The notes under the pieces are model-generated. The model made no database searches. It saw nothing but the letters and a program-made list of their open reading frames with translations, and was not told where the DNA came from. Shown here in pieces: positions 1-64,000 of a stretch of 64,000 nt of DNA; positions within the stretch are counted from its first letter, which is position 1; every line of letters starts with the position of its first letter. Where the stretch lies: NCBI GenBank assembly GCA_020062665.1, contig JAGUVW010000016.1, positions 1 to 64,000 on the forward strand, given 5' to 3'. The position numbers and the translations under genes are program-made. This DNA is from Pseudomonadales bacterium. GTDB taxonomy: Bacteria; Pseudomonadota; Gammaproteobacteria; Pseudomonadales; Ketobacteraceae.

Positions 1-58
1 ACGCCGTGAACCCATCCATGGGGGCTGCACAGCGACATCCCTGTCGCTGAGCGTCCGG
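1..58 (+). repeat. Y-fold interspersed repeat, copy 1 (left arm outside window)
   Basis: Core of a repeat found four times in this window. It can form two small hairpins: CCCA-TCCA-TGGG at 11-22 and CAGCGACA-TCCC-TGTCGCTG at 30-49, the second with an 8-bp perfect stem. The core closes with GCGTCC at 51-56. In the complete copies the core lies between long inverted arms that are private to each copy. Here the right arm would start near 53 and the left arm is cut off by the window edge. It lies downstream of ung, outside any gene. Confidence 0.75.
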
Positions 59-98
59 AACCGGAATACCGCACGCTCAGCTGCTTCCCCCAGTATCC

Positions 99-794
99 TC
101 AGATATCCGGCACCACCCAATCAATCGGCTCCATCCCGCGCTTCTGCAGATACTCATTCGCCTTGGAAAAATGCCCGCAGCCCAGAAACCCTCGATGCGC
201 CGACAGCGGCGACGGATGGGGCGCCTGCAGCACACAATGCTTCTTGCGATCGATGAACTGGCCTTTCTTCTGCGCGTAACTGCCCCACAGCATGAAGACG
301 ATCCCCTCGCGATGATCATTCAACTCACGAATCACCGCGTCGGTAAACTGCTCCCAGCCCTTGCCCTGATGGGCCGCCGCCTTGCCCTGCTCCACCGTCA
401 ATACCGCATTCAGCAGCAGCACGCCCTGTTCGGCCCAGTGCGTCAGATTGCCGTGGTTGGGCATGGGAATATGCAGATCCCGCTGCAGTTCCTTGAAGAT
501 GTTGAGCAGCGACGGTGGCAGTGCAACGCCCGGCTGCACGGAAAAACACAGGCCGTGAGCCTGGTTGGGGCCGTGATAAGGGTCCTGCCCCAGAATCACC
601 ACTTTCACCTGCTCGAACGGCGTCAGGTTGAAAGCGTTGAAATATTCGTTGCCCTTGGGAAAGATGATCTTGCCCAGCTCCTTCTGCTGCTGCAGAAACT
701 GCCGCAACTGCTGCATGTAGGGTTGCTGGAACTGGGACAGCAGGCGACGTTTCCAGCTGTCCTCGATCTTGATCTGTGTGTCTGCCGTGGCCAT
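99..794 (-). CDS. ung: uracil-DNA glycosylase, family 1
   Basis: Removes uracil from DNA as the first step of base-excision repair, in the cytoplasm. The 231-residue protein has the usual length and both signature blocks: GQDPYH at about 69-74, whose Asp activates water, and HPSPLS at about 193-198 in the DNA-binding loop. The LLLN segment near 126-129 is also family-typical. I start at the ATG at 794, giving MATADTQ; a GTG at 806 in the same frame would overlap the stop of the upstream regulator gene and add four residues. No strong Shine-Dalgarno sequence separates the two. The TetR-type gene ends 8 bases upstream, so the two are probably cotranscribed. Confidence 0.97.
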
Positions 795-802
795 TGCCAA
801 AC

Positions 803-1489
803 TCACTGTGACGCCTGAGCCGGCAACATGGCGCGCAGCTGACGCTTCAGCATGCGGTGGGCCTTGTTCATGTCGAACTGCTCCACCGGCACCATCAGCG
901 CTTCCTGTTCGATGCGGAATACCGTACCCATCACCAGCTCACCGGCAATTTCCAGCTCCTCCACCTTGATCAGCCGACACAGCTCTATCATTTCTTCCAG
1001 CAAGTGATCGAAGTACGTGCGCGCCACCTCACGCAGACGCGGATCGCGCAGACATTCGTGCATGAACGCCTGCTCCGCCAGCATGTGATCACGCTTGTCA
1101 CGCAGCTCCAGCTGGATGAAGGACAGAATCAGCGCGGTGAGACGATCAAGCAGTTGATCCAGCAATACCGGATCCGTGTGGAGCGCATCCTTGTGTTCAT
1201 TGACGAAATCGCCAATGTGCTGATAGATCGGATTCACCACGTCGCTGATGGCGCTTTCCGCAAACAGCGTGAACGTATCGGCAATCAGATCAGAGATATC
1301 GTCGAAATAATAAGTCGTCGCAGAAAGCGGCACGCCCGCTTCCTTGGCCACGGCACGATGACGCACGCCACGTACGCCGTCGGACACCACGATGCGCAGG
1401 GCTGCTTCCAGAATGGAACGACGTCGCTGCTCGCTGCGAGCCCGCGCCGCCTTGCGTCCGCGGTAGTTAATTGCGCTTTCGTCAGACAT
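803..1489 (-). CDS. TetR/AcrR family transcriptional regulator
   Basis: A 228-residue one-component repressor type. After a basic N-terminus ([15 protein letters not shown]) comes the TetR helix-turn-helix, about residues 20-70, with the family end motif [12 protein letters not shown]. The rest is a helical ligand-binding domain of variable type, so the ligand cannot be read from sequence. I chose the ATG at 1489 because GAGGAT lies just upstream; the frame opens at 1516 without a ribosome site. A -10-like TATGAT (minus strand, 1525-1530) could serve as promoter. The gene runs straight into ung, 8 bases downstream. Targets are unknown. Confidence 0.88.
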
Positions 1490-1583
1490 AGATCCTCGGA
1501 TTCCGGAGTCCAGCAAAAGCGCGAATCATACCCCAATCCGCAGGGGTTTTCATGGCGAAAAGGAAAGTTGATTAGGCTGTCAG

Positions 1584-1625
1584 GCAAAAAAAGGCCCCAA
1601 TGGTTTTTGCAAACCGATTGGGGCT
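1584..1625 (-). terminator. Rho-independent terminator downstream of the DUF2236 gene
   Basis: On the minus strand, arms GCCCCAAT and ATTGGGGC (1594-1601 and 1617-1624), extended inside by GGTTT/AAACC pairing, are followed by a run of seven T (1585-1591 read on the minus strand). It insulates the TetR-ung pair from leftward transcription of the oxygenase gene. Confidence 0.85.
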
Positions 1626-1899
1626 TCCCAGCAAGAAACCGTGTCGATTTATTATTGTTGTCGTCATGCTGGGATTATCTGAGCAATGGGCGGGCCAATC
1701 GCGCAAAAAATCTACAATCTTGAAAAGGCAGGATTTTTGATTTCCAGAATGTTACGCGGGTAACACTTGGACTGTGACGCATGGTTAAAATGTGACCATT
1801 TTGGTCACGGAACGAATTAGGTAAGCCGGGCTAGCGCCATTCGAGAGGGAGAAGAAAGGCAGCAGTGCGCCGCCTTCCGGATGTGGATGCCTGCGCCGG
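1626..1899. other. gap without a gene, two inverted repeats
   Basis: The 410-base gap 1490-1899 contains no convincing coding frame. Besides the terminator it holds GTTAC-GCGG-GTAAC at 1751-1764 and GTGACC-ATTTT-GGTCAC at 1792-1808, short perfect inverted repeats of operator size. They lie downstream of the DUF2236 gene and about 270 bases upstream of the TetR gene, so their role is unclear. Confidence 0.5.
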
Positions 1900-3042
1900 T
1901 TACGCCAGGCTACGAAACGCGAACTGACTGGGGTCGCCACCCAATCCATCCGAGATGTTCTTGCGCCGCACCTTGTGGTTGGTTTCACCCACAAACTGCT
2001 GGATGAATTGAGGCAGGAGCGGCCGCGCCACCGACGTCGTCCGTAACGCACCCGCAATGGCGCGTACCATCAGACGGTTCGGCAATGTGCCCTTGATGTT
2101 GAGATCCTTCGCCACCACCGACCCCAGCAAAAATTCTGCAAACGCCAGCAACATGCCTTCGCTGAGCATGAAGGGCGGCTTGTCGGCCATATCCCGCAGC
2201 AGGGCCTTGGCGAGTTTCTCGCTGTCGCCGGTGGGGCTGTAAAGATGACTCATCAATTGCAGCGCCAGGATGTACTGTTCCTCGATGGAGGCAGACAGCA
2301 ACGCCTCATCCACACCCAGCACATAGCCGGCATAACGCCAGTAATAATGCATCAGGCGCTTTTCCGCGTCAGGAACCCGCACACCGAGGCGCTCGATGCC
2401 CCGCGCCACCATGAAATCGAATTCCAGCACGGTGCCGGCCATGTCTTCCTGATTGATGGGCTGATCGTATTTTGCCGCATCCCACTTGCCGGAATGCCAG
2501 AGGAACTGGCGCACGGCGGAATGCACCAGCCGCACTTCCATCAGCGTGCGATGACCAATACTGCCGGGGCGGATGCCGCCCTCGCCCACCATGTTGTGGA
2601 GCAGCTGGCCGGTTTCATAGATGCGTCGAGTAACGTCCTTCTGCAAGCGCCCGGTCGCCACCAGCACCTGGGCCGGCTTGTTGTAGCTGTAGCCTTCCAC
2701 CAGACTGCTGCAGAGCAGCACGAGCCCCTGCAACGGGCCGTACTGCAGAAACACCTTGCGGCCCTTTTCCAGCTCGGCGAAATCCACCCAGCCGGGAACC
2801 GTGTTGCAGTGATCGAGAAATTCCTGGAACACGCCGCCCTCGCTGCGGGCACGGGACTCCACTTCCGCCAGCATGTCCGACGGCCGACCGCGCTTGATCA
2901 GCGCCGTACAGGCATCCGCCTTGTCGTCGCAAACCTGCCGCCATTGTTCGAGATTGCGATGGGAATAACGATCCCACCAAACGCGCTCCTGCGGTGACTG
3001 CGGTCCCTGCTGATAGCGTTGGAACTCCTCCGCTGTAGGCAT
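1900..3042 (-). CDS. DUF2236 / MpaB-like oxygenase family protein
   Basis: A 380-residue protein of the DUF2236 family (MpaB and latex-clearing-protein relatives), in which characterised members bind b-type heme and act as oxygenases. Visible hallmarks are R-x2-R-IYET-GQ-LLHNM near 140-150, EVRLVHSAVRQFLW near 168-181 and PINQEDMAGT near 195-204; the family's heme-ligand and pocket residues fall in this central block. No signal peptide or membrane segment is seen, so it is probably cytoplasmic. The start at 3042 gives MPTAEEF. The gene stands alone, closed by the terminator at 1584-1625. The substrate cannot be inferred. Confidence 0.82.
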   Translation of the reverse strand: MPTAEEFQRYQQGPQSPQERVWWDRYSHRNLEQWRQVCDDKADACTALIKRGRPSDMLAEVESRARSEGGVFQEFLDHCNTVPGWVDFAELEKGRKVFLQYGPLQGLVLLCSSLVEGYSYNKPAQVLVATGRLQKDVTRRIYETGQLLHNMVGEGGIRPGSIGHRTLMEVRLVHSAVRQFLWHSGKWDAAKYDQPINQEDMAGTVLEFDFMVARGIERLGVRVPDAEKRLMHYYWRYAGYVLGVDEALLSASIEEQYILALQLMSHLYSPTGDSEKLAKALLRDMADKPPFMLSEGMLLAFAEFLLGSVVAKDLNIKGTLPNRLMVRAIAGALRTTSVARPLLPQFIQQFVGETNHKVRRKNISDGLGGDPSQFAFRSLA

Positions 3043-3253
3043 GGATGTACCCTCTGTAGTTTTATTGTGGCCGGAAATCAGAACCGGCTGGTTTTATAAC
3101 CATAGCAGAGGTTGGGGGCGGCAAACAAGAACCCATCGGTTCTATTTCGGGCACAGACGAGCCATGGCCACCCTGTCGCAACACCTTGTTTTATTTGACT
3201 TGAGGGACATCGCCTGCCTCAATGAAAAGAATCACCCGCACAGGCCCCGCATC

Positions 3254-5149
3254 ATGGACGAACCCGCCCTGAACTACGTACTGCTGCTGTCGGACGACAC
3301 TGACGCCGAAACGCTGGGGGATCTCGAGTCCCACATCAAGGCCCTGGAACAGCCGCAGCCGGAACGCCGTACGCTGGCGGAGTGGCTGGCATCCCCCACA
3401 CCCGGCACCCGCCTGCTCTGTCTGCTGAGCGATGCAGACATTCGCCTGCTGCTGGGTCAGCCCGGCGTCAGCGAATGGCAGATCGCCGTGCTGCCGCTGA
3501 AATCCAATCGCAGCGCCCAGGCCAGTTTTGGCGTACCCGCCAATCTGCAGCAGGCGTTGAAAGGTGCGCTGGAAATCGAAAACACCGTCACCATCGATCT
3601 GCTGACCTGCAACGGCGAAATCATGCTGGGCACCCTGATCATCGGCGACGTTTGGGGGCTGCAGTCCAGCCGGGTGGAAGAACACTTCTGGCGTCGCATT
3701 CGCGCCACCCTCGGTCATCTTGGCAGCCTGCGCCTGCAGGCCTATTCCATCACCACCGGCAAGGGCCAGGAGCAGGATCTGGCCGCCATGGGCGTGATGG
3801 TGTTCGGCCACAATTTCGCGGGCAGTTCCGCCACCGCGGTGAGCCAGGATCTGACACTGAACGACGGCAAACTCAACGCCTTCATCCTGTCGCCCACCAG
3901 TGTCATGAGTCATCTGTGGTTTCTGCTCAAACTGCGGATTCTGCGCCGGGTATCGTTGCAGCAACTGCCCGACAGCGTGGGCTTCGTCCGCACCAACGCA
4001 CTTACCGTTCGCAGCCAGCGCCCACAGGAGTCCACGCTGGATGGCATTTCTCACGCAGGAAATGAATGGGTGATCGAAGTCCGCGAGAAAGCCGCCAATG
4101 TCCTGATCGGAAAACGTGTCGCACTGGCGGAAGAAGAAGGCAGCAGCCGTGAATCCCTGCGCACCACCCACCTGCCCTCCCTCGCCACCAGCCGCATGCT
4201 GCGGGAAAAATCCCTGCCGCTGTTCCCTCACGCCGCCGAGGCGGATTTTCGCGAACTGTTTCTGAACCTGCGCGACAGCGCAAAAATTTCAACGGCATTC
4301 ATCATCCTGATGATCCTCAGCACCTTGCTGGCGAGCACCGGGCTGTTTCTGAACTCCGCGTCAGTCATCATTGGCGCGATGATCCTGGCGCCGCTGATGT
4401 CACCGATCATTTCCCTTGCCATGGGCATCGTGCGTTCGGATCGCAACCTGATACAGACGAGCCTGAAAACACTCATGACAGGACTGGTAGTGGCGTTGCT
4501 GTGCGCTGCGCTGTTTTCGTTGCTGATGCCTTTGCGCACGGTCACACCCGAGATGGATGGCCGCCTGCATCCGAGCCTGCTGGATCTGATCGTCGCGCTG
4601 CTATCGGGCGTGGCGGGCGCCTATGCCAACGCCAAGGAGGAAATTGCCAAAAGCCTGGCCGGCGTGGCAATTGCGGTAGCACTGGTGCCGCCGCTGGCCG
4701 TGACCGGCATCGGCATCGGCTGGATGGATCTGCAGATGGTGATGGGATCGGCGCTGCTGTTCCTCACCAACCTGGTGGGCATCATGCTCGCCGCGAGCAT
4801 CACGTTTCTGATTCTGGGTTTTGCACCGGTCAGCCGTGCGCGCAAGGCACTGGCCTTCAGCGTGGGATTGATGATTCTGATCGCCATTCCGCTGGGTCTG
4901 GCTTTTCAGGGTATGGTGCAGCGCAACAGCATCCGCCTGGCGCTGGCAGAGATCGCCGCCCAGCATCCAGAGGATGGCGTTTTTGAGGTGCGGGAAGTCA
5001 TTCTGGGCGGCCCATCGCCGATGATCCGCTTGCAGATCCGGGTAGCCGGCGATTGGAGCGAAGAGATGATGGCGCGCCAGAAGGCGCGCATCGGGGAGCG
5101 GTTGGGGCAGGATGTGATTGTGGAATTTGGGGTGGTTTATGTGCGGTGA
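3254..5149 (+). CDS. TIGR00341/DUF389 family inner-membrane protein with kinase-like N-domain
   Basis: A multi-pass membrane protein of 631 residues. The N-terminal half (about 1-320) resembles the diacylglycerol-kinase-like domain found in some members, though no complete GGDGT motif is present. The C-terminal half is the DUF389 domain: FREL near 330 leads into hydrophobic segments with SASVIIGAMILAPLMSP and GVAIAVALVPPLAV, then a soluble tail. The frame opens at 3041, but residues before the ATG at 3254 are low-complexity and unlike the family; ATG 3164 is a second option. The upstream neighbour is divergent and the downstream lipoprotein gene convergent. Function of the family is unknown. 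Confidence 0.75.
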   Translation: MDEPALNYVLLLSDDTDAETLGDLESHIKALEQPQPERRTLAEWLASPTPGTRLLCLLSDADIRLLLGQPGVSEWQIAVLPLKSNRSAQASFGVPANLQQALKGALEIENTVTIDLLTCNGEIMLGTLIIGDVWGLQSSRVEEHFWRRIRATLGHLGSLRLQAYSITTGKGQEQDLAAMGVMVFGHNFAGSSATAVSQDLTLNDGKLNAFILSPTSVMSHLWFLLKLRILRRVSLQQLPDSVGFVRTNALTVRSQRPQESTLDGISHAGNEWVIEVREKAANVLIGKRVALAEEEGSSRESLRTTHLPSLATSRMLREKSLPLFPHAAEADFRELFLNLRDSAKISTAFIILMILSTLLASTGLFLNSASVIIGAMILAPLMSPIISLAMGIVRSDRNLIQTSLKTLMTGLVVALLCAALFSLLMPLRTVTPEMDGRLHPSLLDLIVALLSGVAGAYANAKEEIAKSLAGVAIAVALVPPLAVTGIGIGWMDLQMVMGSALLFLTNLVGIMLAASITFLILGFAPVSRARKALAFSVGLMILIAIPLGLAFQGMVQRNSIRLALAEIAAQHPEDGVFEVREVILGGPSPMIRLQIRVAGDWSEEMMARQKARIGERLGQDVIVEFGVVYVR

Positions 5150-5266
5150 GGGTGAGAGAACGCCTTCACCGCTTATGGTCTTTACGCGGCGTAACGCCAC
5201 AAAAATCCTCAGCCACAATCACAGGCCGATGAAACACAGTTACTCAGAAAAACGAGCATTAAATAT

Positions 5267-5677
5267 TTAATTTTCAGGGATACCCAGATACTTACATACG
5301 GAGCTAGGATAGGTCTTGGTTTTAACAGTATTGTTGACCACCGTAACAACAGTGCATGACCCCTGAACAAATGCCAGCGTTACCGAATCAAGCTTATACA
5401 ATGCCTTTGTTTCCAACGGGAATTTCGCGTTATCCCACTCGTCAACATTTCCTTTTTCATCCAAGATCACGATTGTGCCGTCGGATTTGAACGCCAACCG
5501 AAATGGTAAAAAACCGTCGTTTGGCTTCTCCCCTTTATCTGGTCTCCTTGATTCATCGGAATATTCCTCCGTCACAACGTCTTCTTTCTTGTCGCCGGCA
5601 TCCCCGCAACCAGATAGAACTGACACAAAAAGAAAGAACGCCAATCCAACAGAAAATTTACGAGTGCTGCAATACAT
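5267..5677 (-). CDS. small hypothetical lipoprotein
   Basis: A 136-residue protein with a type II signal peptide: basic MYCSTRKF, hydrophobic core, lipobox LSGC with the lipidated Cys near residue 24. A charged linker follows (KKEDVVTEEYSDESRR), then a compact domain with a Cys pair (GSCTVV and SVCKY) that could form a disulfide in the periplasm. No known family is recognised. A strong Shine-Dalgarno sequence (AGGAGGAGA) overlaps the stop of the FecR-barrel gene 14 bases upstream, so the two are translated from one message. Like the 3' part of its neighbour it is visibly AT-richer than the rest of the window, which suggests shared foreign origin. Confidence 0.75.
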   Translation of the reverse strand: MYCSTRKFSVGLAFFLFVSVLSGCGDAGDKKEDVVTEEYSDESRRPDKGEKPNDGFLPFRLAFKSDGTIVILDEKGNVDEWDNAKFPLETKALYKLDSVTLAFVQGSCTVVTVVNNTVKTKTYPSSVCKYLGIPEN

Positions 5678-5691
5678 ACAGATTTCTCCTC

Positions 5692-8600
5692 CTAAAGGTT
5701 CATATTCACTGAAAGATAAGTAAAGCGCGAAGGGTAAAATTCGAGCTCAGTTGCGCCAAAACTGGCATACTCTTCCTCACGCCCAAATAGATTATTAATA
5801 CCCACCTGAACGTACCCTGCCCTTCGACCAAAGCGATAGCGGCCATAAACATCGGTTACCCAATCATCTCTCCGCTGGACATCAGAGCCGGCAAGAGGCT
5901 CAATGAGCTGCCTATAATATGCTTGGGACACTCCAAACAACAGCCCGTTAGATAAAAACACATCAAAAGCAAGCGGCAATGAAAAACGCTCAAGCCGGCT
6001 TATAAATGACACACCACCAAAAGACTCAAACTCCAATTCGTCACGTCTCAACTGGCCGGAAAGCGCGAATGAGGACCCGGGGGTCCAAGAATAGTAAAAT
6101 ACCGATTCAGATACCTTCGAGTCAATTTCAGATGTCGATCCATCACCAACCTCTACCGGAATCTTGACCTGTCGTTGAACATGACTTGCGCCGCCGACGA
6201 GCCCCTTGCTGACAATGAAGTCAACACCCAGCGCGTAATTTCGGCTTTCAGCTCCATAAAAATCATCGAATAGCTGATTAAACCCAACAAAGGTAGTTGG
6301 CTCCACCGTTTGATTGGCAACGTAGGGACGAGAAACCGAATCAAATGCAGCGATTCGAACCGTAAACTTGTCAGAAAAATACAATGAAAAACCAATTTTT
6401 GGACTCCAGTATTCCAAGCGATCCTTTATATCTACCAATTCAGGATCAAACGGTATCGAAAAAATCTCTTGCCCATCCTCGTCAAAAACCGCAAGAGTTT
6501 GCTGACTAGCGCGCTCCGAGTTCCTTTCTACAGAAAGGTATGAAAAACCTAGATCACCGGTCACTCGACCACCAATACTCGAAGTGAAATAAAGATATGC
6601 GTTCTCATAGGAGGGACGATCGTCAGAATCTTCCAACTCAACAAAAACATTGGTCAACGATGGGTCATCAAGATCCGGAAAGGAGAGCTCAGTAATACCA
6701 CTGGCATTCGCTTTAAAATCTGCGTACCCGCCACCCAAAACTACAGTTAGCCGATTGAACAGCTGCGAATACTGAATTTCCAAACCGGAATTTTCATGCT
6801 CGGATTCAGTATTAACATCCAATTCTCCAACACGATCGACTTGATAGTTTTCCATATCCTGAAAAACCCCATGCAATATCAGCGCACCAGAAGAAGCGAT
6901 TCTGTGGCTCACGCCAACGCGGAAAATTTTTTGCTTACTTGAATTATCCTCAAGCAAGCTAACCAGATCAGAAATCTCTGGCGTCAAATCACCTCGCTCC
7001 CACTCAAGCTTTCTATATTCAAACTGCACACTTGTCGCCGGACTCACCTGCCACTGCACCAACCCATTGTAAATATCCTGCTCCTGATCCGCGTTCTCGC
7101 GCCAGCCATCGGATTCGAAATGATACTGCCCCAGACTCACCGCCACCGGCCCTGCCAGAAATGATCCCACTAGATCATCGCCCCAGGTACCATCGCTGCC
7201 GCCATAACCGTTGGCCATGCCATACACACCATCCTGGGTGAACAGAGAGTGGTATTCGTTAAAACTCGGACGCTGTGGACCAGCACCGGCCACAATAGAC
7301 AGGTCGGCCTCGCTCAATTGTGGTTGCAGTGGATAGGCGCTCAGTGGTTGCCACAACTGCGACTGTAACAATTCCGACACCCGTGCCGTCTCATAGCGCG
7401 GATCGCCGGCATAATAGTCCGCCAGCAGGCGATGCCCTTCCGAATTCGTTGGATCGCGGCGAATGGCATCCCAACCATTCAGCAGCACGCCCTGGGAATA
7501 TCCCACCTCATTGTAGGCCCGCGCCAGCGTCGCACTCCGCGACGCCGCGTCACTCTGCAGTAACGTTTCTGAACGATAGATAGCGCGCTTGTCGTTCAAC
7601 TCGCGCGATGTTTCCAGCTCATCGATCGCGCCGACAGGATCATTGGCAAACAGCTTGTGCACACCGGTGTAGAAGTATGGCGTGGGATCATTGGGATCGA
7701 ATTGCTTGGCCAGATCCCACTGTTTGATCGCTTCGCCATCGCGTTTTTCTTCGAAATAGGCGCGGCCCAGATACGAACGCAACACACTGCGCAAGGGATC
7801 GAGGCTGACCGCATATTCCATCTGCTGACGCCCGGCTTCCAGATCGCCATCGCGCAGCAGCGTGAGCCCCAGACCAAGATGATATTGCGGATTGCTGGAG
7901 TCCGCCGCCAAGGCGCGGGTGAAGTGCTCACGCGCAGACGTGAGTTTGAGGCGGAACAGTTGCACAAAGCCTTTGCTGCCTTCCAGTTCGGCGTTGCGGG
8001 CCAGTTCCTCCGGCACAGCTTCCAGCGTCTTGCGCGCTGCACCCACATCACCCTGTGCAAGATGAAGCTCACTCAGGCGCAAATGGGCCAGCACGCTGTC
8101 CGGTTGCACGCGCACGGCCTGGCGCGCACTTTTCAATGCGTCCTGCAATTGCAGTTGTGCCTGCTGGGCGTAGGACAGCGCGATCCACGCAGCAGCTTTA
8201 TCCGGTGCTTGTTCGACGGCTTCGTCTGCACTGGCGCGCGCGCGGTCGATGTCGTTGCGGGCAACGGCGGCGATGGCATTGAGGCCGTGCGCCAATCCGG
8301 CGTGTGATCCCTGCAGCAGCGGCTGAACGGTGCGCGTAAATTCCCCGACACGACCGATCTGCAGCAACAGGCTGGCGCGCGCAAGTTGAATCACGGGTGA
8401 AGGCTGCGGCACGGCCAGCAGCGCCAGTGCCTGATCGATACGATTCTGCTGCAACGCGACGATGGCATCCTGGATCAATGCCTTGTCTTGCGCTGTTTGC
8501 GCCGGCAATTCCGCCAGCGACAGCACTGGCGGATAGTGGATGGCCCATTCCACCACGGTGGAAGGCGGGACATTGAAACGCGCCAGATCCTGATCCCGCG

Positions 8601-9150
8601 CGCTTGCCGTGGCTTGCTGGCCGGCCGTCAGACTGGCGCGGGATTTTTCATTGTACGCGGTGACTTTACCTTCCATCACGCTGACGGCGCCTTGTTCCTG
8701 GGCGCTGACAATAAACTCCGTGCCTTCCACCACGGCATTCACATAGGGCGTTGCCACCTCAAACTGGCGCACGATACGGCTGATGAAATGGGCGAGACCC
8801 TGCTTGAGTTCGATCCAGAATTTTTCGTCACTGGCGCGCGCAGGAAAACTCAGGATGCTGTTGGCGTCGAGGCGGGCGAAGGTGTTGTTGCGCAGATGTA
8901 ATGCTGCCCGGCTGTTGCCGCCGACGCGAACGCTGTCACCGGGGCACAGCCGTTGTTCGTGTTTCAATGGCTGCCAGTCCTGCGTCGGTGACTGGCGCTG
9001 CACCAGACCTTCCACCGCGACCACTTTTGCCACCCAGTCTTCGCAGGCCTGCGCTGGCAGAGGCATGAGGATCGCCACAAAAAACAATATGAAAAATTTA
9101 TGACGCCGACTGACTGCAGGAATGGCGGTTCCGCGTGATTCCGTTTTCAC
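5692..9150 (-). CDS. FecR-domain / TPR / outer-membrane beta-barrel protein
   Basis: A very large envelope protein of 1152 residues from a GTG start at 9150, with GGAG six bases upstream; the frame stays open to 9225, but the GTG gives a good signal peptide ending LPAQA before CEDW. Domains in order: FecR-type domain (about 37-185; WQPLKHEQRLCPGDSVRVG, ATPYVNAVVEGTEF), TPR array (about 220-590; repeated LGLGLTLLRDGDLEAGR-like helices), then an outer-membrane beta-barrel (about 615-1152; alternating strands, ending SVNMNL). FecR domains normally relay signals through anti-sigma proteins, but no sigma factor gene is nearby. A nucleotide cyclase gene lies upstream and a lipoprotein gene 14 bases downstream. 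Base composition drops to AT-rich from about 7050 towards the 3' end. Confidence 0.85.
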   Translation of the reverse strand: MKTESRGTAIPAVSRRHKFFILFFVAILMPLPAQACEDWVAKVVAVEGLVQRQSPTQDWQPLKHEQRLCPGDSVRVGGNSRAALHLRNNTFARLDANSILSFPARASDEKFWIELKQGLAHFISRIVRQFEVATPYVNAVVEGTEFIVSAQEQGAVSVMEGKVTAYNEKSRASLTAGQQATASARDQDLARFNVPPSTVVEWAIHYPPVLSLAELPAQTAQDKALIQDAIVALQQNRIDQALALLAVPQPSPVIQLARASLLLQIGRVGEFTRTVQPLLQGSHAGLAHGLNAIAAVARNDIDRARASADEAVEQAPDKAAAWIALSYAQQAQLQLQDALKSARQAVRVQPDSVLAHLRLSELHLAQGDVGAARKTLEAVPEELARNAELEGSKGFVQLFRLKLTSAREHFTRALAADSSNPQYHLGLGLTLLRDGDLEAGRQQMEYAVSLDPLRSVLRSYLGRAYFEEKRDGEAIKQWDLAKQFDPNDPTPYFYTGVHKLFANDPVGAIDELETSRELNDKRAIYRSETLLQSDAASRSATLARAYNEVGYSQGVLLNGWDAIRRDPTNSEGHRLLADYYAGDPRYETARVSELLQSQLWQPLSAYPLQPQLSEADLSIVAGAGPQRPSFNEYHSLFTQDGVYGMANGYGGSDGTWGDDLVGSFLAGPVAVSLGQYHFESDGWRENADQEQDIYNGLVQWQVSPATSVQFEYRKLEWERGDLTPEISDLVSLLEDNSSKQKIFRVGVSHRIASSGALILHGVFQDMENYQVDRVGELDVNTESEHENSGLEIQYSQLFNRLTVVLGGGYADFKANASGITELSFPDLDDPSLTNVFVELEDSDDRPSYENAYLYFTSSIGGRVTGDLGFSYLSVERNSERASQQTLAVFDEDGQEIFSIPFDPELVDIKDRLEYWSPKIGFSLYFSDKFTVRIAAFDSVSRPYVANQTVEPTTFVGFNQLFDDFYGAESRNYALGVDFIVSKGLVGGASHVQRQVKIPVEVGDGSTSEIDSKVSESVFYYSWTPGSSFALSGQLRRDELEFESFGGVSFISRLERFSLPLAFDVFLSNGLLFGVSQAYYRQLIEPLAGSDVQRRDDWVTDVYGRYRFGRRAGYVQVGINNLFGREEEYASFGATELEFYPSRFTYLSVNMNL

Positions 9151-9310
9151 TGATTGCTCCACCCATGATGTTTCCTTTGCAACGGCAGCAATACATCTGC
9201 ACAGGCAAGAACGCCGTTGACCCAATATGCCCTTGATTGGAGTCCTATGACATTGTCACGGTGGTGAATGGAAGGCTCGCTTTGAAGCAATACTACTGAC
9301 GGGCTGGCGC

Positions 9311-9362
9311 ATTGTGTCCAGATTTAGCTACACAATTCAAGTCACTGTGAATAGTCCACAGT
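9311..9362. promoter_or_regulatory. two palindromes in the leader of the FecR-barrel gene
   Basis: Within the 265-base gap between the cyclase and FecR-barrel genes are a perfect 7-bp inverted repeat ATTGTGT-N12-ACACAAT (9311-9336) and ACTGTG-N7-CACAGT (9344-9362). The second resembles a CRP/Vfr half-site pair (TGTGA...CACA) but its spacing is one base off the consensus. Either could be an operator for the downstream gene. No clear promoter hexamers were recognised. Confidence 0.4.
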
Positions 9363-9415
9363 TTCACGCTGCAGTTTGTGGCAACTGGAAAATTCAGCGC
9401 ACGGGTTTCGTCGCA

Positions 9416-11416
9416 CTACTTCTGCAACAGATAGACGATGCCTTGTTGCCAATACGGCAGCAGTTCATCGCGGCGGCGTGATTCATTCAGGTAACGGGCG
9501 AAGAACTGGCTGGGGCCGTCTTCAGGATAACGGGATGCAATAGCGCTGAATCGTTGTGCTGCCTGCTGCCATTGTCCTGTTTCGAACAGCGCGACAGCGG
9601 CAGCAAAATCACGCACCAAATCAGGGGCATCGTGCTCCATAAGCGTGAACAGTCGCAGCGGATGATCCTTGCCGACAAACTTGAAACGCCCAAGATTGCG
9701 CATTTTTTCATCAGCTCGATTCAGGCATTCTTCACTCAACAGAATGCGGGTGCCGATCTGCTTGTTGACGCCCTCCAGGCGGGCGGTGGAATTCACCAGA
9801 TCACCCATGGCGCGGAATTCATAGTGGTCGGCAGCACCAAAATGGCCGAGCACGATTTCCCCTGCGTGCAGACCCACTCGCGTGGGCAACGCCTGCTGCG
9901 GATGGGCGGCGTTGAAGCGATCCACCGATTGCAGAAGGTCAACGATAACGGGCCCGACCTTCGCCCAGGCCTGCTCACGATCGAGGTGGGGCCACAAGGC
10001 AATCACGCCATCGCCAGCCACGTCGGAAATCAGGCCACCACCCTTGCGAATGGGCTCGATCACCGCGGCGTAATAGTCCTGCATCAGTTGCGAAAGCTCC
10101 ACTGGCGGCAACGTTTCTGACAAGCGCGAATAGCCCTGCGCGTCGGTGACCAGACACAGGCTGTGATGAATCTGGCGCGTAGCGGGAAGCTCCTGTTGCG
10201 CCATCAGACGATCAATTTCCTCGGCGGGGAGATATTTGCCGAAGGCACGCTGCAACGTGGTTTTCTGCTCCAGCAGTTCGCGGCTGCGCAGCCAGATGCC
10301 AAGTCCCGCCGCGAACGGTGTCTGCAACAACACGCCGTTGCACCAGGGCAACCAGAGCTCGTGACGGGCGAACAGGTACAGCACCATAAGGCTGGCGATG
10401 ATTGTCATCACGCCAACCACCAGTGCTGCTGGCACCGGCGCCAGGCGACGCGCCAGCTGAAAACACAGCACACCGTAACCGCACACCAGCAGCAGATTGG
10501 CATACCAGGGCAACACCCGCAGCCAGGATTGATCCTGCAGGTTGGCAAACGCTGTCGCTGCCAATTCTACGCCGCTGATGTCCAGTCCGCTGTCATCGGT
10601 GAACGCGGTGTAAAAGCCGTCGCGCTGATCCGGCTGCTGCAAGGCCGAAAAGCCGACGAACACCACGGCCCCTGCAACCTGCTCCGCCACCTGTTGGGGA
10701 TGCTGCAACAGCGTCGCGTAATTTACCGTGGCAATGGAGCGTGGCGGGCCGTAAAAATTGTAGAGTCGGGACACGACATGCTCGTCCTGAGACGAAAAAC
10801 CATTCACCGGATCGGATGACACCAGCTCGTGCGCCAGCATGGGCAGCGTGAGCTGTTGCTGCAATACGGGATGACGCATGAAAAAGCGGTTCACACGGGC
10901 GGGAATCTTCGGCAGGATCAGCGGCGCCGAGGCCAGCGCGGCTCTGGCAAACGGTGGATGGGGTTGTTGCAGATGATGCTGTTCAGCCATCTGGCCATTG
11001 CCCAGATCCACTTGCCGGCGATCGGAGCGCACGAACAGCAGTACATTGCCGGCCGTCTGCAGGGCTGCCTCGAATGCAGCATCGCCGGCAGCATCGCGCG
11101 CTTTTTCAAAAAAAATATCAAACACAATCAGGCGCGCGCCCAAACGCTGCAATTGCTGCACAGCCTGAGCATGGGTCTGACGCGACCATTCGTAGAGCTT
11201 TTCCGACACGCCCAGTTCCGCCGCACTTTCCCGCGTCACTGCCAGCACGACCACCTTGGGTGGCGCAGGTCGGGCGCCGCGCCACTGGAACAGGGTTTCC
11301 AGGCCCACACGTTCTTCCAGCGCCACTCCCCAGGGAGTCACTGCCCACAGGGCATAAAGCCCGAAGACCAGCACTGGCACCAGCCAGCGCGCATTGAAAG
11401 CTGAATGCAGCGGCAC
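9416..11416 (-). CDS. CHASE2-domain class III adenylate/guanylate cyclase
   Basis: A membrane-bound nucleotide cyclase of 666 residues. One N-terminal membrane segment (WLVPVLVFGLYALWAV), a periplasmic CHASE2 sensor domain (about 30-300), three closely spaced membrane segments (about 300-390), then a cytoplasmic class III cyclase domain (about 425-610). Metal-binding Asp residues are seen in TDAQGYS and VAGDGVIALW; MGDLVNSTARLE carries the transition-state Asn and Arg. Whether it makes cAMP or cGMP cannot be decided by eye. I prefer the GTG at 11416, with AGGA eight bases upstream, over the GTG at 11446. It precedes the FecR-barrel gene on the same strand, so a shared signalling role is likely. 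Confidence 0.9.
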   Translation of the reverse strand: MPLHSAFNARWLVPVLVFGLYALWAVTPWGVALEERVGLETLFQWRGARPAPPKVVVLAVTRESAAELGVSEKLYEWSRQTHAQAVQQLQRLGARLIVFDIFFEKARDAAGDAAFEAALQTAGNVLLFVRSDRRQVDLGNGQMAEQHHLQQPHPPFARAALASAPLILPKIPARVNRFFMRHPVLQQQLTLPMLAHELVSSDPVNGFSSQDEHVVSRLYNFYGPPRSIATVNYATLLQHPQQVAEQVAGAVVFVGFSALQQPDQRDGFYTAFTDDSGLDISGVELAATAFANLQDQSWLRVLPWYANLLLVCGYGVLCFQLARRLAPVPAALVVGVMTIIASLMVLYLFARHELWLPWCNGVLLQTPFAAGLGIWLRSRELLEQKTTLQRAFGKYLPAEEIDRLMAQQELPATRQIHHSLCLVTDAQGYSRLSETLPPVELSQLMQDYYAAVIEPIRKGGGLISDVAGDGVIALWPHLDREQAWAKVGPVIVDLLQSVDRFNAAHPQQALPTRVGLHAGEIVLGHFGAADHYEFRAMGDLVNSTARLEGVNKQIGTRILLSEECLNRADEKMRNLGRFKFVGKDHPLRLFTLMEHDAPDLVRDFAAAVALFETGQWQQAAQRFSAIASRYPEDGPSQFFARYLNESRRRDELLPYWQQGIVYLLQK

Positions 11417-11488
11417 CGCGAAATTCCTGCCCGGAAAAAGCGTCACTATACCGCTTTCAGCGCCGGCCTCCCACGGGGTTCGCGCGCA

Positions 11489-12430
11489 TCAGGGACGAAT
11501 GGGCAATTGCTGGAACTCGCGCCAGGCGGCTTCGCAGAAATCATAGCGCTGGGGATTGCCATAAACGAAGTGATCGTCGCCCACGGAGCACTGGGTCACC
11601 GCCACGCCGCCTTCGCAGTTGTCATAGCGAATACAACGGCCACGATCGCGCAGACAGCCGGCGCCACTGGCAGGATCTTCGCACGTGTCGAACACCTGCG
11701 GCTCACCCTCGCAACGGTTGGCACTGGCCCAGCGTTCGACACTGCGGGATGCAGTTGGTGACCAGCCCAGTGAAATGCTGAAGGGCACGATGAAATCCCA
11801 TTTGCCACGCAGCTCCACCACAGGAAACGGCGGCTTTTGCCCGGCAGCGGAATCCGTGCGACAGGATTCGGCAAAGCGATAGGGAAATCCCTGCGATGCC
11901 AGCGCCGCGCCCGCAAACACATCGGAATGATTGCAGGCCAGCCGCCCGGCCATGGCAGCACCATTGGAAAATCCCACAGCAAAAACGCGCTGCCTGTCGA
12001 TCACCAGTCCTGACTTGCGCACGTTGGCAAGACATTGCACCAGATGCAACGCAAAACCTTCGTCATCGTGTCCACGCGGATGACAGCAGTAATCACCGGC
12101 ATCCCAGGTGGTGGGGAAACTCAGCGCCTGGGGATAGGCAACGATGGCGCCTTCACGCTCAGCAAGATCCTTCCAGCAGGACAATCCCATCTGGGAATTG
12201 CGCGAAGAAGTCTGACCATGAAAATCCACAATGAGTGGTGCGCCGGGGCGATAGTTGGAGGGAACGTAAAGGCGGTAGCTGCGCCACTGGCCGTCGTGCT
12301 TCATGTACACCGGCCTCGATTCCCCGGGTGCATGCCAGATCCAGCCACAGGTGTCGTCATGGGCGAGCGCCGCACCCGTCATCAACACCATCCACGCATT
12401 GCAAACGAAACGCAGCCAGGACTTCGCCAT
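11489..12430 (-). CDS. secreted PHB-depolymerase/feruloyl-esterase-like hydrolase
   Basis: A 313-residue alpha/beta hydrolase with a signal peptide (cleavage near TGAALA-HDD). Oxyanion segment LIVDFHGQ (about 66-73), a Cys-rich lid (DYCCHPRG, 114-120) and the nucleophile elbow GFSNG with Ser about 155 are visible; GDDHFVYGN near the C-terminus supplies the likely catalytic His (about 287). Ten or so further Cys suggest several disulfides, consistent with export. Related families cleave short polyhydroxybutyrate or feruloyl esters; the substrate cannot be told. The gene lies between the histidine-kinase gene upstream and the cyclase gene downstream, all on one strand, 72 bases from the latter. 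Confidence 0.8.
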   Translation of the reverse strand: MAKSWLRFVCNAWMVLMTGAALAHDDTCGWIWHAPGESRPVYMKHDGQWRSYRLYVPSNYRPGAPLIVDFHGQTSSRNSQMGLSCWKDLAEREGAIVAYPQALSFPTTWDAGDYCCHPRGHDDEGFALHLVQCLANVRKSGLVIDRQRVFAVGFSNGAAMAGRLACNHSDVFAGAALASQGFPYRFAESCRTDSAAGQKPPFPVVELRGKWDFIVPFSISLGWSPTASRSVERWASANRCEGEPQVFDTCEDPASGAGCLRDRGRCIRYDNCEGGVAVTQCSVGDDHFVYGNPQRYDFCEAAWREFQQLPIRP

Positions 12431-12505
12431 CCGTTGCCACTCCCATGCACGTCATGCTGTTCAATTCAGTATAGGAAGCGCTTGGCGTTGGTCAGGCTAT
12501 CAAAT

Positions 12506-12527
12506 GAAAAATAAACCAATTCGGTTT
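12506..12527 (-). terminator. weak terminator after the GAF kinase gene
   Basis: On the minus strand AAACC-GAATT-GGTTT (12513-12527) is followed by ATTTTTC. The stem is only 5 bp, so this is tentative. It would separate the kinase gene from the esterase gene. Confidence 0.35.
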
Positions 12528-12540
12528 GGTGATGGGGATG

Positions 12541-13767
12541 TCACGCCGTTGGCAACGGCAACATGATGTTGAAGGTGGTGCCCACATCCACCTTGCTGCT
12601 CACATGGATGCCGCCATGCATCAGATCGACGAACGCCTTAACGATCGAGAGCCCCAGCCCGGTGCCCTTGATGTCGCTATGCTGCTGGTTGGACGACTGC
12701 ACGAACGGCAAAAAAATCCGTTTCAGATCCTCCTGCGGAATGCCCATTCCTTCATCCTGCACCGTTAGAACCAGTTGTCCGTTTTGATATTCGCAGAAGA
12801 CATGAACCTGCTTGCCCGACGGCGTGAACTTGACGGCGTTCGACAGCAGATTCAGCAGGATTTGCGTTATTTTTCTGGCGTCACCCCGCAGCATGGGCAA
12901 TCTGCCCTGCTGCATCGGGTGAAGCGTCACACCGCGCTCTTCCGCCCGGATCGACAGCGTATCCAGCACGTGATGAACCAGTTGGACTGGATCAAAGTCC
13001 TCTAGCTGCAGTTGCATCTTGCCCGCATTGATCTTGGAAAGATCCAGCACATCATCCACCAGCGTGCCCAGGCTCTCCGCCGCATTGGCGATCATGCCAA
13101 GGCCGTCTGTCACGTAGTCCGGCACGGTGTCTTTCACGATGCGTTTCTGCAACCGTTTGGTGAAACCGACGATCGCGTTGAGTGGCGTGCGCATTTCATG
13201 ATTGATGTTGGCGAACAGCTGATTGCGTTCTGCCGTGACTTTTTCCAGTGCCTGATGGAGCTGACGGGTTTCTTCCAGCTTGAGTCGCAGTTCCAGCAGA
13301 TTCACCACATGAGTGGACAGTGTCTGCAAGGCCAGCATCTGGTTGGGGTTCAACGTCCGCGGCCGCATGTCGATTGCGCACAGGGTGCCGATGGCCTGGT
13401 TGTCCGGCGTGATCAGCGGCGCACCGGCGTAGAAACGGATTTTCGGATCTTCCAGCACCAGGGGATTGTCAGCAAACCGCTGATCCAGTGTGGCGTCAGG
13501 CACCATCATCACGTCGCGTTGCAGAATGGCGTGGGCGCAGAATGCCAGGTCACGGTGTGTTTCCGCTGCGTCCAGACCCACCCGCGACTTGAACCACTGG
13601 CGCTCCTTGTCCACCAGACTGATCAGCGCGATGGGTGTATCGCAGATGGTCGACAGCAGCGTGGTGATGGCATCAAAATCGGCTTCGGCGCCGGTATCCA
13701 GAATGCCGTAGCGACGCAGGGCCGCAAGACGTTCCTGCTCGTTGGCGGCACAGGGGGCAGCAATCAT
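12541..13767 (-). CDS. GAF-domain sensor histidine kinase, cytosolic
   Basis: A 408-residue kinase without membrane segments. A GAF domain (about 20-160; ISLVDKERQWFKSRVGLD, FCAHAIL) is followed by HisKA with NINHEMRTPLNAIVGF (phospho-acceptor His about 190) and a HATPase domain with N box NLLSNAVKFTPSG, G1 DEGMGIP and G2 GTGLGLSIVK. The GAF type with KERQWFKS and CAHAI is common in kinases that read redox or small-molecule state. The ATG at 13767 has GGAG five bases upstream; the frame is open to 13941 but would overlap the protease gene. No response regulator gene is adjacent. The protease gene ends 60 bases upstream, so they may form an operon. Confidence 0.9.
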   Translation of the reverse strand: MIAAPCAANEQERLAALRRYGILDTGAEADFDAITTLLSTICDTPIALISLVDKERQWFKSRVGLDAAETHRDLAFCAHAILQRDVMMVPDATLDQRFADNPLVLEDPKIRFYAGAPLITPDNQAIGTLCAIDMRPRTLNPNQMLALQTLSTHVVNLLELRLKLEETRQLHQALEKVTAERNQLFANINHEMRTPLNAIVGFTKRLQKRIVKDTVPDYVTDGLGMIANAAESLGTLVDDVLDLSKINAGKMQLQLEDFDPVQLVHHVLDTLSIRAEERGVTLHPMQQGRLPMLRGDARKITQILLNLLSNAVKFTPSGKQVHVFCEYQNGQLVLTVQDEGMGIPQEDLKRIFLPFVQSSNQQHSDIKGTGLGLSIVKAFVDLMHGGIHVSSKVDVGTTFNIMLPLPTA

Positions 13768-13826
13768 GGCGACTCCATTCGAATGAGCTGTAATTCCAGT
13801 ATAGCAGCGCCCCTGTGTCATGCCTG

Positions 13827-14837
13827 TCACGCGATGTGCAGGGTGGTGCGCACGGTCTTGCCGTTTTTCTTTTCCAGGCGATGCCAGTTGGAATTGTCGT
13901 TCAGCGTCACCCAGCGCCGTTCCTCGCTGCGGTAGAACCATTCCTTGTCATTCTGGTAGAAGATCTGTTTGCCCGGCGCTTCCAGAATGTTGAGGATCTC
14001 GTTGCTGTGGGAGCGGATCTCGTCGAAGTCGGTGGTGGCGCGCTGGCCCATCTCGGAATACAGCTCGTTCAGATTCAGCAGCAGATCGTTCACTTCTTTA
14101 TCCAGCTGTTGCACATTGAGGCCGATACGCCGCGCTTCCTCGATCAGAATCGGATAGGCGTGGGACGGATATTTGGAATTCAGCGTCGCCGCAATGTCCT
14201 TGATCTTCGCCTGATCTTTCATGTGGTAAGAAAGGATTTCCTCGCACAGCATGATGGACAGACTTTCCGCCCGATCCACCGCGCCGATCACCAGCGGATG
14301 CACATGCGAGAACAGGTGCTTGTAGGCATTTTCGCGGTCTTCACCGGATTTCTGGCTGTCCCACAGACGCACGATGCGGTTGAGTTCGTCCAGGCTCACG
14401 CTCACCCGGTTGTTGTCGCGGTCGATGGGCGACAGATCGTGAGTCAGCGACGTATCCACGGCGCTGAGGAACGCCATGGGGCCCATCAGGATCTCGTTCG
14501 CGCCGATGGCCATCATGGTGGCAGCGGACGCACATTCCAGCGGCACCAGTGCCACCAGCTGCTCGGTGTACTGCCGGATCAGGTTGATGATGCGGATCGA
14601 CGCCTTGCCGTTGCCGCCGCCACTCTTGATGAACAGGTACACCTTCTGGTTCTTGCCCACGGATTCCAGCATTTCATAAAAGGCCACCACGTCGTTGTGG
14701 CAGACACTGCCCCGATAGCCATTCCAGTAGGTGATCACCGGGCCGCCCAGCAGCTTTTCCAGCCGGGTGAGAATTGCCTGGGTCTTGCTGAACAGCACCG
14801 GCGGTTGCTTGATCTTGACTTTGACGTCGTCTGACAT
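13827..14837 (-). CDS. Clp-fold serine protease, SDH family
   Basis: A 336-residue protein of the SDH (serine-dehydrogenase proteinase) family, related to ClpP and signal peptide peptidase A in fold. The N-terminal half has the Clp-type elements KVYLFIKSGGGNGKAS (oxyanion region, about 66-80) and ECASAATMMAIGANEI with the likely nucleophile Ser about 104. The C-terminal third (SEERRWVTLNDNSNWHRL) is a separate small domain. No signal peptide or membrane segment is seen, so it is cytoplasmic, unlike SppA. The ATG at 14837 has GGAG six bases upstream. It precedes the GAF kinase gene by 60 bases. Natural substrates are unknown to me. Confidence 0.8.
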   Translation of the reverse strand: MSDDVKVKIKQPPVLFSKTQAILTRLEKLLGGPVITYWNGYRGSVCHNDVVAFYEMLESVGKNQKVYLFIKSGGGNGKASIRIINLIRQYTEQLVALVPLECASAATMMAIGANEILMGPMAFLSAVDTSLTHDLSPIDRDNNRVSVSLDELNRIVRLWDSQKSGEDRENAYKHLFSHVHPLVIGAVDRAESLSIMLCEEILSYHMKDQAKIKDIAATLNSKYPSHAYPILIEEARRIGLNVQQLDKEVNDLLLNLNELYSEMGQRATTDFDEIRSHSNEILNILEAPGKQIFYQNDKEWFYRSEERRWVTLNDNSNWHRLEKKNGKTVRTTLHIA

Positions 14838-15024
14838 TGGTTACTCCATGACCAGTATTGCGCCCGCCGCTATGGCAGGGTCGCACCGAGCGGGAAAATG
14901 TAGGCCATATCGTCCGTTTAGGGAATGGACGGTGGATAACCGATTGACCCATTCTTTTCTTATCTGGTACTAATGTTCCAGCAGTACCGCGCACCAACAA
15001 CAATAAAGGGGCCAAGGGGGCTTT

Positions 15025-17451
15025 ATGATTACTCGCACACGGGTTGCACCGTCGCGTCTGCGTTTCTTGTGGATTTTCCTCACCGGATTGAGTTTGCTTT
15101 GCAGCGGAGCCATCGCCCGCGCCGCCAGCTGGGATTACGACAACGTGATCACCCTGGAAGCTGGCCCCAACCTGCCGTTCGACCTCAAGGCACTGTTCCT
15201 GACCGTAAAACCCGGCACCGTGATCCAGTTGCCGGAAGGCACCTACCACTTCGACGACGAACTCATCCTCAACACCTCCCACGTCACCATCAAAGGCATG
15301 GGGATGGACAAGACGATTCTGTCCTTTGCCCAGCAGCCCCGTGGCGCCCAGGGCATCCTGGTGCAGGCGGATGCCTTCGCCATCATGGATCTGGCGATTG
15401 AAGACACCGCCGGCGACGGCCTGAAAATGGAAAACTCCAACGGCGTGGTGGTGCAGCGGGTGCGGGTGGAATGGACCAACGGCCCGGCAGAAGACAACGG
15501 CGCCTATGGTTTCTACCCCATCAACTGCGACAACGTGCTGATCGAAGACAGCGCGGCGATTGGCGCATCGGACGCCGGCATTTATGTCGGACAATCCCGC
15601 GACATCGTGGTGCGACGCAATCGCGCTGAATACAACGTGGCGGGGATCGAAATCGAAAACTCCACCAACGCCGACGTGTATGAAAACCTCGCCACCAACA
15701 ACACCGGCGGCATCCTGGTATTCGACATGCCAAACCTGACCCAGGCCGGCCATCACACCCGCGTCTACAACAACCAAGTGATCAACAACAACACCAAGAA
15801 CTTCGCGCCCGCCGGCAACATTGTGGGCAAGGTGCCCACGGGTACTGGCGTGATGATTCTGTCCACCGACTGGGTGCACGTGTTCGACAACGTCATCACC
15901 GGCAACAAGACCACCAACTTCGCCATCTTCAGCTTTGTGTCCGTGGCCATGCTCGACGGTACCCCGCTGCCGGACGGTTATGACCCCTACCCCGAACACA
16001 TCTACGCCTACAACAACGTGATGCAGAAACAGAAAACCTGGTTCTTCGATGGCGGTGAATTCAACCTGCTGGCTAACCTGCTGTTCATGCTGAAACTGGC
16101 GCCGGTGGCGGATATCGTGGTGGACGGCCAGGTGGCCAGCGATCTGAACGGCGCCGACTGGTGCTTCCAGGACAACGTGCGCCCCAACGGAACCCGTGCC
16201 TCATTCGGCAATTTCCAGCTCAACCAGACCCACTGGCTGCTGAAACTGCTGGGCATTCCCGGCACCCCCGCCAAGCTGGGCTATCCGGTGGAAAGCAACT
16301 GCACCCAGGCGGACTTCGGCCCGGTGGAACTGGATCTGAGCGTGTTCGACACGGTGCCGGAACCGGAAGAGGAATACACCGAGGAAGAAGTCGCAGCCCT
16401 CTGCGCCGGTGGTGATGCCAGCACAGTGAACTGGCCAGCGTTCGTGGTGAACTGCCCCAGCCTGTCCAGCTATCGCCTGTTCATCGGCAACGATCCCCTG
16501 GGCAATGCCAACACCGGCAGTGCGGCGCCCTACGATCTCACCACGCCGCTGTTCAGCGACTACGCCCACAAATACCGCCATGTATTCCTGCCGCCCGGCA
16601 CCAGCGCCCAGTACAGCGCCAGCGGGCCGTTCGAGTTCCCCGTGGGCACCATCATCAGCAAGACCTTCACCCTGCCCCTGAACACCGGCGTCGAGAAAGT
16701 GGTGGAAACCCGTCTGCTGATCCGTCGCGCCAGTGGCTGGACCGGCGTGGCCTATATCTGGAATGAGGATCTGACCGAAGCGAACCTGGCACTGGGCGGC
16801 GGAGCCGTGGCCGCCACCGTGCTCGATCCCGATGGCAACGAAGTGACCGTGGACTACCGCGTACCCAACGCCAACCAGTGCACTAACTGCCACGGCGTGA
16901 AGGCGCCGGGCGATGATGCCTTCAGGAACCTGCCCATCGGGCCCAAGGCGCGCTTCCTCAACCGGAGCTTTGCCTACGCAGGCGGCAGCGCCAACCAGCT
17001 CGCCCACTGGAGCGCCATCGGCATTCTGACGGACGCACCGCTGCCGCAAGACGCCCCCCGCCTGCCCGTGTGGAACGATCCTCTCGACGGCACCGAAGAA
17101 ATGCGCGCCAAAGCCTATCTGGAGATCAACTGTGCCCACTGCCACAGCGCCACTGGCCGAGCCCGCGCCACAGGATTGTGGCTGATGGCCGATCAGCCGC
17201 TGGATGCCACCTATGGCCTGTGTAAGCCGCCGGTGGCCGCCGGCAGCGGTTCCGGCGGATTGAAGTGGGACATCGTGCCGGGCAATGCCGCCCAGTCGAT
17301 CCTGGTGTTCCGCCAGAACTCCAACGATCCGGCCATCCGCATGCCGGAACTGGGCCGCAGCGTGGTGCACACCCAAGGCGTGGATCTGGTGACCAACTGG
17401 ATCAATTCACTGCCAGGCACCTGCGCAGAGGCAGGATCCAGTTCACAGTGA
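15025..17451 (+). CDS. fused parallel beta-helix / diheme cytochrome c protein
   Basis: An 808-residue exported protein after a signal peptide (ending AIARA). Residues about 45-380 form a right-handed parallel beta-helix, with repeated Asn-rich turns such as GIEIENSTNADVYENLATNN. Residues about 450-800 match the SO2930/TIGR03806-type cytochrome, with heme motifs CTNCH (about 619) and CAHCH (about 702) and candidate distal ligands in MPELGR. From memory these two families are usually neighbouring genes, sometimes fused; here they are one polypeptide joined by a Glu-rich linker (EPEEEYTEEEVAA). AAGGGGG precedes the ATG. A strong terminator follows. The role of the pair is unknown; periplasmic electron transfer is implied. 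Confidence 0.85.
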   Translation: MITRTRVAPSRLRFLWIFLTGLSLLCSGAIARAASWDYDNVITLEAGPNLPFDLKALFLTVKPGTVIQLPEGTYHFDDELILNTSHVTIKGMGMDKTILSFAQQPRGAQGILVQADAFAIMDLAIEDTAGDGLKMENSNGVVVQRVRVEWTNGPAEDNGAYGFYPINCDNVLIEDSAAIGASDAGIYVGQSRDIVVRRNRAEYNVAGIEIENSTNADVYENLATNNTGGILVFDMPNLTQAGHHTRVYNNQVINNNTKNFAPAGNIVGKVPTGTGVMILSTDWVHVFDNVITGNKTTNFAIFSFVSVAMLDGTPLPDGYDPYPEHIYAYNNVMQKQKTWFFDGGEFNLLANLLFMLKLAPVADIVVDGQVASDLNGADWCFQDNVRPNGTRASFGNFQLNQTHWLLKLLGIPGTPAKLGYPVESNCTQADFGPVELDLSVFDTVPEPEEEYTEEEVAALCAGGDASTVNWPAFVVNCPSLSSYRLFIGNDPLGNANTGSAAPYDLTTPLFSDYAHKYRHVFLPPGTSAQYSASGPFEFPVGTIISKTFTLPLNTGVEKVVETRLLIRRASGWTGVAYIWNEDLTEANLALGGGAVAATVLDPDGNEVTVDYRVPNANQCTNCHGVKAPGDDAFRNLPIGPKARFLNRSFAYAGGSANQLAHWSAIGILTDAPLPQDAPRLPVWNDPLDGTEEMRAKAYLEINCAHCHSATGRARATGLWLMADQPLDATYGLCKPPVAAGSGSGGLKWDIVPGNAAQSILVFRQNSNDPAIRMPELGRSVVHTQGVDLVTNWINSLPGTCAEAGSSSQ

Positions 17452-17490
17452 GGCAGTCCTCTGTGAGTGTTTGAAACTATTCACTCTGAC

Positions 17491-17522
17491 GCCCCTGAGC
17501 ATCCGCCCAGGGGCTTTTTTTT
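17491..17522 (+). terminator. Rho-independent terminator
   Basis: GCCCCTG (17491-17497) and CAGGGGC (17508-17514) form a 7-bp GC stem followed directly by eight T. It ends the beta-helix/cytochrome transcript. Confidence 0.9.
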
Positions 17523-17534
17523 GGCCGGACTGGA

Positions 17535-18152
17535 TTACTGCTTTTCGATGCCAGCTGCCATCGCCGCAGTGATCAGGATGACAACTTCCTTGCCGATGTA
17601 CTTGTCGGTGATTTCCACATCCGGACGCACCGCCACTTCCCTCTGGCTGCCATCTTCAAACTTGAGAGTGGCTGTATGCTTCTCCTTGTTCACCGCCACC
17701 ACCTTGGCCGTGATTCGCACCTGCTCGATGGCCGCAGCAGCCGGCTTCTGACCCGGTTCCGCCGCGCCCGCCGCGCCACCCATGGCGTCCGGGCCTGATT
17801 TGCCTGGTTCCTGCACATACACAACGGTTTCCACCGCCACCACGGCACGAATCCGATCACCCACAACCATCTGATCAAAGTTCACCATCTCGGTCGGCGC
17901 CTGCACGGTGCGCTGGTTGCCGGCATCGTCCTTCACCACAAAGGTACGTTTTTTCTTGTCCACCGAAACGATGGTAGCGACCAGTTCCTCGGTAGCGGAA
18001 ATGACACCGCCGGGCGTGCCATCCGCATAGGCCACCACCGCATTGCTGGTGGTTTGCAGCGGCTTTTCTTCAACGGGTGTCGTGCAGGCAGCCAATGCCG
18101 AAATGGCAAACGGCAACGCGATCAAACGCACGGTCTTCAGCTGGAGTTTCAT
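17535..18152 (-). CDS. hypothetical lipoprotein
   Basis: A 205-residue predicted lipoprotein: MKLQLKTVR, hydrophobic stretch, lipobox LAAC with the lipidated Cys near 23. Two similar halves follow: ATIVSVDKKKRTFVVKDDAGN and AKVVAVNKEKHTATLKFEDGS both read as small beta domains that end in a charged basic turn, joined by an Ala/Gly/Pro-rich linker. This looks like an internal duplication. I use the second Met (18152), eight bases after AGGGA, instead of the Met at 18161. No family is recognised. It is convergent with the cytochrome gene and 107 bases downstream of the iron-sulfur protein gene. Confidence 0.75.
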   Translation of the reverse strand: MKLQLKTVRLIALPFAISALAACTTPVEEKPLQTTSNAVVAYADGTPGGVISATEELVATIVSVDKKKRTFVVKDDAGNQRTVQAPTEMVNFDQMVVGDRIRAVVAVETVVYVQEPGKSGPDAMGGAAGAAEPGQKPAAAAIEQVRITAKVVAVNKEKHTATLKFEDGSQREVAVRPDVEITDKYIGKEVVILITAAMAAGIEKQ

Positions 18153-18259
18153 GACAGTCATTCCCTTTAGAAAGTAAAAAAATCGCCACCAACGTGACGG
18201 GCGCTCCCATCATACTCGCCATGCATTGCCCGTAATCGACTCAAGATCAAAGTTTTCCG

Positions 18260-19000
18260 TCATTTCTGTCCGCCACTCGAGCGTGAGCGCCACAGTCGCA
18301 AGTGCGGCAGCGAATGGCCATAGTGATACTGCACCTGTTCCGCGTCGTAACGCTGCTCCGGCGCGACTGGACAGGCCCAGCGCGCCAGACACTGATGGCT
18401 GCACGCCGACGCCTCCTGCAGGCGAAAATCGATGCAGCGCTCCAGTCGCAAAGCATGCTGCTCCAGGGCGCGGGGCGGACAGGCGGCAACGCAGGGCTTG
18501 TCATGACAGACAGCACAGGGCGACGTGGACGGCACCGGTAACGATGATGGCAACACCGCGTCCACCAGGATCAGGGCGCGATAGGCATACCACAGGCCCC
18601 AGGTATCGTTGATGCCCACTTTCATGGGCGATTCGTGGTGCCATCCGGCCAGTTGCCCCAGCGACTGTAACGGCACCACGCTGGCACCGGGATAAAGAAA
18701 ACAAAACCCCAGCTCAGGAAAACGTCGCGCCATGAATTCGCTGACCACCTGGCGCGAGAACGCATCTACTGGATGTTCGCCAGCGGGGCAATGGTGTTTG
18801 AAAGCGCGCCAGAAGGTGGGCCCACCATTGCCAAACAGGATCAGCGACCCGTTCGCGCACAACGGCTGGCCTGCCGCTTCGATGTCCGCCCGCAGGGAAG
18901 GCGTCAGGCGATCCGAACCGATCGCGGCCTGCAGGTTCAAGCCCGCAGCATCCAGGCAGGAATCAGCAAAAAAGTCATAAGCAGACGGGGGTTGGGGCAT
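18260..19000 (-). CDS. CblC/QueG-like protein with 4Fe-4S domain
   Basis: A 246-residue protein in two parts. Residues about 45-150 resemble the MMACHC (CblC)/QueG cobalamin-binding fold: LFGNGGPTFW, HPVDAFSRQVV, LGQLAGWHHESPMK and WGLWYAYRALIL follow that family's pattern. Residues about 160-215 hold eight Cys, in CAVCHDKPCVAACP and then CID...CSHQCLARWACPV, enough for one or two [4Fe-4S] clusters. QueG, the epoxyqueuosine reductase, has the same kind of arrangement but is longer and differs in motif. AAGG precedes the ATG. It is probably cytoplasmic. The assignment to a corrinoid-dependent redox role is inference. Confidence 0.65.
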   Translation of the reverse strand: MPQPPSAYDFFADSCLDAAGLNLQAAIGSDRLTPSLRADIEAAGQPLCANGSLILFGNGGPTFWRAFKHHCPAGEHPVDAFSRQVVSEFMARRFPELGFCFLYPGASVVPLQSLGQLAGWHHESPMKVGINDTWGLWYAYRALILVDAVLPSSLPVPSTSPCAVCHDKPCVAACPPRALEQHALRLERCIDFRLQEASACSHQCLARWACPVAPEQRYDAEQVQYHYGHSLPHLRLWRSRSSGGQK

Positions 19001-19097
19001 AAGAACCTTGATGTGGATTTGATAGACAACTGGCTGAATTCATGGGCTTTATACGTGAACTTCCACCCTGAAAACAGCGGTGCGCGAAAAAGAATGA

Positions 19098-19125
19098 TTG
19101 ACTTCGGCATTCATCTGCCTATGAT
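19098..19125 (+). promoter_or_regulatory. sigma70-type promoter of the cold-shock gene
   Basis: TTGACT (19098-19103) and TATGAT (19120-19125) each match five of six consensus bases, with a 16-base spacer. The predicted start of transcription near 19132 would leave a leader of about 147 bases before the cold-shock ATG. Confidence 0.65.
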
Positions 19126-19131
19126 TTGTTG

Positions 19132-19278
19132 AGCTGGAGAGTACGGCAAGTAACCTATGTTTAACCATCACGAAGTCCCCGCAGTAGAACCTCGTCTAAT
19201 TGGTCATACGCTACATCCCCACTATTTCAGCGCAATCACAATCGTATCGATGACTCAAAAGAGTCGAGGAAAATAAGC
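19132..19278 (+). promoter_or_regulatory. long 5' leader of the cold-shock mRNA
   Basis: No coding frame is seen here. The length is like that of the E. coli cspA leader, known to refold with temperature. A small hairpin GACTC-AAAA-GAGTC (19252-19265) stands right before the Shine-Dalgarno AGGA (19267-19270), placed to influence ribosome access. Confidence 0.5.
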
Positions 19279-19488
19279 ATGTCTACATCTACTGGCACCG
19301 TTAAGTGGTTCAACGAAAGCAAAGGTTTTGGCTTCATCGAACAGGATAACGGCCCCGACGTTTTCGCCCACTTCAGCGCCATTTCTGGCTCCGGCTTCCG
19401 CACTCTGCAGGAAGGCCAGCGCGTACAGTTCACTGTAACCAAAGGTCAGAAAGGCCCTCAGGCTGAAAACATCGTTGTTATCAAGTAA
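19279..19488 (+). CDS. cold-shock protein, CspA family
   Basis: A 69-residue single cold-shock domain, an RNA/single-stranded-DNA-binding OB fold. [17 protein letters not shown] contains RNP1 (KGFGFI) and DVFAHFSAI contains RNP2. Length and ending (QAENIVVIK) are typical. AGGA lies eight bases before the ATG. The gene has its own strong promoter, a long leader and a strong terminator, so it is monocistronic. Whether it is cold-induced or constitutive cannot be read from the protein; the long leader favours post-transcriptional control. Confidence 0.96.
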
Positions 19489-19517
19489 TAGCGATCGTCG
19501 ACCGTAAGGTTCAGAAG

Positions 19518-19544
19518 AAGGCAGCTCCAAGAGCTGCCTTTTTT
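19518..19544 (+). terminator. Rho-independent terminator of the cold-shock gene
   Basis: AAGGCAGCTC (19518-19527), loop CAA, GAGCTGCCTT (19531-19540), then TTTT. A 10-bp perfect stem. It may also work for the convergent glutaredoxin-like gene. Confidence 0.92.
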
Positions 19545-19580
19545 GTTGTCTGCGATTTGGCTGCCTGCAATGAGATAGGT

Positions 19581-20222
19581 TCAGAACATCTCGGCCAGCG
19601 TCTGCTTGAGCAAGCCTTCCGGATAGCCCTGGATGCGGCGCGCGCCAACGTAGATAAGCGGATAGCCGTTACCTTCCAGCCACTGATAGGCCTCCTTGGC
19701 GGAGGCGGATTTTTCAGGATCGAGCTCTGTGTAGGCGACGTTGTTGTCGGCAAAGAATTCCCGCGCCTTTGCGCAATAGCCGCACCAGGATACGCCGTAC
19801 ATGACCACCCTGGGTTTGCCAGTTTCATCGAAATGGGCGCCCATCACCTTCTGGCCATAAGATGTAAGCACCTCGAGGCCATAGGCTTCCGCCAGCGCTG
19901 AATCCACCTGGGCGCGCTGATAGCCGTCCAGACGCACCTTGCCCACCATGATCATCGGCAACATGCCGGGGCTGCCCCAGTCACGCATGGTCTGCTCGGC
20001 GGCGGGGTTCTGGCTGACATTGACCTGCTCGTACATTACCTCGCGGCGATCGAGAAAGTCCGTCGCCTGACTGCAGGGGCCTTTGCACTGGTCGTTCACA
20101 AAGACCATCACTTTGGGCTTGCCCTGCTCGTCGAACGCGCCCTGCTGGGAGGCCGGCAACCAGTGGGCGCGGTATTGATACGCGACGCCGGCAAGCACCA
20201 GCAGAATCAGTAGTTTCTTCAT
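19581..20222 (-). CDS. exported tandem glutaredoxin-like protein
   Basis: A 213-residue protein with an N-terminal hydrophobic segment (KKLLILLVLAGVAY) acting as signal or anchor, then two glutaredoxin-like domains. The first (about 36-110) has CKGPC at 46-50, three residues between the Cys instead of two; the second (about 137-213) has a normal CGYC at 147-150. Each is followed by a family-like second half (LPMIMVGKVRLDGY; YPLIYVGARRIQGY), so this is an internal duplication with a diverged first copy. A redox role on the periplasmic side of the membrane is inferred. It lies 75 bases downstream of the exported DKLGHFF protein gene on the same strand. Confidence 0.8.
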   Translation of the reverse strand: MKKLLILLVLAGVAYQYRAHWLPASQQGAFDEQGKPKVMVFVNDQCKGPCSQATDFLDRREVMYEQVNVSQNPAAEQTMRDWGSPGMLPMIMVGKVRLDGYQRAQVDSALAEAYGLEVLTSYGQKVMGAHFDETGKPRVVMYGVSWCGYCAKAREFFADNNVAYTELDPEKSASAKEAYQWLEGNGYPLIYVGARRIQGYPEGLLKQTLAEMF

Positions 20223-20296
20223 GGGGTCATCTTCACTCGTTCAAACAGTGTGGTGCAGTTCAGCATAGTCCGGCGCATTGCGTCCTGCCTGTTGCG

Positions 20297-21415
20297 TCAG
20301 TGGGGTACGACGCGTTGCAACGCGGCAGCGCTGACCCGACGCCACTCCGCCAGCCGGACGCGCAGGTCGCCAATGTAATCCAGGGTTGCGGGGGACACAT
20401 CGACATCGTCCTGAACCATCCTCCGCTCCAGAATGATTTCCGGCTGCAGGTAGTCCGGCAGCACGCGATGGCCATACAGGTTCAGCAGGCGCGGCTGCCA
20501 CTGGCCGTATTTCGCCTTGGGCAACTGATCGGTTCGGCACGTTATGCCGTGGGCGCGGATGCGCTGCAACAGTTCCTCGCTGCCGAGCACCGGGCAATTG
20601 ACCGCTTCGCTCCAGCCGTTATCGACATAGTCATCCCAGCGAAACGTCTGCACCAATTGCCAGCGCGCTTGCCGGCACTGAATGTAGGGCGACACGGCGG
20701 CGGCACCGAGCGGATCAGGTTGCTTAGCCAGGATGCGATTCCAGAAGCGCAGGCCATGAAAGTTGGCCGCCAGATCGGCGAAGGAAAACACCCCGGTGGT
20801 CTGCGCACCGAAATACACCGACTCCGACCATTCACCGAACAGCAGGCCGCTTTCGACAGTCTCGCTGAGGTGTTCTGTGGCCTCGAAATAGCTGTAACCC
20901 TCGGTAAAAAAGTGGCCCAGCTTGTCGGTGCCCATTTCAACGCCACCGACCTTGATCACCGCTGCCATGCGCTCGCTCAACACCAGCGAAGGCGATGCCT
21001 GCCAGAAAAAATCGCGATAGATGGACTCCGCCAAGGTCACGCGACGACGGGTGATGTGCGGACTTTCTTCGGCGAATGTTTCCAGCTGGCCGACGACAGA
21101 GCGAGCCAGTGCGCGGGTGAGTGCGGTGTAAAGACGGGGTTCGTCACAGCGCGGCTGCAGCCAGCGCGGATCCTGCTTGGCGTGATGCACCAGGAAACGA
21201 TCGTTGGCCTGTTCCACCGCCTGCGCCAGCAGCCGGTTCACTTCGGCTTCGAGCACGGGCGCGCTGTCCGGCAGCTGCGCGGGCTGGCCGGGGGGAATGG
21301 TGAACTGATCCACTTCGGCGGCGTGGATTTCCAGCACCAGCAGCATGCTCACCAAGGTGATGACGAGGTGCCGCACCGGGAATCGCACGAAGGGTTGTCG
21401 CAACTGCGCTGGCAT
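20297..21415 (-). CDS. hypothetical exported protein with DKLGHFF motif
   Basis: A 372-residue protein with a signal peptide (hydrophobic VITLVSMLLVLEIHA, cleavage near IHA-AEV). The most striking part is GVEMGTDKLGHFFTEGYSYF (about 155-174), an Asp-Lys-x-x-His pattern seen in several uncharacterised exported or membrane families. Cys residues near PRCDEP, YIQCRQ, NCPVLG and GITCRT may form disulfides. I place the start at the ATG at 21415, because an upstream start (21448) would lie in the lysS terminator hairpin. No function is known. The tandem glutaredoxin gene follows, so a shared envelope role is possible. Confidence 0.65.
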   Translation of the reverse strand: MPAQLRQPFVRFPVRHLVITLVSMLLVLEIHAAEVDQFTIPPGQPAQLPDSAPVLEAEVNRLLAQAVEQANDRFLVHHAKQDPRWLQPRCDEPRLYTALTRALARSVVGQLETFAEESPHITRRRVTLAESIYRDFFWQASPSLVLSERMAAVIKVGGVEMGTDKLGHFFTEGYSYFEATEHLSETVESGLLFGEWSESVYFGAQTTGVFSFADLAANFHGLRFWNRILAKQPDPLGAAAVSPYIQCRQARWQLVQTFRWDDYVDNGWSEAVNCPVLGSEELLQRIRAHGITCRTDQLPKAKYGQWQPRLLNLYGHRVLPDYLQPEIILERRMVQDDVDVSPATLDYIGDLRVRLAEWRRVSAAALQRVVPH

Positions 21416-21424
21416 GAGGGGGCA

Positions 21425-21442
21425 AGGCCCCTTGCGGGGCCT
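21425..21442 (-). terminator. hairpin after lysS
   Basis: On the minus strand AGGCCCC-GCAA-GGGGCCT: a 7-bp GC stem with a stable GNRA tetraloop, 7 bases past the lysS stop, followed only by TTGCCCCC. The poor T-run makes it a weak terminator or a 3' processing signal. Confidence 0.55.
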
Positions 21443-21448
21443 CGACAC

Positions 21449-22942
21449 TTAGGCCTGGGGCCGCATATGCGGGAACAGGATGACATCGCGAATCGACGGC
21501 GAGTCGGTGAACAGCATCACCAGACGATCGATGCCGATGCCCTCGCCCGCGGTCGGCGGCAAACCATATTCCAGCGCGGCGATGTAGTCCGCATCGAAAT
21601 GCATGGCTTCGTCGTCGCCCGCATCCTTGTCGGCCACCTGTTTCTGGAAGCGCTCCGCCTGATCTTCCGGATCGTTCAACTCCGAGAAGCCGTTGGCAAT
21701 CTCGCGCCCGCCCACGAAAAATTCGAAGCGGTCGGTGACGAACGGATTGCTGTCGCTGCGGCGTGCCAGCGGTGACACCTCGGTGGGATATTCGGTGATG
21801 AAGGTCGGATGCTTGAGGCGGTGCTCCACAGTTTTTTCGAAGATTTCGATTTGCAGTTTGCCCAGGCCGTAGGATGCTTTCACCGGAACGCCCAGTTTCG
21901 CGCACACCGCTTTGGCGGACTCGATGTTGTCGATGTCGCTGGCTTTCAGATCAGGATTGAACTGCAGGATGGAGTCGAACACGCTCAGGCGCGCGAACGG
22001 CGAGCCGAAATCATAGGTGTCACCCTGATACGGAACCTGGGTGGTGCCCAGCACATCCTGCGCCAGACTGCGCAACATGTCCTCGGTGAGATCCATCAGA
22101 TCCTTGTAATCCGCGTAGGCCTGGTAGAACTCCAGCATGGTGAACTCGGGATTGTGCCGGGTGGACAGACCTTCGTTGCGGAAGTTGCGGTTGATCTCGA
22201 ACACGCGTTCAAATCCACCCACCACCAGACGTTTCAGGTACAGCTCCGGCGCGATGCGCAGGAACAGTTCCATGTCCAGGGCGTTGTGGAAGGTGACGAA
22301 GGGCTTTGCGGTGGCACCGCCGGGAATCACCTGCATCATGGGGGTTTCCACTTCCATGAAGCCACGGGTTTTCAGGTAGTCGCGGATGCCGTCGACGATG
22401 GCGCTGCGGATGCGGAAAGTGGTGCGCACGTCTTCGTTGACGATCAGGTCCACGTAGCGCTGGCGATAACGCATTTCCTGATCGGACAGACCTTTGTGCT
22501 TGTCCGGCAGCGGGCGCAGGGATTTCACCAGGTGTTCGCACTGCTCGATGTTGACGTAGAGATCGCCCTTGCCGGAACGGTGCAAGGTGCCGGCCACACC
22601 GACGATGTCGCCCAGATCCCAGGTTTTGATGTCGTCGAGGGTTTCGGCGGAAAGCCCTTTGCGATCCACGTACAGCTGGATGCGGCCGCTCACGTCCTGA
22701 ATCTCCAGGAAAGCACCTCGATCCCGCATCACGCGCCCGGCGACACTGACCTTGATGTTCTGTTCGGCCAGTTGTTCCTTGGTGGCCTCGGCGTATTGTT
22801 TCTGCAGGTCACCGCAGTGGTGTTCGCGGCGGAAGCCGTTGGGGAATGCGTTGCCCTGCTCGCGCTTGCGGGCCAGTTTGGCGCGGCGCTCGGCGATGAG
22901 TTTGTTTTCGTCAGGTTCCGGGGTTTGATTTTGCTCGGTCAT
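21449..22942 (-). CDS. lysS: lysyl-tRNA synthetase, class II
   Basis: Charges tRNA-Lys with lysine in the cytoplasm. The 497-residue protein has the usual length: an N-terminal OB-fold anticodon-binding domain (about 60-165; [19 protein letters not shown]) and a class II catalytic core with motif 1 ([10 protein letters not shown]), motif 2 ([20 protein letters not shown]) and motif 3 ([13 protein letters not shown]). The protein ends HMRPQA. It starts 13 bases downstream of the prfB stop, the conserved prfB-lysS operon, so its level is tied to the RF2 frameshift control only transcriptionally. Confidence 0.98.
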
Positions 22943-22955
22943 GGTTTTGCCTTTT

Positions 22956-24051
22956 TTACAGCCCCGACTTCAGGCTCGCCTCAATAAATTCATCCAGATC
23001 CCCGTCCAGTACTGCGTTGGGGTTGGAGTTTTCCACGTTGGTGCGCAGATCCTTGATGCGGGACTGGTCCAGCACGTAGGAACGGATCTGGCTGCCCCAG
23101 CCGATATCGGACTTGGAATCTTCCAGTTTCTGTTTCTCGGCGTTCTGCTTCTGCACTTCCAGCTCGTACAGTTTCGCGCGCAGCTGTTTCATCGCGAAAT
23201 CCTTGTTCTTGTGCTGGGAACGCTCGGCCTGGCACTGCACCACGGTGTTGGTGGGCAAGTGGGTGATCCGCACGGCGGATTCGGTCCGGTTGACGTGCTG
23301 ACCGCCGGCGCCGCTGGCGCGGTACACGTCGATGCGCAGATCCGCCGGGTTGATTTCGATCTCGATGTTGTCGTCGATTTCCGGTGACACGAACACGGAT
23401 GAGAACGAGGTGTGGCGGCGGTTGCCGGAGTCGAACGGGGATTTGCGCACGAGACGGTGCACGCCGGTTTCGGTGCGCAGCCAGCCGTAGGCGTATTCGC
23501 CTTCGAAGCGGATGGTGGCGGATTTGATGCCGGCCACTTCACCGTCGGACACTTCCACCAGTTCGGTTTTGAAGCCGCGCCGCTCGCCCCAGCGCAAGTA
23601 CATCCGCAGCAGCATGCTGGCCCAGTCCTGGGCCTCGGTGCCGCCGGAACCCGCCTGAATGTCCAGATAGCAGTTATTGGCGTCCATCTTGCCGGCGAAC
23701 ATGCGGCGGAATTCCAGGTTGGACACTTCGACTTCGAGCTTGTCCAGTTCAGCAGACACTTCTGCCGCCGTGCCTTCGTCGTTCTCCTCCACCGCCATGT
23801 CGAGGAGTTCCTTCATGTCGGCGACGCCGCTCTTGAGTTTCTTCAGGGTGGAGACGATCTGGTCCAGCGCCACCCGCTCGCGGCCCAGTTCCTGGGCTTT
23901 TTCCGGGGTGTTCCAGATGGCGGGGTCTTCCAGTTCGCGGTTGACTTCGTCGAGGCGTTCGCACTTCAGATCGAAGTCAAAGATACCCCCTAAGCGCTTC
24001 GCTGCGCGCATTGAGGTCTTTGATTTTGTTGACTATCGGATTGATTTCCAT
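22956..24051 (-). CDS. prfB: peptide chain release factor 2 (programmed +1 frameshift)
   Basis: RF2 ends translation at UGA and UAA codons. The gene is in two frames: ATG at 24051 encodes 24 codons ([20 protein letters not shown] then RGYL), then an in-frame TGA at 23979-23977; a +1 slip on CTT continues as [11 protein letters not shown] in the second frame to 22956, for 364 residues in all. KSPFDSG holds the SPF stop-codon-recognition tripeptide and [13 protein letters not shown] the catalytic GGQ. An apparent start at 24011 in the second frame is spurious. Autoregulation by RF2 is expected: low RF2 slows reading of the TGA and favours the shift. lysS follows 13 bases downstream. Confidence 0.97.
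23976..23991 (-). other. prfB: prfB +1 frameshift site
   Basis: On the minus strand AGGGGG (23991-23986), TAT, then CTT TGA C (23982-23976). The internal Shine-Dalgarno sequence three bases before the slippery CTT, the TGA and the following C are the canonical recoding elements and equal the E. coli signal as I remember it. Confidence 0.96.
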
Positions 24052-24213
24052 GGGGCCTGCTATCCACGTCGGCGGAAAAGGTGGCGTATTTTACCGGGCG
24101 AAGGGGCCGGGTACCAGCGCGGAACTCAGAGATCGTCCAGTTCGGCCTTCAGTTCACCCTGCAAGCTGAACGAGAAGGGGTTGAGCCTCAGTACGCCGGC
24201 CTCAGTTGCCAAA

Positions 24214-25203
24214 TCAGGTTTCTACGATGTGTTTGGAAAAACGCCCGCGATATTCCCGTGGCGACAGCCCCACCTTGCGCTTGAACATCTTGGAAAATGA
24301 ACTCACATCTTCGTAGCCCACATTCTGGGTGATTTCGGCGATGGTCTGCTTGCTGGTTTCCAGCAGGCGCTTGGCCATTTCGATGCGCACAGTCTGCAGG
24401 TAGGCGAGCGGCGATTCCCCGGTGGCGGATTTGAAGCGGCGGATCAGGGTGCGCGGACTCATGGCCTTTTCTTCTGCCAGCCAGGCCAGGGAGAAATCCT
24501 CGGCGTAATGCTGGTCGATCCATTCCTGGATGCCCTTGATGGCTTCGTCGTTGTGGTATTTGTTCTGGTTGAGGGAGAAGTACGACAGCTGGGATTCGCG
24601 GCCGGAGTCGATCACCATGGCTTTGGCGGATTCGATCGCGGTTTCGTGGTCGATGTAGAGTTCGATGAAGTGCAGGCCCAGGTCGAACCAGGAGTGGCCG
24701 CCGCCGGAGCAGAAGATGGGGCCATCGGCTGTCACCAGTTGTTCGGGGATCAGGTTGACGTTGGGGTAGCGTTTGCGGAAACGTTCGGCGTGGGCCCAGT
24801 GGGTGGTGGCCTTGCGTCCTTCGAGCAGGCCCGCTTCTGCCAGGAAGAAGGCGCCGGTGCAGTTGCTGGCGATCTGCACGCCTTGGTCGAACTGTTTGCG
24901 CAGGCATTCCACCAGTTCCGGGTTGCGCGCCAGGGTCTTTTCCACGTCGCCGCCGATGGAGGGCACCAGCACGACGTGGGCGTCGGTGATGGCGTCGAAG
25001 GCGCAGTCGGCCTGCAGCAGGATGTTGTTGAGGCAGCGGATGGGCTGGCCGTCGGGGGTGGCCAGTCGCACGTTGAATTTGGGGGTGAGGCTTTTGCCCT
25101 GGAAGAAGTTCCAGGCGGTGCCGGCGGTGGATAAAAGGTCAATCACCCCCACAATGGAGGTCGCGAAGGCGTAGTTAAAACCGAGGATGTAAACGTTGAT
25201 CAT
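24214..25203 (-). CDS. GlxA-type AraC family transcriptional regulator
   Basis: A 329-residue regulator with an N-terminal DJ-1/PfpI-like domain (about 1-195; IASNCTGAFFLAEAGLLEGRKATTHW) and a C-terminal AraC double helix-turn-helix (about 215-320; EKAMSPRTLIRRFKSATGESPLAYLQ, then ITQNVGYEDVSSFSKMFKRKVGLSPREYR). The Cys at the PfpI nucleophile place is present, but these proteins act as sensors, not proteases. Start at 25203 gives MINVYIL; a Met four codons earlier is possible. It is divergent from the acyl-CoA dehydrogenase operon across a repeat-containing gap of 327 bases and could regulate it, but nothing in the sequence proves this. Confidence 0.88.
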   Translation of the reverse strand: MINVYILGFNYAFATSIVGVIDLLSTAGTAWNFFQGKSLTPKFNVRLATPDGQPIRCLNNILLQADCAFDAITDAHVVLVPSIGGDVEKTLARNPELVECLRKQFDQGVQIASNCTGAFFLAEAGLLEGRKATTHWAHAERFRKRYPNVNLIPEQLVTADGPIFCSGGGHSWFDLGLHFIELYIDHETAIESAKAMVIDSGRESQLSYFSLNQNKYHNDEAIKGIQEWIDQHYAEDFSLAWLAEEKAMSPRTLIRRFKSATGESPLAYLQTVRIEMAKRLLETSKQTIAEITQNVGYEDVSSFSKMFKRKVGLSPREYRGRFSKHIVET

Positions 25204-25287
25204 GGCGTGGCGCATTCAACCAGAATTAAGTCAGAAATGACAATTACACAGATTGGGGTGCAATGCAAACATTCCGGCTATGAGCGC

Positions 25288-25492
25288 GATCCACAGCTGG
25301 AAGTAGGGTGCTGCCATTCCGGACACGCTTCAAGCCCATCCATGGGACGCTCGTCCGCGGCCCCTCCGGGTCCGGCCATTCACGAGTACGCTCATGGCGT
25401 TCGCAGCGACGAAAGTATACTTTCGCTATTTCGCTGCTCATCCATGGCCGCAAACGGTCCGGAACTGCGGCACCCCACTCAAACTGAAGATC
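25288..25492 (+). repeat. Y-fold interspersed repeat, copy 2 (large, diverged)
   Basis: Fills most of the 25204-25530 gap. Outer imperfect inverted arms at 25288-25324 and 25457-25492 share GGGTGC-GC-TTCCGGAC. Inside, the family core starts with GGACACGC (25321) and the hairpin CCCA-TCCA-TGGG (25335-25346); the second hairpin is degenerate (GGCCCC-TCC-GGGTCC). Unlike other copies, about 80 extra bases follow, including the perfect palindrome CGAAAGTATACTTTCG near 25411-25426 inside GCAGCGA...TCGCTGC arms. No coding capacity. Confidence 0.7.
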
Positions 25493-25530
25493 GATTTGCA
25501 TCCCGAGTAAATTCCGCCGAGGCCCCTCAC

Positions 25531-27324
25531 ATGCCCCTGATCAACCGCCAGGATCTGAATTTTCTGCTATTCGACTGGCTGCAGGCCGAACAGCTGACCC
25601 AGTTCCCCCGCTACGCCGACCACAGCACCGACACTTTCCGCCAGACCATCGACACGGCGCAGCAGGTGGCGGAGCGCTATTTTCTGCCCCACAACCACAA
25701 GGCGGATGAGCAGGAGCCCTGGTTCGACGGCACAGCGGTGCACACGATTCCCGAGGTGAAGGAAGCATTCCACCATTTCGTGCAGTCCGGCCTGCTCACG
25801 GCGCGGTTGAGTTACGACGACGGTGGCATGCAGCTGCCGTCGCTGGTGACATCCGCCTGCACGGCGCTGGTGACGGCTGCGAATCCGTCCTCCGCCGCGT
25901 ATCCGTTTCTGACCATGGCAGCAGCGAATCTGATCGCGCATTTTGCGCGTCAGGAGCTGCAGCAACGTTATCTGCCGCTGATGCGCGACGGCCGCGCTAC
26001 CGGCACCATGGCGCTGACAGAACCGGATGTAGGCTCGTCGCTGGCGGATCTGAAAACCGCCGCCACGCCGACAGACAAAGGCCACTATCTGATTCGCGGC
26101 CACAAGATGTTTATTTCCGGCGGCGAACACGATCTGACGGACAACATCATTCATCTGGTGCTGGCGCGCATCAAAGGCGCTCCCGCCGGCGTGAAAGGCA
26201 TTTCGCTGTTTCTGGTGCCGAAATTCCTGGTGGATGACAGCAGCCAACCGCAGCAGCGCAACGACGTGAATCTGGCCGGGCTGCTGCACAAGATGGGTTA
26301 TCGCGGCACCACGTCCACGGTGCTGAATTTCGGTGAAAGCGATCAGTGCGTGGGTTATCTGATCGGCGAGGCGCATCAGGGCCTGAAGTACATGTTCATG
26401 ATGATGAACGAAGCCCGCATGGGGGTGGGTCTGGGCGCGGCGGTGATCGGTTATCGCGGTTATCTGGAATCCCTGGCGTATGCGAAGGAGCGGCCGCAAG
26501 GGCGGCATCCCGGTAACAAGGATGCGAATTCGCCGCCGATTCCCATCATCGAGCACGCCGATGTGAAACGCATGCTGCTGGCGCAGAAAACCTACAGCGA
26601 AGGTGCGTTGGCGCTGTGTCTGTACGCCAGCCAGCTGATCGACATTTTGGAAAACACCAGCGACGAGAACGAACGCAAGTCAAAACAGGAACTGCTGGAT
26701 CTGATCACGCCCATCGTCAAATCCTGGCCGTCGGAATTCGGCTGCAAGGCCAACGAGCTGGCGATCCAGGTGCTGGGTGGCTGCGGTTATACTCGCGAAT
26801 ATCCGGTGGAACAGTGTTATCGCGACAATCGTTTGAATCCCATTCACGAAGGCACCCATGGCATCCAGGGGCTGGATCTGATGGGTCGCAAACTCTGGCA
26901 GAATGGCAGCATGGGATTGCAGGTATTGGGCAAGGAAATCATGGCCACCATCGCCAGTGCGAAAACAATTCCCACGCTGGCTGTATACGCCAACACCTTG
27001 CAGCAGGCACTGCAACAAACCGCCGCCCTGGTGCAGACCATCGCCAGTCAGATGCAAAGCAAGGGCCCCGACGCCACGCTGGCCAATGCCTCGGTATTCC
27101 TCAGCTACCTGGGACACGTTGTTGTCGGCTGGATATGGCTGTGGCAAGCTGTGACCGCCCAGCAGAAACTGGCAATCGATCCGGCCAATACCGCGTTTTA
27201 CCAGGGCAAACTCCACGCCTGCCAGTATTTCTACCGCTGGGAAATGCCGCTGCTGCAACACTGGCATCAACTACTGAACAACGCCGACGACACCTGTCAT
27301 CAGATGCAGGTCGATTTCTTTTAA
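25531..27324 (+). CDS. acyl-CoA dehydrogenase, long (AcdB/DmdC-like) type
   Basis: A 597-residue flavoprotein oxidising an acyl-CoA to the enoyl-CoA. Motifs: TGTMALTEPDVGSSLADLKT (FAD/substrate, about 160-180), GHKMFISGGEHDL, KMGYRGTTST, and IHEGTHGIQGLDLMGRK with the catalytic-base Glu of the YEGT type (about 440). The extra C-terminal domain of about 130 residues defines the long AcdB/DmdC-like class. The frame is open from 25207, but the ATG at 25531, after GAGG, starts a normal N-terminus (MPLINRQDLNFLLFDWL). It heads an operon with a crotonase and a quinone oxidoreductase. A homologue lies at 51.6-53.4 kb. Chain-length specificity is not readable. Confidence 0.92.
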   Translation: MPLINRQDLNFLLFDWLQAEQLTQFPRYADHSTDTFRQTIDTAQQVAERYFLPHNHKADEQEPWFDGTAVHTIPEVKEAFHHFVQSGLLTARLSYDDGGMQLPSLVTSACTALVTAANPSSAAYPFLTMAAANLIAHFARQELQQRYLPLMRDGRATGTMALTEPDVGSSLADLKTAATPTDKGHYLIRGHKMFISGGEHDLTDNIIHLVLARIKGAPAGVKGISLFLVPKFLVDDSSQPQQRNDVNLAGLLHKMGYRGTTSTVLNFGESDQCVGYLIGEAHQGLKYMFMMMNEARMGVGLGAAVIGYRGYLESLAYAKERPQGRHPGNKDANSPPIPIIEHADVKRMLLAQKTYSEGALALCLYASQLIDILENTSDENERKSKQELLDLITPIVKSWPSEFGCKANELAIQVLGGCGYTREYPVEQCYRDNRLNPIHEGTHGIQGLDLMGRKLWQNGSMGLQVLGKEIMATIASAKTIPTLAVYANTLQQALQQTAALVQTIASQMQSKGPDATLANASVFLSYLGHVVVGWIWLWQAVTAQQKLAIDPANTAFYQGKLHACQYFYRWEMPLLQHWHQLLNNADDTCHQMQVDFF

Positions 27325-27357
27325 ACACTGAACAATTGCGAAGGAACAGAGGATTTT

Positions 27358-28137
27358 ATGGAACACGTCAAAGTCAGTCAGGAAGGCCACATTCTGGTGA
27401 TCTATGTGGATCGCGCGGAAAAATACAACGCGCTGTCGCCGGAGATCTATCACGCCATCGGCAAGGCGCTGAAGCGTCTGAACGACGATCCGGAATTGCG
27501 CGTGGCGGTGCTGCACGCCGCCGGCAAACATTTCACCGCCGGTGTGGAGCTGGACAAGTGGGCGCCGATTTTCGGCAGCGGTTCCGCGTTCCCCGTGCAG
27601 GCCGACGAAATCGATCCCATGGGCCTCACCGGCGAGCGTCACAAGAAGCCGCTGATCATCGCCGTGCAGGGTTACTGTTTCACCTGGGGCGTGGAAATTC
27701 TGCTGAACACCGAAATCCGCATCGCCGCGAAAGACACGCAATTCCAGATGCTGGAAGTGCAGCGCGGCCTGTATCCCTGCGGCGGCGCCACGCTGCGTCT
27801 GCATAAAGAAGTGGGCTGGGGCAACGCACACAAGGTGCTGCTCACCGGCGAACGCTGGAGCGCGGAAGAGGCCTACCGTTGGGGCATGGTGCAGGAGCTC
27901 ACCGAGCCGGGCGAGCAATTCAACAAGGCAATGGAGTACGCGCAGAAAATCGCGGACTGCGCACCACTGGGTGTGCAGGGCCTGCTGAAGTGCACCCGCA
28001 CCACCGAATCCGCCGATCACGACACGGCGGTGAAGCAGTGCTTTGCGGATCTGGTGCCCGTCATGAAAAGTGAAGACGCCGCCGAAGGCGTGAAGTCATT
28101 CATGGAACGCCGCAAGGCGGTGTTCAAGGGGAAATAA
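27358..28137 (+). CDS. enoyl-CoA hydratase/isomerase (crotonase) family
   Basis: A 259-residue crotonase-fold protein, likely acting on the product of the upstream dehydrogenase. The oxyanion segment AAGKHFTAGVEL (about 58-69) and the second block GYCFTWGVEILLNTEIRIA are present. Both catalytic Glu places of enoyl-CoA hydratase look filled: Glu in WGVEIL and Glu in QMLEVQRGLYPCGGA. This favours true hydratase activity, although isomerase activity is possible. GAGG precedes the ATG; 33 bases separate it from the dehydrogenase gene and the next gene begins one base after its stop. Confidence 0.92.
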   Translation: MEHVKVSQEGHILVIYVDRAEKYNALSPEIYHAIGKALKRLNDDPELRVAVLHAAGKHFTAGVELDKWAPIFGSGSAFPVQADEIDPMGLTGERHKKPLIIAVQGYCFTWGVEILLNTEIRIAAKDTQFQMLEVQRGLYPCGGATLRLHKEVGWGNAHKVLLTGERWSAEEAYRWGMVQELTEPGEQFNKAMEYAQKIADCAPLGVQGLLKCTRTTESADHDTAVKQCFADLVPVMKSEDAAEGVKSFMERRKAVFKGK

Positions 28138-28138
28138 C

Positions 28139-29107
28139 ATGCGTGCATTGCAAGTCGAAGCCTTCGGCGATCCCAAATCCCTGCGCGTGTCCGAACTGCC
28201 GGAACGCGCCCCTGGCAAGGGTGAAATCAAACTGCGCATGGCCGGCGTCGGCATCGGTTTTTTCGATGGCCTGCTGGTGAAAGGTGAATATCAGATCAAA
28301 CCGCCGCTGCCCTTTGTGCCCGGCAGCTCCATCGCCGGCGTGGTGGAGGAAGTGGGCGAAGGCGTGAAGCATCTGCAGGTGGGCGATCATGTGGCGGGCT
28401 TTGCCCTGCTCGGTGGCCTGGCCGAGAAAATCACCGTGAACGGCATGTCCTGCTTCGCCATTCCCAAATCCATTCCGCTGGTGGATGCCGCGAATTTTTT
28501 CGTCGCCTACGCCACCGGCCTGTATGGCCTGCGCGAATGCGGCAGATTGCAGGCAGGTGAAACCGTGCTGGTGCTGGGCGGATCGGGCACCACCGGCTCT
28601 ACCGCCATCGAAATTGCCAAGGCCATGGGCGCGCGGGTAATTGCCGCCGCCTCCACCGAGGCCAAGCGCGAGCGCTGCAAGCAGGCGGGCGCGGATGTCA
28701 CCGTGGATTCTTCCAGCGACGACTGGCGCAGTCAGGTGAAGGCGGTGATGGGGCGCGGCGTGAACGTGATTTACGATCCGGTGGGCGGGGATTTCACCGA
28801 GGCGGCGCTGCGGTTGATGGCGCCGGGCGGACGTCATCTGGTGGTGGGCTTCGTCACCGGCATCAGCAAGATTCCCAGCAATTTATTGCTGCTGAAACGC
28901 TGCGCCATCATGGGTGTGAACTGGGGCGGTGAAACCATGGAAAATCCGGCGATCGTGCCGCCGGTGATCCAGCAACTGGTGGAATGGACGGTGGCGGGCA
29001 AATTGAAAACTGCGCCGGATCATGTTTATCGGTTGGAGCAGGCTGGCGCGGCGTTTGAGTCGATTTTCAATCGTAGTTCCAGCGGGAAGATTGTGATTAC
29101 ACCCTGA
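28139..29107 (+). CDS. NADPH:quinone oxidoreductase family (MDR) protein
   Basis: A 322-residue medium-chain dehydrogenase/reductase of the zinc-free quinone-reductase branch. The N-terminal GroES-like domain (about 1-125) has PFVPGSSIAGVVEEVGEGV; the Rossmann part has VLVLGGSGTTGSTAIEIAKAMGA (about 140-160), the nucleotide-binding Gly-rich loop. No catalytic zinc ligands are seen. Members reduce quinones or 2-enoyl thioesters; next to a dehydrogenase and crotonase, an acyl-CoA or enone substrate is plausible but inferred. It ends the operon, before a bidirectional terminator. Confidence 0.88.
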   Translation: MRALQVEAFGDPKSLRVSELPERAPGKGEIKLRMAGVGIGFFDGLLVKGEYQIKPPLPFVPGSSIAGVVEEVGEGVKHLQVGDHVAGFALLGGLAEKITVNGMSCFAIPKSIPLVDAANFFVAYATGLYGLRECGRLQAGETVLVLGGSGTTGSTAIEIAKAMGARVIAAASTEAKRERCKQAGADVTVDSSSDDWRSQVKAVMGRGVNVIYDPVGGDFTEAALRLMAPGGRHLVVGFVTGISKIPSNLLLLKRCAIMGVNWGGETMENPAIVPPVIQQLVEWTVAGKLKTAPDHVYRLEQAGAAFESIFNRSSSGKIVITP

Positions 29108-29123
29108 GGCACATTGCGGGACG

Positions 29124-29148
29124 AAAAAGAACCCGAGGGGTTCTTTTT
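29124..29148. terminator. bidirectional Rho-independent terminator
   Basis: AAAAAGAACCC (29124-29134), loop GAG, GGGTTCTTTTT (29138-29148). The perfect stem with A-run on one side and T-run on the other serves both the MDR gene and the convergent PilJ-like gene. Confidence 0.92.
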
Positions 29149-29160
29149 TCCCGCTACCAA

Positions 29161-29997
29161 TCACTCCGCCGACACATTCACCGCCAGCCCAACATTCACC
29201 CGCCCTTCATTCATCGCGATGCGATCTTCGGTGCGGAACTGCTCACCCAGCTGATTGCTCTGCGCGTACATGGATTCCATCGCCACCGAAATCACCACCG
29301 GCACATAGTCGCCGTCGTTGAATTTCTTCAAACCCAGCTTGGCGTAGTTCCAGTGATTCTGCAGCATCGCCAGGGACTTCTGATCACCACGTTCAAGCGC
29401 AGCGGTGCGCAGGTCATTCAGGCCTTTTTCATATTCGCGGATGGAAAGATTCAGCTCCTCCAGCACCCAGGGTTCGCCGATGCCGTAGTAATGGGCGGTG
29501 TAGAACAGGCTGATGCGTTCGGACAGCATGCTCTGCTGCAGCGCCTGTTCATTGTACTGGCCACGATCCTGGGGCAGGCGCAACTGCCACTGACGCACCA
29601 GGGAATCGGTCTGGTACAGCAGGTTGTTGCTTTCTTCCAGCAAGGTCAGCACCGATCTGCGACTGGGCTCGCTCTGGGCAGCAGCCTTGAAGCTCTGCCA
29701 CTCCTGTTTCAGGTGCAGCAGGCGATTGTTCAGCGTGGAGTTGGGGGAATTGGCTTCCAGCTCGTCCAGATTCCTGTCGTACTCCTCGATGCCGGCCACC
29801 AGCGCACGGCGAGCATTGGCATGATCCACCCCCGACGCCAGCTGGATATGGGCCTTGGCCACCCGCATCACCAACGTGCGCTGGGTTGCCGCCTGATGCA
29901 CCGCATCCAGATCGCTCAGGCTGCGCGCTTCCACTCCACTGGCGGCCATGGCCAGCACCGCTACTCCAACTACTCGCTTGAACATTGACTGCAACAT
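29161..29997 (-). CDS. exported PilJ-like (type IV pili MCP N-domain) protein
   Basis: A 278-residue protein with a signal peptide (cleavage near GVEARS) and an all-helical mature part. Two similar blocks can be seen: AVHQAATQRTLVMRVAKAHIQLASGV and NEQALQQSMLSERISLFYTAHYYGIG, each followed by a D-x2-L-x2-L heptad region. This pattern resembles the PilJ-type sensor domain of chemoreceptors (Gln-Arg-xx-RI/RV-x-K), here without a transmembrane or signalling part. It might bind a small ligand in the periplasm and act on a separate receptor, but that is inference. It is convergent with the MDR operon. Confidence 0.7.
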   Translation of the reverse strand: MLQSMFKRVVGVAVLAMAASGVEARSLSDLDAVHQAATQRTLVMRVAKAHIQLASGVDHANARRALVAGIEEYDRNLDELEANSPNSTLNNRLLHLKQEWQSFKAAAQSEPSRRSVLTLLEESNNLLYQTDSLVRQWQLRLPQDRGQYNEQALQQSMLSERISLFYTAHYYGIGEPWVLEELNLSIREYEKGLNDLRTAALERGDQKSLAMLQNHWNYAKLGLKKFNDGDYVPVVISVAMESMYAQSNQLGEQFRTEDRIAMNEGRVNVGLAVNVSAE

Positions 29998-30293
29998 GCG
30001 CGGATTCCCTTACTACGTAACAGTTTGTAACTAATGATCAGTGTAGGAAGGGTTCAAAAAAAGAACAGAAGGCACTGGGCGGATTTGTGAGGTCTATCAA
30101 ACTGAATCGCGGAATCGGGAACTTGCACACAATCACAGGGGGTAAAATCGCACATTCAGGAGGTAAGCCTGCCGTGATGCTGCGCATTGCCCAGGCACTA
30201 TACCCAGTGCCGCGGGGCAACGAACACAGGATCAGCCGGTCACCCGCCCGACCGCACCCATCCTGCATGCACGCCGGGCGGGTTCGGCAATGT
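29998..30293. other. gap with GC-rich hairpin
   Basis: No supported gene. A 9-bp perfect inverted repeat ACCCGCCCG (30242-30250) / CGGGCGGGT (30275-30283) lies just past the SRPBCC gene stop on the minus strand, but no T-run follows, so it is at best a weak terminator. The part near 29998-30060 should hold the promoter of the PilJ-like gene; no clear hexamers were recognised. Confidence 0.5.
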
Positions 30294-30740
30294 TCAGTCG
30301 GGAATTTCCGGCTCCACCAGCTTCGCCAGATGCTGCAGCGACTGCTGCCAGCCCAGATAGCAGGCTTCCACCGGAATCAGCGCGGGAATACCGCTCTGCA
30401 CGATGGTCATTTCGGTGCCACAGAAAACCTCCCGCAGGGTGACGCTGGTCTCCATTTCACCAGGCAGGTTGGGATCATCGAATTTGGATGTGTAGCGAAC
30501 GCGCTCGCCGGGCACCAGCTCCAGATAGGTGCCGCCGAAGGAATGGCCATTGCCGGTGGTGAAATTGGTGAAGGACATGCGCCAGGTTTTGCCCACCACG
30601 GGTTCCATGTGGTGCACCTTGGCGGTAAAGCCGTCCGGCGGCAGCCAGCGGGCGAAGGCATCCGCATCGACGAAGGCTTTGTAAACGCGGGACGGCGGCG
30701 CCGTCAGGACCCGGTGGAATTTAACGCTGTTGGTGCTCAT
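30294..30740 (-). CDS. SRPBCC / AHSA1-domain protein
   Basis: A 148-residue START-like fold protein (AHSA1 family). The opening KFHRVLTAPPSRVYKAFVDADAFARWLPPDGF and the centre GGTYLELVPGERVRYTSKF are typical, as is the ending GWQQSLQHLAKLVE. Such proteins bind hydrophobic ligands or are stress-linked; no specific role is assigned. The frame continues upstream to 31007, but the ATG at 30740 has GGAG eight bases before it and matches the family start. It lies downstream of recJ on the same strand, 155 bases away. Confidence 0.88.
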   Translation of the reverse strand: MSTNSVKFHRVLTAPPSRVYKAFVDADAFARWLPPDGFTAKVHHMEPVVGKTWRMSFTNFTTGNGHSFGGTYLELVPGERVRYTSKFDDPNLPGEMETSVTLREVFCGTEMTIVQSGIPALIPVEACYLGWQQSLQHLAKLVEPEIPD

Positions 30741-30895
30741 GTATTGGTCTCCCTGCTGGATGGTGGTGACAGTCGCCGGCAGACGACCGTTGTCCTGAGG
30801 TAATCGATCGGGGTCATGGGCTTTCGACAGGGCTTCCGCAGAAATTTTCCGCCTTCCCACGCAACCTGGACCCCTTCCCACGGCAAAAGGCACCC

Positions 30896-32623
30896 TCACA
30901 CCGCCTGCAAATGCTCCACCATCAGCTGGGGATTCTCCACCCCGCGAAAGGCATTCACTTCCAGCCGGTAGGCCAGCTTCACCCGCTGTGCTTTCGGGTT
31001 CGGCCACTTGCCCAGATCCACGTTAAAGGCGATGGCGTCGATCACCCGTTTGCTGGCGGGGAATCCCAGCGTGAGCTTGAGGTGCTTTTCCGCCAGCAGG
31101 CGCTGGTTCAGCACCTCGAATTCGCCGTCGAACAACGGCTCGGGAAATCCCTGACCCCAGGGACCCGCATCCCGCAACACCCGCGCCAGGGGCAGATCGA
31201 TGTCCGCATCATTGAGTTCGCCGTCGCTGTGCAGCTCGCCGGTGAGATCCTCCAGCGTCAGCAGGCGCCGCGCCTCCTTGTCGAACGCCAGCCTGAAACT
31301 TTCGTATTTCTCGGCAGAAAGACTCAGCCCCGCCGCCATGGCGTGGCCGCCGAACTTGGTGATCAGGCCCGGATGCCGGCTCGCCACCGCATCCAGCGCG
31401 TCGCGGATGTGAAAACCGGGAATGGAGCGGGCCGAGCCCTTGATCTCGCCCTTTTCCGCCGGCGCAAAGGCAATCACCGGGCGGTGGAAACGCTCCTTGA
31501 TGCGTGCCGCCAGAATGCCGATCACGCCCTGATGCCAATCCTTTTTGTAAATGCACAGGCCCCAGGGCATCTGCTGATCCGGCTGCAGGTGCAGCTGGTT
31601 AAGCGCCGCCAGCGCCTGCTGCTGCATGCCGTTTTCGATGTTCTTGCGTTCGTGGTTGAGCTGATCCAGCTCCAGCGCCAATTCTTTCGCGATGCCGGGA
31701 TTGTCGGTGAGCAGGCACTCGATGCCGTGGGACATGTCGTCGAGCCGGCCCGCCGCATTCAGGCGCGGGCCAATCGCAAATCCCAGATCGGAGGCCACCA
31801 ACTGTTCGAGTTTGCGATTCGCCACATCCACCAGTGCGCGAATCCCCGGCCGGCAACGCCCTGCCCGCATCCGCAGCAAACCGTTGTGCACCAGAATGCG
31901 ATTGTTCTGATCCAGCGGCACCACGTCCGCCACCGTGCCCAGCGCCACGATGTCGAGAAAATCTGCCATATTCGGCTCGGGCATGTTCTGCTGCTCGAAC
32001 CAGCCCAGTTCTTTCAGCCGGGTGCGCAGCGCTGTCATCACATAAAAAATCACGCCGACGCCAGCGAGATTCTTCGACGGAAAATCACAGCCCGGCTGAT
32101 TGGGATTGACGATCGCATCCGCCGCCGGCAACTCCGCGCCCGCCAGATGGTGATCGGTGACCAGCACCTTCATGCCCGCCGCTTTCGCCGCCGCCACGCC
32201 CTCGATGCTGGAGATGCCGTTGTCCACGGTGATCAGCAGATCCGGCTTGCGTTCCTGCGCCACGGCGACGATTTCCGGCGTCAGGCCGTAACCATACTTG
32301 AAGCGATTCGGCACCAGATAATCCACATGACGGGCACCCAGCGCCCGCAACGCCAGCACCGCCAGCGCACTGCTGGTGGCACCGTCGGCGTCGAAGTCGC
32401 CCACGATCAGGATGTTCTTCTGCTGCTGCAATGCGTCCACCAGCAGCTCCAATGCCTGGGGCAGACCTTTCAGCAGCTGAGGTGAAAGCAGATGTTTGAG
32501 GGAACGGTCGATCTGGTCGTCGGACAGCACGCCCCGGCTGGCGTAAATGCGTTGCAGGGCCGGATGGATCGTGCCGGAAAACTGGTTTGGTGCCGGTGGT
32601 GGGCGGCGGGTAATTTTTTTCAT
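30896..32623 (-). CDS. recJ: single-stranded-DNA-specific exonuclease RecJ
   Basis: 5'-3' single-strand exonuclease of recombination and mismatch repair. The 575-residue protein has DHH-superfamily motifs in order: VGDFDADGATSSA (I), TVDNGIS (II), TDHHLAG (III), GPRLNAAGRLDD (IV), then the DHHA1 GGHAMAAG motif (about 400) and the C-terminal OB fold. All metal-binding Asp/His are visible. The start at 32623 (MKKITRR) has GGGA five bases upstream; the frame is open to 32698 across other sequence. The thrC terminator lies just upstream, so recJ has its own promoter. Confidence 0.97.
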   Translation of the reverse strand: MKKITRRPPPAPNQFSGTIHPALQRIYASRGVLSDDQIDRSLKHLLSPQLLKGLPQALELLVDALQQQKNILIVGDFDADGATSSALAVLALRALGARHVDYLVPNRFKYGYGLTPEIVAVAQERKPDLLITVDNGISSIEGVAAAKAAGMKVLVTDHHLAGAELPAADAIVNPNQPGCDFPSKNLAGVGVIFYVMTALRTRLKELGWFEQQNMPEPNMADFLDIVALGTVADVVPLDQNNRILVHNGLLRMRAGRCRPGIRALVDVANRKLEQLVASDLGFAIGPRLNAAGRLDDMSHGIECLLTDNPGIAKELALELDQLNHERKNIENGMQQQALAALNQLHLQPDQQMPWGLCIYKKDWHQGVIGILAARIKERFHRPVIAFAPAEKGEIKGSARSIPGFHIRDALDAVASRHPGLITKFGGHAMAAGLSLSAEKYESFRLAFDKEARRLLTLEDLTGELHSDGELNDADIDLPLARVLRDAGPWGQGFPEPLFDGEFEVLNQRLLAEKHLKLTLGFPASKRVIDAIAFNVDLGKWPNPKAQRVKLAYRLEVNAFRGVENPQLMVEHLQAV

Positions 32624-32693
32624 CGGATTCCCGTCTGCGCGGACGTCACTGGTGCCAGGGTGATGGAGCGGCTGCTGAACAGGATAGCGCAAA

Positions 32694-32729
32694 AGCAAAA
32701 GGGAGCCGATTGCGCGACTCCCTTTTGCT
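32694..32729 (-). terminator. Rho-independent terminator after thrC
   Basis: AGCAAAAGGGAG (32694-32705) and CTCCCTTTTGCT (32718-32729) pair over 12 bp with a 12-base loop; in the thrC direction it continues with TTTGC. It separates thrC from recJ. Confidence 0.88.
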
Positions 32730-32768
32730 GCTTTCCCTTTCCCGCTCTGCAGGCAGGAGAGAGCGCTT

Positions 32769-33851
32769 TCAGCCCGCCATGTTCTTCAGGATCGAATCCT
32801 TCACGGCGCCCAGCTTGGCGTCGATGGTCAGCATCACGGCGTTCTTGCACTGGCCGATGGCGGTGTCGGGATCTTTCAGACCGTTGCCGGTCAGGGTGCA
32901 GACGATCTTGCTGCCTTCGGGGATCTTGCCGTTCTTCACGTCGCGGATCGCGCCGCCCAGGGACGCCGCAGACGCCGGCTCGCAGAACACGCCTTCGTGC
33001 TGCGCCAGCAGGCGCTGAGTCTGCAGGATTTCATCGTCGGTCAGTTCGTCGAACCAGCCGCCGGATTCCTTCTGCACGTTCCAGGCCTTGTCCCAGCTTT
33101 GCGGATGGCCGATGCGGATGGCGGTGGCGATGGTTTCGGGCTTGTCCACCATGTGGCCGCGCATGAACGGCGCAGAACCGGCAGCCTGATAGCCGATCAT
33201 CTTCGGGCGGGTGTTGGCGAGGCCGGCCTTCAGGTATTCGCTGTAACCCATCCAGTGGGCGGTAATGTTGCCGGCGTTGCCCACGGGCAGGCAGTGGTAA
33301 TCCGGCGCGGCGCCCAGCTCTTCCACGATTTCGAACGCCGCCGTTTTCTGGCCCTGCAGGCGGAACGGGTTGATGGAGTTGACGATGGTCACCGGCGCTT
33401 CTTCCGCCACTTCCTTCACCAGCTGCATGCCTTCGTCGAAGTTGCCGCGGATCTGCAGGGTAACAGCGCCGTACATCATGGCCTGCGCCAGCTTGCCCAT
33501 GGCGATCTTGCCTTCGGGAATCAGTACGAATGCGGTGATGCCAGCGCGGGCCGCATAGGCAGCCGCAGCAGCGGAGGTGTTGCCGGTGGAGGCGCAGATG
33601 ATGGCCTTGCTGCCCTCTTCCACGGCTTTGGTCACCGCCATGGTCATGCCGCGATCCTTGAAGGAGCCGGTGGGGTTCAGGCCTTCGTATTTGACGTAGA
33701 TGTCCACGTCCTTGCCGATAATGCGCGGAACATTGTTGAGGCGGATGAGCGGGGTCTGGCCTTCACCCAGGCTGATCAGACGGGTGTCGTCGTGCACGGG
33801 CAGGTAGTCGCGGTATTTGTCGATCAGTCCGGTGTAGCGTTTGCTTGACAT
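32769..33851 (-). CDS. thrC: threonine synthase
   Basis: PLP enzyme converting O-phosphohomoserine to threonine, the last step of the pathway begun by Hom. The 360-residue length and motifs fit the short class: YEGLNPTGSFKDRGM holds the PLP Lys (about 60), ICASTGNTSAAAAAY binds the PLP ring region, and LPVGNAGNITA binds phosphate. Upstream lies hom, separated by a 207-base gap occupied by repeat copy 3, which may weaken the usual hom-thrC coupling. A strong terminator follows. Confidence 0.97.
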   Translation of the reverse strand: MSSKRYTGLIDKYRDYLPVHDDTRLISLGEGQTPLIRLNNVPRIIGKDVDIYVKYEGLNPTGSFKDRGMTMAVTKAVEEGSKAIICASTGNTSAAAAAYAARAGITAFVLIPEGKIAMGKLAQAMMYGAVTLQIRGNFDEGMQLVKEVAEEAPVTIVNSINPFRLQGQKTAAFEIVEELGAAPDYHCLPVGNAGNITAHWMGYSEYLKAGLANTRPKMIGYQAAGSAPFMRGHMVDKPETIATAIRIGHPQSWDKAWNVQKESGGWFDELTDDEILQTQRLLAQHEGVFCEPASAASLGGAIRDVKNGKIPEGSKIVCTLTGNGLKDPDTAIGQCKNAVMLTIDAKLGAVKDSILKNMAG

Positions 33852-33919
33852 GGTTTGGGTTTCCGATTTTTGACTGCGTGTTTTCGATTCTATTCAAACG
33901 GCCCGATGCCTGTGTCCCC

Positions 33920-34033
33920 GGTTACGCAGCAGGGGAATTCGAATCTGGACACGCCGTAAACCCATCCCTGGGGGCTGCTCCGCGGCATCCCTGCCGCAGA
34001 GCGTCCATATTCGAATTCCCCTGCTGCGCAACC
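33920..34033 (+). repeat. Y-fold interspersed repeat, copy 3 (complete)
   Basis: Sits between hom and thrC. Arms 33920-33944 and 34009-34033 are inverted over 25 bases with one mismatch; the inner 20 bp are perfect (outer end CGCAGCAGGGG). The core 33945-34008 begins GGACACGCC and ends GCGTCC. It can form CCCA-TCCC-TGGG (33961-33972) and GCGGCA-TCCC-TGCCGC (33982-33997), the latter extended by CTC/GAG. Loops match the other copies while stems and arms differ. Confidence 0.9.
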
Positions 34034-34058
34034 TCTACGGCAGCGCGCCCAACCTAAA

Positions 34059-35363
34059 TTACTGACTCAACGCCTCCACCCGAATCCGGGTGATGTCATT
34101 CACCAGCACATCCAGCTTGCGGATCTTGTCCAGGGCGGCGTTCATTTTCTTTTCCTGTACCTTACGGGTGAGCATGATCAGCGGCACCGGCGCGGTTTCA
34201 TCGGCCTGATCCTTCTGGATGATGGCCTCGATATTGATGGCGCCCTCGCTCAGCACACTGGCGATCTTGGCCAGCACGCCCGGATGATCCTTCACATCCA
34301 TCCGCAGGTAATAGGCGGTTTCCACTTCCTCGATCGGCAGAATCGGCAGATCACTCAGGCTGTCGGCCTGGAATGCCAGATGGGGAACACGGTTGGTGGG
34401 ATCGGTGGTGAGCACGCGGGCCACGTCGATCACATCAGCCACCACGGCAGATGCCGTCGGCTCGGAACCGGCACCACGGCCGGAATAGAAGGTGGGGCCC
34501 ACCGCATCACTCATCACCATCACGGCGTTCATCACCCCGTGCACATTGGCAATCAGGCGGGCTTCGGGAATCAGGGTCGGATGCACCCGCAGCTCAACGC
34601 CATTGGCAGTGCGACGGGCCACACCCAGGTGCTTGACGCGGTAACCCAGCTCTTCGGCATAGGCCACATCGTCGCGGCCGATCTTGGTAATGCCCTCGGT
34701 GAAGGCTTTTTCAAACTGCAGGGGAATGCCGAACGCGATGGACGCCAAGATCGTCAGCTTGTGGGCAGCGTCGATACCCTCCACGTCGAAGGTCGGGTCC
34801 GCTTCGGCATAACCCAAAGCCTGGGCTTCTTTCAACACGTCGTTGAAGTCACGGCCCTTGTCGCGCATTTCGGTGAGGATGAAGTTGCCGGTGCCGTTGA
34901 TGATGCCGGCTACCCAGGCGATGCGGTTGGCGGCCAGACCTTCACGGATGGCCTTGATAATGGGGATACCGCCGGCGACGGCAGCTTCGAACGCCACATT
35001 CACGCCCTTCTTCTGGGCGGCGGCAAACACCTCGTTGCCATACTGGGCGATCAGGGCCTTGTTGGCGGTGACCACGTGCTTGCCGTTCTCGATGGCTTTC
35101 ATGACGAGGTCGCGGGCAACCGTAGTGCCGCCGATCAGTTCGACGACGATATCCACTTCGGGATCGTTCACCACGGCGAAGATGTCGCGGGAAACCTTGG
35201 CACCGGGCGTCGCAAAGCCGTTGTCGCGGCGGGCGCCCACGTGGGTAACGACGATTTCACGGCCGGCGCGACGGGCGATGTCTTCCCGGTTGCGATTCAG
35301 TACATTGAACGTACCCGTGCCAACAGTACCCAGCCCCACGATTCCAACATTCACCGGTTTCAA
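34059..35363 (-). CDS. hom: homoserine dehydrogenase
   Basis: Reduces aspartate semialdehyde to homoserine with NAD(P)H, feeding threonine, methionine and isoleucine synthesis. 434 residues: NAD-binding VGIVGLGTVGTGTFNVL at the N-terminus, catalytic core with VAGIINGTGNFILTEM and EADPTFDVEGIDAAHKL (Lys of the active site), and a C-terminal ACT domain (about 350-434; YYLRMDVKDHPGVLAKIASVL) for feedback control by threonine. I favour a TTG start at 35363 (giving MKPVNVG), after GAGGTGAG, over the GTG at 35372. The -10-like TATAAT at 35446-35441 is the likely promoter. Confidence 0.97.
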   Translation of the reverse strand: MKPVNVGIVGLGTVGTGTFNVLNRNREDIARRAGREIVVTHVGARRDNGFATPGAKVSRDIFAVVNDPEVDIVVELIGGTTVARDLVMKAIENGKHVVTANKALIAQYGNEVFAAAQKKGVNVAFEAAVAGGIPIIKAIREGLAANRIAWVAGIINGTGNFILTEMRDKGRDFNDVLKEAQALGYAEADPTFDVEGIDAAHKLTILASIAFGIPLQFEKAFTEGITKIGRDDVAYAEELGYRVKHLGVARRTANGVELRVHPTLIPEARLIANVHGVMNAVMVMSDAVGPTFYSGRGAGSEPTASAVVADVIDVARVLTTDPTNRVPHLAFQADSLSDLPILPIEEVETAYYLRMDVKDHPGVLAKIASVLSEGAINIEAIIQKDQADETAPVPLIMLTRKVQEKKMNAALDKIRKLDVLVNDITRIRVEALSQ

Positions 35364-35440
35364 GCAACTCACCTCATTGTTATTGTGCGATCTCGGGTGC
35401 CAGGGGTTTCGCCCGCCTGGCCCGGCGCAAAAGCGCGCCC

Positions 35441-35446
35441 ATTATA
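35441..35446 (-). promoter_or_regulatory. hom: probable -10 box of hom
   Basis: Minus-strand TATAAT, about 80 bases before the hom start. No good -35 hexamer at 16-18 bases, so activator dependence or a weak promoter is possible. The rest of the 35364-35659 gap holds two GC-rich hairpins (35520-35537; TGCCGGC/GCCGGCA at 35599-35617, the latter a possible dsbC terminator) and no gene. I found no Thr/Ile-rich leader peptide. Confidence 0.45.
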
Positions 35447-35659
35447 GCGACCTTGACCGGGAAAAGCCGCCATCAACCCGATTTAAGCGGTGAGCGGAAG
35501 GGGGTTAGCCTAAACAGAAGGCCCGGTCCGGGGCCGAAAAGAACCGGAACGATACTGAGCCGGGTGAAAATCGTCAATCGCCTGGCCTGAAACGACGATG
35601 CCGGCACAAGGCCGGCACCATCAAACAAACATAAATAGTCAGGCAGTCAGAAGGGCACG

Positions 35660-36412
35660 TTACTGGATGCCCATCTGCGCGGCCAGCTGGGCAGCGGGTA
35701 CATAGCCCCCCACCTGGCGGCCATCCTTGAGGAACACGGCCGGTGTACCCTGCACGCCCATTTTGAAGCCCAGATTGATCTGATCCTGGATCACGTGCTG
35801 GTCGCAGGTCTTGCCGGCGGGGGCTGTCACGTCTTCATTGGTGAGTTTGGCCTTGGTCATGGCAGCCATCCGATCGTTGGAGCACCAGATATTGGTCATG
35901 GTCTGACCGCTGGGGGATGCCACACCGCTGCGGGGCCAGGCGGCATATTTCACCGTGATGCCCATATTGTTCATTTCTTCCACTTCGGTGTGCAGCTTGC
36001 GGCAGTAGCCACAGGTGGGATCGGTGAACACCAGCACCTGGCCTTTCTCGCTTCCCTTGGCCTTGAACACCACCAGATCCTTGTCCTTGAGATCCTTCAT
36101 CGCTGCCAGGCGCTGCTGGCCCCGGCGCTGTTCGGTCAGGTTGATGACTCCACCACCGGGCTGCACCTGATGCAGGTCACCCGAAACCAGATAGCTGCCA
36201 TCCGGCGACACCAGCAGCAGGTCGCCGGTGGTGGATTCCAGCTGGTACAGGCCCTTCACCGGCGTAGCCTCGATGCTTTGCACTTGCAGGCTGGGAATGC
36301 TGGCTTTCAGCTTCTGGACAATGGCTTGTTTTTCAGGGACTTCGGCAGCAATCAGACCGGCGCTCAGCAACAGGCAGGATGCCAGCGCAGTCAGGGTACG
36401 GAAACGGAACAT
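35660..36412 (-). CDS. dsbC: thiol:disulfide isomerase DsbC
   Basis: Periplasmic disulfide isomerase. The 250-residue precursor has a signal peptide (cleavage near LIAAEV), an N-terminal dimerisation domain (about 22-85) and a thioredoxin-like domain with VFTDPTCGYCRKLH (active CGYC about 121-124). A second Cys pair (IWCSND and GKTCDQ) matches the structural disulfide of DsbC. It ends with GVQGTPAVFLKDGRQVGGYVP, including the cis-Pro segment. It lies 87 bases downstream of xerD, in the conserved xerD-dsbC-hom order. Confidence 0.96.
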   Translation of the reverse strand: MFRFRTLTALASCLLLSAGLIAAEVPEKQAIVQKLKASIPSLQVQSIEATPVKGLYQLESTTGDLLLVSPDGSYLVSGDLHQVQPGGGVINLTEQRRGQQRLAAMKDLKDKDLVVFKAKGSEKGQVLVFTDPTCGYCRKLHTEVEEMNNMGITVKYAAWPRSGVASPSGQTMTNIWCSNDRMAAMTKAKLTNEDVTAPAGKTCDQHVIQDQINLGFKMGVQGTPAVFLKDGRQVGGYVPAAQLAAQMGIQ

Positions 36413-36499
36413 GGAAAGCTCTCTGGATGGAAGTGGTTCACTATTAGACCGGGTTTGAAAGGCAAGTTCCAGTACGGACTTGGCATTCGGTGCCCCTCC

Positions 36500-37396
36500 C
36501 TACCCCCTCGGATGATGCTGTTTGTGCAGCTCCTGCAGGCGGTGGCGGGCCACATGAGTATAGATCTGAGTGGTGGATAAGTCGCTGTGTCCCAGCAACA
36601 GCTGCACCACGCGCAGATCGGCGCCATGATTCAGCAGATGTGTGGCAAATGCATGACGCAGGGTGTGGGGCGAGACCTTGGCGGAAATGCCCGCCACCCG
36701 CACATGATGCTTGATGCGGTGCCAGAAGGTCTGGCGCGTCATCTGCTCGCCCCGGTTGCTGGGGAACAGAATCGGGTCGTCGGGGCTTTTCAGCAGCAGG
36801 GGGCGGGCTTCCTTCACATAACGCTGAATCCAGTTCATGGCCTCCTCCCCCATGGGCACCAGCCGCTCCTTGCTGCCCTTGCCCAGCATCCGCACCACCC
36901 CCTGACGCAGGTTGATGTCATGGGTGGTCACCCCCACCAGCTCCGACACCCGTAGCCCACAGGCATACAGCAGTTCCAGCATGGCACGGTCGCGCAGGCC
37001 CAGGGGGTCGTCGATGTCCGGCGCTGCCAGAAGGCGTTCCACGTCGCTTTCGCTCAGCGACTTGGGCAGAGGCTTGCCCAGTTTGGGCAGTTCGATGCGG
37101 ACGGAAGGATCAACGTTGATACGGTTTTCCCGCAGCAGGTACTGGAACAGTCCCCGCACGGCAGACAGGAAACGGGCGGTGGAACGGGCATTGAATTTCT
37201 GCTCGAAACGCCAGGACAGGTAGGCATTCAGGTCGGCATCGGAGCAGGCCAGCAATGCCACCTGGCGCGGCGCCAGCCAGTTGGTCAGTGCCGTCAGATC
37301 CCGGCGGTAGGATTCCAGCGTGTTGGTACTGAGGCCCTTTTCCAGCCAGCAGGCGTCCAGATACTGGTTGATGAGGGCTTCGCAAGCGGCCTGCAT
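36500..37396 (-). CDS. xerD: site-specific tyrosine recombinase XerD
   Basis: Resolves chromosome dimers at dif together with XerC. From the ATG at 37396 (AGGGG five bases upstream) the protein has 298 residues, the E. coli length; the frame stays open to 37477 over the divergent promoter region. N-terminal SAM-like domain (about 5-90), catalytic domain with Arg in YACGLRVSELVG, HTLRHAFATHLLNHGADLRVVQ (His-x2-Arg), LLGHSDLSTTQIYTH (His and nucleophile Tyr). All catalytic residues are present. Confidence 0.97.
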   Translation of the reverse strand: MQAACEALINQYLDACWLEKGLSTNTLESYRRDLTALTNWLAPRQVALLACSDADLNAYLSWRFEQKFNARSTARFLSAVRGLFQYLLRENRINVDPSVRIELPKLGKPLPKSLSESDVERLLAAPDIDDPLGLRDRAMLELLYACGLRVSELVGVTTHDINLRQGVVRMLGKGSKERLVPMGEEAMNWIQRYVKEARPLLLKSPDDPILFPSNRGEQMTRQTFWHRIKHHVRVAGISAKVSPHTLRHAFATHLLNHGADLRVVQLLLGHSDLSTTQIYTHVARHRLQELHKQHHPRG

Positions 37397-37432
37397 GATT
37401 CCCCTGTGGCGCGATGGACGGGATGATGTGGT

Positions 37433-37438
37433 TATAAT
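37433..37438 (+). promoter_or_regulatory. candidate -10 box of the acyltransferase gene
   Basis: A perfect TATAAT 38 bases before the ATG at 37476, in the 79-base gap shared with divergent xerD. No convincing -35 element. Confidence 0.4.
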
Positions 37439-37475
37439 CGGCGCTAACGCCTGCCATAACAATAATTTGAATCCC

Positions 37476-38585
37476 ATGAAATCCCAAACCCAGCAGTTGC
37501 CCGGCCTGCATATCTATCGCGCCGTGGCGGTGATCCTGATGATCCTGGCCCACGCCGCCCGCACCCAGACCAATATGTCCAGCCTGCACGCCAACCCGGC
37601 CACCGCCGGCCCCTTCGACTGGCCGTTTGTGGCGGCACTGATCATCGAACCCATCATCTCGGCCCTGTTCCTGTTTATTGCCGGTTTCAGCCTGGTGCTG
37701 TCGCGCCAGCATTCACGGGAATCATCCGCACAGTGGCTGCAACGGCTGGGGCGGCGCATGGGCACGCTGTATGGCATCTCAGTGCTGTTCGCGCTGGCGG
37801 ATCAGGGGGTGCAGTGGCCGGGTGTGCTGGTGTCGTCGGGCGTGCTGGGGATCATTGCGGTGGGCGTGTTCAGTGCGGGGGCCATGTTGGTGAGTCCGCG
37901 TCCGTGGCATCTGCTGGCGGTGACCACGGTGCTGGGCACGGGGGTGACCTGGTTTCTGGATGAAAACCGGCTGAGCGTGATCGGCCTGAACGCCGGCGCC
38001 GGTGGCATGTTGCCGCTGGTGACATTGGCGTGGCTGGGAGCGCTCACCGGCCTGATTCACCAACGCTGGCAGATGAATGGCCTGGGCGTGCTGCTGGGTG
38101 TGACGCTGCCGCTGGCGCTGCTGGTCCTGCTGGCAGACGCCCCCTGGGTGACCCATCCCACCAGCGCAATCCTGCTCTATCCGGGCGACCGCCTGCAGTC
38201 CGTACTGTATTCCCTGCAGGATCTGCTGGGCCTGTACGACGGCACCGCGCGCCAGGCCCTGGTGAAATACTGGAATCACGGCTGGATTTTTTCCCTGCGG
38301 GTGATGCCGCTGCTGGTGCTGGGCCTGATGCTGTTTCTGACAGTGATTCCTGTGGCGCGGCATCCGGTGCTGGCGTTTCTGGAATGGATGGGCAAGCAGG
38401 CGCTGAATCTGTACATCCTGCATCTGGTGCTGCTGGCGTTGCTGGTGGTGGCCGGCGTCAATCCGGTCTATGGCTGGCAGACCTTGCTGATGGTGCTGAC
38501 CATTGTGGCACTGGCGCCGTTCATGTTGCGGTGGGTATCGTTCGTGCCGCTGCGGATTGGGCGCACGGCGTCGGGCGCGCGTTGA
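37476..38585 (+). CDS. multi-pass membrane acyltransferase-like protein
   Basis: A 369-residue inner-membrane protein with about ten hydrophobic segments. The first carries LHIYRAVAVILMILAHAAR, the Arg and His pattern of acyltransferase-3 and DUF1624/HGSNAT-type transferases, and LFIAGFSLVLSRQ follows. Such proteins move acyl groups from carriers across the membrane to sugars or other acceptors; the acceptor here is unknown. The start is the ATG at 37476 (MKSQTQQLPG); the frame is open from 37320 but would run through the start of xerD. The ribosome site is poor. A large hairpin follows. Confidence 0.75.
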   Translation: MKSQTQQLPGLHIYRAVAVILMILAHAARTQTNMSSLHANPATAGPFDWPFVAALIIEPIISALFLFIAGFSLVLSRQHSRESSAQWLQRLGRRMGTLYGISVLFALADQGVQWPGVLVSSGVLGIIAVGVFSAGAMLVSPRPWHLLAVTTVLGTGVTWFLDENRLSVIGLNAGAGGMLPLVTLAWLGALTGLIHQRWQMNGLGVLLGVTLPLALLVLLADAPWVTHPTSAILLYPGDRLQSVLYSLQDLLGLYDGTARQALVKYWNHGWIFSLRVMPLLVLGLMLFLTVIPVARHPVLAFLEWMGKQALNLYILHLVLLALLVVAGVNPVYGWQTLLMVLTIVALAPFMLRWVSFVPLRIGRTASGAR

Positions 38586-38626
38586 GATGGGCAGGGTTTG
38601 AGCTGGATTACCCGCTTAGGGTGGCC

Positions 38627-38695
38627 CCTGTCGGGTATCCGGCTGCAGCTGGCAAGGGTCGATGGTCTTGACGCTGAAGCCGGATACCCGGCAGG
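38627..38695. repeat. long imperfect hairpin between convergent genes
   Basis: CCTG-t-CGGGTATCCGGCT-g-CAGC (from 38627) pairs with GCTG-a-AGCCGGATACCCG-g-CAGG: 21 paired bases with two mismatches around a loop of about 22 bases. No T-run. It resembles the long arms of the Y-fold repeats, but the TCCC-loop core is missing, so I do not count it as a copy. A bidirectional terminator or a decayed element are both possible. Confidence 0.7.
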
Positions 38696-38705
38696 AAACC
38701 AGGGG

Positions 38706-38819
38706 CTAATCGGTCTGAACAGGCTGAGCCTGAAAGGGCAGCGTGACGGTGAACAGCAGCGCCCGCAGCAGGAACAAGGTTGCAATCGAAACCACAAATA
38801 CCCATTTGAGAATCAGCAT
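38706..38819 (-). CDS. 37-residue predicted membrane peptide
   Basis: A short frame from ATG 38819 to TAG 38706 with a good ribosome site (GAGG seven bases before the ATG). The peptide is one hydrophobic helix flanked by Lys and Arg (MLILKWVFVVSIATLFLLRA and a short tail ending QPVQTD), the usual look of small single-span proteins that modulate larger membrane complexes. The neighbouring acyltransferase is convergent, the diguanylate cyclase divergent. No homology is claimed; the case rests on the ribosome site and composition. Confidence 0.5.
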   Translation of the reverse strand: MLILKWVFVVSIATLFLLRALLFTVTLPFQAQPVQTD

Positions 38820-39038
38820 ATTGCACCTCTCTTCTTCTTATTGTGATTTCATCTTACGCCAGTCCCCAAAGGCCTCAAGTGGTTGTCACAGGAACCCTCA
38901 CAAGCATTACAAAATAACCTTCCGCCACGCCCACCGTTACGCGCCTTCACAGCGCTTTACAGAGTTCCTACACATTCCACCCGTTGGTCTACACTGAAAT
39001 TTGATTAACCGGCTGATTTCAACGGGAAAGCAGATCTC
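38820..39038. other. divergent intergenic region before the diguanylate cyclase gene
   Basis: Together with the hairpin and small frame this completes the 453-base gap 38586-39038. AT-richer sequence with a spaced inverted repeat TGAAAT (38995-39000) / ATTTCA (39016-39021) near the ATG at 39039. No clear promoter hexamers. Confidence 0.4.
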
Positions 39039-40865
39039 ATGCGACTGATAATGCTAACAATGGTGTTGGTGTGCTGTATCGCCAGGGCTGACACGTTTGC
39101 GGTGGAAGAAAAGCAAACCAAGGATCCCCTCTATCACTATCTGGAATACCTGGAAGACCCGCAGCACAGCCTCACCATCGACGAGGTGATGGACTTTCCC
39201 GCCGAACGCTGGACACCCAACGAGGCCCAGATCTTCAACAAGGGCTACAGCAACTCCACCTGGTGGCTGAAGATCCAGCTGTCCAACGCAAGCGGCCACA
39301 AGCTGAACCGGTTTGTGGAAATCAGTTACCCGGTGCTGGACTATATCGACGCCTATGTCACCAACGGCACCATCAAGCAAAGCTACAAACTCGGCGACAA
39401 ATATCCCTTTCACCAGCGCCCGGTGGATCACCGAAATTTTCTGATTCCGCTGGAATGGATGACCGACGAATCCCTCACCATCTATCTGGCCGTGCGCAGC
39501 AGCAGTTCGATCCAGGTGCCGATCATGCTGTGGGAACAGCATGCGTTCTATAACGTGGATCAAACCCGCACGCTCGTTCATGGCGTGTACTACGGCATCA
39601 TGTTCGTGATGATCATGTACAACCTGTTTGTGTATCTGGCGGTGGGTGATCGCAATTATCTTTTCTACGTGATGTTCGTGCTGTGCATGCCGCTGTTTCT
39701 GGCCAGCCTCACCGGTTTTTCCTTCCAGTATCTGTGGCCCAATTACACGACATGGAATGATCAGGCGATATTGGTGGCGCTATCGGGCGTGGTGTTCTTC
39801 GGCGCCCTGTTCACCTATCGCTTTCTGGATCTGCGCAAGCGACATCCGGCGTATGGTTGGATGGCCACTGTTTTAACCGTCGGCGCCCTGCTGATCATCG
39901 GCGCAACGTTCTATCTCAGTTACCGCGTGATGATTCACATCCTGATTCCGTTTGCCTCACTGGCCTGCATCTATGCGTTCGTCAGCGGCGTGCTGCAATG
40001 GCTCAGCGGCAATCTGGCCGCACGCTATTACACCGTGGCCTGGACAGCACTGCTCGGTGGTGGTGTGATTCTGGCACTGAACAAATTCCACATCATCCCC
40101 AAAAACACCTTTACCGAATACGCCACGCAGATCGGGTCGGCGCTGGAGGTAATCCTGCTGTCATTCGCCCTCGCGGAACGCATCAACCAGGAACGGCGCA
40201 TGCGCTTCGATGCCCAGCAGGACATGCTCACCACCGAACGGGAACTGCGTCAGGCCCGCGAAGAAGCCTTGACGATCCAGAAGCAGGCCACTGAGTCGCT
40301 GGAAGTGCGCGTGAAGGAGCGCACCAAGGAACTGGAAGAACTCAATCACAAGCTGGAAGAATTGAGCGCCACCGATCAGCTCACCGGCCTGAAGAATCGC
40401 CGCTATCTGGATCAGACCCTGGCGGAAGAATTTGCCCGCTGCTGCCGCTACGGCCACACCCTGGCGCTGCTGCTGATGGACATCGATCACTTCAAGTCCT
40501 TCAACGACACCTACGGCCATTTGATTGGCGATGAGTGCCTGAAGGATGTGGCTCACTGCGTGCGCAAAGGGTTACGCTGGCCATCGGATCGCGCAGCCCG
40601 CTTTGGTGGTGAGGAGTTCTGCGTGATACTGCCGGAAACCGACAAGGAAGGCGCCCTCACCGTGGCAGAGCGCATTCGCAAAAATGTGGAAAACCTGAAT
40701 TTCATGGTGAACGACAAGAAGGTGCCCGTGACCATCAGCATCGGTGTTGCGGTGCTGGTGCCCACCACCAATCTGGCGGTGGAGTACATTCTGGAGTCCG
40801 CCGACAACGCGCTCTATGAATCGAAAGAAGCGGGCCGCAACCGGGTGACCCTGCACGCAGCCTGA
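39039..40865 (+). CDS. 7TMR-DISM diguanylate cyclase
   Basis: Makes cyclic di-GMP in response to an extracytoplasmic signal. The 608-residue protein has a signal peptide, a periplasmic carbohydrate-binding-like 7TMR-DISMED2 domain (about 25-160; FNKGYSNSTWWLKIQLSN), seven membrane segments (about 175-385), a coiled coil (about 395-445) and a GGDEF domain (about 448-605). The active site reads ARFGGEEFCVILPE, a functional GGEEF variant. The inhibitory I-site is not canonical: upstream is RWPSDRAARF, so the Arg is one residue out of RxxD register. It is convergent with the chemoreceptor gene across a shared terminator. Confidence 0.92.
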   Translation: MRLIMLTMVLVCCIARADTFAVEEKQTKDPLYHYLEYLEDPQHSLTIDEVMDFPAERWTPNEAQIFNKGYSNSTWWLKIQLSNASGHKLNRFVEISYPVLDYIDAYVTNGTIKQSYKLGDKYPFHQRPVDHRNFLIPLEWMTDESLTIYLAVRSSSSIQVPIMLWEQHAFYNVDQTRTLVHGVYYGIMFVMIMYNLFVYLAVGDRNYLFYVMFVLCMPLFLASLTGFSFQYLWPNYTTWNDQAILVALSGVVFFGALFTYRFLDLRKRHPAYGWMATVLTVGALLIIGATFYLSYRVMIHILIPFASLACIYAFVSGVLQWLSGNLAARYYTVAWTALLGGGVILALNKFHIIPKNTFTEYATQIGSALEVILLSFALAERINQERRMRFDAQQDMLTTERELRQAREEALTIQKQATESLEVRVKERTKELEELNHKLEELSATDQLTGLKNRRYLDQTLAEEFARCCRYGHTLALLLMDIDHFKSFNDTYGHLIGDECLKDVAHCVRKGLRWPSDRAARFGGEEFCVILPETDKEGALTVAERIRKNVENLNFMVNDKKVPVTISIGVAVLVPTTNLAVEYILESADNALYESKEAGRNRVTLHAA

Positions 40866-40914
40866 TCCGTCGCGCACTTCATTACATCAACATCCTGTCG
40901 CACAGAACAAGAAA

Positions 40915-40952
40915 AAGGGCGCTGTCCGTTACGGGTAGCGCCCTTGCTGTTT
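40915..40952. terminator. terminator between convergent genes
   Basis: AAGGGCGCT (40915-40923) and AGCGCCCTT (40937-40945), then GCTGTTTTT. On the other strand the stem is followed by TTTTTC, so it can serve both the cyclase and chemoreceptor genes. Confidence 0.85.
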
Positions 40953-40969
40953 TTGCACCGCCTCTGAAA

Positions 40970-43714
40970 TCAGAACTCTTCCCACTCATCAGCGGCAGGC
41001 CGTGCCTTGCGCGGCTGCGGTGAACGCACCGGCGCTTTCACTGCGCCAGCACGACGTGCGGCAGGAGCCGCCATGCGTGCAGTTTCATGACGCTGGGCAG
41101 CGCCCTCTGTCAACTGGAAGAACGCAATCTGCTCGCCCAAACGACGCGCCTGTTCCGCCATGGTTTCGCTGGCCGCCGAGGCTTCTTCCACCAGCGCGGC
41201 ATTCTGCTGCGTCATCTCGTCCATCTGGCTTACCGCAACGTTCACTTGCTCGATACCGGAGGTCTGCTCCTGTGCCGACTGCGCCAGATCCGAGATCAGC
41301 ACGCTGACATCATTCACCGAGCTGATGATATCGTTGAGCATGCGGCCGGATTCCTGCACCAGCGCGGTACCGTCTTCCACCCGTTCCACACTTTCGCTGA
41401 TCAGCGACTTGATTTCCCGTGCGGCGTTGGCGGAACGTTGCGCCAGACTGCGCACTTCGCCCGCCACCACGGCAAAGCCACGACCCTGCTCACCTGCACG
41501 CGCCGCCTCGACTGCGGCATTGAGCGCGAGCAGATTGGTCTGGAATGCGATCTCGTCGATTACCCCGATGATGTCGGCGATTTTCTTGCTGCTGCTGTTG
41601 ATGGCGTTGATGGCTTCCACCGCCTGCTGCGCCACTTCGCCACTGCGAGTGGCATTCTGCTTGGCCACAGCAGTCAGCTGTTCAACGCGCTGGGCATTTT
41701 CGGCACTCTGACGCACGGCGCTGGTCATTTCTTCCATGCTGGAGGCGGTTTCCTCCAGCGAGGATGCCTGCTCTTCCGTGCGCTGGCTCAGGTCAGCATT
41801 GCCCTGGGCAATTTCATCGGCGCCGTGCAACACCGACGTGGAAGCATTGCGGATTTCGGTCACGATACTGACCAGGCGATCAACCGTATCATTCACGTTA
41901 TCGCGCAGGCGGCCAAACTCACCCTGGTATTCCTTGGTCACCTTGTGGCGCAGATCACCCTGGGAAAGTTTTTCCATGATGGCAACCATTTCACCGATCA
42001 CATCCTCGCAGATGTCCAGCAACTGGTTGATGCCCTGACTCATGGCCAGGAAGAAACCGCTGCGCCCCTGGACGGTGGCACGGGACGACAGATTGCCAAT
42101 CGCCGCCGCGCGAATCATGTGATCCAGCTCTTTTTCGATCGCCACTTCTTCGGTGCGATCCTTCCATTCCACCACGGTGCCGATGGAATCGCCCTTGCTG
42201 TCGGTCACCGGGCTGGCGTAAACGTTCAGCGTTCTGCCGCCCAACACAAAGGTGGAATCCACTGGCTGCTTCAGGTTCTTCAGCAGATTGCGCTGATGGG
42301 CCGGATTCTTGTGATAGATATCGATGTTCGCACCCATCAGCTTGTCGACGTTGAACTGGGGCAACTCCCGCTGCAGATCCTTTTCCGCGTTGCGCATCAT
42401 TTTCATGACGGCGTGATTGGTGTAGACGATATTCAGATCGTTATCCGCCACCATTACGTTGGCCGACACCGAATCCAGCGCCTGACGGATGCGGGCATTT
42501 TCATTGGCAATGCGCCGTTCTTCGTCGATGCGCGCCTGCTCGATGCGCTGCAGGTCGGCGGCCTTGCGCAACTCATCGGTGCGATCCAGCCACTCGATCA
42601 CCGTGCCCAGGCGTCTCTTGTCGGCGCTGAACACCGGCGTGGCCGTGATGACAATCGTGCGCCCACCCACCACCACTTCCTGCCGATGAGTGGAAGTGGC
42701 AGCATCCAGAATCCGCCGCTGATGACGGGGATCGCGATGGAAGATATCCATGTTGCAGCCCATCAGCTTGTCGGCATTGAACTGGGGCAGCGCGGTTTTC
42801 AGATCCGCTTCGGCATTCTTCATCATCTTGTCGAGCGACGCATTCATGTAGATGATGTTGTAATCCTGGTCGGCCAGCATCACATTGGTATCACACACGT
42901 CCAGCGCGTTCTTGATCCGCAGCGCTTCGTTGGCCACCAGCCGGGTGTTTTCCAGCTCAAAATTCAGTTTGATCTTCATGCACTGCATGCCCTGCAGCAC
43001 GCGGCCCGGCTCATCGTTGCGGTGAATATCCAGAACGGCATCAAAGTTGCCGCTGCTGATCTTGTTCAGCACACTGGCCGCCTGCGCCATGGGTGCCACC
43101 ACCACCTGTTTCATGAAGTGGAACAGCGCGCCAAACAGAATGAGCAGGCTGACAATATAGGGCCAGGGCAGCGCCTGACCCGACACCGCGTAATCACCCA
43201 GCAGCACCAGCACGAACACGCCCAGCAGCGCCGCCAGTTTGCTATTCAGCGACAGATTCAGCAGTTTGCGTTCCATCCGCGCCGCCAGCGGTGGCTGCAC
43301 GTTTTCACCGGCGTTCAGTCTTGCGTAAAGCGCTTCCGCATCACGAATCTGTTGGTCGCTCACACGGCTGCGCACCGACATGAATTCCACGATTTCGCCA
43401 TTGGCCCAGATCGGCGTCACATTGGCTTCCACCCAGTAGTGATCGCCATTCTTGCAACGGTTTTTCACCATGCCGCGCCAGGGCTTGCCGGCGCGCACCG
43501 TGTCCCACAGATCTTTGAACGCGGCCTGGGGCATGTCGGGGTGACGGATGATGTTGTGGGCCTGGCCGATCAGCTCCGGCTCGGTAAAGCCGCTGATCTC
43601 GATGAAGTCCCGGTTGATATAGGTGATGACACCCTTGGGGTTGGTTTTGGAGACGATGGTCTGCCCGGGGGCGAGTTTGATCTCGTTCTGGGTCACTGGC
43701 ATGTTGACGCGCAT
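40970..43714 (-). CDS. Aer-like methyl-accepting chemotaxis protein with three PAS domains
   Basis: A 914-residue energy-taxis type receptor. The N-terminal PAS (about 15-115) has [17 protein letters not shown] and [20 protein letters not shown], the Aer FAD-PAS pattern. Two close membrane segments (about 155-205) with almost no periplasmic loop imply internal sensing. Then come two tandem PAS domains that are duplicates of each other ([20 protein letters not shown] and [20 protein letters not shown]), a HAMP-like region and the signalling domain with [20 protein letters not shown]. The C-terminus EWEEF is a WxxF pentapeptide of the kind that tethers CheR/CheB. No che genes are nearby, so it works with a remote pathway. 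Confidence 0.93.
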
Positions 43715-43820
43715 GAGGGCCTGTCCTTTCCTGACGAAGACAAATGGATGCTCAGACCTTCAGTCTAGGAAAGGATTGGGGCTTTCGCTCAGTAACGGTG
43801 TGGTTTTTGTCCAGCGTCAA

Positions 43821-44453
43821 TCAGGCTTGCGCCGGTTTGGGCTGCCAGTGCGCGGCCCCCAGAAACACCAGCTGCAACTGGCGCTGCAAACGGCGCTGAA
43901 ACTGGGCCAGCGCAACGGTATTGGACGCCGGCAGATCCAGCAGCTCCATGGTGGACGACGCTACGGTATGAATGGTCAGCGAGGTCACGTTATCCAACAT
44001 GTCCGCCGACAGCTGCGGCAGCAAACCCAGCCGCTTCAGATCCAGCGCCAGCTCGTTGGCAAAGTACTGCAATTCGCTGCGGATGGCGTTGCGCACGGTG
44101 AGCGTGCCGCCGGTGAGGGATTGCGCCAGAAACACAAAGTAAACCCGCTGGCGGAACACGTACTCGCAATACTGGCTGAGGGAATCCCGGATCAGGGAGC
44201 GGGGATCGGTGCGATGCTGGCGCACTTCCCGCATCAATTGCCGCAGCACCTTGCTCAACTCGTCCACCAGGTTCAGCGCCAGATCTTCCACGTCATTGAA
44301 ATGGCGGTAGAAAGCCGTAGGCACCACCCCGGCCCGCTTGGCCACTTCGCGGATGCTCAGGCTGGAAATATGCTGGCCTTCCTCGACCCATTGCAGCGCG
44401 GCGTTCATCAGCGACTGGCGCGTCAGCAGTTTTCTTTCCTGGCGGTTGTTCAT
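43821..44453 (-). CDS. desT: TetR-family repressor, DesT/FabR type
   Basis: A 210-residue repressor. TetR helix-turn-helix at about 15-60 (SIREVAKRAGVVPTAFYRHFND), then a helical acyl-CoA-binding-type domain with FRQRVYFVFLAQSLTGG. It is divergent from a ferredoxin-reductase plus desaturase pair, exactly the desT/desCB arrangement of Pseudomonas aeruginosa, where DesT senses the saturated/unsaturated acyl-CoA ratio and represses desCB. Two matching operators lie in the shared 268-base gap. The N-terminus MNNRQERKLLTRQSLMNAAL also fits that branch. Confidence 0.87.
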   Translation of the reverse strand: MNNRQERKLLTRQSLMNAALQWVEEGQHISSLSIREVAKRAGVVPTAFYRHFNDVEDLALNLVDELSKVLRQLMREVRQHRTDPRSLIRDSLSQYCEYVFRQRVYFVFLAQSLTGGTLTVRNAIRSELQYFANELALDLKRLGLLPQLSADMLDNVTSLTIHTVASSTMELLDLPASNTVALAQFQRRLQRQLQLVFLGAAHWQPKPAQA

Positions 44454-44572
44454 CGAGCCTGATCCAGATCAATTCAGTGCGCAATTGTAGGCAGATTGGC
44501 TGCCGATGTAACAGATCACCGGGCCAAATCCTCGAATTTACCCCTTAAAATCCCCCCCGATTTTTCCACTCA

Positions 44573-44588
44573 GTGTACAAGTGAACAC
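44573..44588. promoter_or_regulatory. DesT-like operator 1
   Basis: GTGTACAAGTGAACAC: 12 of 16 positions are palindromic, with perfect GTG/CAC ends. It shares GTGTACAA-TG-CAC with operator 2. It lies about 120 bases upstream of the repressor start and could give autoregulation. An AT-rich palindrome TGTTTTAAAACA (44611-44622) lies between the two operators. Confidence 0.6.
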
Positions 44589-44660
44589 AAATTCAACAGT
44601 AATAAATAATTGTTTTAAAACACAATTTTAATTTTTGTATGACATTTTACAGGCGCCGCA

Positions 44661-44697
44661 TTGACATCCGTATTCGCAACGGTGTACAACTGTTCAC
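44661..44697 (+). promoter_or_regulatory. desCB promoter overlapped by DesT-like operator 2
   Basis: A perfect -35 TTGACA (44661-44666) and a -10-like TACAAC (44685-44690, 18-base spacer) lie 32-61 bases before the reductase ATG. The -10 is inside GTGTACAACTGTTCAC (44682-44697), a 16-base partial palindrome nearly equal to operator 1. A repressor bound here would block RNA polymerase. Confidence 0.6.
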
Positions 44698-44721
44698 GCA
44701 AACAACGCAGGAGTACCCACA

Positions 44722-45825
44722 ATGGACGCCAAAGCCTGGTTCAACCTCAGCCTGTTCAACACCCCCCGCGCCGGGGAGTATTTCGAATACCTGGTTCAGG
44801 GCATCGATCCCCTGTGGTCGCTCACCGACTGCAAGGCCCGCGTGGTGGAGGTTCGCGATGAAACCCACGACACCAAGACCTTCGTCCTGCGCCCCAATGC
44901 CCGCTGGCAGGGTTTCGAACCCGGCCAGCACCTGCATATCACCCTGACCATCAACGGCGTGCAGCAGACCCGCACCTTCACCATCTCCTCCACACCGTAT
45001 GAATGGAAGCAACAGGGCACCATTACCCTGACCGTGAAGCGGGTGCCCGATGGCCGCGTCACTGGCTGGATGCACGATCACCTGAGCGCCGGCACGGTGG
45101 TGACCTTGTCCCAGGCCAGCGGTGACTTCGTGCTGCCGAAAGAGCCGGAAGGTGCCATTGCCTATTTCGCCGCCGGTTCCGGCATTACGCCGATTGCGTC
45201 CCAGCTGGGCAAGCTGTCCGCCTGCAAGATGCCGGTGCCGGCCACTCTGCTCTACTTCGCCCGCAGCGAACAGGATTACATTTTCGGCGCCGAACTGAAG
45301 GCGCTGGCCCAGGCCCACAAGCGCTTCACCCTGCACACCATTGCCGCAGACGGCGGCCATCCCGACACGCACTACAGCCTGCCCCAGGGCATGATCAGCG
45401 CCGACCACGTGCGCGCCGCCCTGCAGGACAAGCCGGAGTGGGTGTATGTGTGCGGCCCCCATCCGTTCCGCGAGCAGGTGAAAGCACTGCTGGCAGAACA
45501 GGGCTATCCGCTCAACCGGGTGAAGGAAGAAGCCTTCGGCCTGCCGCCAGTGGCGCGCGTCGCCGGGGAAAAGGTCACGGTCAGCTTCAGCAACAGCCAC
45601 ACCAAAGCCAGCACCGATCAACCCGGCACCATCCTTTCCATGGCGGAAGAGGCCGGCCTCAAGCCCACCTCTGGCTGCCGCATGGGCATCTGCTACACCT
45701 GCAAGTGCACCAAGAAATCCGGCCAGGTGCGCAATGTCGTCACTGGCGAACTGTCGTCGACAGGCGAAGAGGACATCCGCATCTGCGTGTCCACCCCCGT
45801 CAGCAACGTTGAAATCGCCCTGTAA
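44722..45825 (+). CDS. desC: ferredoxin-type oxidoreductase partner of the desaturase
   Basis: A 367-residue electron-transfer flavoprotein. FAD-binding FR-type domain (about 30-130; QTRTFTISSTP), NAD(P)-binding domain (about 135-260; YFAAGSGITPIASQL, WVYVCGPHPFREQV) and a C-terminal plant-type [2Fe-2S] domain with SGCRMGICYTCKC and a fourth Cys in DIRICVSTP. It passes electrons from NAD(P)H to the desaturase encoded 32 bases downstream. GGAG precedes the ATG. The arrangement matches P. aeruginosa desC. Confidence 0.92.
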   Translation: MDAKAWFNLSLFNTPRAGEYFEYLVQGIDPLWSLTDCKARVVEVRDETHDTKTFVLRPNARWQGFEPGQHLHITLTINGVQQTRTFTISSTPYEWKQQGTITLTVKRVPDGRVTGWMHDHLSAGTVVTLSQASGDFVLPKEPEGAIAYFAAGSGITPIASQLGKLSACKMPVPATLLYFARSEQDYIFGAELKALAQAHKRFTLHTIAADGGHPDTHYSLPQGMISADHVRAALQDKPEWVYVCGPHPFREQVKALLAEQGYPLNRVKEEAFGLPPVARVAGEKVTVSFSNSHTKASTDQPGTILSMAEEAGLKPTSGCRMGICYTCKCTKKSGQVRNVVTGELSSTGEEDIRICVSTPVSNVEIAL

Positions 45826-45857
45826 TCATCTTTGAATCGAAGGAAAAGGAGTCCACC

Positions 45858-46985
45858 ATGACCACTGCAAACCGTCCGGCACTGGAAGCCCTGAAACCCG
45901 CCGCCATGACCGGCCAGCGCAAACTCAGCGAAACCCAACTGGCCGAACTGCAGAAGGAATTCGACGCGCTGCGTGACAGCATCAAGGCCGACCTGGGCCA
46001 GCGCGATGCCGACTACATCCAGAACATCATCCGCATCCAGCGCTTCTGCGAAATCGCCGGCCGCACCCTGATTCACTTCAGCTTCACGCCGGTGGCGTTC
46101 ATGCTCGGCGTCACCGCGCTGTCCATCTCGAAGATCATGGACAACATGGAAATCGGCCACAACGTGATGCACGGCCAGTACGACTGGATGAACGATCCGA
46201 AAGTGCACTCCCGTAATTTCGACTGGGATACCGCCTGCGACAACAAATCGTGGATGCGTACTCACAATTTCGAGCACCACACCTTCACCAATATCGTGGG
46301 CAAGGATCGCGATTATGGTTATGCGGTGCTGCGCCTGTCCGATGACACCCCGTGGCACCCGCTGCGCAGTATCCAGATCGCGTATTTCGCGCTGCTGAGC
46401 ATTTTCTTCCAGTGGGGCGTGGCGCTGCATGAAATGGAAACCGAAAAGCTGCGTGAAGGCACCTTCGACCTGGAAGAGAAGAAGCCCTACATCAAGGCGA
46501 TGCTGAAAAAGGCTGGCCGCCAGGTGTTCAAGGACTATATCTTCTTCCCGGCGCTGGCAGGTCCGTTCTTCTGGAAAGTCATGCTGGGCAACGGCATGGC
46601 GAACCTGGCGCGCAACCTGTGGGCGTCATCCATCATTTTCTGCGGCCACTTCACCGAGGGCGCCCAGGCGTTCAGCGAGGAAGAGTGCGAAAACGAGAGC
46701 AAGGGTCACTGGTACTACCGGCAAATGCTGGGCTCTAGCAACTTCGAAGGCGGACGTCTGCTGCACATCATGAGCGGCCACCTGAGCTACCAGATCGAGC
46801 ACCACCTGTTCCCGGACATCCCGGCCCACCGCTATGCCGAAATGTCACCCAAGGTGCAGGAAATCGCCGAACGCTTTGGCATTCCCTACAACACCGGGTC
46901 GTTTGCCAAGCAGTACAGCAGCGTGGTCAAGCGGGTGCTGAAATACTCCCTGCCGTCATCCCTCAGCAGCAAGATCAAGGCCTGA
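45858..46985 (+). CDS. desB: membrane acyl-CoA / fatty acid desaturase
   Basis: A 375-residue diiron desaturase placing a double bond in long acyl chains. Three His boxes are visible: HNVMH (about 98-102), HNFEHH (about 135-140) and QIEHHLFP (about 312-319), all needed for the diiron centre. Hydrophobic segments around 70-95 and 175-240 anchor it in the inner membrane. It follows the reductase gene in one operon under the DesT-like operators. In P. aeruginosa the equivalent enzyme acts aerobically at position 9 of exogenous acyl-CoA; the same is inferred here. Confidence 0.93.
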   Translation: MTTANRPALEALKPAAMTGQRKLSETQLAELQKEFDALRDSIKADLGQRDADYIQNIIRIQRFCEIAGRTLIHFSFTPVAFMLGVTALSISKIMDNMEIGHNVMHGQYDWMNDPKVHSRNFDWDTACDNKSWMRTHNFEHHTFTNIVGKDRDYGYAVLRLSDDTPWHPLRSIQIAYFALLSIFFQWGVALHEMETEKLREGTFDLEEKKPYIKAMLKKAGRQVFKDYIFFPALAGPFFWKVMLGNGMANLARNLWASSIIFCGHFTEGAQAFSEEECENESKGHWYYRQMLGSSNFEGGRLLHIMSGHLSYQIEHHLFPDIPAHRYAEMSPKVQEIAERFGIPYNTGSFAKQYSSVVKRVLKYSLPSSLSSKIKA

Positions 46986-47048
46986 GTGACTGTTGCCAGG
47001 CGGAAAATGGTGCTATAGAAGCTGCTAGCAAGGAGAGAGGACCCGACC

Positions 47049-47375
47049 ATGGCACTGCTGAACAAACTCGAAATGCTCAAGGACATGATCCAGACCGCCA
47101 TCGACAACGGCGCCCGCACGGTGGAAGACGTGCACAAGTCCATTGCGGATCTGCCGTTCGAGATTCTGGAAAAAAACGGCTTGCTGGATGAAGACAGACA
47201 ACAGCTGCGGGAACGCAGCCAACAAACGATCGGAACAGTGTATGGAACGATTCGTGAAATCAATCAGAAAATTGGTGAACTGGCTTCGGACATGTTTGAA
47301 GCCCTCGAGGACAGCCAGCACGTTTCTCGCGTGATGGACGAAAACGATCAGAAGTCCACCGACGACTCCCGCTAA
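47049..47375 (+). CDS. small helical hypothetical protein
   Basis: A 108-residue soluble protein, mostly helical, acidic at the end (DENDQKSTDDSR). KLEMLKDMIQTAIDNGARTVEDVHKSIADLPFEILEKNG reads as two helices and a turn, followed by a long amphipathic helix (TIGTVYGTIREINQKIGELASDMFEAL), a layout that recalls phasin-like or partner-binding proteins. AAGGAGAGAGG precedes the ATG. It starts 63 bases after the desaturase gene and could be cotranscribed, although a -10-like TATAGA just upstream may start separate transcription. Function unknown. Confidence 0.75.
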   Translation: MALLNKLEMLKDMIQTAIDNGARTVEDVHKSIADLPFEILEKNGLLDEDRQQLRERSQQTIGTVYGTIREINQKIGELASDMFEALEDSQHVSRVMDENDQKSTDDSR

Positions 47376-47394
47376 GCAGGATTCTGTCATTCTC

Positions 47395-47430
47395 AACCCG
47401 CCTTTCTGTCCCGGAAAGCGCGGGTTTTTT
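47395..47430 (+). terminator. Rho-independent terminator
   Basis: AACCCGC (47395-47401) pairs with GCGGGTT (47420-47426), with inner CTTTC/GAAAG pairing, followed by TTTTTT. Confidence 0.88.
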
Positions 47431-47442
47431 GTGCGCAACCTT

Positions 47443-47471
47443 TTGCCGAATCAGTCAACCTCATCTATAGT
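47443..47471 (+). promoter_or_regulatory. sigma70-type promoter of the beta-barrel gene
   Basis: TTGCCG (47443-47448), 17-base spacer, TATAGT (47466-47471). Four and five matches to consensus. The start of transcription near 47478 leaves a leader of about 70 bases. Confidence 0.6.
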
Positions 47472-47546
47472 GCTGCTAACCGTGCACGACCGCTGCCGGT
47501 CGGCCCGCCTCCACAAGAAAAAACCAGGGACAAAGAGGAAATAACA

Positions 47547-48050
47547 ATGAAGAAAGCGCTTCTTGGCACCGCATTGGCAACCGGTATGATGCTGACCACC
47601 TCCTCGGTAATGGCCGTAGGCTATATCGGCGTCGACTACCAGATGTTCAGAATGGTTGCTGAGGGCTGGTCCGATTCACAGCCCGAAGGTGCCGCACTGC
47701 GTCTGGGCGGCAGCCTGAACGACAATTTCATGGTCGAAGGTCGCATCGGTGCCAGCACCGCTGGCGACAAGACGGATGGCGTGTCCTTCAAGGTGGACGA
47801 CTACATGGGTGTCTATGTGAAGGGTGGCTTCGATCTGGCAGACATGATTTTCCCCTACGTCGCCGTTGGCTTCAGCAAGGTTGACCTGGTTCTCGAAGAC
47901 GAAAAGGAAACCGAAGGCGACTTTTCCTACGGCCTGGGCGCAGATCTGCACTTTGGCAGCTTCCAGGTAGGCGCCGAGTGGATGATGATGCTGGACGAAA
48001 CCGACTACGAACTGAAAACCGGCACCGTTTCCTTCGCCTGGCGCTTCTGA
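47547..48050 (+). CDS. small outer-membrane beta-barrel protein
   Basis: A 167-residue protein with a clear signal peptide (MKKALLGTALATG, cleavage at VMA-VGY). The mature part of about 144 residues alternates polar and aromatic residues, as in small eight-stranded barrels, and ends SFAWRF with the C-terminal Phe recognised by the BAM complex. Pattern DNFMVEGRIGAST...VYVKGGFDLADMIFPYVAVGFSKV is typical. GAGG precedes the ATG; a promoter lies upstream and no terminator is seen before mgtE. No substrate is known. Confidence 0.85.
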   Translation: MKKALLGTALATGMMLTTSSVMAVGYIGVDYQMFRMVAEGWSDSQPEGAALRLGGSLNDNFMVEGRIGASTAGDKTDGVSFKVDDYMGVYVKGGFDLADMIFPYVAVGFSKVDLVLEDEKETEGDFSYGLGADLHFGSFQVGAEWMMMLDETDYELKTGTVSFAWRF

Positions 48051-48195
48051 TCCCGTCCGACCGTTCTGCACTACCGGCTGCCTGCATCCTGCGGGCAGTC
48101 TGCTCTCCGCAAAACTGCAACAACGCCCCTGCACAATGGCAGCCCCTTGCGTACAATCAGCGGGTGGTTCCACCTGACTGCCGCGAATTCCGCCC

Positions 48196-49629
48196 ATGAC
48201 CGACTCCGTAACCGGCCCCAAACTGGAACAGCGTCTTGCGCCCATCCTGGATCTGCTGCAGAAGCAGCAGGTGGTGCACGCCATGACCCAGCGTCAGGCC
48301 CAACCGCGCGCCAGCCTGATTGAAAACCTGCTGATCCGCCAGCAGGAAAACGAACTGCACCGGGCGCTGGAAAAACTCAACGGACCCGACGCCGCTCACC
48401 TGCTGCAGATGCTCACCACCGACAAGCGCCTGCTGGTCTGGCACGAGCTGCCGGACAGCCTCGCCGCCCAGGCCCTGATCGAACTGTCCGAAGCGGTGGC
48501 CGAGGACATGGTGGAAGCCACTCCGGGTGAGCGCCTGGAAAAAATCCTGCAGGAACTGGATGCCGAGGAACTGGCAGAAATCGCCGATCTGCTGCCCCGT
48601 GAACCGCTGGAAAAGGTCAAAGCCCTGCTGGAAGCCAACGAGCGCACCTGGCTGGAGTCCAGTCTCGCCTATCCGGAAGATTCGGTGGGCGAGATCATGA
48701 GCAAGGACAGCCTGATCGCCAGCGACGACATGACCGTGAATCAGGCCATCGCGCACGTGCGTTCCGCCGTTGAATTGCCACCGCAAACCGACAAGCTGTT
48801 CATCGTCAATCGCCACAAACATCTGGTGGGCGTCGTGCCGCTGATTGCGCTGATGCGACACGATGTGGATCGTCACCTGAGTGAAGTGATGGACCCCAAC
48901 GTGGTGTTCTTTTCCCCGGAAGACTCCGCCGAGGAAGCCGGTCACGCCTTTGAGCGCTACGACCTGATTTCCGCGCCGGTCGTGGATGAGCGTCACCGGG
49001 TGATTGGCCGCCTGCGGGTGGAAGCGATCATGGACTTTCTGCGCGATCGCGCCGACGAGCAGGCGCTAGCCAATGCCGGCCTCAGCGCCGACACCGATCT
49101 GCTTGGCCCCATCTGGGAAGGCGCCCGTGAACGCTGGCCCTGGCTGTGCGTCAACCTGTTCACCGCATTCATCGCCACCCGCTTCATCAGCCTGTTCGAA
49201 GGCACCATCGAACAGCTGGTGGTGCTGGCCACCCTGATGCCGATCGTGGCGAGCGTGGGCGGCAACACCGGGCACCAGACCTCGGCCCTGATGATCCGGG
49301 GACTGGCGCTCAATCACGTGCAGCGGGACACCCTCTGGTATATCTATCGCAAGGAAACCGCCATCGGCCTGATCAACGGACTGGTGTGGGGCGCCGCGCT
49401 GGGGCTGTTCGCCTGGGGGCTGTACCAGAGTCCGCTGCTGGGACTGGTGATGATGATGGCCGTCACTCTGAATCTGGTGCTGGCGGCGCTGCTGGGCGTC
49501 AGCGTGCCAGTGCTGCTGGACCGGGCCGGCCGCGATCCCGCCATGGGCTCGTCGGTGGTGCTCACCTTTGCCACCGACAGCATGGGTTTCTTCCTGTTTC
49601 TGGGCCTGGCCAGCCTGATCCTGATCTGA
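48196..49629 (+). CDS. mgtE: magnesium transporter MgtE
   Basis: Mg2+ channel of the inner membrane gated by cytoplasmic Mg2+. 477 residues: N domain (about 35-150; LLQMLTTDKRLLVWHELPD), two CBS domains (about 160-275; VGEIMSKDSLIASDDMTVNQA, VMDPNVVFFSPEDSAEEAG) and five membrane segments from about 315, including the pore signature MPIVASVGGNTGHQTSALMIRGLA and the C-terminal LTFATDSMGFFLFLGLA. No Mg-sensing leader was recognised in the 145-base gap upstream. Confidence 0.96.
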   Translation: MTDSVTGPKLEQRLAPILDLLQKQQVVHAMTQRQAQPRASLIENLLIRQQENELHRALEKLNGPDAAHLLQMLTTDKRLLVWHELPDSLAAQALIELSEAVAEDMVEATPGERLEKILQELDAEELAEIADLLPREPLEKVKALLEANERTWLESSLAYPEDSVGEIMSKDSLIASDDMTVNQAIAHVRSAVELPPQTDKLFIVNRHKHLVGVVPLIALMRHDVDRHLSEVMDPNVVFFSPEDSAEEAGHAFERYDLISAPVVDERHRVIGRLRVEAIMDFLRDRADEQALANAGLSADTDLLGPIWEGARERWPWLCVNLFTAFIATRFISLFEGTIEQLVVLATLMPIVASVGGNTGHQTSALMIRGLALNHVQRDTLWYIYRKETAIGLINGLVWGAALGLFAWGLYQSPLLGLVMMMAVTLNLVLAALLGVSVPVLLDRAGRDPAMGSSVVLTFATDSMGFFLFLGLASLILI

Positions 49630-49733
49630 CCTCAGGCGCGGCCAGACTGGTCTACGCTTAACAGATGGAAGCGATTGTGTCCCCAGGGGTAGAGGGGCAT
49701 TCCCTTTGATTTGCTTAAGTGACTGGCCACAAT

Positions 49734-51524
49734 ATGAAAAAGATCAGCGCAGGCTCCCTGGCTTGTCTGCTGCTGGCGGCGACCTTCAGCGCCTCCAGCC
49801 GGGCCGACAGTTTCGATGACGCCGTAACCCAGTTTCTCAAAGGATTCGACTACTGCAAGGAAGCCAAATCCCATCTCAGTGGAGGCCGCCTGCCGCAAGC
49901 CCAGGCCGCCCTGCAACAGTATCAGCGGCTGCTGAACGAGGCCTCCCGCATCAACCCGGACATCCTCACTACCAGCAAGCGCGACATGGACGGCAACCTG
50001 AAATACTGCCAGCGCGTGAGCCGCGATGTGGAAGTGGAAGTGGGCATGCCCGCCATGAACCAGGCCCTGGCCGCCTGCGACGCCGCCCAGCAAGCGCTGC
50101 AGGATCAGAAACCGGATCAGGCCAAGCAACACCTGGCCGAGTTTCGCCAGCGCCGTGACGACGCGCTCAAGCAAGCCCCCAGCCTGAGCGAGATTTTCAC
50201 CGTCAAGAACCAGATCAGCCGTTGCGAGCGCATCGAATCCAAGATCGCCTCGTCCAGCATGCAGCAACAGGCACTGGCGCTGTCGCTGGAAACCGTGCGG
50301 GAAGAAAGCGCCGCCTACGCCGCCAGCTGCCAGAAAACCCTGGACACACTGAAAGCGGAACGGATTGACGATCCGGTGCTGCGGGACGCCAATCAGGGTC
50401 TTGCCAGCACCCAGTCGCACAAGAAAAACGTAGCCAGCGAACGACTGGCACAGCAGGCCTTTACCGCCAATCCACAACATCCCGCCAAGAAAGCCGTCGA
50501 CGCGAATCTGGCGAAAGGCGATCGCTGCAGCGCGGAACTGTCCAGCCTCATCGCCGAAAAGCAGCAGGAATTGCGCGTGATCACCCAGCACTTTTCCCGC
50601 GTCAACGGCCAACTCAACGCTGCCAACCTGAGCTGCCAACAGGCGCAGAAATCCGCCGTCAGTGCATCAAGCCAGAGCACCTACGACACAGTGAGAACGG
50701 ATTACGAAAACGCGCTGCGGCTGCGCAACACCACCCGCGACGCCCTGAGCCGGGACGAGCGTTACGTCGCCTATCAGGGCCGTGACGATGTGGCGCAGAT
50801 CGAAAAGCAGATGCAGAGCCTGAACAGCTGCCTGGAAAAAACCAAGAACGACATGGCAGCAGCCTTCGCCCGCTTGACGCCCGCCACAGCGACAGCGGCT
50901 GCAGCGGCTCCACCCCCCGTGACACAGCCGACGCCTGCAGCAGCTTCCGGCAACACTACCAGCGCACCTGCCCGGCAGATCACCGGCACACTGCGCATCA
51001 ATGATCTGGCGCCGGAATTCGCCTTGTTCTACACCGCCGACAACACCCTGCCCCAGGCGCCGGAAATCGTGGTGGAACGGGCCGGCTTCGACCAGCAGCT
51101 CTACATCGCCTCCAGCAAGTCCAGCCTGAATTTCAAAAATCGCGACAACACCGCCCACCGCATCAGCGCCAGCAACGACGCGGTTGGTTTCAGTGATACC
51201 CTGGTGCGCCTGCAACCGCGTCAGACCAAACCCGCCAGCGTCAATTGGCCGGAAAACACGGTAGTGACGTTGCGCAGTGATCGCGGCACCTTCGCCACCA
51301 GCTACATCGCCAATCTGCCGACCGCCAATTACCAGCAACTGGCGTTTTCCGGCAACCGCGAGGTGAAAGTGAAATTCGCCAACGAGAAAGGCGCCACCAG
51401 CGCCTATCTGGTGATGCCGGACATGGACGTGCTGACGTTCACGCTGGGCAAGGGTGAAACCAAGAGTCTGGCCATCACCCGTAGCGGCGTGCCGGTAGGC
51501 AGCCTGGTGGTGACCGGGGAATAA
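49734..51524 (+). CDS. exported coiled-coil protein with C-terminal beta domain
   Basis: A 596-residue exported protein of unknown function. Signal peptide (cleavage near SSRADS), then about 370 residues of helical, Ala/Gln-rich sequence with regularly placed Cys (FDYCKEAK, LKYCQRV, LAACDAA, ISRCERI, SCQKTL), a Pro/Ala/Thr linker (about 388-415; AAAAPPPVTQPTPAA) and a C-terminal beta-rich domain (about 420-596) resembling a cupredoxin-like fold without obvious copper ligands. I start at the ATG at 49734 (MKKISAG) instead of the GTG at 49719. It stands alone, between mgtE and a strong terminator. Confidence 0.7.
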   Translation: MKKISAGSLACLLLAATFSASSRADSFDDAVTQFLKGFDYCKEAKSHLSGGRLPQAQAALQQYQRLLNEASRINPDILTTSKRDMDGNLKYCQRVSRDVEVEVGMPAMNQALAACDAAQQALQDQKPDQAKQHLAEFRQRRDDALKQAPSLSEIFTVKNQISRCERIESKIASSSMQQQALALSLETVREESAAYAASCQKTLDTLKAERIDDPVLRDANQGLASTQSHKKNVASERLAQQAFTANPQHPAKKAVDANLAKGDRCSAELSSLIAEKQQELRVITQHFSRVNGQLNAANLSCQQAQKSAVSASSQSTYDTVRTDYENALRLRNTTRDALSRDERYVAYQGRDDVAQIEKQMQSLNSCLEKTKNDMAAAFARLTPATATAAAAAPPPVTQPTPAAASGNTTSAPARQITGTLRINDLAPEFALFYTADNTLPQAPEIVVERAGFDQQLYIASSKSSLNFKNRDNTAHRISASNDAVGFSDTLVRLQPRQTKPASVNWPENTVVTLRSDRGTFATSYIANLPTANYQQLAFSGNREVKVKFANEKGATSAYLVMPDMDVLTFTLGKGETKSLAITRSGVPVGSLVVTGE

Positions 51525-51539
51525 TTCACGCTTACAAAG

Positions 51540-51579
51540 AAAAAGCGCTGCCCCGATTTTAGGGCGCAGCGCTTTTTTT
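51540..51579. terminator. bidirectional terminator
   Basis: AAAAAGCGCTGCCC and its complement GGGCGCAGCGCTTTTTTT form a long GC stem with A and T tails, between the coiled-coil gene and the convergent acyl-CoA dehydrogenase gene. Confidence 0.92.
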
Positions 51580-51615
51580 ATTGACTGACGCGAAGAGTGT
51601 GCGTTAGCGCGACTG

Positions 51616-53385
51616 TCAGAACTCGTCCACCGCCAGCGCCATCATATCGGCGTCACCTGCCTTCATACTGGCGATCAAACCTTCCACCCTTGGCAATACG
51701 CGATTGAAAAAGTAGGCGCCGGTTTTTAGCTTGGTATTGGCGAACGGCGACGACTGCTGCTGCGCCGCCGCCATCATGCGCAGCCACAGCCAGGCGTAGG
51801 ACACGTAACCCACCACATGCAGATAGTCACAGGCAGCTGCGCCCAGGCCGTGCACGGATTGTTCGCCCTGCTCCAGCAACCAGGCTGTGAGTTGGCGCAG
51901 CTGCTCGGTGCGCTGCTTCAGCTGCTGAGCGAACGGTTGCAGCGATGTCACCGTCACTGTCGCCGCGAACTGATCAATCTCTGCCAGGAACAACGCCATG
52001 AATTCACCACGGTTGACGAACACCTTGCGCTGCACCAGATCCATGGCCTGAATGCCGTTGGTGCCTTCGTAAATCTGCGCGATGCGCACGTCGCGCACCA
52101 GTTGCTCCTGGCCCCATTCGCGGATGTAGCCGTGGCCGCCGAACACCTGCTGCCCCTGCACGGTGCTCTCAAGTCCCAGGTCGGTGAAGAACGCCTTCGC
52201 CACCGGAATCAGCATGGCGCTCAGTCCATCTGCGCGGGCACGGGCTTCGTCAGACTCCGCATGCTTGGCGGCATCCAGCTGCATCGCCAGATACACCGCC
52301 AGCGCACGGCCCGCTTCGGTGGTGGAACGGATATTCATCAGCATGCGGCGCACGTCGGCATGACCGATGATCGGATCGGCCGCGCGGGATTTGTCAGCAT
52401 TGGCAACGTCACGGCCCTGCAGGCGTTCGCGCGCATAAGCCACCGCGTTCTGATACGACGCTTCAGCAGCGCCCACACCCTGCAGACCGATGGACAGGCG
52501 CTCGCAGTTCATCATGGTGAACATGCAGTTCAGACCGCGATTGATTTCTCCCACCAGATAGCCGCGCGCGCCGTCGAAATTCATCACGCAGGTGGCGGAC
52601 GCCTTGATGCCCATCTTGTGTTCGATGGAACCGCAGCTGACGCCGTTGGCGCCGCCCAGGGATTCATCCTCGTTCACCCAGATTTTCGGCACCAGGAACA
52701 GCGAGATGCCACGGGAACCGGCGGGCGCGTCCGGCAGCTTGGCCAGCACCAGGTGGATGATGTTGTCGGTAAGATCGTGGTCGCCGCCGGTGATGAAAAT
52801 CTTGGTGCCGCTGATGGCGTAGGTGCCATCGCCGTTGGGCACGGCGCGAGTGCGGATCAGGCCCAGGTCGCTGCCGGAATGGGATTCGGTGAGGCACATG
52901 GTGCCGGACCATTCACCGGAATAGAGTTTGGGCAGAAAGCGCTGCCGGAGTTCCGGGGTGGCATGGGCGTCGATGGCCAAGCAGGCACCCACGGACAGCG
53001 CGGGATAGAGCGCGAAGGATGCATTGGTGCCGAAGGTCATTTCGTCCACCAGCACCGCGAGGGCCTTGGGCATCCCGAGGCCACCGAATTCCGGATTACC
53101 GGTGAGGGCGGTGAAGCCGCCTTCCCGCCAGGTGCGGTAGGCCTCTACGAAGCCAGCGGGGGTGGTCACCTTGCCGTTATGCCACTGGGCCCCTTCCTCG
53201 TCCCCGGAGCGGTTCAGGGGGGCAATCCGTTCTTCGGTGATGCGGGCGGCTTCCCCCAGCATGGCCTGGGCGGTATCGCGGTCGACCTGGCTGGCGAAGG
53301 CCGGCGTCTGCTGCCACTGGCGGTCGGCCTGAAGCACGTCGAACAGTACGAATTGCATGTCCTGGAGGGGGGTTGTGTACGGCAT
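51616..53385 (-). CDS. acyl-CoA dehydrogenase, long (AcdB/DmdC-like) type
   Basis: A 589-residue paralogue of the dehydrogenase at 25.5-27.3 kb. WSGTMCLTESHSGSDLGLIRT (about 165-185), GTKIFITGGDHDLTDN, KMGIKASATCVMNFD and IYEGTNGIQAMDLVQRK, with the catalytic-base Glu in YEGT (about 430). The same extra C-terminal domain is present. The frame is open to 53478, but the ATG at 53385 (MPYTTPLQDM, GAGG five bases upstream) gives the family start. It is divergent from a RamB/ScfR-like regulator, with a TTTGCAAA site 25 bases before its start and an array further up, so regulation by that protein is likely. Short or branched acyl-CoA substrates are inferred from the regulator type. Confidence 0.93.
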   Translation of the reverse strand: MPYTTPLQDMQFVLFDVLQADRQWQQTPAFASQVDRDTAQAMLGEAARITEERIAPLNRSGDEEGAQWHNGKVTTPAGFVEAYRTWREGGFTALTGNPEFGGLGMPKALAVLVDEMTFGTNASFALYPALSVGACLAIDAHATPELRQRFLPKLYSGEWSGTMCLTESHSGSDLGLIRTRAVPNGDGTYAISGTKIFITGGDHDLTDNIIHLVLAKLPDAPAGSRGISLFLVPKIWVNEDESLGGANGVSCGSIEHKMGIKASATCVMNFDGARGYLVGEINRGLNCMFTMMNCERLSIGLQGVGAAEASYQNAVAYARERLQGRDVANADKSRAADPIIGHADVRRMLMNIRSTTEAGRALAVYLAMQLDAAKHAESDEARARADGLSAMLIPVAKAFFTDLGLESTVQGQQVFGGHGYIREWGQEQLVRDVRIAQIYEGTNGIQAMDLVQRKVFVNRGEFMALFLAEIDQFAATVTVTSLQPFAQQLKQRTEQLRQLTAWLLEQGEQSVHGLGAAACDYLHVVGYVSYAWLWLRMMAAAQQQSSPFANTKLKTGAYFFNRVLPRVEGLIASMKAGDADMMALAVDEF

Positions 53386-53409
53386 GGCAACCTCAAAAGT
53401 CTTGTGAAC

Positions 53410-53417
53410 TTTGCAAA
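53410..53417. promoter_or_regulatory. candidate RamB/ScfR-type operator (single)
   Basis: TTTGCAAA in the context GAACTTTGCAAACG, 25 bases upstream of the dehydrogenase ATG at 53385. It resembles the TTTGCAAA element that I recall for RamB of Corynebacterium. Confidence 0.45.
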
Positions 53418-53535
53418 CGGGGGCATTCAAGGGTGTTGAATGCGGGTGAATTATTGGAAGGGAGACTGCGGGGGACAAGGTTTTCGCAGGTTAAACGTGC
53501 GGGCTTGCGAAGGGGTTTGCTCCGAATCGTCGAAA

Positions 53536-53577
53536 TTTGCAAATTTTGCGAATTTGCAGTATTTACAAATTTCGAAT
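53536..53577. promoter_or_regulatory. array of five TTTGCAAA-like octamers
   Basis: TTTGCAAA (53536), TTTGCGAA (53545), TTTGCAGT (53553), TTTACAAA (53562) and TTTCGAAT (53570) follow each other every 8-9 bases. The stretch is strikingly AT-rich against its surroundings. It lies about 150 bases upstream of the acyl-CoA dehydrogenase start and 153 bases before the regulator start, with repeat copy 4 between the array and the regulator gene. Confidence 0.55.
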
Positions 53578-53592
53578 GTGGCGCAGAACTGA

Positions 53593-53706
53593 GGCCGCCG
53601 GTGCGGGAGGGGCTTTCGGGAACGTCAGCGGCCAGGGATGGCCGCTGTCGAGCCTACAGGGATGTACTTGTGGCGTGTCCCGAAAGCCCCTCCCGCACCG
53701 GCGGCC
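53593..53706 (-). repeat. Y-fold interspersed repeat, copy 4 (complete)
   Basis: Perfect 29-bp inverted arms at 53593-53621 and 53678-53706 (inner end GGCTTTCGGGA). The core, read on the minus strand, starts GGACACGCC (53680) and forms TACA-TCCC-TGTA (53655-53666) and CAGCGGCCA-TCCC-TGGCCGCTG (53626-53647, 9-bp stem). It lies between the octamer array and the regulator ATG and would form a very stable hairpin in the regulator leader if transcribed. Confidence 0.9.
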
Positions 53707-53729
53707 GCATCGAAGGCAATAGTGAGCCC

Positions 53730-55160
53730 ATGACCAACCGCAAACGCAAACTCTTCCTCGGCGCCAAGATCCGCCGGTTCCGCGAGCAGCAGCACCTCAG
53801 TCAGGCCGAGCTGGCCTATCGCCTGGGCCTGTCCGCCAGCTACCTGAACCAGATCGAAAACGACCAGCGCCCCCTCACCGTGCAGGTGCTGCTGAAGATG
53901 GGCAGCCTGTTCGACATCGACCTCACCCACTTCTCCGAGGAAGAGGACGACCGCCTGATGGCAGAACTGAAGGACTGCATGGAAGATCCCCTCTTCAAGC
54001 ATGAAAAGGTAGCGCTGCAGGATCTGAAGGAAATCGTCTCCCGCTCGCCAGCATTCGCCCGCCACTTTCTCACCCTGTACCAGTCCTATCACCAGGCCAA
54101 CCAGAATTTCGCCGGCCTGGCTCAGGACGTGACCGGCGACGAGGCCGTGCGCGCCATCGTCGGTCCGCAGTTTCCCTACGAGGAAGTGCGGGATTACTTC
54201 TACTACCAGAACAACTATTTCGACGGACTCGATCGCGCTGCAGAAAGGCTGGCGGAACAGGAAAAACTGGCGTCGGGCGAAGGGGAAGCGAAGCTGATCG
54301 ACTACCTGCAACGCCAGCATAGTATTACGGTGGTAATGGACGCCGAAGGTGATCGCCTGCGCCAGTTCGAACCGCAGCCGCGCCGGCTCACGCTGTCGAA
54401 ACTGCTGTCACTCAAGCAGCGCGTGTTCCAGCTCGCTCATCAGATCTGCCTGCTGGAACAGCAGCCGCTGATGGATGAGATGATCCGTCAGGCCCGTTTT
54501 TCCAGCGCGGAAACCGAAGCGGTGTGTCGGGTGGGTCTGGCGAATTATTTCGCCGGCGCGCTGTTGATGCCCTACAGCGCGTTCCTGAAAAAAGCCCAGC
54601 AGGAACGCTACGACATCGAACGCCTGCAAATCATTTTCAACGTGAGTTTCGAGCAGATCTGCCATCGCCTATCCACTCTGCAGCGGCCCGGCGAAAAAGG
54701 CATTCCGTTCTATTTCGTGCGGGTGGATGCGGCGGGGAATATTTCCAAGCGCCAGAGCGCCAGCAGTTTTCATTTCGCCCGCGTCGGTGGCGCCTGTCCG
54801 CTCTGGAACGTGCACGACGCCTTCGCCCAGCCGGGAAAAATTCTGCGCCAGGTGGCCCAGATGCCCGACGGCAAAACCTACTTCTGCATCGCCCGCACCG
54901 TGAGCCGCACCGAAGGCGGTTTCCTGATGCCGCAGAAGACCTTCGCCGTCGGGCTGGGCTGCGAAATCCAGCACGCGCCGCAACTGATTTATTCCGTGGG
55001 AATTGATTTGAATGACAAGGCAGCAGCAGTGCCAATCGGCGTGAGCTGCCGGGTATGCGAGCGGGACAACTGCCCACAGCGGGCATTTCCGCCCATCGGC
55101 AAGAAGATTCACATCAACGAGAATGAGCGGGAGTTTTTGCCTTACCGGTTCGAAGGCTGA
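53730..55160 (+). CDS. XRE-family regulator of short-chain acyl metabolism (RamB/ScfR-like)
   Basis: A 476-residue regulator. N-terminal helix-turn-helix (about 8-65; GAKIRRFREQQHLSQAELAYRLGLSASYLNQIENDQRP), then an ImmA/IrrE-like domain (about 190-300; VFQLAHQICLLEQQ, VGLANYFAGALLMPYSAFLKKA) that lacks the zinc-protease HExxH, and a DUF2083-type C-terminal domain with CRVCERDNCPQRAFPP. RamB, ScfR and PrpC/MccR-type relatives control acetate, propionate and short acyl-CoA use. The ATG at 53730 fits the family; the longer frame from 53373 would translate the repeat. It is divergent from the acyl-CoA dehydrogenase gene and ends 3 bases from the convergent kinase gene. Confidence 0.88.
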   Translation: MTNRKRKLFLGAKIRRFREQQHLSQAELAYRLGLSASYLNQIENDQRPLTVQVLLKMGSLFDIDLTHFSEEEDDRLMAELKDCMEDPLFKHEKVALQDLKEIVSRSPAFARHFLTLYQSYHQANQNFAGLAQDVTGDEAVRAIVGPQFPYEEVRDYFYYQNNYFDGLDRAAERLAEQEKLASGEGEAKLIDYLQRQHSITVVMDAEGDRLRQFEPQPRRLTLSKLLSLKQRVFQLAHQICLLEQQPLMDEMIRQARFSSAETEAVCRVGLANYFAGALLMPYSAFLKKAQQERYDIERLQIIFNVSFEQICHRLSTLQRPGEKGIPFYFVRVDAAGNISKRQSASSFHFARVGGACPLWNVHDAFAQPGKILRQVAQMPDGKTYFCIARTVSRTEGGFLMPQKTFAVGLGCEIQHAPQLIYSVGIDLNDKAAAVPIGVSCRVCERDNCPQRAFPPIGKKIHINENEREFLPYRFEG

Positions 55161-55163
55161 CGT

Positions 55164-56939
55164 CTACGCAGTTTCGCTGACTTCAACACTGGCAATCACG
55201 CGCTGCAGGTCCGGCAGGGCCACCGGCTTCTGCACAAAGGCATTCATGCCAGCGTCGCGACAACGCTGCCGATCCATGTCCATCACGTTCGCCGTCAACG
55301 CAATGATCGGCGTGTCGCACAACGGCGACGGCAACTTGCGAATCGCCCGTGCCGCCTCGAAGCCATCCATCACCGGCATCTGGCAATCCATGATCACCAG
55401 CGACACCAGCCGGCTTTGCATCAAGTCCACCGCCTGGCGGCCGTGCCGGGCACTCAGCACGTGATAACCCAGTTGCTGCAGATGACCTTTCAGCACTGCC
55501 AGATTGGCCGCATTGTCTTCCACCACCAGCACCACCTTGCTGCGCTGCGGTTGAACGCGCCCTTTCTCGACCCGCGTTTCCCGCGCCAGATCCGCAAACT
55601 TCACTGGAAACAGAAATTCCACCTCCAGCCCACCGGAAGGCCGGTTACGCACCTGCAATGAGCCTTTCAGCAAGTGCGCAATCGCGTGGCACGTGGCCAA
55701 GCCAATCCCCATGCCCTGATGACGCCGGCTAAACGAACCATCCTGCTGGCGGAATGGCCGGAACACCGACTGCAAATGCTCCGGCGCGATGCCCGGCCCG
55801 CTATCCTGCACCAGCACGCGAATGGTAGCGTCGCCCTCCTCGGATGTCTGGCTGGCCTGTGACACCGACAACAACACACCGCCGCGCTCAGTGAACTTCA
55901 ACGCATTGCTGAGCAGATGACGGACAACATACAGAATCTTGGCTTCATGACTGACGATCAGGCGGTCCAGAATCGCACCACCATGAAATTCAAACAGCAG
56001 ATTCTTGTCAGTAAATTCCGGTCGCTGGGACTCCAACAACCGCTCCAACCCCGGCCGCAACATGAACACCGACGTCAGCAGCTGCTCCTGCCCCGCCGCC
56101 AGTTCACTGAACTGCAGCAGATCATCGATGGACATCATCATGCCGTTGGCGGAGCGGCTCGCAATCTCGATCCAGTTTTTCTGTTCCTCATCGACGCCGG
56201 TGGTGCGTAACAGACTCAACGCGCCAATGATGCCGTTCATCGGTGTGCGCAACTCGTGACTGATGGCCGCCAGAAACTCATCCTTCAGGCGATCACTCTT
56301 TTCGATATCCCGCACCACCCGACGCGAGATCGTCCAGGCCAGCAGCACCAGCCCGATAATGACCGCCACCCCCAGCAGCGCGCCCCACAGGTTGGCCTGA
56401 TTGACCGCCCGATGAGTCTGATCCAGCAGCTCGCCATACATGCGCTGACGCTGCACCTGCAACTGCTGGATCTGGCGCTGCAGACGCTCCAGGGTCTGCA
56501 GCGAGGCCGTCATCTGTTCATGGTAGCGGGGCAGGTCGTCGGGATGATCCAGCATCTGTTGCGCAAGGGCCGTGGCATTCGCCGCATAGGTCGCAAACCC
56601 CTGCTGCAGCACCTGCAGCGGAACCTTGAGGCGCTCATCGCGGGATAGCAGGCGCTCCAGTCGTCTTTCCACCTCCAGCACCAGCGACGCCGTATCCTCC
56701 AGCAACAGGGGATCACCCATCCCCACCGTCGCGGCAAACCCTTCCCGAATGGACTGCAGATCCTGCTTCAGCAGCCGCAGATCCTCGATGATGGGATAGT
56801 GATGATGCTGCAGCTCGTCCAGCCGGGCGCCATTGATAGAGGCCAAAATCACATTGAGCGCCAGATACAACAGAAACGCCGTCCCGCCGATCACAGCGAT
56901 CAGCATGATGCGCAATCCTATTCTGCTGTTGTTATCCAT
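55164..56939 (-). CDS. hybrid sensor histidine kinase with receiver domain
   Basis: A 591-residue membrane kinase. Membrane segments at about 9-30 and 185-203 enclose a helical periplasmic domain of about 150 residues (HHHYPIIEDLRLLKQDLQSI). HisKA with AISHELRTPMNGIIGAL (His about 228), HATPase with HLLSNALKFTERGG, DSGPGIAPE and GMGIGLATC, and a C-terminal receiver with VIMDCQMPVMDG (Asp about 518) and the conserved Lys in VQKPV. No Hpt or DNA-binding domain and no response-regulator gene is adjacent, so the phosphate must leave through a remote partner. It is divergent from the porin gene at 57054. Confidence 0.93.
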   Translation of the reverse strand: MDNNSRIGLRIMLIAVIGGTAFLLYLALNVILASINGARLDELQHHHYPIIEDLRLLKQDLQSIREGFAATVGMGDPLLLEDTASLVLEVERRLERLLSRDERLKVPLQVLQQGFATYAANATALAQQMLDHPDDLPRYHEQMTASLQTLERLQRQIQQLQVQRQRMYGELLDQTHRAVNQANLWGALLGVAVIIGLVLLAWTISRRVVRDIEKSDRLKDEFLAAISHELRTPMNGIIGALSLLRTTGVDEEQKNWIEIASRSANGMMMSIDDLLQFSELAAGQEQLLTSVFMLRPGLERLLESQRPEFTDKNLLFEFHGGAILDRLIVSHEAKILYVVRHLLSNALKFTERGGVLLSVSQASQTSEEGDATIRVLVQDSGPGIAPEHLQSVFRPFRQQDGSFSRRHQGMGIGLATCHAIAHLLKGSLQVRNRPSGGLEVEFLFPVKFADLARETRVEKGRVQPQRSKVVLVVEDNAANLAVLKGHLQQLGYHVLSARHGRQAVDLMQSRLVSLVIMDCQMPVMDGFEAARAIRKLPSPLCDTPIIALTANVMDMDRQRCRDAGMNAFVQKPVALPDLQRVIASVEVSETA

Positions 56940-57053
56940 GGCGCATTCCTGGCGTTACCACTGTTCATCCAACGGTTGCTCATTTTATACTCCCCGGCCT
57001 TGAATTGGGGTGTTGAATCCGTGTGGTTGTGTAAACGAACGTTGGACAGGGAC

Positions 57054-58316
57054 ATGTTGTACCGCGTACCCATCATGGCACTACTACTACTGCTGCTGAT
57101 GCCGGGATTGGCACTGGCCCAGCAGAACTGGTCACTATCCGGATTTGCGTCGCTGGCCGCCGGCAAGCTGGCAGACGAGGGCCTGCAATACCAGGACTAC
57201 ACCGACGACCAATGGGATCTCGAGGGTGACAGCGTACTGGGCCTGCAACTCAACCTGAATCTGGCAGAGCGCCTGTCGCTCACCGCCCAGATGATCAGTC
57301 GGGGCTACAGCTGGGATGACACCGACGCCTTCGAACCCGTACTCGACTGGCTCTTTGTGGGCTATCAGCTCAACGATGCCTGGCGTATGCGACTGGGCCG
57401 CATGAGAACCCCCCTCTACCTGTACTCCGAAACCCTCGACGTGGGCTATTCCTATGTCTGGGCACGTCCACCGATCGATGTCTACGCGCCCATCACCCTC
57501 CCCTTCAGCAATTTCGACGGCGCCGACCTGGTCTACCTGACCGACTGGGGCGACTACAGTCTGGATGCGCAACTGCTCGCCGGCACCACCCGCCGCTCGA
57601 GGGACACACTGGAAATCAACGTCGACCCGCTGCTGGGTGGCAACCTGACCTTGCGGATGGATCAGCTCACCCTGCGCTACGGTCTGCTGATGCTGCAGAC
57701 GGATATCACCCTGTCTGATATCGGCGAAATCCAGGCGCTTTACCAGGCTGCAGGCCAGCTGCTGGATCCCGTATTCAGCGACGTCAATCAGCAGCTTTCT
57801 GCCAACGACAACTGGTACCGCTACCAGACGCTGGGGTTGCGCTGGGATCTGGGTAAATTCTCTGTCACGGGCGAAGTTTTTGATATCCACAACACCGAAG
57901 ACGGCTACACCAACAACGCCCAGGGCTGGTATCTGTCACTGCAGTATCGCATCGACCAGGTCACACCCTACCTCGTGGCCGGTCGCCACAAGAATGAATT
58001 CAACCAAGACACGCTGCAGACACTGGGCCAAACCTACGAAATTTGGCCGGAAGGACAGACCGTGCTGCTGTTTCAGGAACAAGTGGATCAGCTCGACCAG
58101 CTACGAGTCGACACCCGTGCGTTCATAGAAAGCCTGAATTTCGAACATCACACCTGGACGGTCGGCGTGCGCTACGACATTCACCCCCACGTCGCATTGA
58201 AAGCCGAGTGGCAATATTTTGACTTTGTGTCGGGGATCAGCCATTTCGTGGTGACCACACCGAATCCTCCAGACCATACATCAATGACAACCTTCATCCT
58301 CGATGTGGTGTTTTGA
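57054..58316 (+). CDS. porin-like outer-membrane protein
   Basis: A 420-residue predicted beta-barrel. Signal peptide MLYRVPIMALLLLLLMPG, cleaved near ALAQQ. The mature part has alternating strands with many Trp/Tyr, blocks such as AWRMRLGRMRTPLYLYSETLDVGYSYVWARPP that recur in proteins annotated as phosphate-linked porins, and ends TTFILDVVF with the BAM-type C-terminal Phe. The frame is open from 56799; ATG 57054 fits the signal peptide. The stop overlaps or abuts the start of the binding-protein gene, so both are translated together. Substrate unknown. Confidence 0.8.
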   Translation: MLYRVPIMALLLLLLMPGLALAQQNWSLSGFASLAAGKLADEGLQYQDYTDDQWDLEGDSVLGLQLNLNLAERLSLTAQMISRGYSWDDTDAFEPVLDWLFVGYQLNDAWRMRLGRMRTPLYLYSETLDVGYSYVWARPPIDVYAPITLPFSNFDGADLVYLTDWGDYSLDAQLLAGTTRRSRDTLEINVDPLLGGNLTLRMDQLTLRYGLLMLQTDITLSDIGEIQALYQAAGQLLDPVFSDVNQQLSANDNWYRYQTLGLRWDLGKFSVTGEVFDIHNTEDGYTNNAQGWYLSLQYRIDQVTPYLVAGRHKNEFNQDTLQTLGQTYEIWPEGQTVLLFQEQVDQLDQLRVDTRAFIESLNFEHHTWTVGVRYDIHPHVALKAEWQYFDFVSGISHFVVTTPNPPDHTSMTTFILDVVF

Positions 58317-58318
58317 TA

Positions 58319-58801
58319 GTGCAACGTAATCCCTCATCCGCACTGCTGAACCTTCTGCTGGCGACACTGCTGCTGTGGCTCCCGGCTGCGCGCGCGGATA
58401 TCGCCGTAGTGGTGCACCCGCAAAATCCTCTCGCCTCGCTCAGCCACCAGGAACTGAAAAAAATCTTCCTGGGCCGGTTGTCGCTTTTTCCAGGCGGCGG
58501 CCGCGAGATCCGCGCCATCGACCTGCCGGACGACCATCCCGTGTTTCACGACTTCTACCGTCGGGTAGTGGAGCTCGATGGCATCGAACTGAAACGCTAC
58601 CGGGCCTACTACCTGTTTAGCGGCCGGGGCCGACTGCCCGTCGTGGCAACCTCGCCCCAGGCGATGCTGCAAATGGTTGCCGAGGACCCCGGCGCCATCG
58701 GCTATCTGGACATTAAAGACGTGACAGAGAATGCCCGCGTCATTATGACCCTCAGCAGCGACGAGCCAGGGAAACCGCCCAAGGAAAGCGACAACCGCTG
58801 A
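58319..58801 (+). CDS. phosphate-binding-like periplasmic protein
   Basis: A 160-residue exported protein. Signal peptide (LLNLLLATLLLWLPAARA), then a short PstS/PBP-like domain: LASLSHQELKKIFLGRLSLFPGG, DLPDDHPVFHDFYRRVV and MLQMVAEDPGAIGYLDI are the typical marks of this small one-domain family found beside sensor kinases and porins. It lacks an ABC transporter nearby, so a sensing or scavenging role is more likely than uptake. The start is a GTG at 58319, two bases after the porin stop; a TTG at 58313 overlapping the stop is possible. Confidence 0.75.
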   Translation: MQRNPSSALLNLLLATLLLWLPAARADIAVVVHPQNPLASLSHQELKKIFLGRLSLFPGGGREIRAIDLPDDHPVFHDFYRRVVELDGIELKRYRAYYLFSGRGRLPVVATSPQAMLQMVAEDPGAIGYLDIKDVTENARVIMTLSSDEPGKPPKESDNR

Positions 58802-58923
58802 AAGGCTGCCCTTAAAGCACCCCCCCCTTTGCCGCCATCAACATCCCAATACTGCAACGAGGCAATCAGCATCACCGGATTGCAACCGCCTCGCGACCGG
58901 AACGTCCGACAAACGCCAGCCAC

Positions 58924-58947
58924 AAAAAAAGCGCCACAAGGGCGCTT
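58924..58947 (-). terminator. Rho-independent terminator after rplS
   Basis: On the minus strand AAGCGCC-CTTGT-GGCGCT followed by seven T. It ends the rpsP-rimM-trmD-rplS operon. Confidence 0.92.
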
Positions 58948-58969
58948 CCTTTGTTCAACCGATCGCTGA

Positions 58970-59326
58970 TCAGTTGAGCTTCTCGCGGATACGGGCAGAC
59001 TTGCCGGCGCGGTCGCGCAGGAAGTACAGCTTGGCGCGGCGCACGGCACCACGACGCTTCAGCTGAATGCTGTCTACCAGCGGGCTGTGCGTCTGGAATA
59101 CACGCTCTACACCCACGCCGCTGGAAATCTTGCGCACAGTGAAGGACGAGTTCAGGCCGCGATTACGTTTGGCAATCACCACGCCTTCGTACGCCTGCAG
59201 ACGGCTGCGATCGCCTTCCTGCACCTTCACGTTGACGATAACCGTGTCACCAATGCCGAACGCCGGCACGTTGGTTTTCATCTGCGCGTTTTCGATTTCC
59301 TGAATGATTTTGTTCTTACCGCTCAT
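58970..59326 (-). CDS. rplS: 50S ribosomal protein L19
   Basis: Structural protein at the 30S-50S interface. 118 residues, typical: [57 protein letters not shown]. Last gene of the rpsP operon, 103 bases after trmD, followed by a strong terminator. Confidence 0.98.
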
Positions 59327-59429
59327 GGTAACGACCTCTATCTATGACGTCAGAGGAGGGCTTCAACGGGAGAACCAAGGCTCTCGACTCATTGACATGA
59401 CCTCATTCACGTCGTGAACGAAGGAACGT

Positions 59430-60185
59430 TCAGGATTGCTCCTGTTCGTCCCGATATTCCTGTAACAGCCTTGCCTGCTCGCTGGTGAGGACTTTGCCTT
59501 CCAGCAGATCCGGCCGCCGTTGCCAGGTTCGGCCCAGCGACTGCTTGAGTCGCCAGCGCCGGATGGCGGCATGGTTGCCGCTCAATAACACCGGTGGTAC
59601 CACCCTGCCCTGGTAATCCTCGGGCCTGGTATAGTGGGGGCAGTCTAACAGCCCCTCAAAAAACGAATCTTCGCTGGCAGAATCCTTGTGGCCCAGCACA
59701 CCGGGCAGCAATCTGGCCGTGGCATCGATCATCGCCATCACCGGCAGCTCACCACCACTCAGCACGTAATCACCGATGGACCACTCTTCATCCACCGCCA
59801 GCTCGATCACCCGCTCGTCGATGCCTTCGTAGCGGCCGCACAGGAAAATCATTCCTGGCTGCTGGCTGAAGGTGCGCGCCGCGTGCTGATCGAAGCGCCG
59901 GCCCTGGGGCGATACATACACCACCCTGGCCTGTTCAACACCGCGCGCTGCCAGATTCTGCTTCGCCTGGGCAATGGCGGCCAGCAGCGGCTCCACCAGC
60001 ATCAACATCCCTGGGCCACCCCCATAGGGGCGATCATCCACAGTACGGTGAAAATCGTGGGTGAAATCCCGCGGGTTCACATAATCCAGCTCGATCAGGC
60101 CATTTTTCACCGCCCGGCTGGTAATGCCGTGCTCACTAATGGCCTTGAACATCTCCGGGAACAAGGTGACGATGGAAAACTTCAT
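59430..60185 (-). CDS. trmD: tRNA (guanine-37-N1)-methyltransferase
   Basis: Methylates G37 next to the anticodon and so prevents frameshifts. 251 residues with the SPOUT trefoil-knot motifs: [14 protein letters not shown] near 47-60, [16 protein letters not shown] near 112-127, and [30 protein letters not shown] near 133-162. Start at 60185 ([13 protein letters not shown]). It lies 21 bases downstream of rimM. Confidence 0.98.
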
Positions 60186-60206
60186 CTGCTCACCTCGATT
60201 CCCCGG

Positions 60207-60725
60207 TCAAAAATCCTTGTCCCAGTCCACGGTCATTTCACCGCGCTCCAGATCCACCGCAGTCACCACATCCTCCCACAGATAGGGAATCAGGCGTTCC
60301 TGCTGGTCGATACTGCCGGTGGCGGGATGCACCACCAGCACATCGTTGGATCCGGTTTCGAGCAGGTGGTCCACGATACCGAGGAACTCACCTGCCGTGG
60401 TGACCACCTTGAGCCCTTCAAGCTGGGTCCAGTAGAAGTCACCCTGTTCCAGCGCTGGCAGCTGCTCGCGCTTGATTGCTAAATCACACCCGATATAGGC
60501 CGGGGTCTGATCACGGTTGTCACAACCCTTGATCTTGGCCACCAGGCCCTTGCCATGTCGCTGAACATGTTCAAGGTTGATGGGCTGCCAGCACTCCCCC
60601 TGCTTCATCCAGAGGGGTTCATATGTTGCAATGTTTTCAATGGGTTGGGTATGGGAGTACAGCTTGAGCCAGCCTTTCACACCGAACGGGGACATCAGCT
60701 TCCCCACCACAACCCATTCGCTCAT
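60207..60725 (-). CDS. rimM: 16S rRNA processing protein RimM
   Basis: Assists maturation of the 30S head. 172 residues: N-terminal RimM domain (VVVGKLMSPFGVKGWLKLYSHT) and C-terminal PRC-barrel (FYWTQLEGLKVVTTAGEFLGIV, ending YLWEDVVTAVDLERGEMTVDW). The start at 60725 (MSEWVVVGK) matches the family; the open frame to 60809 overlaps rpsP. Eight bases separate it from rpsP. Confidence 0.97.
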   Translation of the reverse strand: MSEWVVVGKLMSPFGVKGWLKLYSHTQPIENIATYEPLWMKQGECWQPINLEHVQRHGKGLVAKIKGCDNRDQTPAYIGCDLAIKREQLPALEQGDFYWTQLEGLKVVTTAGEFLGIVDHLLETGSNDVLVVHPATGSIDQQERLIPYLWEDVVTAVDLERGEMTVDWDKDF

Positions 60726-60733
60726 GGCGTCAA

Positions 60734-60985
60734 TCAGGCAGCAGCCTTCTTGGCCTGCTTGAGCAGAGAAGACACGCGATCGGACATCTGTGCACCAGTG
60801 CCTACCCAATATTCCACGCGCTCTACGTCGAAGCGGACGCGCTCTTCAGCGCCGGTAGCGATAGGGTTGAAGAAGCCTACGCGCTCGATGAAGCGACCAT
60901 CACGGGCGCTGCGGCTGTCGGTGACCACGACGTGGTAGAAAGGACGCTTCTTGGAGCCGCCACGAGCAAGACGAATAGTTACCAT
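60734..60985 (-). CDS. rpsP: 30S ribosomal protein S16
   Basis: 83 residues, typical: [41 protein letters not shown]. First gene of the operon. AAAGG precedes the ATG. The 204-base gap to ffh must hold its promoter; I recognise no strong hexamers there. Confidence 0.98.
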
Positions 60986-61189
60986 GGTTTCTGTTTCCTT
61001 TGTTTCAAACTGACTGTTCAGCGATTTAAAACGTAAAACAGGCCGCTGATAACCATCTGGGGCTTCAGTAACCTGCTGAATTCGTTGTGTTTAAGCAGCG
61101 CTTACCCGCCGACCCGCTGGCATTTCGAGGGTGCACGGACGGCGGAAGGCGCTGAATTCTACGGGAATTACGGGTGAAAGGAAAGCCCG

Positions 61190-62581
61190 TCACATCTTGA
61201 ACGGCGGCATACCGCCGCCGCCGAAGCCGCCGCCACCCATCATGCCCTTCATCCCGCGCATCATGTTCTTCATGCCGCCCTTGGAGGTGAGCTTCTTCAT
61301 CATCTTCTGCATCTGGGCGTGTTGCTTCAGCACCCGGTTCACATCCTGGATCTGGGTGCCGGAGCCGGCGGCAATGCGCTGCTTGCGGGAGCCGTTGATG
61401 ACATCCGGCTTGCGGCGCTCTAGCGGGGTCATGGAATAGATGATGGCTTCCATGCGCTTGAACTCCTTGTCCGCCGCGCTGCCCTGCTGGGCCATCTGCG
61501 CCATCCCGCCCATGCCCGGCAGCTTATCCAGCATGGCGGCCATGCCACCCAGGTTCTTCATCTGCTGGAACTGCTCCAGCAGGTCTTCCAGGTCGAAGCC
61601 CTTGCCTTTCTTCAGCTTCTTGGCCAGTTTGTCGGCTTTTTCTTTGTCCAGCTTGCGCTCGGCTTCTTCCACCAGGGTAAGCACGTCGCCCATGCCCAGA
61701 ATGCGGGAGGCGATACGGTCGGGGTAGAAGGGTTCCAGCGCATCGGTCTTTTCGCCTACGCCGATGAACTTGATGGGCTTGCCGGTGATGTGGCGCACGG
61801 ACAGGGCGGCACCACCACGAGCATCACCGTCGGCCTTGGTGAGGACCACGCCGGTGAGCGGCAGGGCGTCGTTGAAGGCCTTGGCAGTGTTGGCGGCGTC
61901 CTGACCAGTCATGGCGTCGACCACGAACAGGGTTTCAATGGGATTGATCGCCGCGTGCAGTTGCTTGATCTCGTCCATCATCTGTTCGTCGATGGCGAGA
62001 CGGCCGGCGGTGTCCACGATGACCACATCCGCCAGGGACTTTCTGGCTTCGGCGATGGCGTTGCGGGCGATGTCCACGGGGTTCTGGTCGGCACTGCTGG
62101 GGAAGAAATTCACGCCCAGATCGTTGGCGAGCGTTTCCAGCTGTTTGATCGCGGCGGGACGGTATACGTCGGCGGAGGTGACCAGCACCTTTTTCTTCTG
62201 CCGCTCCTTGAGGTATTTGGCCAGCTTGCCCACGGTGGTGGTTTTACCGGCACCCTGCAGGCCGGCCATCAGAATGATTGCGGGCGGTTGGGTGTTGAGT
62301 TTCAGGGCGTCGTTGGCGTCACCCATCATATGCACGAGTTCTTCGTTTACGATCTTGATGAACACCTGGCCGGGGCTCAGGCTCTTCATCACTTCCTGAC
62401 CGACCGCACGCTCCTTCACCTTCTCGATGAAGTCTTTCACCACCGGCAGGGCAACGTCCGCTTCCAACAAGGCCATGCGCACTTCGCGCAGGGTGTCCTT
62501 GATATTGTCTTCGGTGAGGCGGGCTTTGCCGGTGACGCTGCGCAGGCTGTTACTGAGGCGTTCGGTCAGTGTGTCAAACAT
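61190..62581 (-). CDS. ffh: signal recognition particle protein Ffh
   Basis: GTPase that delivers nascent inner-membrane proteins to FtsY with the 4.5S RNA. 463 residues: N domain, G domain with MAGLQGAGKTTTVGKLA (P-loop), VIVDTAGRLAIDE and TKADGDARGG, and a Met-rich M domain ending in a Gly/Met tail (KGMMGGGGFGGGGMPPFKM). Start at 62581 (MFDTLTERLS). A minus-strand TATACT at 62625-62620 is a candidate -10. It is divergent from the CcsA-like gene. Confidence 0.98.
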   Translation of the reverse strand: MFDTLTERLSNSLRSVTGKARLTEDNIKDTLREVRMALLEADVALPVVKDFIEKVKERAVGQEVMKSLSPGQVFIKIVNEELVHMMGDANDALKLNTQPPAIILMAGLQGAGKTTTVGKLAKYLKERQKKKVLVTSADVYRPAAIKQLETLANDLGVNFFPSSADQNPVDIARNAIAEARKSLADVVIVDTAGRLAIDEQMMDEIKQLHAAINPIETLFVVDAMTGQDAANTAKAFNDALPLTGVVLTKADGDARGGAALSVRHITGKPIKFIGVGEKTDALEPFYPDRIASRILGMGDVLTLVEEAERKLDKEKADKLAKKLKKGKGFDLEDLLEQFQQMKNLGGMAAMLDKLPGMGGMAQMAQQGSAADKEFKRMEAIIYSMTPLERRKPDVINGSRKQRIAAGSGTQIQDVNRVLKQHAQMQKMMKKLTSKGGMKNMMRGMKGMMGGGGFGGGGMPPFKM

Positions 62582-62703
62582 GGCGGTGTCTTCTTTTGGA
62601 ATTTTTCTGAGGGGCGGGAAGTATAGCGCAGCCAGTTTCCTTATTGACAGCCTTGTGCCACACTTAGCCCTTCACCGAATCCAGTAAGGAGCGCTCCGCC
62701 GCC

Positions 62704-63510
62704 ATGTCCCTGGCGATCATCGCGGGAATCTTCGCTTGTATCAGTTACGGGTCTGCTGCCTTTCTGCTGGTGCAAAGCCTTCGCACCAATATCCCTGTCA
62801 AACGTCCCCTGCTGCTGGGAATCGCTCTGGTTGGGCTGGTTCTGCACGCCACCAATCTGAATCACGCGCTGTTCACTGACACCGGCATCGCGCTGGGGAT
62901 GGTGAATGTATTGTCATTGTTCGGGTTTGTGCTGGCGGCTTGCGGCACCTTCATCATTCTGTTCCGCGACATTGAATCCCTGATGGCGCCCGCTTACCCG
63001 GCCGCCTGCATTGGTCTGCTGGCCAATCTGGTGGGGCACGACACCGTGACACCACACCTGAACATGAGCAGCGGACTGGTGGCGCATATCCTGTTGTCCA
63101 TCGTGGCCTACAGCGTGATCGCGCTGGCGCTGTCCCAGGCGATGCTGCTGTGGATCCAGAACTACCAGCTCAAGCATCGTCACATTCACGACATCCTGCG
63201 CATATTGCCGCCGCTGCAGACCATGGAGCACACGCTGTTCGACCTGATAGCGATTGGCATGGTGTTGCTGACGATGGCGATCGGCATGGGACTGCTGTTC
63301 GTGGATGACTTCTTTGCACAGCATCTGATCCACAAAACCGCCTTTGCGCTGGCAGCCTGGGGCGTACTGGCCATGCTGCTGACGGGACGCTTTCTGTGGG
63401 GCTGGCGCGGCATGGTGGCGGTGAAATGGACGCTGTCGGGGTTCGTCCTGCTGACGCTGGCGTATTTCGGTTCCAAGGTGGTGCTGGAAGTGATTCTGGA
63501 GCGCACCTGA
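62704..63510 (+). CDS. CcsA-like (cytochrome c assembly family) inner-membrane protein
   Basis: A 268-residue protein with eight hydrophobic segments of the CcsA/YpjD type. HIHDILRILPPLQTMEHTLFDLIAIGMVLLTMAIGMGLLF and the later WGVLAMLLTGRFLWGWRG carry conserved His and aromatic residues of the family. Members next to ffh are not part of a cytochrome maturation operon, and their role is unclear. GGAG precedes the ATG at a longer distance (AGTAAGGAGCGCTCCGCCGCC). The CorB-like gene follows after 63 bases, the order seen next to ffh in pseudomonads. Confidence 0.88.
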   Translation: MSLAIIAGIFACISYGSAAFLLVQSLRTNIPVKRPLLLGIALVGLVLHATNLNHALFTDTGIALGMVNVLSLFGFVLAACGTFIILFRDIESLMAPAYPAACIGLLANLVGHDTVTPHLNMSSGLVAHILLSIVAYSVIALALSQAMLLWIQNYQLKHRHIHDILRILPPLQTMEHTLFDLIAIGMVLLTMAIGMGLLFVDDFFAQHLIHKTAFALAAWGVLAMLLTGRFLWGWRGMVAVKWTLSGFVLLTLAYFGSKVVLEVILERT

Positions 63511-63573
63511 TGCCAGCCCGACCTCTTTCCCTTCCATTACTGACACTGCCATGACTACCGCCCGGGTTTGCCC

Positions 63574-64000
63574 GTGAACGACATACCGATATCCGTCCTG
63601 TTTTCAATCCTCGGCGTGCTGATCGTGATGTCAGCGTTCTTCTCCAGTTCTGAAACCGGCATGATGACGCTGAACCGCTACCGGCTGCGTCATCTGGTGA
63701 AGAAAAAACAACGCAGCGCCATTCTGGTGGACAAGCTGCTGTCGCGTCCCGACCGCCTGATCGGCATGATCCTGGTCGGCAACAACTTTGTGAACATTCT
63801 GGCATCGTCGATCGCCACGGTGATCGCCATGCGCCTGTGGGGTGACAGCGGCATCGCGATTGCGACGGGGCTGCTGACGCTGATCATTCTGGTGTTTGCC
63901 GAGGTCACACCCAAGACTCTCGCCGCCATCAAACCCGAATCCGTGGCATTCCCCGCCAGTTATATTCTCACGCCGATGATGACCGCCATGTACCCGCTGG
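63574..64000 (+). CDS. CorB/CNNM-type (HlyC/CorC family) transporter, 3' end outside window
   Basis: The first 142 codons of a CNNM family protein, linked to Mg2+ or Co2+ homeostasis. The visible part is the DUF21 membrane domain: FSSSETGMMTLNRYRLRHL near 22-40, RLIGMILVGNNFVNILASSI near 61-80 and LIILVFAEVTPKTLAAIKPE near 103-122. The start is a GTG at 63574; the upstream ATG at 63551 is in a frame that stops after eight codons. The CBS and CorC domains expected downstream are cut off by the window edge. Confidence 0.92.
   Translation, partial: MNDIPISVLFSILGVLIVMSAFFSSSETGMMTLNRYRLRHLVKKKQRSAILVDKLLSRPDRLIGMILVGNNFVNILASSIATVIAMRLWGDSGIAIATGLLTLIILVFAEVTPKTLAAIKPESVAFPASYILTPMMTAMYPL

Follow-up and report, generated by a model that had tools for sequence, protein, structure and literature searches.

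What kind of element lies at positions 33,920 to 34,033 of the 64,000-nucleotide stretch of DNA analysed here (the window), and is it a piece of mobile DNA or a structured RNA? A first-pass annotation had reported four elements with a common core and inverted arms in the window, and all four are present at or near the positions that it gave (Table 1). The complete copy at the locus in question, copy A, is located between two genes, both on the minus strand, which by eye we take to be hom and thrC. It folds into a long stem with two hairpins (z = -9.7 against 200 shuffles), and an inverted-repeat measurement gives arms of 31 nt that are 94% complementary. Copy B has the same architecture (z = -11.7 against 200 shuffles; arms of 32 nt, 97% complementary) and lies just upstream of the ATG at 53730 of a gene that, judged by eye, presumably encodes an XRE-type regulator. 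In copy D, approximately 76 nt (25363-25438) interrupt the second hairpin and the arms are short (~15 nt) and imperfect, while the missing part of copy C very probably opens contig C33. Two further repeats were observed in the window. A dyad of TTTGCAAA/TTTACAAA-type repeats, perhaps an operator, is found at 53530-53575, ahead of copy B and of the gene that follows it; much of this dyad is conserved at the orthologous site of the related genome G001. An inverted repeat that lacks the core, with 23-nt arms that are 91% complementary and 23 nt apart, is found at 38627-38695.

Table 1. Copies of the element in the window and sites occupied in more than one genome. R1 is the covariance model described in the text; strands refer to the window.
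Feature	Position	Strand	Remarks
Copy A, complete	33920..34033	folding strand minus (core of the first-pass annotation on plus)	R1 match 33947-34007:+, E 1.5e-20
Copy A, left private arm	33920..33946		27 positions, 25 Watson-Crick
Copy A, right private arm	34007..34033		
Copy A, GGA of second ANGGAN loop	33965..33967	minus	CATCCCTG at 33963-33970; order read on minus
Copy A, GGA of first ANGGAN loop	33988..33990	minus	CATCCCTG at 33986-33993; order read on minus
Copy B, complete, second core subtype	53593..53706	folding strand plus	R1 match 53618-53680:-, E 1.8e-9
Copy B, GGA of one ANGGAN loop	53636..53638	plus	CATCCCTG at 53633-53640:-
Copy B, GGA of other ANGGAN loop	53660..53662	plus	CATCCCTG at 53657-53664:-
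Copy C, truncated by start of contig C1	1..85	minus	core 1-56, right arm 57-85
Copy D, second-subtype core, irregular	25306..25475	minus	R1 covers only 25321-25374, E 0.039
Sites occupied in at least two genomes			L036/L110, L035/L112, L042/L117, L078/L182, L049/L185, L034/L114, window copy B, L122/L053/L068/L054, L108/L161, L177/L067, L028/L060 (the last resting on one flank and a weak match)
Shared sites with differing orientation			L034/L114, copy B, L054 against L122, L177/L067

The first-pass reading depended on further copies in the genome. A search with the core pattern (~60 nt) found 19 copies in the window's genome (G000), in which the reversed control pattern had no match. The covariance model R1, built from 18 cores, gave at least 40 matches at E ≤ 1e-3 in the same genome, a lower bound since 143 of 5127 first-look candidates were scored. 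Two pairs of matches (C33-C1 and C70-C81) look like the halves of elements at contig ends, so that about 38 elements are probably present. Contigs C1, C33, C70 and C81 seem to break within the hairpins of elements, and assemblies probably undercount the copies.

The element is not confined to this genome. Of 38 genomes, counting that of the window, 17 have R1 matches. G001 has at least 62, and among the 38 are several genera from the same family or order in which R1 matched nothing. Across the Gammaproteobacteria, at least 118 stretches of named records contain a 25-base pattern of the core, including records of Stenotrophomonas, Xanthomonas, Rheinheimera, Marinobacter, Microbulbifer, Methylotuvimicrobium, Erwinia and Moritella, and seven named genomes carry 28-116 copies each. 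All these match numbers are lower bounds because the genome searches score part of the first-look candidates. Carriage by plasmids or phages was rejected, as a 65-base query found no match in either at E ≤ 1e-5. Two local arrangements were noted: at loci L057 and L094 of G024 the elements form head-to-tail tandem arrays with units of ~205-233 bp, one element each and arms in common, and in Stenotrophomonas maltophilia SJTL3 (L352, 18825-19339) the element lies within a stretch of ~500 bp of which two other S. maltophilia genomes contain numerous complete or partial repeats. In the literature covered, which includes subscription journals only poorly, no account of the element as a dispersed repeat was found.

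The arms and loops were analyzed in 169 copies from this and related genomes, which remained when 103 and 98 model matches were filtered to remove weak reverse-strand echoes, duplicates and copies truncated by contig ends. Arms of at least 15 bp are present in 35 of the 36 copies analyzed from the window's genome (median 28.5) and in 161 of the 169. In the 74 of 82 G000 and G001 copies with gap-free arms of at least 20, arm positions 5-20 are 96.5% Watson-Crick paired, or 98.6% if G.U on the complementary strand is counted, against 34.5% (maximum 38.3% in 300) when the right arms are shuffled, and all four Watson-Crick pair types are used at every one of these positions. Because these copies were preselected for their arms, the shuffle and the pair types carry more weight than the pairing percentage. 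Paired change can also be followed between G000 and G001 at individual sites. At L042/L117, which has the same flanking genes in both genomes, 12 of 23 arm pairs have changed on both sides and none is broken. The corresponding numbers are 12 of 24 with none broken at both L078/L182 and L035/L112, and 10 of 23 with one broken at L049/L185. The outer flanks align at L042/L117 and L078/L182, which are therefore the same insertions. These compensated changes lend strong support to the proposal that the structure is preserved and the sequence of the stems is not.

The same annotation had described the arms as private to each copy. This holds in the window's genome, where the arms differ between copies, but not elsewhere: dispersed copies with common arms occur in Stenotrophomonas, Arenimonas and Methylotuvimicrobium. 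Identity of arms between copies, named beforehand as evidence against privacy, was thus found in other genera; an identical 28-nt arm is present at L322 and L327 of one genome, while other Stenotrophomonas copies have arms that are similar only. Recent copying of arms within the window's genome was rejected, since its 32 copies contain 2 look-alike arm pairs (at least 13 of 20 positions) against 1.6 expected from column shuffles, a null whose mean is fixed by the shuffle so that only its tail is informative. The observed and expected numbers are 2 and 1.05 in G001, 0 and 0.05 in G019, and 1 and 0.05 in G017, in which one recently copied arm pair is possible. A weak arm consensus exists in the window's genome at positions 2-4, 7 and 13-14. 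Private arms are a trait of the lineage and not a design, and they are probably private by age, having been copied with the element and then having drifted in pairs.

The residual mismatches in the arms differ between the two strands. They were counted in 149 copies, leaving out twelve G024 copies and those with arms shorter than 15 nt. On the strand from which the first-pass annotation had read the core, A.C mismatches outnumber G.T (95 vs 26, p = 2e-10) and Y.Y outnumber R.R (75 vs 16, p = 3e-10); without arm positions 1-4 the ratios are 85:17 and 35:15, respectively. On the complement, A.C becomes G.U and Y.Y becomes purine-purine. Such pairs are tolerated by folded RNA or single-stranded DNA. 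As strand-symmetric mutation predicts equal numbers, the bias marks the folding strand, and the annotation had used the wrong one: it is the complement that folds. In 123 of the 149 copies, folding is also energetically more favourable for the complement; the difference is weak in G017 (12 of 21 copies), which counts against the RNA reading. In 114 named copies, which are partly related to each other and of which 23 have fewer than 20 paired arm positions (eight copies near contig ends were skipped), wobble mismatches again prevail (93 vs 16), as do purine-purine mismatches (64 vs 9). Arm positions 1-4 account for 36 of the 58 C.T mismatches. Read from the complement, these correspond to G.A pairs next to the junction; the available part of PMC4333381 mentions tandem G.A pairs in the TwoAYGGAY RNA.

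The wobble bias is alike in both directions of the neighbouring genes, being 27:5 where both run with the core and 23:5 where both run against it, which argues against gene transcription as its cause; selection at the mRNA level that follows gene direction was rejected on these grounds. Between convergent genes the bias is similar (18:5). The 13 copies between divergent genes show none (6:6), which again counts against the RNA reading.

The conserved TCCC/TCCA loops of the first-pass annotation are conserved indeed, but they were read from the wrong strand and are the complement of ANGGAN loops. On the folding strand each of the two hairpins carries an A-N-G-G-A-N hexaloop, with GGA at the expected place of the first and second loop in 164 and 166 of the 169 copies, respectively. 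Where GGA is in place, 163 of 164 first loops and 152 of 166 second loops retain the first A. The base opposite this A varies (U129 C23 A11 G1 in the first loop and U120 C40 A6 in the second), and the A is therefore retained as sequence and not as part of a pair. The spacing between the GGA triplets could be measured in 162 of the 169 copies, with search windows that permitted about 15-27 nt; it is 20 nt in 121 of the 162 and 19-22 nt in all of them.

This is the motif of CsrA/RsmA binding sites, for which the portion of PMC7652899 consulted gives ANGGA within a hairpin loop, a distance of 10-63 nt between two sites with an optimum GGA spacing of more than 18 nt, the ANGGAN rule for RsmE and the SELEX consensus RUACARGGAUGU, with which the loops agree. 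The element has both ANGGA loops and a spacing within the 10-63 nt range in 162 copies, a geometry predicted to allow one CsrA/RsmA dimer to bridge both sites. Counting against such docking, the same partial source indicates that very stable stems may disfavour CsrA. A CsrA gene is present in all 17 element-bearing genomes and also in 20 of the 21 genomes without elements (37 of 38 overall), and its presence therefore cannot discriminate between them. G029 has nine CsrA-family matches alongside 34 elements. In CsrB, CsrC and RsmX/Y/Z, GGA likewise lies in hairpin loops and sites are paired for the CsrA dimer (PMC4333381 and PMC7652899, as far as these texts were accessible). According to the accessible text of PMC4333381 they gather numerous sites in one highly expressed RNA, whereas here many dispersed loci have two predicted sites each on a long rod.

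The element had been thought to belong to no described family. This is incorrect, as sibling copies of those in the window are TwoAYGGAY RNA (Rfam RF01731). In the window's genome RF01731 reports at least 10 of the 40 R1 matches at E ≤ 10 and at least four of them above its curated cut-off of 43 bits, lower bounds because 54 of 193 candidates were scored. All 10 coincide with R1 matches on the opposite strand. The best, a sibling copy, scores 48.3 bits over the full length of the model including the outer stem, and C74:19711, which has the core subtype of copy A and does not belong to the sequences from which R1 was built, passes with 47.6 bits. RF01731 exceeds its cut-off in at least five of the 38 genomes, and in a permissive Rfam scan it matches a G019 copy on the complementary strand with 32 bits, below the cut-off, over a region that covers the outer stem as well. 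Copies A and B themselves have no RF01731 match at E ≤ 10 and are linked to the family through their siblings, by R1. Against the identity, the cut-off was not reached at any of the 18 named loci, out of 118, that were scanned.

The architecture agrees with this assignment. Like TwoAYGGAY, the element has a long, variable but base-paired external stem, a junction and two hairpins with terminal ANGGAN/AYGGAY loops on one strand, and the external stem of the TwoAYGGAY model is described as not well conserved in the part of PMC4333381 available, where CsrA binding had already been proposed for this RNA with Clostridia in mind. TwoAYGGAY comes from a bioinformatic screen of 2010, in which its taxa were listed as "Human gut, gamma-Proteobacteria, Clostridiales" (PMC2864571, seen as an excerpt). 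In contrast to the Rfam type of the family, Cis-reg, the element has no orientation preference to genes, and its copies number tens per genome. Membership in TwoAYGGAY via the sibling copies is nevertheless well supported by these sequence comparisons.

A second Rfam family, Ysr224 (RF02770), is listed as an expressed Yersinia sRNA. All seven of its matches in the window's genome at E ≤ 0.01 fall on R1 matches, on the strand of R1 and thus opposite that of RF01731, and 8 of 8 do likewise on the core in the permissive Rfam scan. No match passes the Ysr224 cut-off in the 38 genomes (best 40 of 70 bits). Ysr224 appears to be an antisense description of the same kind of element; that it matches the non-folding strand counts against an RNA read from the complement. 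The many miRNA-family matches below cut-off were dismissed as generic scores of long hairpins.

The gene context was determined for 162 copies, with genes taken as long open reading frames called naively and seven of the 169 copies dropped for short flanks. The numbers are 44 with both neighbouring genes in the ++ arrangement, 39 in --, 27 convergent, 14 divergent, 33 overlapping an open reading frame and 5 unknown. The lack of a preference between ++ and -- counts against a transcribed RNA, as does the result for sigma-70 promoters: a promoter of this type on the folding strand was rejected for lack of bias (p = 0.53, 158 copies). Near the base of the arms, 5' on the folding strand, the motif TGGCAC is enriched (21 vs 6 of 149 copies), most clearly in G017; for a sigma-54 promoter, considered as well, visual inspection revealed no -12 part.

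The window sites of copies A, B and D were examined in G001. Two of them are empty there, with flanks too diverged for the junctions to be read. Since both arms are absent at these two sites, insertion into a pre-existing palindrome was rejected. At the G001 site orthologous to copy B the element is present in the opposite orientation. A single presence/absence site was compared in Stenotrophomonas, and it resembles the product of a deletion between two copies. By their match coordinates, 11 sites carry an element in at least two genomes, with the orientation in agreement at 7 and differing in at least one comparison at 4. These differences could result from flipping via the arms or from independent insertion. 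L028/L148 was rejected as a further shared site because the G017 element lies one gap away and the L028 site in G017 leaves no space for one.

Could the element then be a REP-like mobile hairpin of single-stranded DNA, formed by the complementary strand and mobilised in trans by a transposase of the Y1/HUH or another type, with any role as RNA incidental? Its dispersal at 28-116 copies in each of seven named genomes, the occurrence in several genera of dispersed copies with common arms, the inverted pairs at distances of about 160-330 bp, the lack of orientation bias to genes and its absence from two orthologous G001 sites would all fit. Nor can the strand bias alone separate RNA from single-stranded DNA, in which G.T and G.A are also tolerated. 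Like REPs and REPINs with their RAYT, the element forms many dispersed intergenic palindromes, often as inverted pairs; unlike them, it combines two conserved loops with a variable rod. It is also larger than REPs, which measure 20-40 bp, and the GTAG tag of REPs was not seen by eye at its ends (REP data from the portion of PMC3733652 available). Mobilisation by RAYT/Y1, which the first-pass annotation had suggested, finds no support in the 38 genomes: Y1_Tnp, the transposase type searched, does not track the copies, being present in only 7 of the 17 bearers (absent from 10) and in 14 of the 21 others. Against mobility in general stand the lack of a clean insertion at the sites compared, the Stenotrophomonas site apparently being a deletion, the occupation of some sites across genera and, at L108/L161, across families, the plasmids and phages without a match to the 65-base query at E ≤ 1e-5, and an ANGGAN rule that is what an RNA-binding regulator would select. 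We consider a mobile hairpin unlikely, and the structured RNA that had been its alternative in the first-pass annotation fits better.

Pairing of the arms would need no selection if template switching during replication copied one arm onto the other. Near-perfect pairing with free drift of sequence and the changes on both sides of the arm pairs at orthologous sites (12 of 23 pairs in one case, none broken) would be expected from this process, but symmetric correction predicts no bias among the leftover mismatches, which are biased to G.U and R.R and alike so in either direction of both neighbouring genes; we give this account hardly any credence. Nearly as improbable is a bidirectional terminator or a stabiliser of mRNA 3' ends in ordinary transcripts. 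Strong stems in mostly intergenic positions, and divergent gaps that are less used than convergent ones (14 vs 27), are in its favour, but visual inspection of the flanks shows no consistent U-tract following the arms on either strand, the conservation of the loop motif extends to its sequence, beyond what structure asks for, and the folding strand is independent of gene direction.

Taken together, the observed family identity via siblings, folding strand, loop motif, spacing, paired arm evolution, copy number and distribution lead us to regard the element as probably a high-copy, repeat-like TwoAYGGAY RNA, encoded on the complementary strand, that docks a CsrA/RsmA dimer. The element would be transcribed, and its RNA would fold into a rod of 20-35 bp that ends in a three-way junction and two small hairpins, each presenting an A-N-G-G-A-N hexaloop with the GGA triplets ~20 nt apart. 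The two loops on their rod are the likely docking site of one dimer, and many copies together may titrate CsrA or recruit it locally. More speculative, and in our view rather doubtful, is a distributed CsrA sponge of dozens of dispersed, individually maintained docking rods per genome, present throughout the Gammaproteobacteria, whose arms may let the core flip; flipping in place would explain why orientation is independent of the genes.

For the family, these results mean that an orphan of Rfam becomes testable, with a folding strand indicated by comparative evidence, copy numbers of tens to over a hundred per genome and loops that predict CsrA docking. The element also documents compensatory evolution in nature with unusual clarity. 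Current annotation mostly misses the sites, with at least four above the RF01731 cut-off against at least 40 R1 matches in the window's genome. If the docking reading is true, a large pool of dispersed binding sites would belong to the CsrA network in many gammaproteobacteria.
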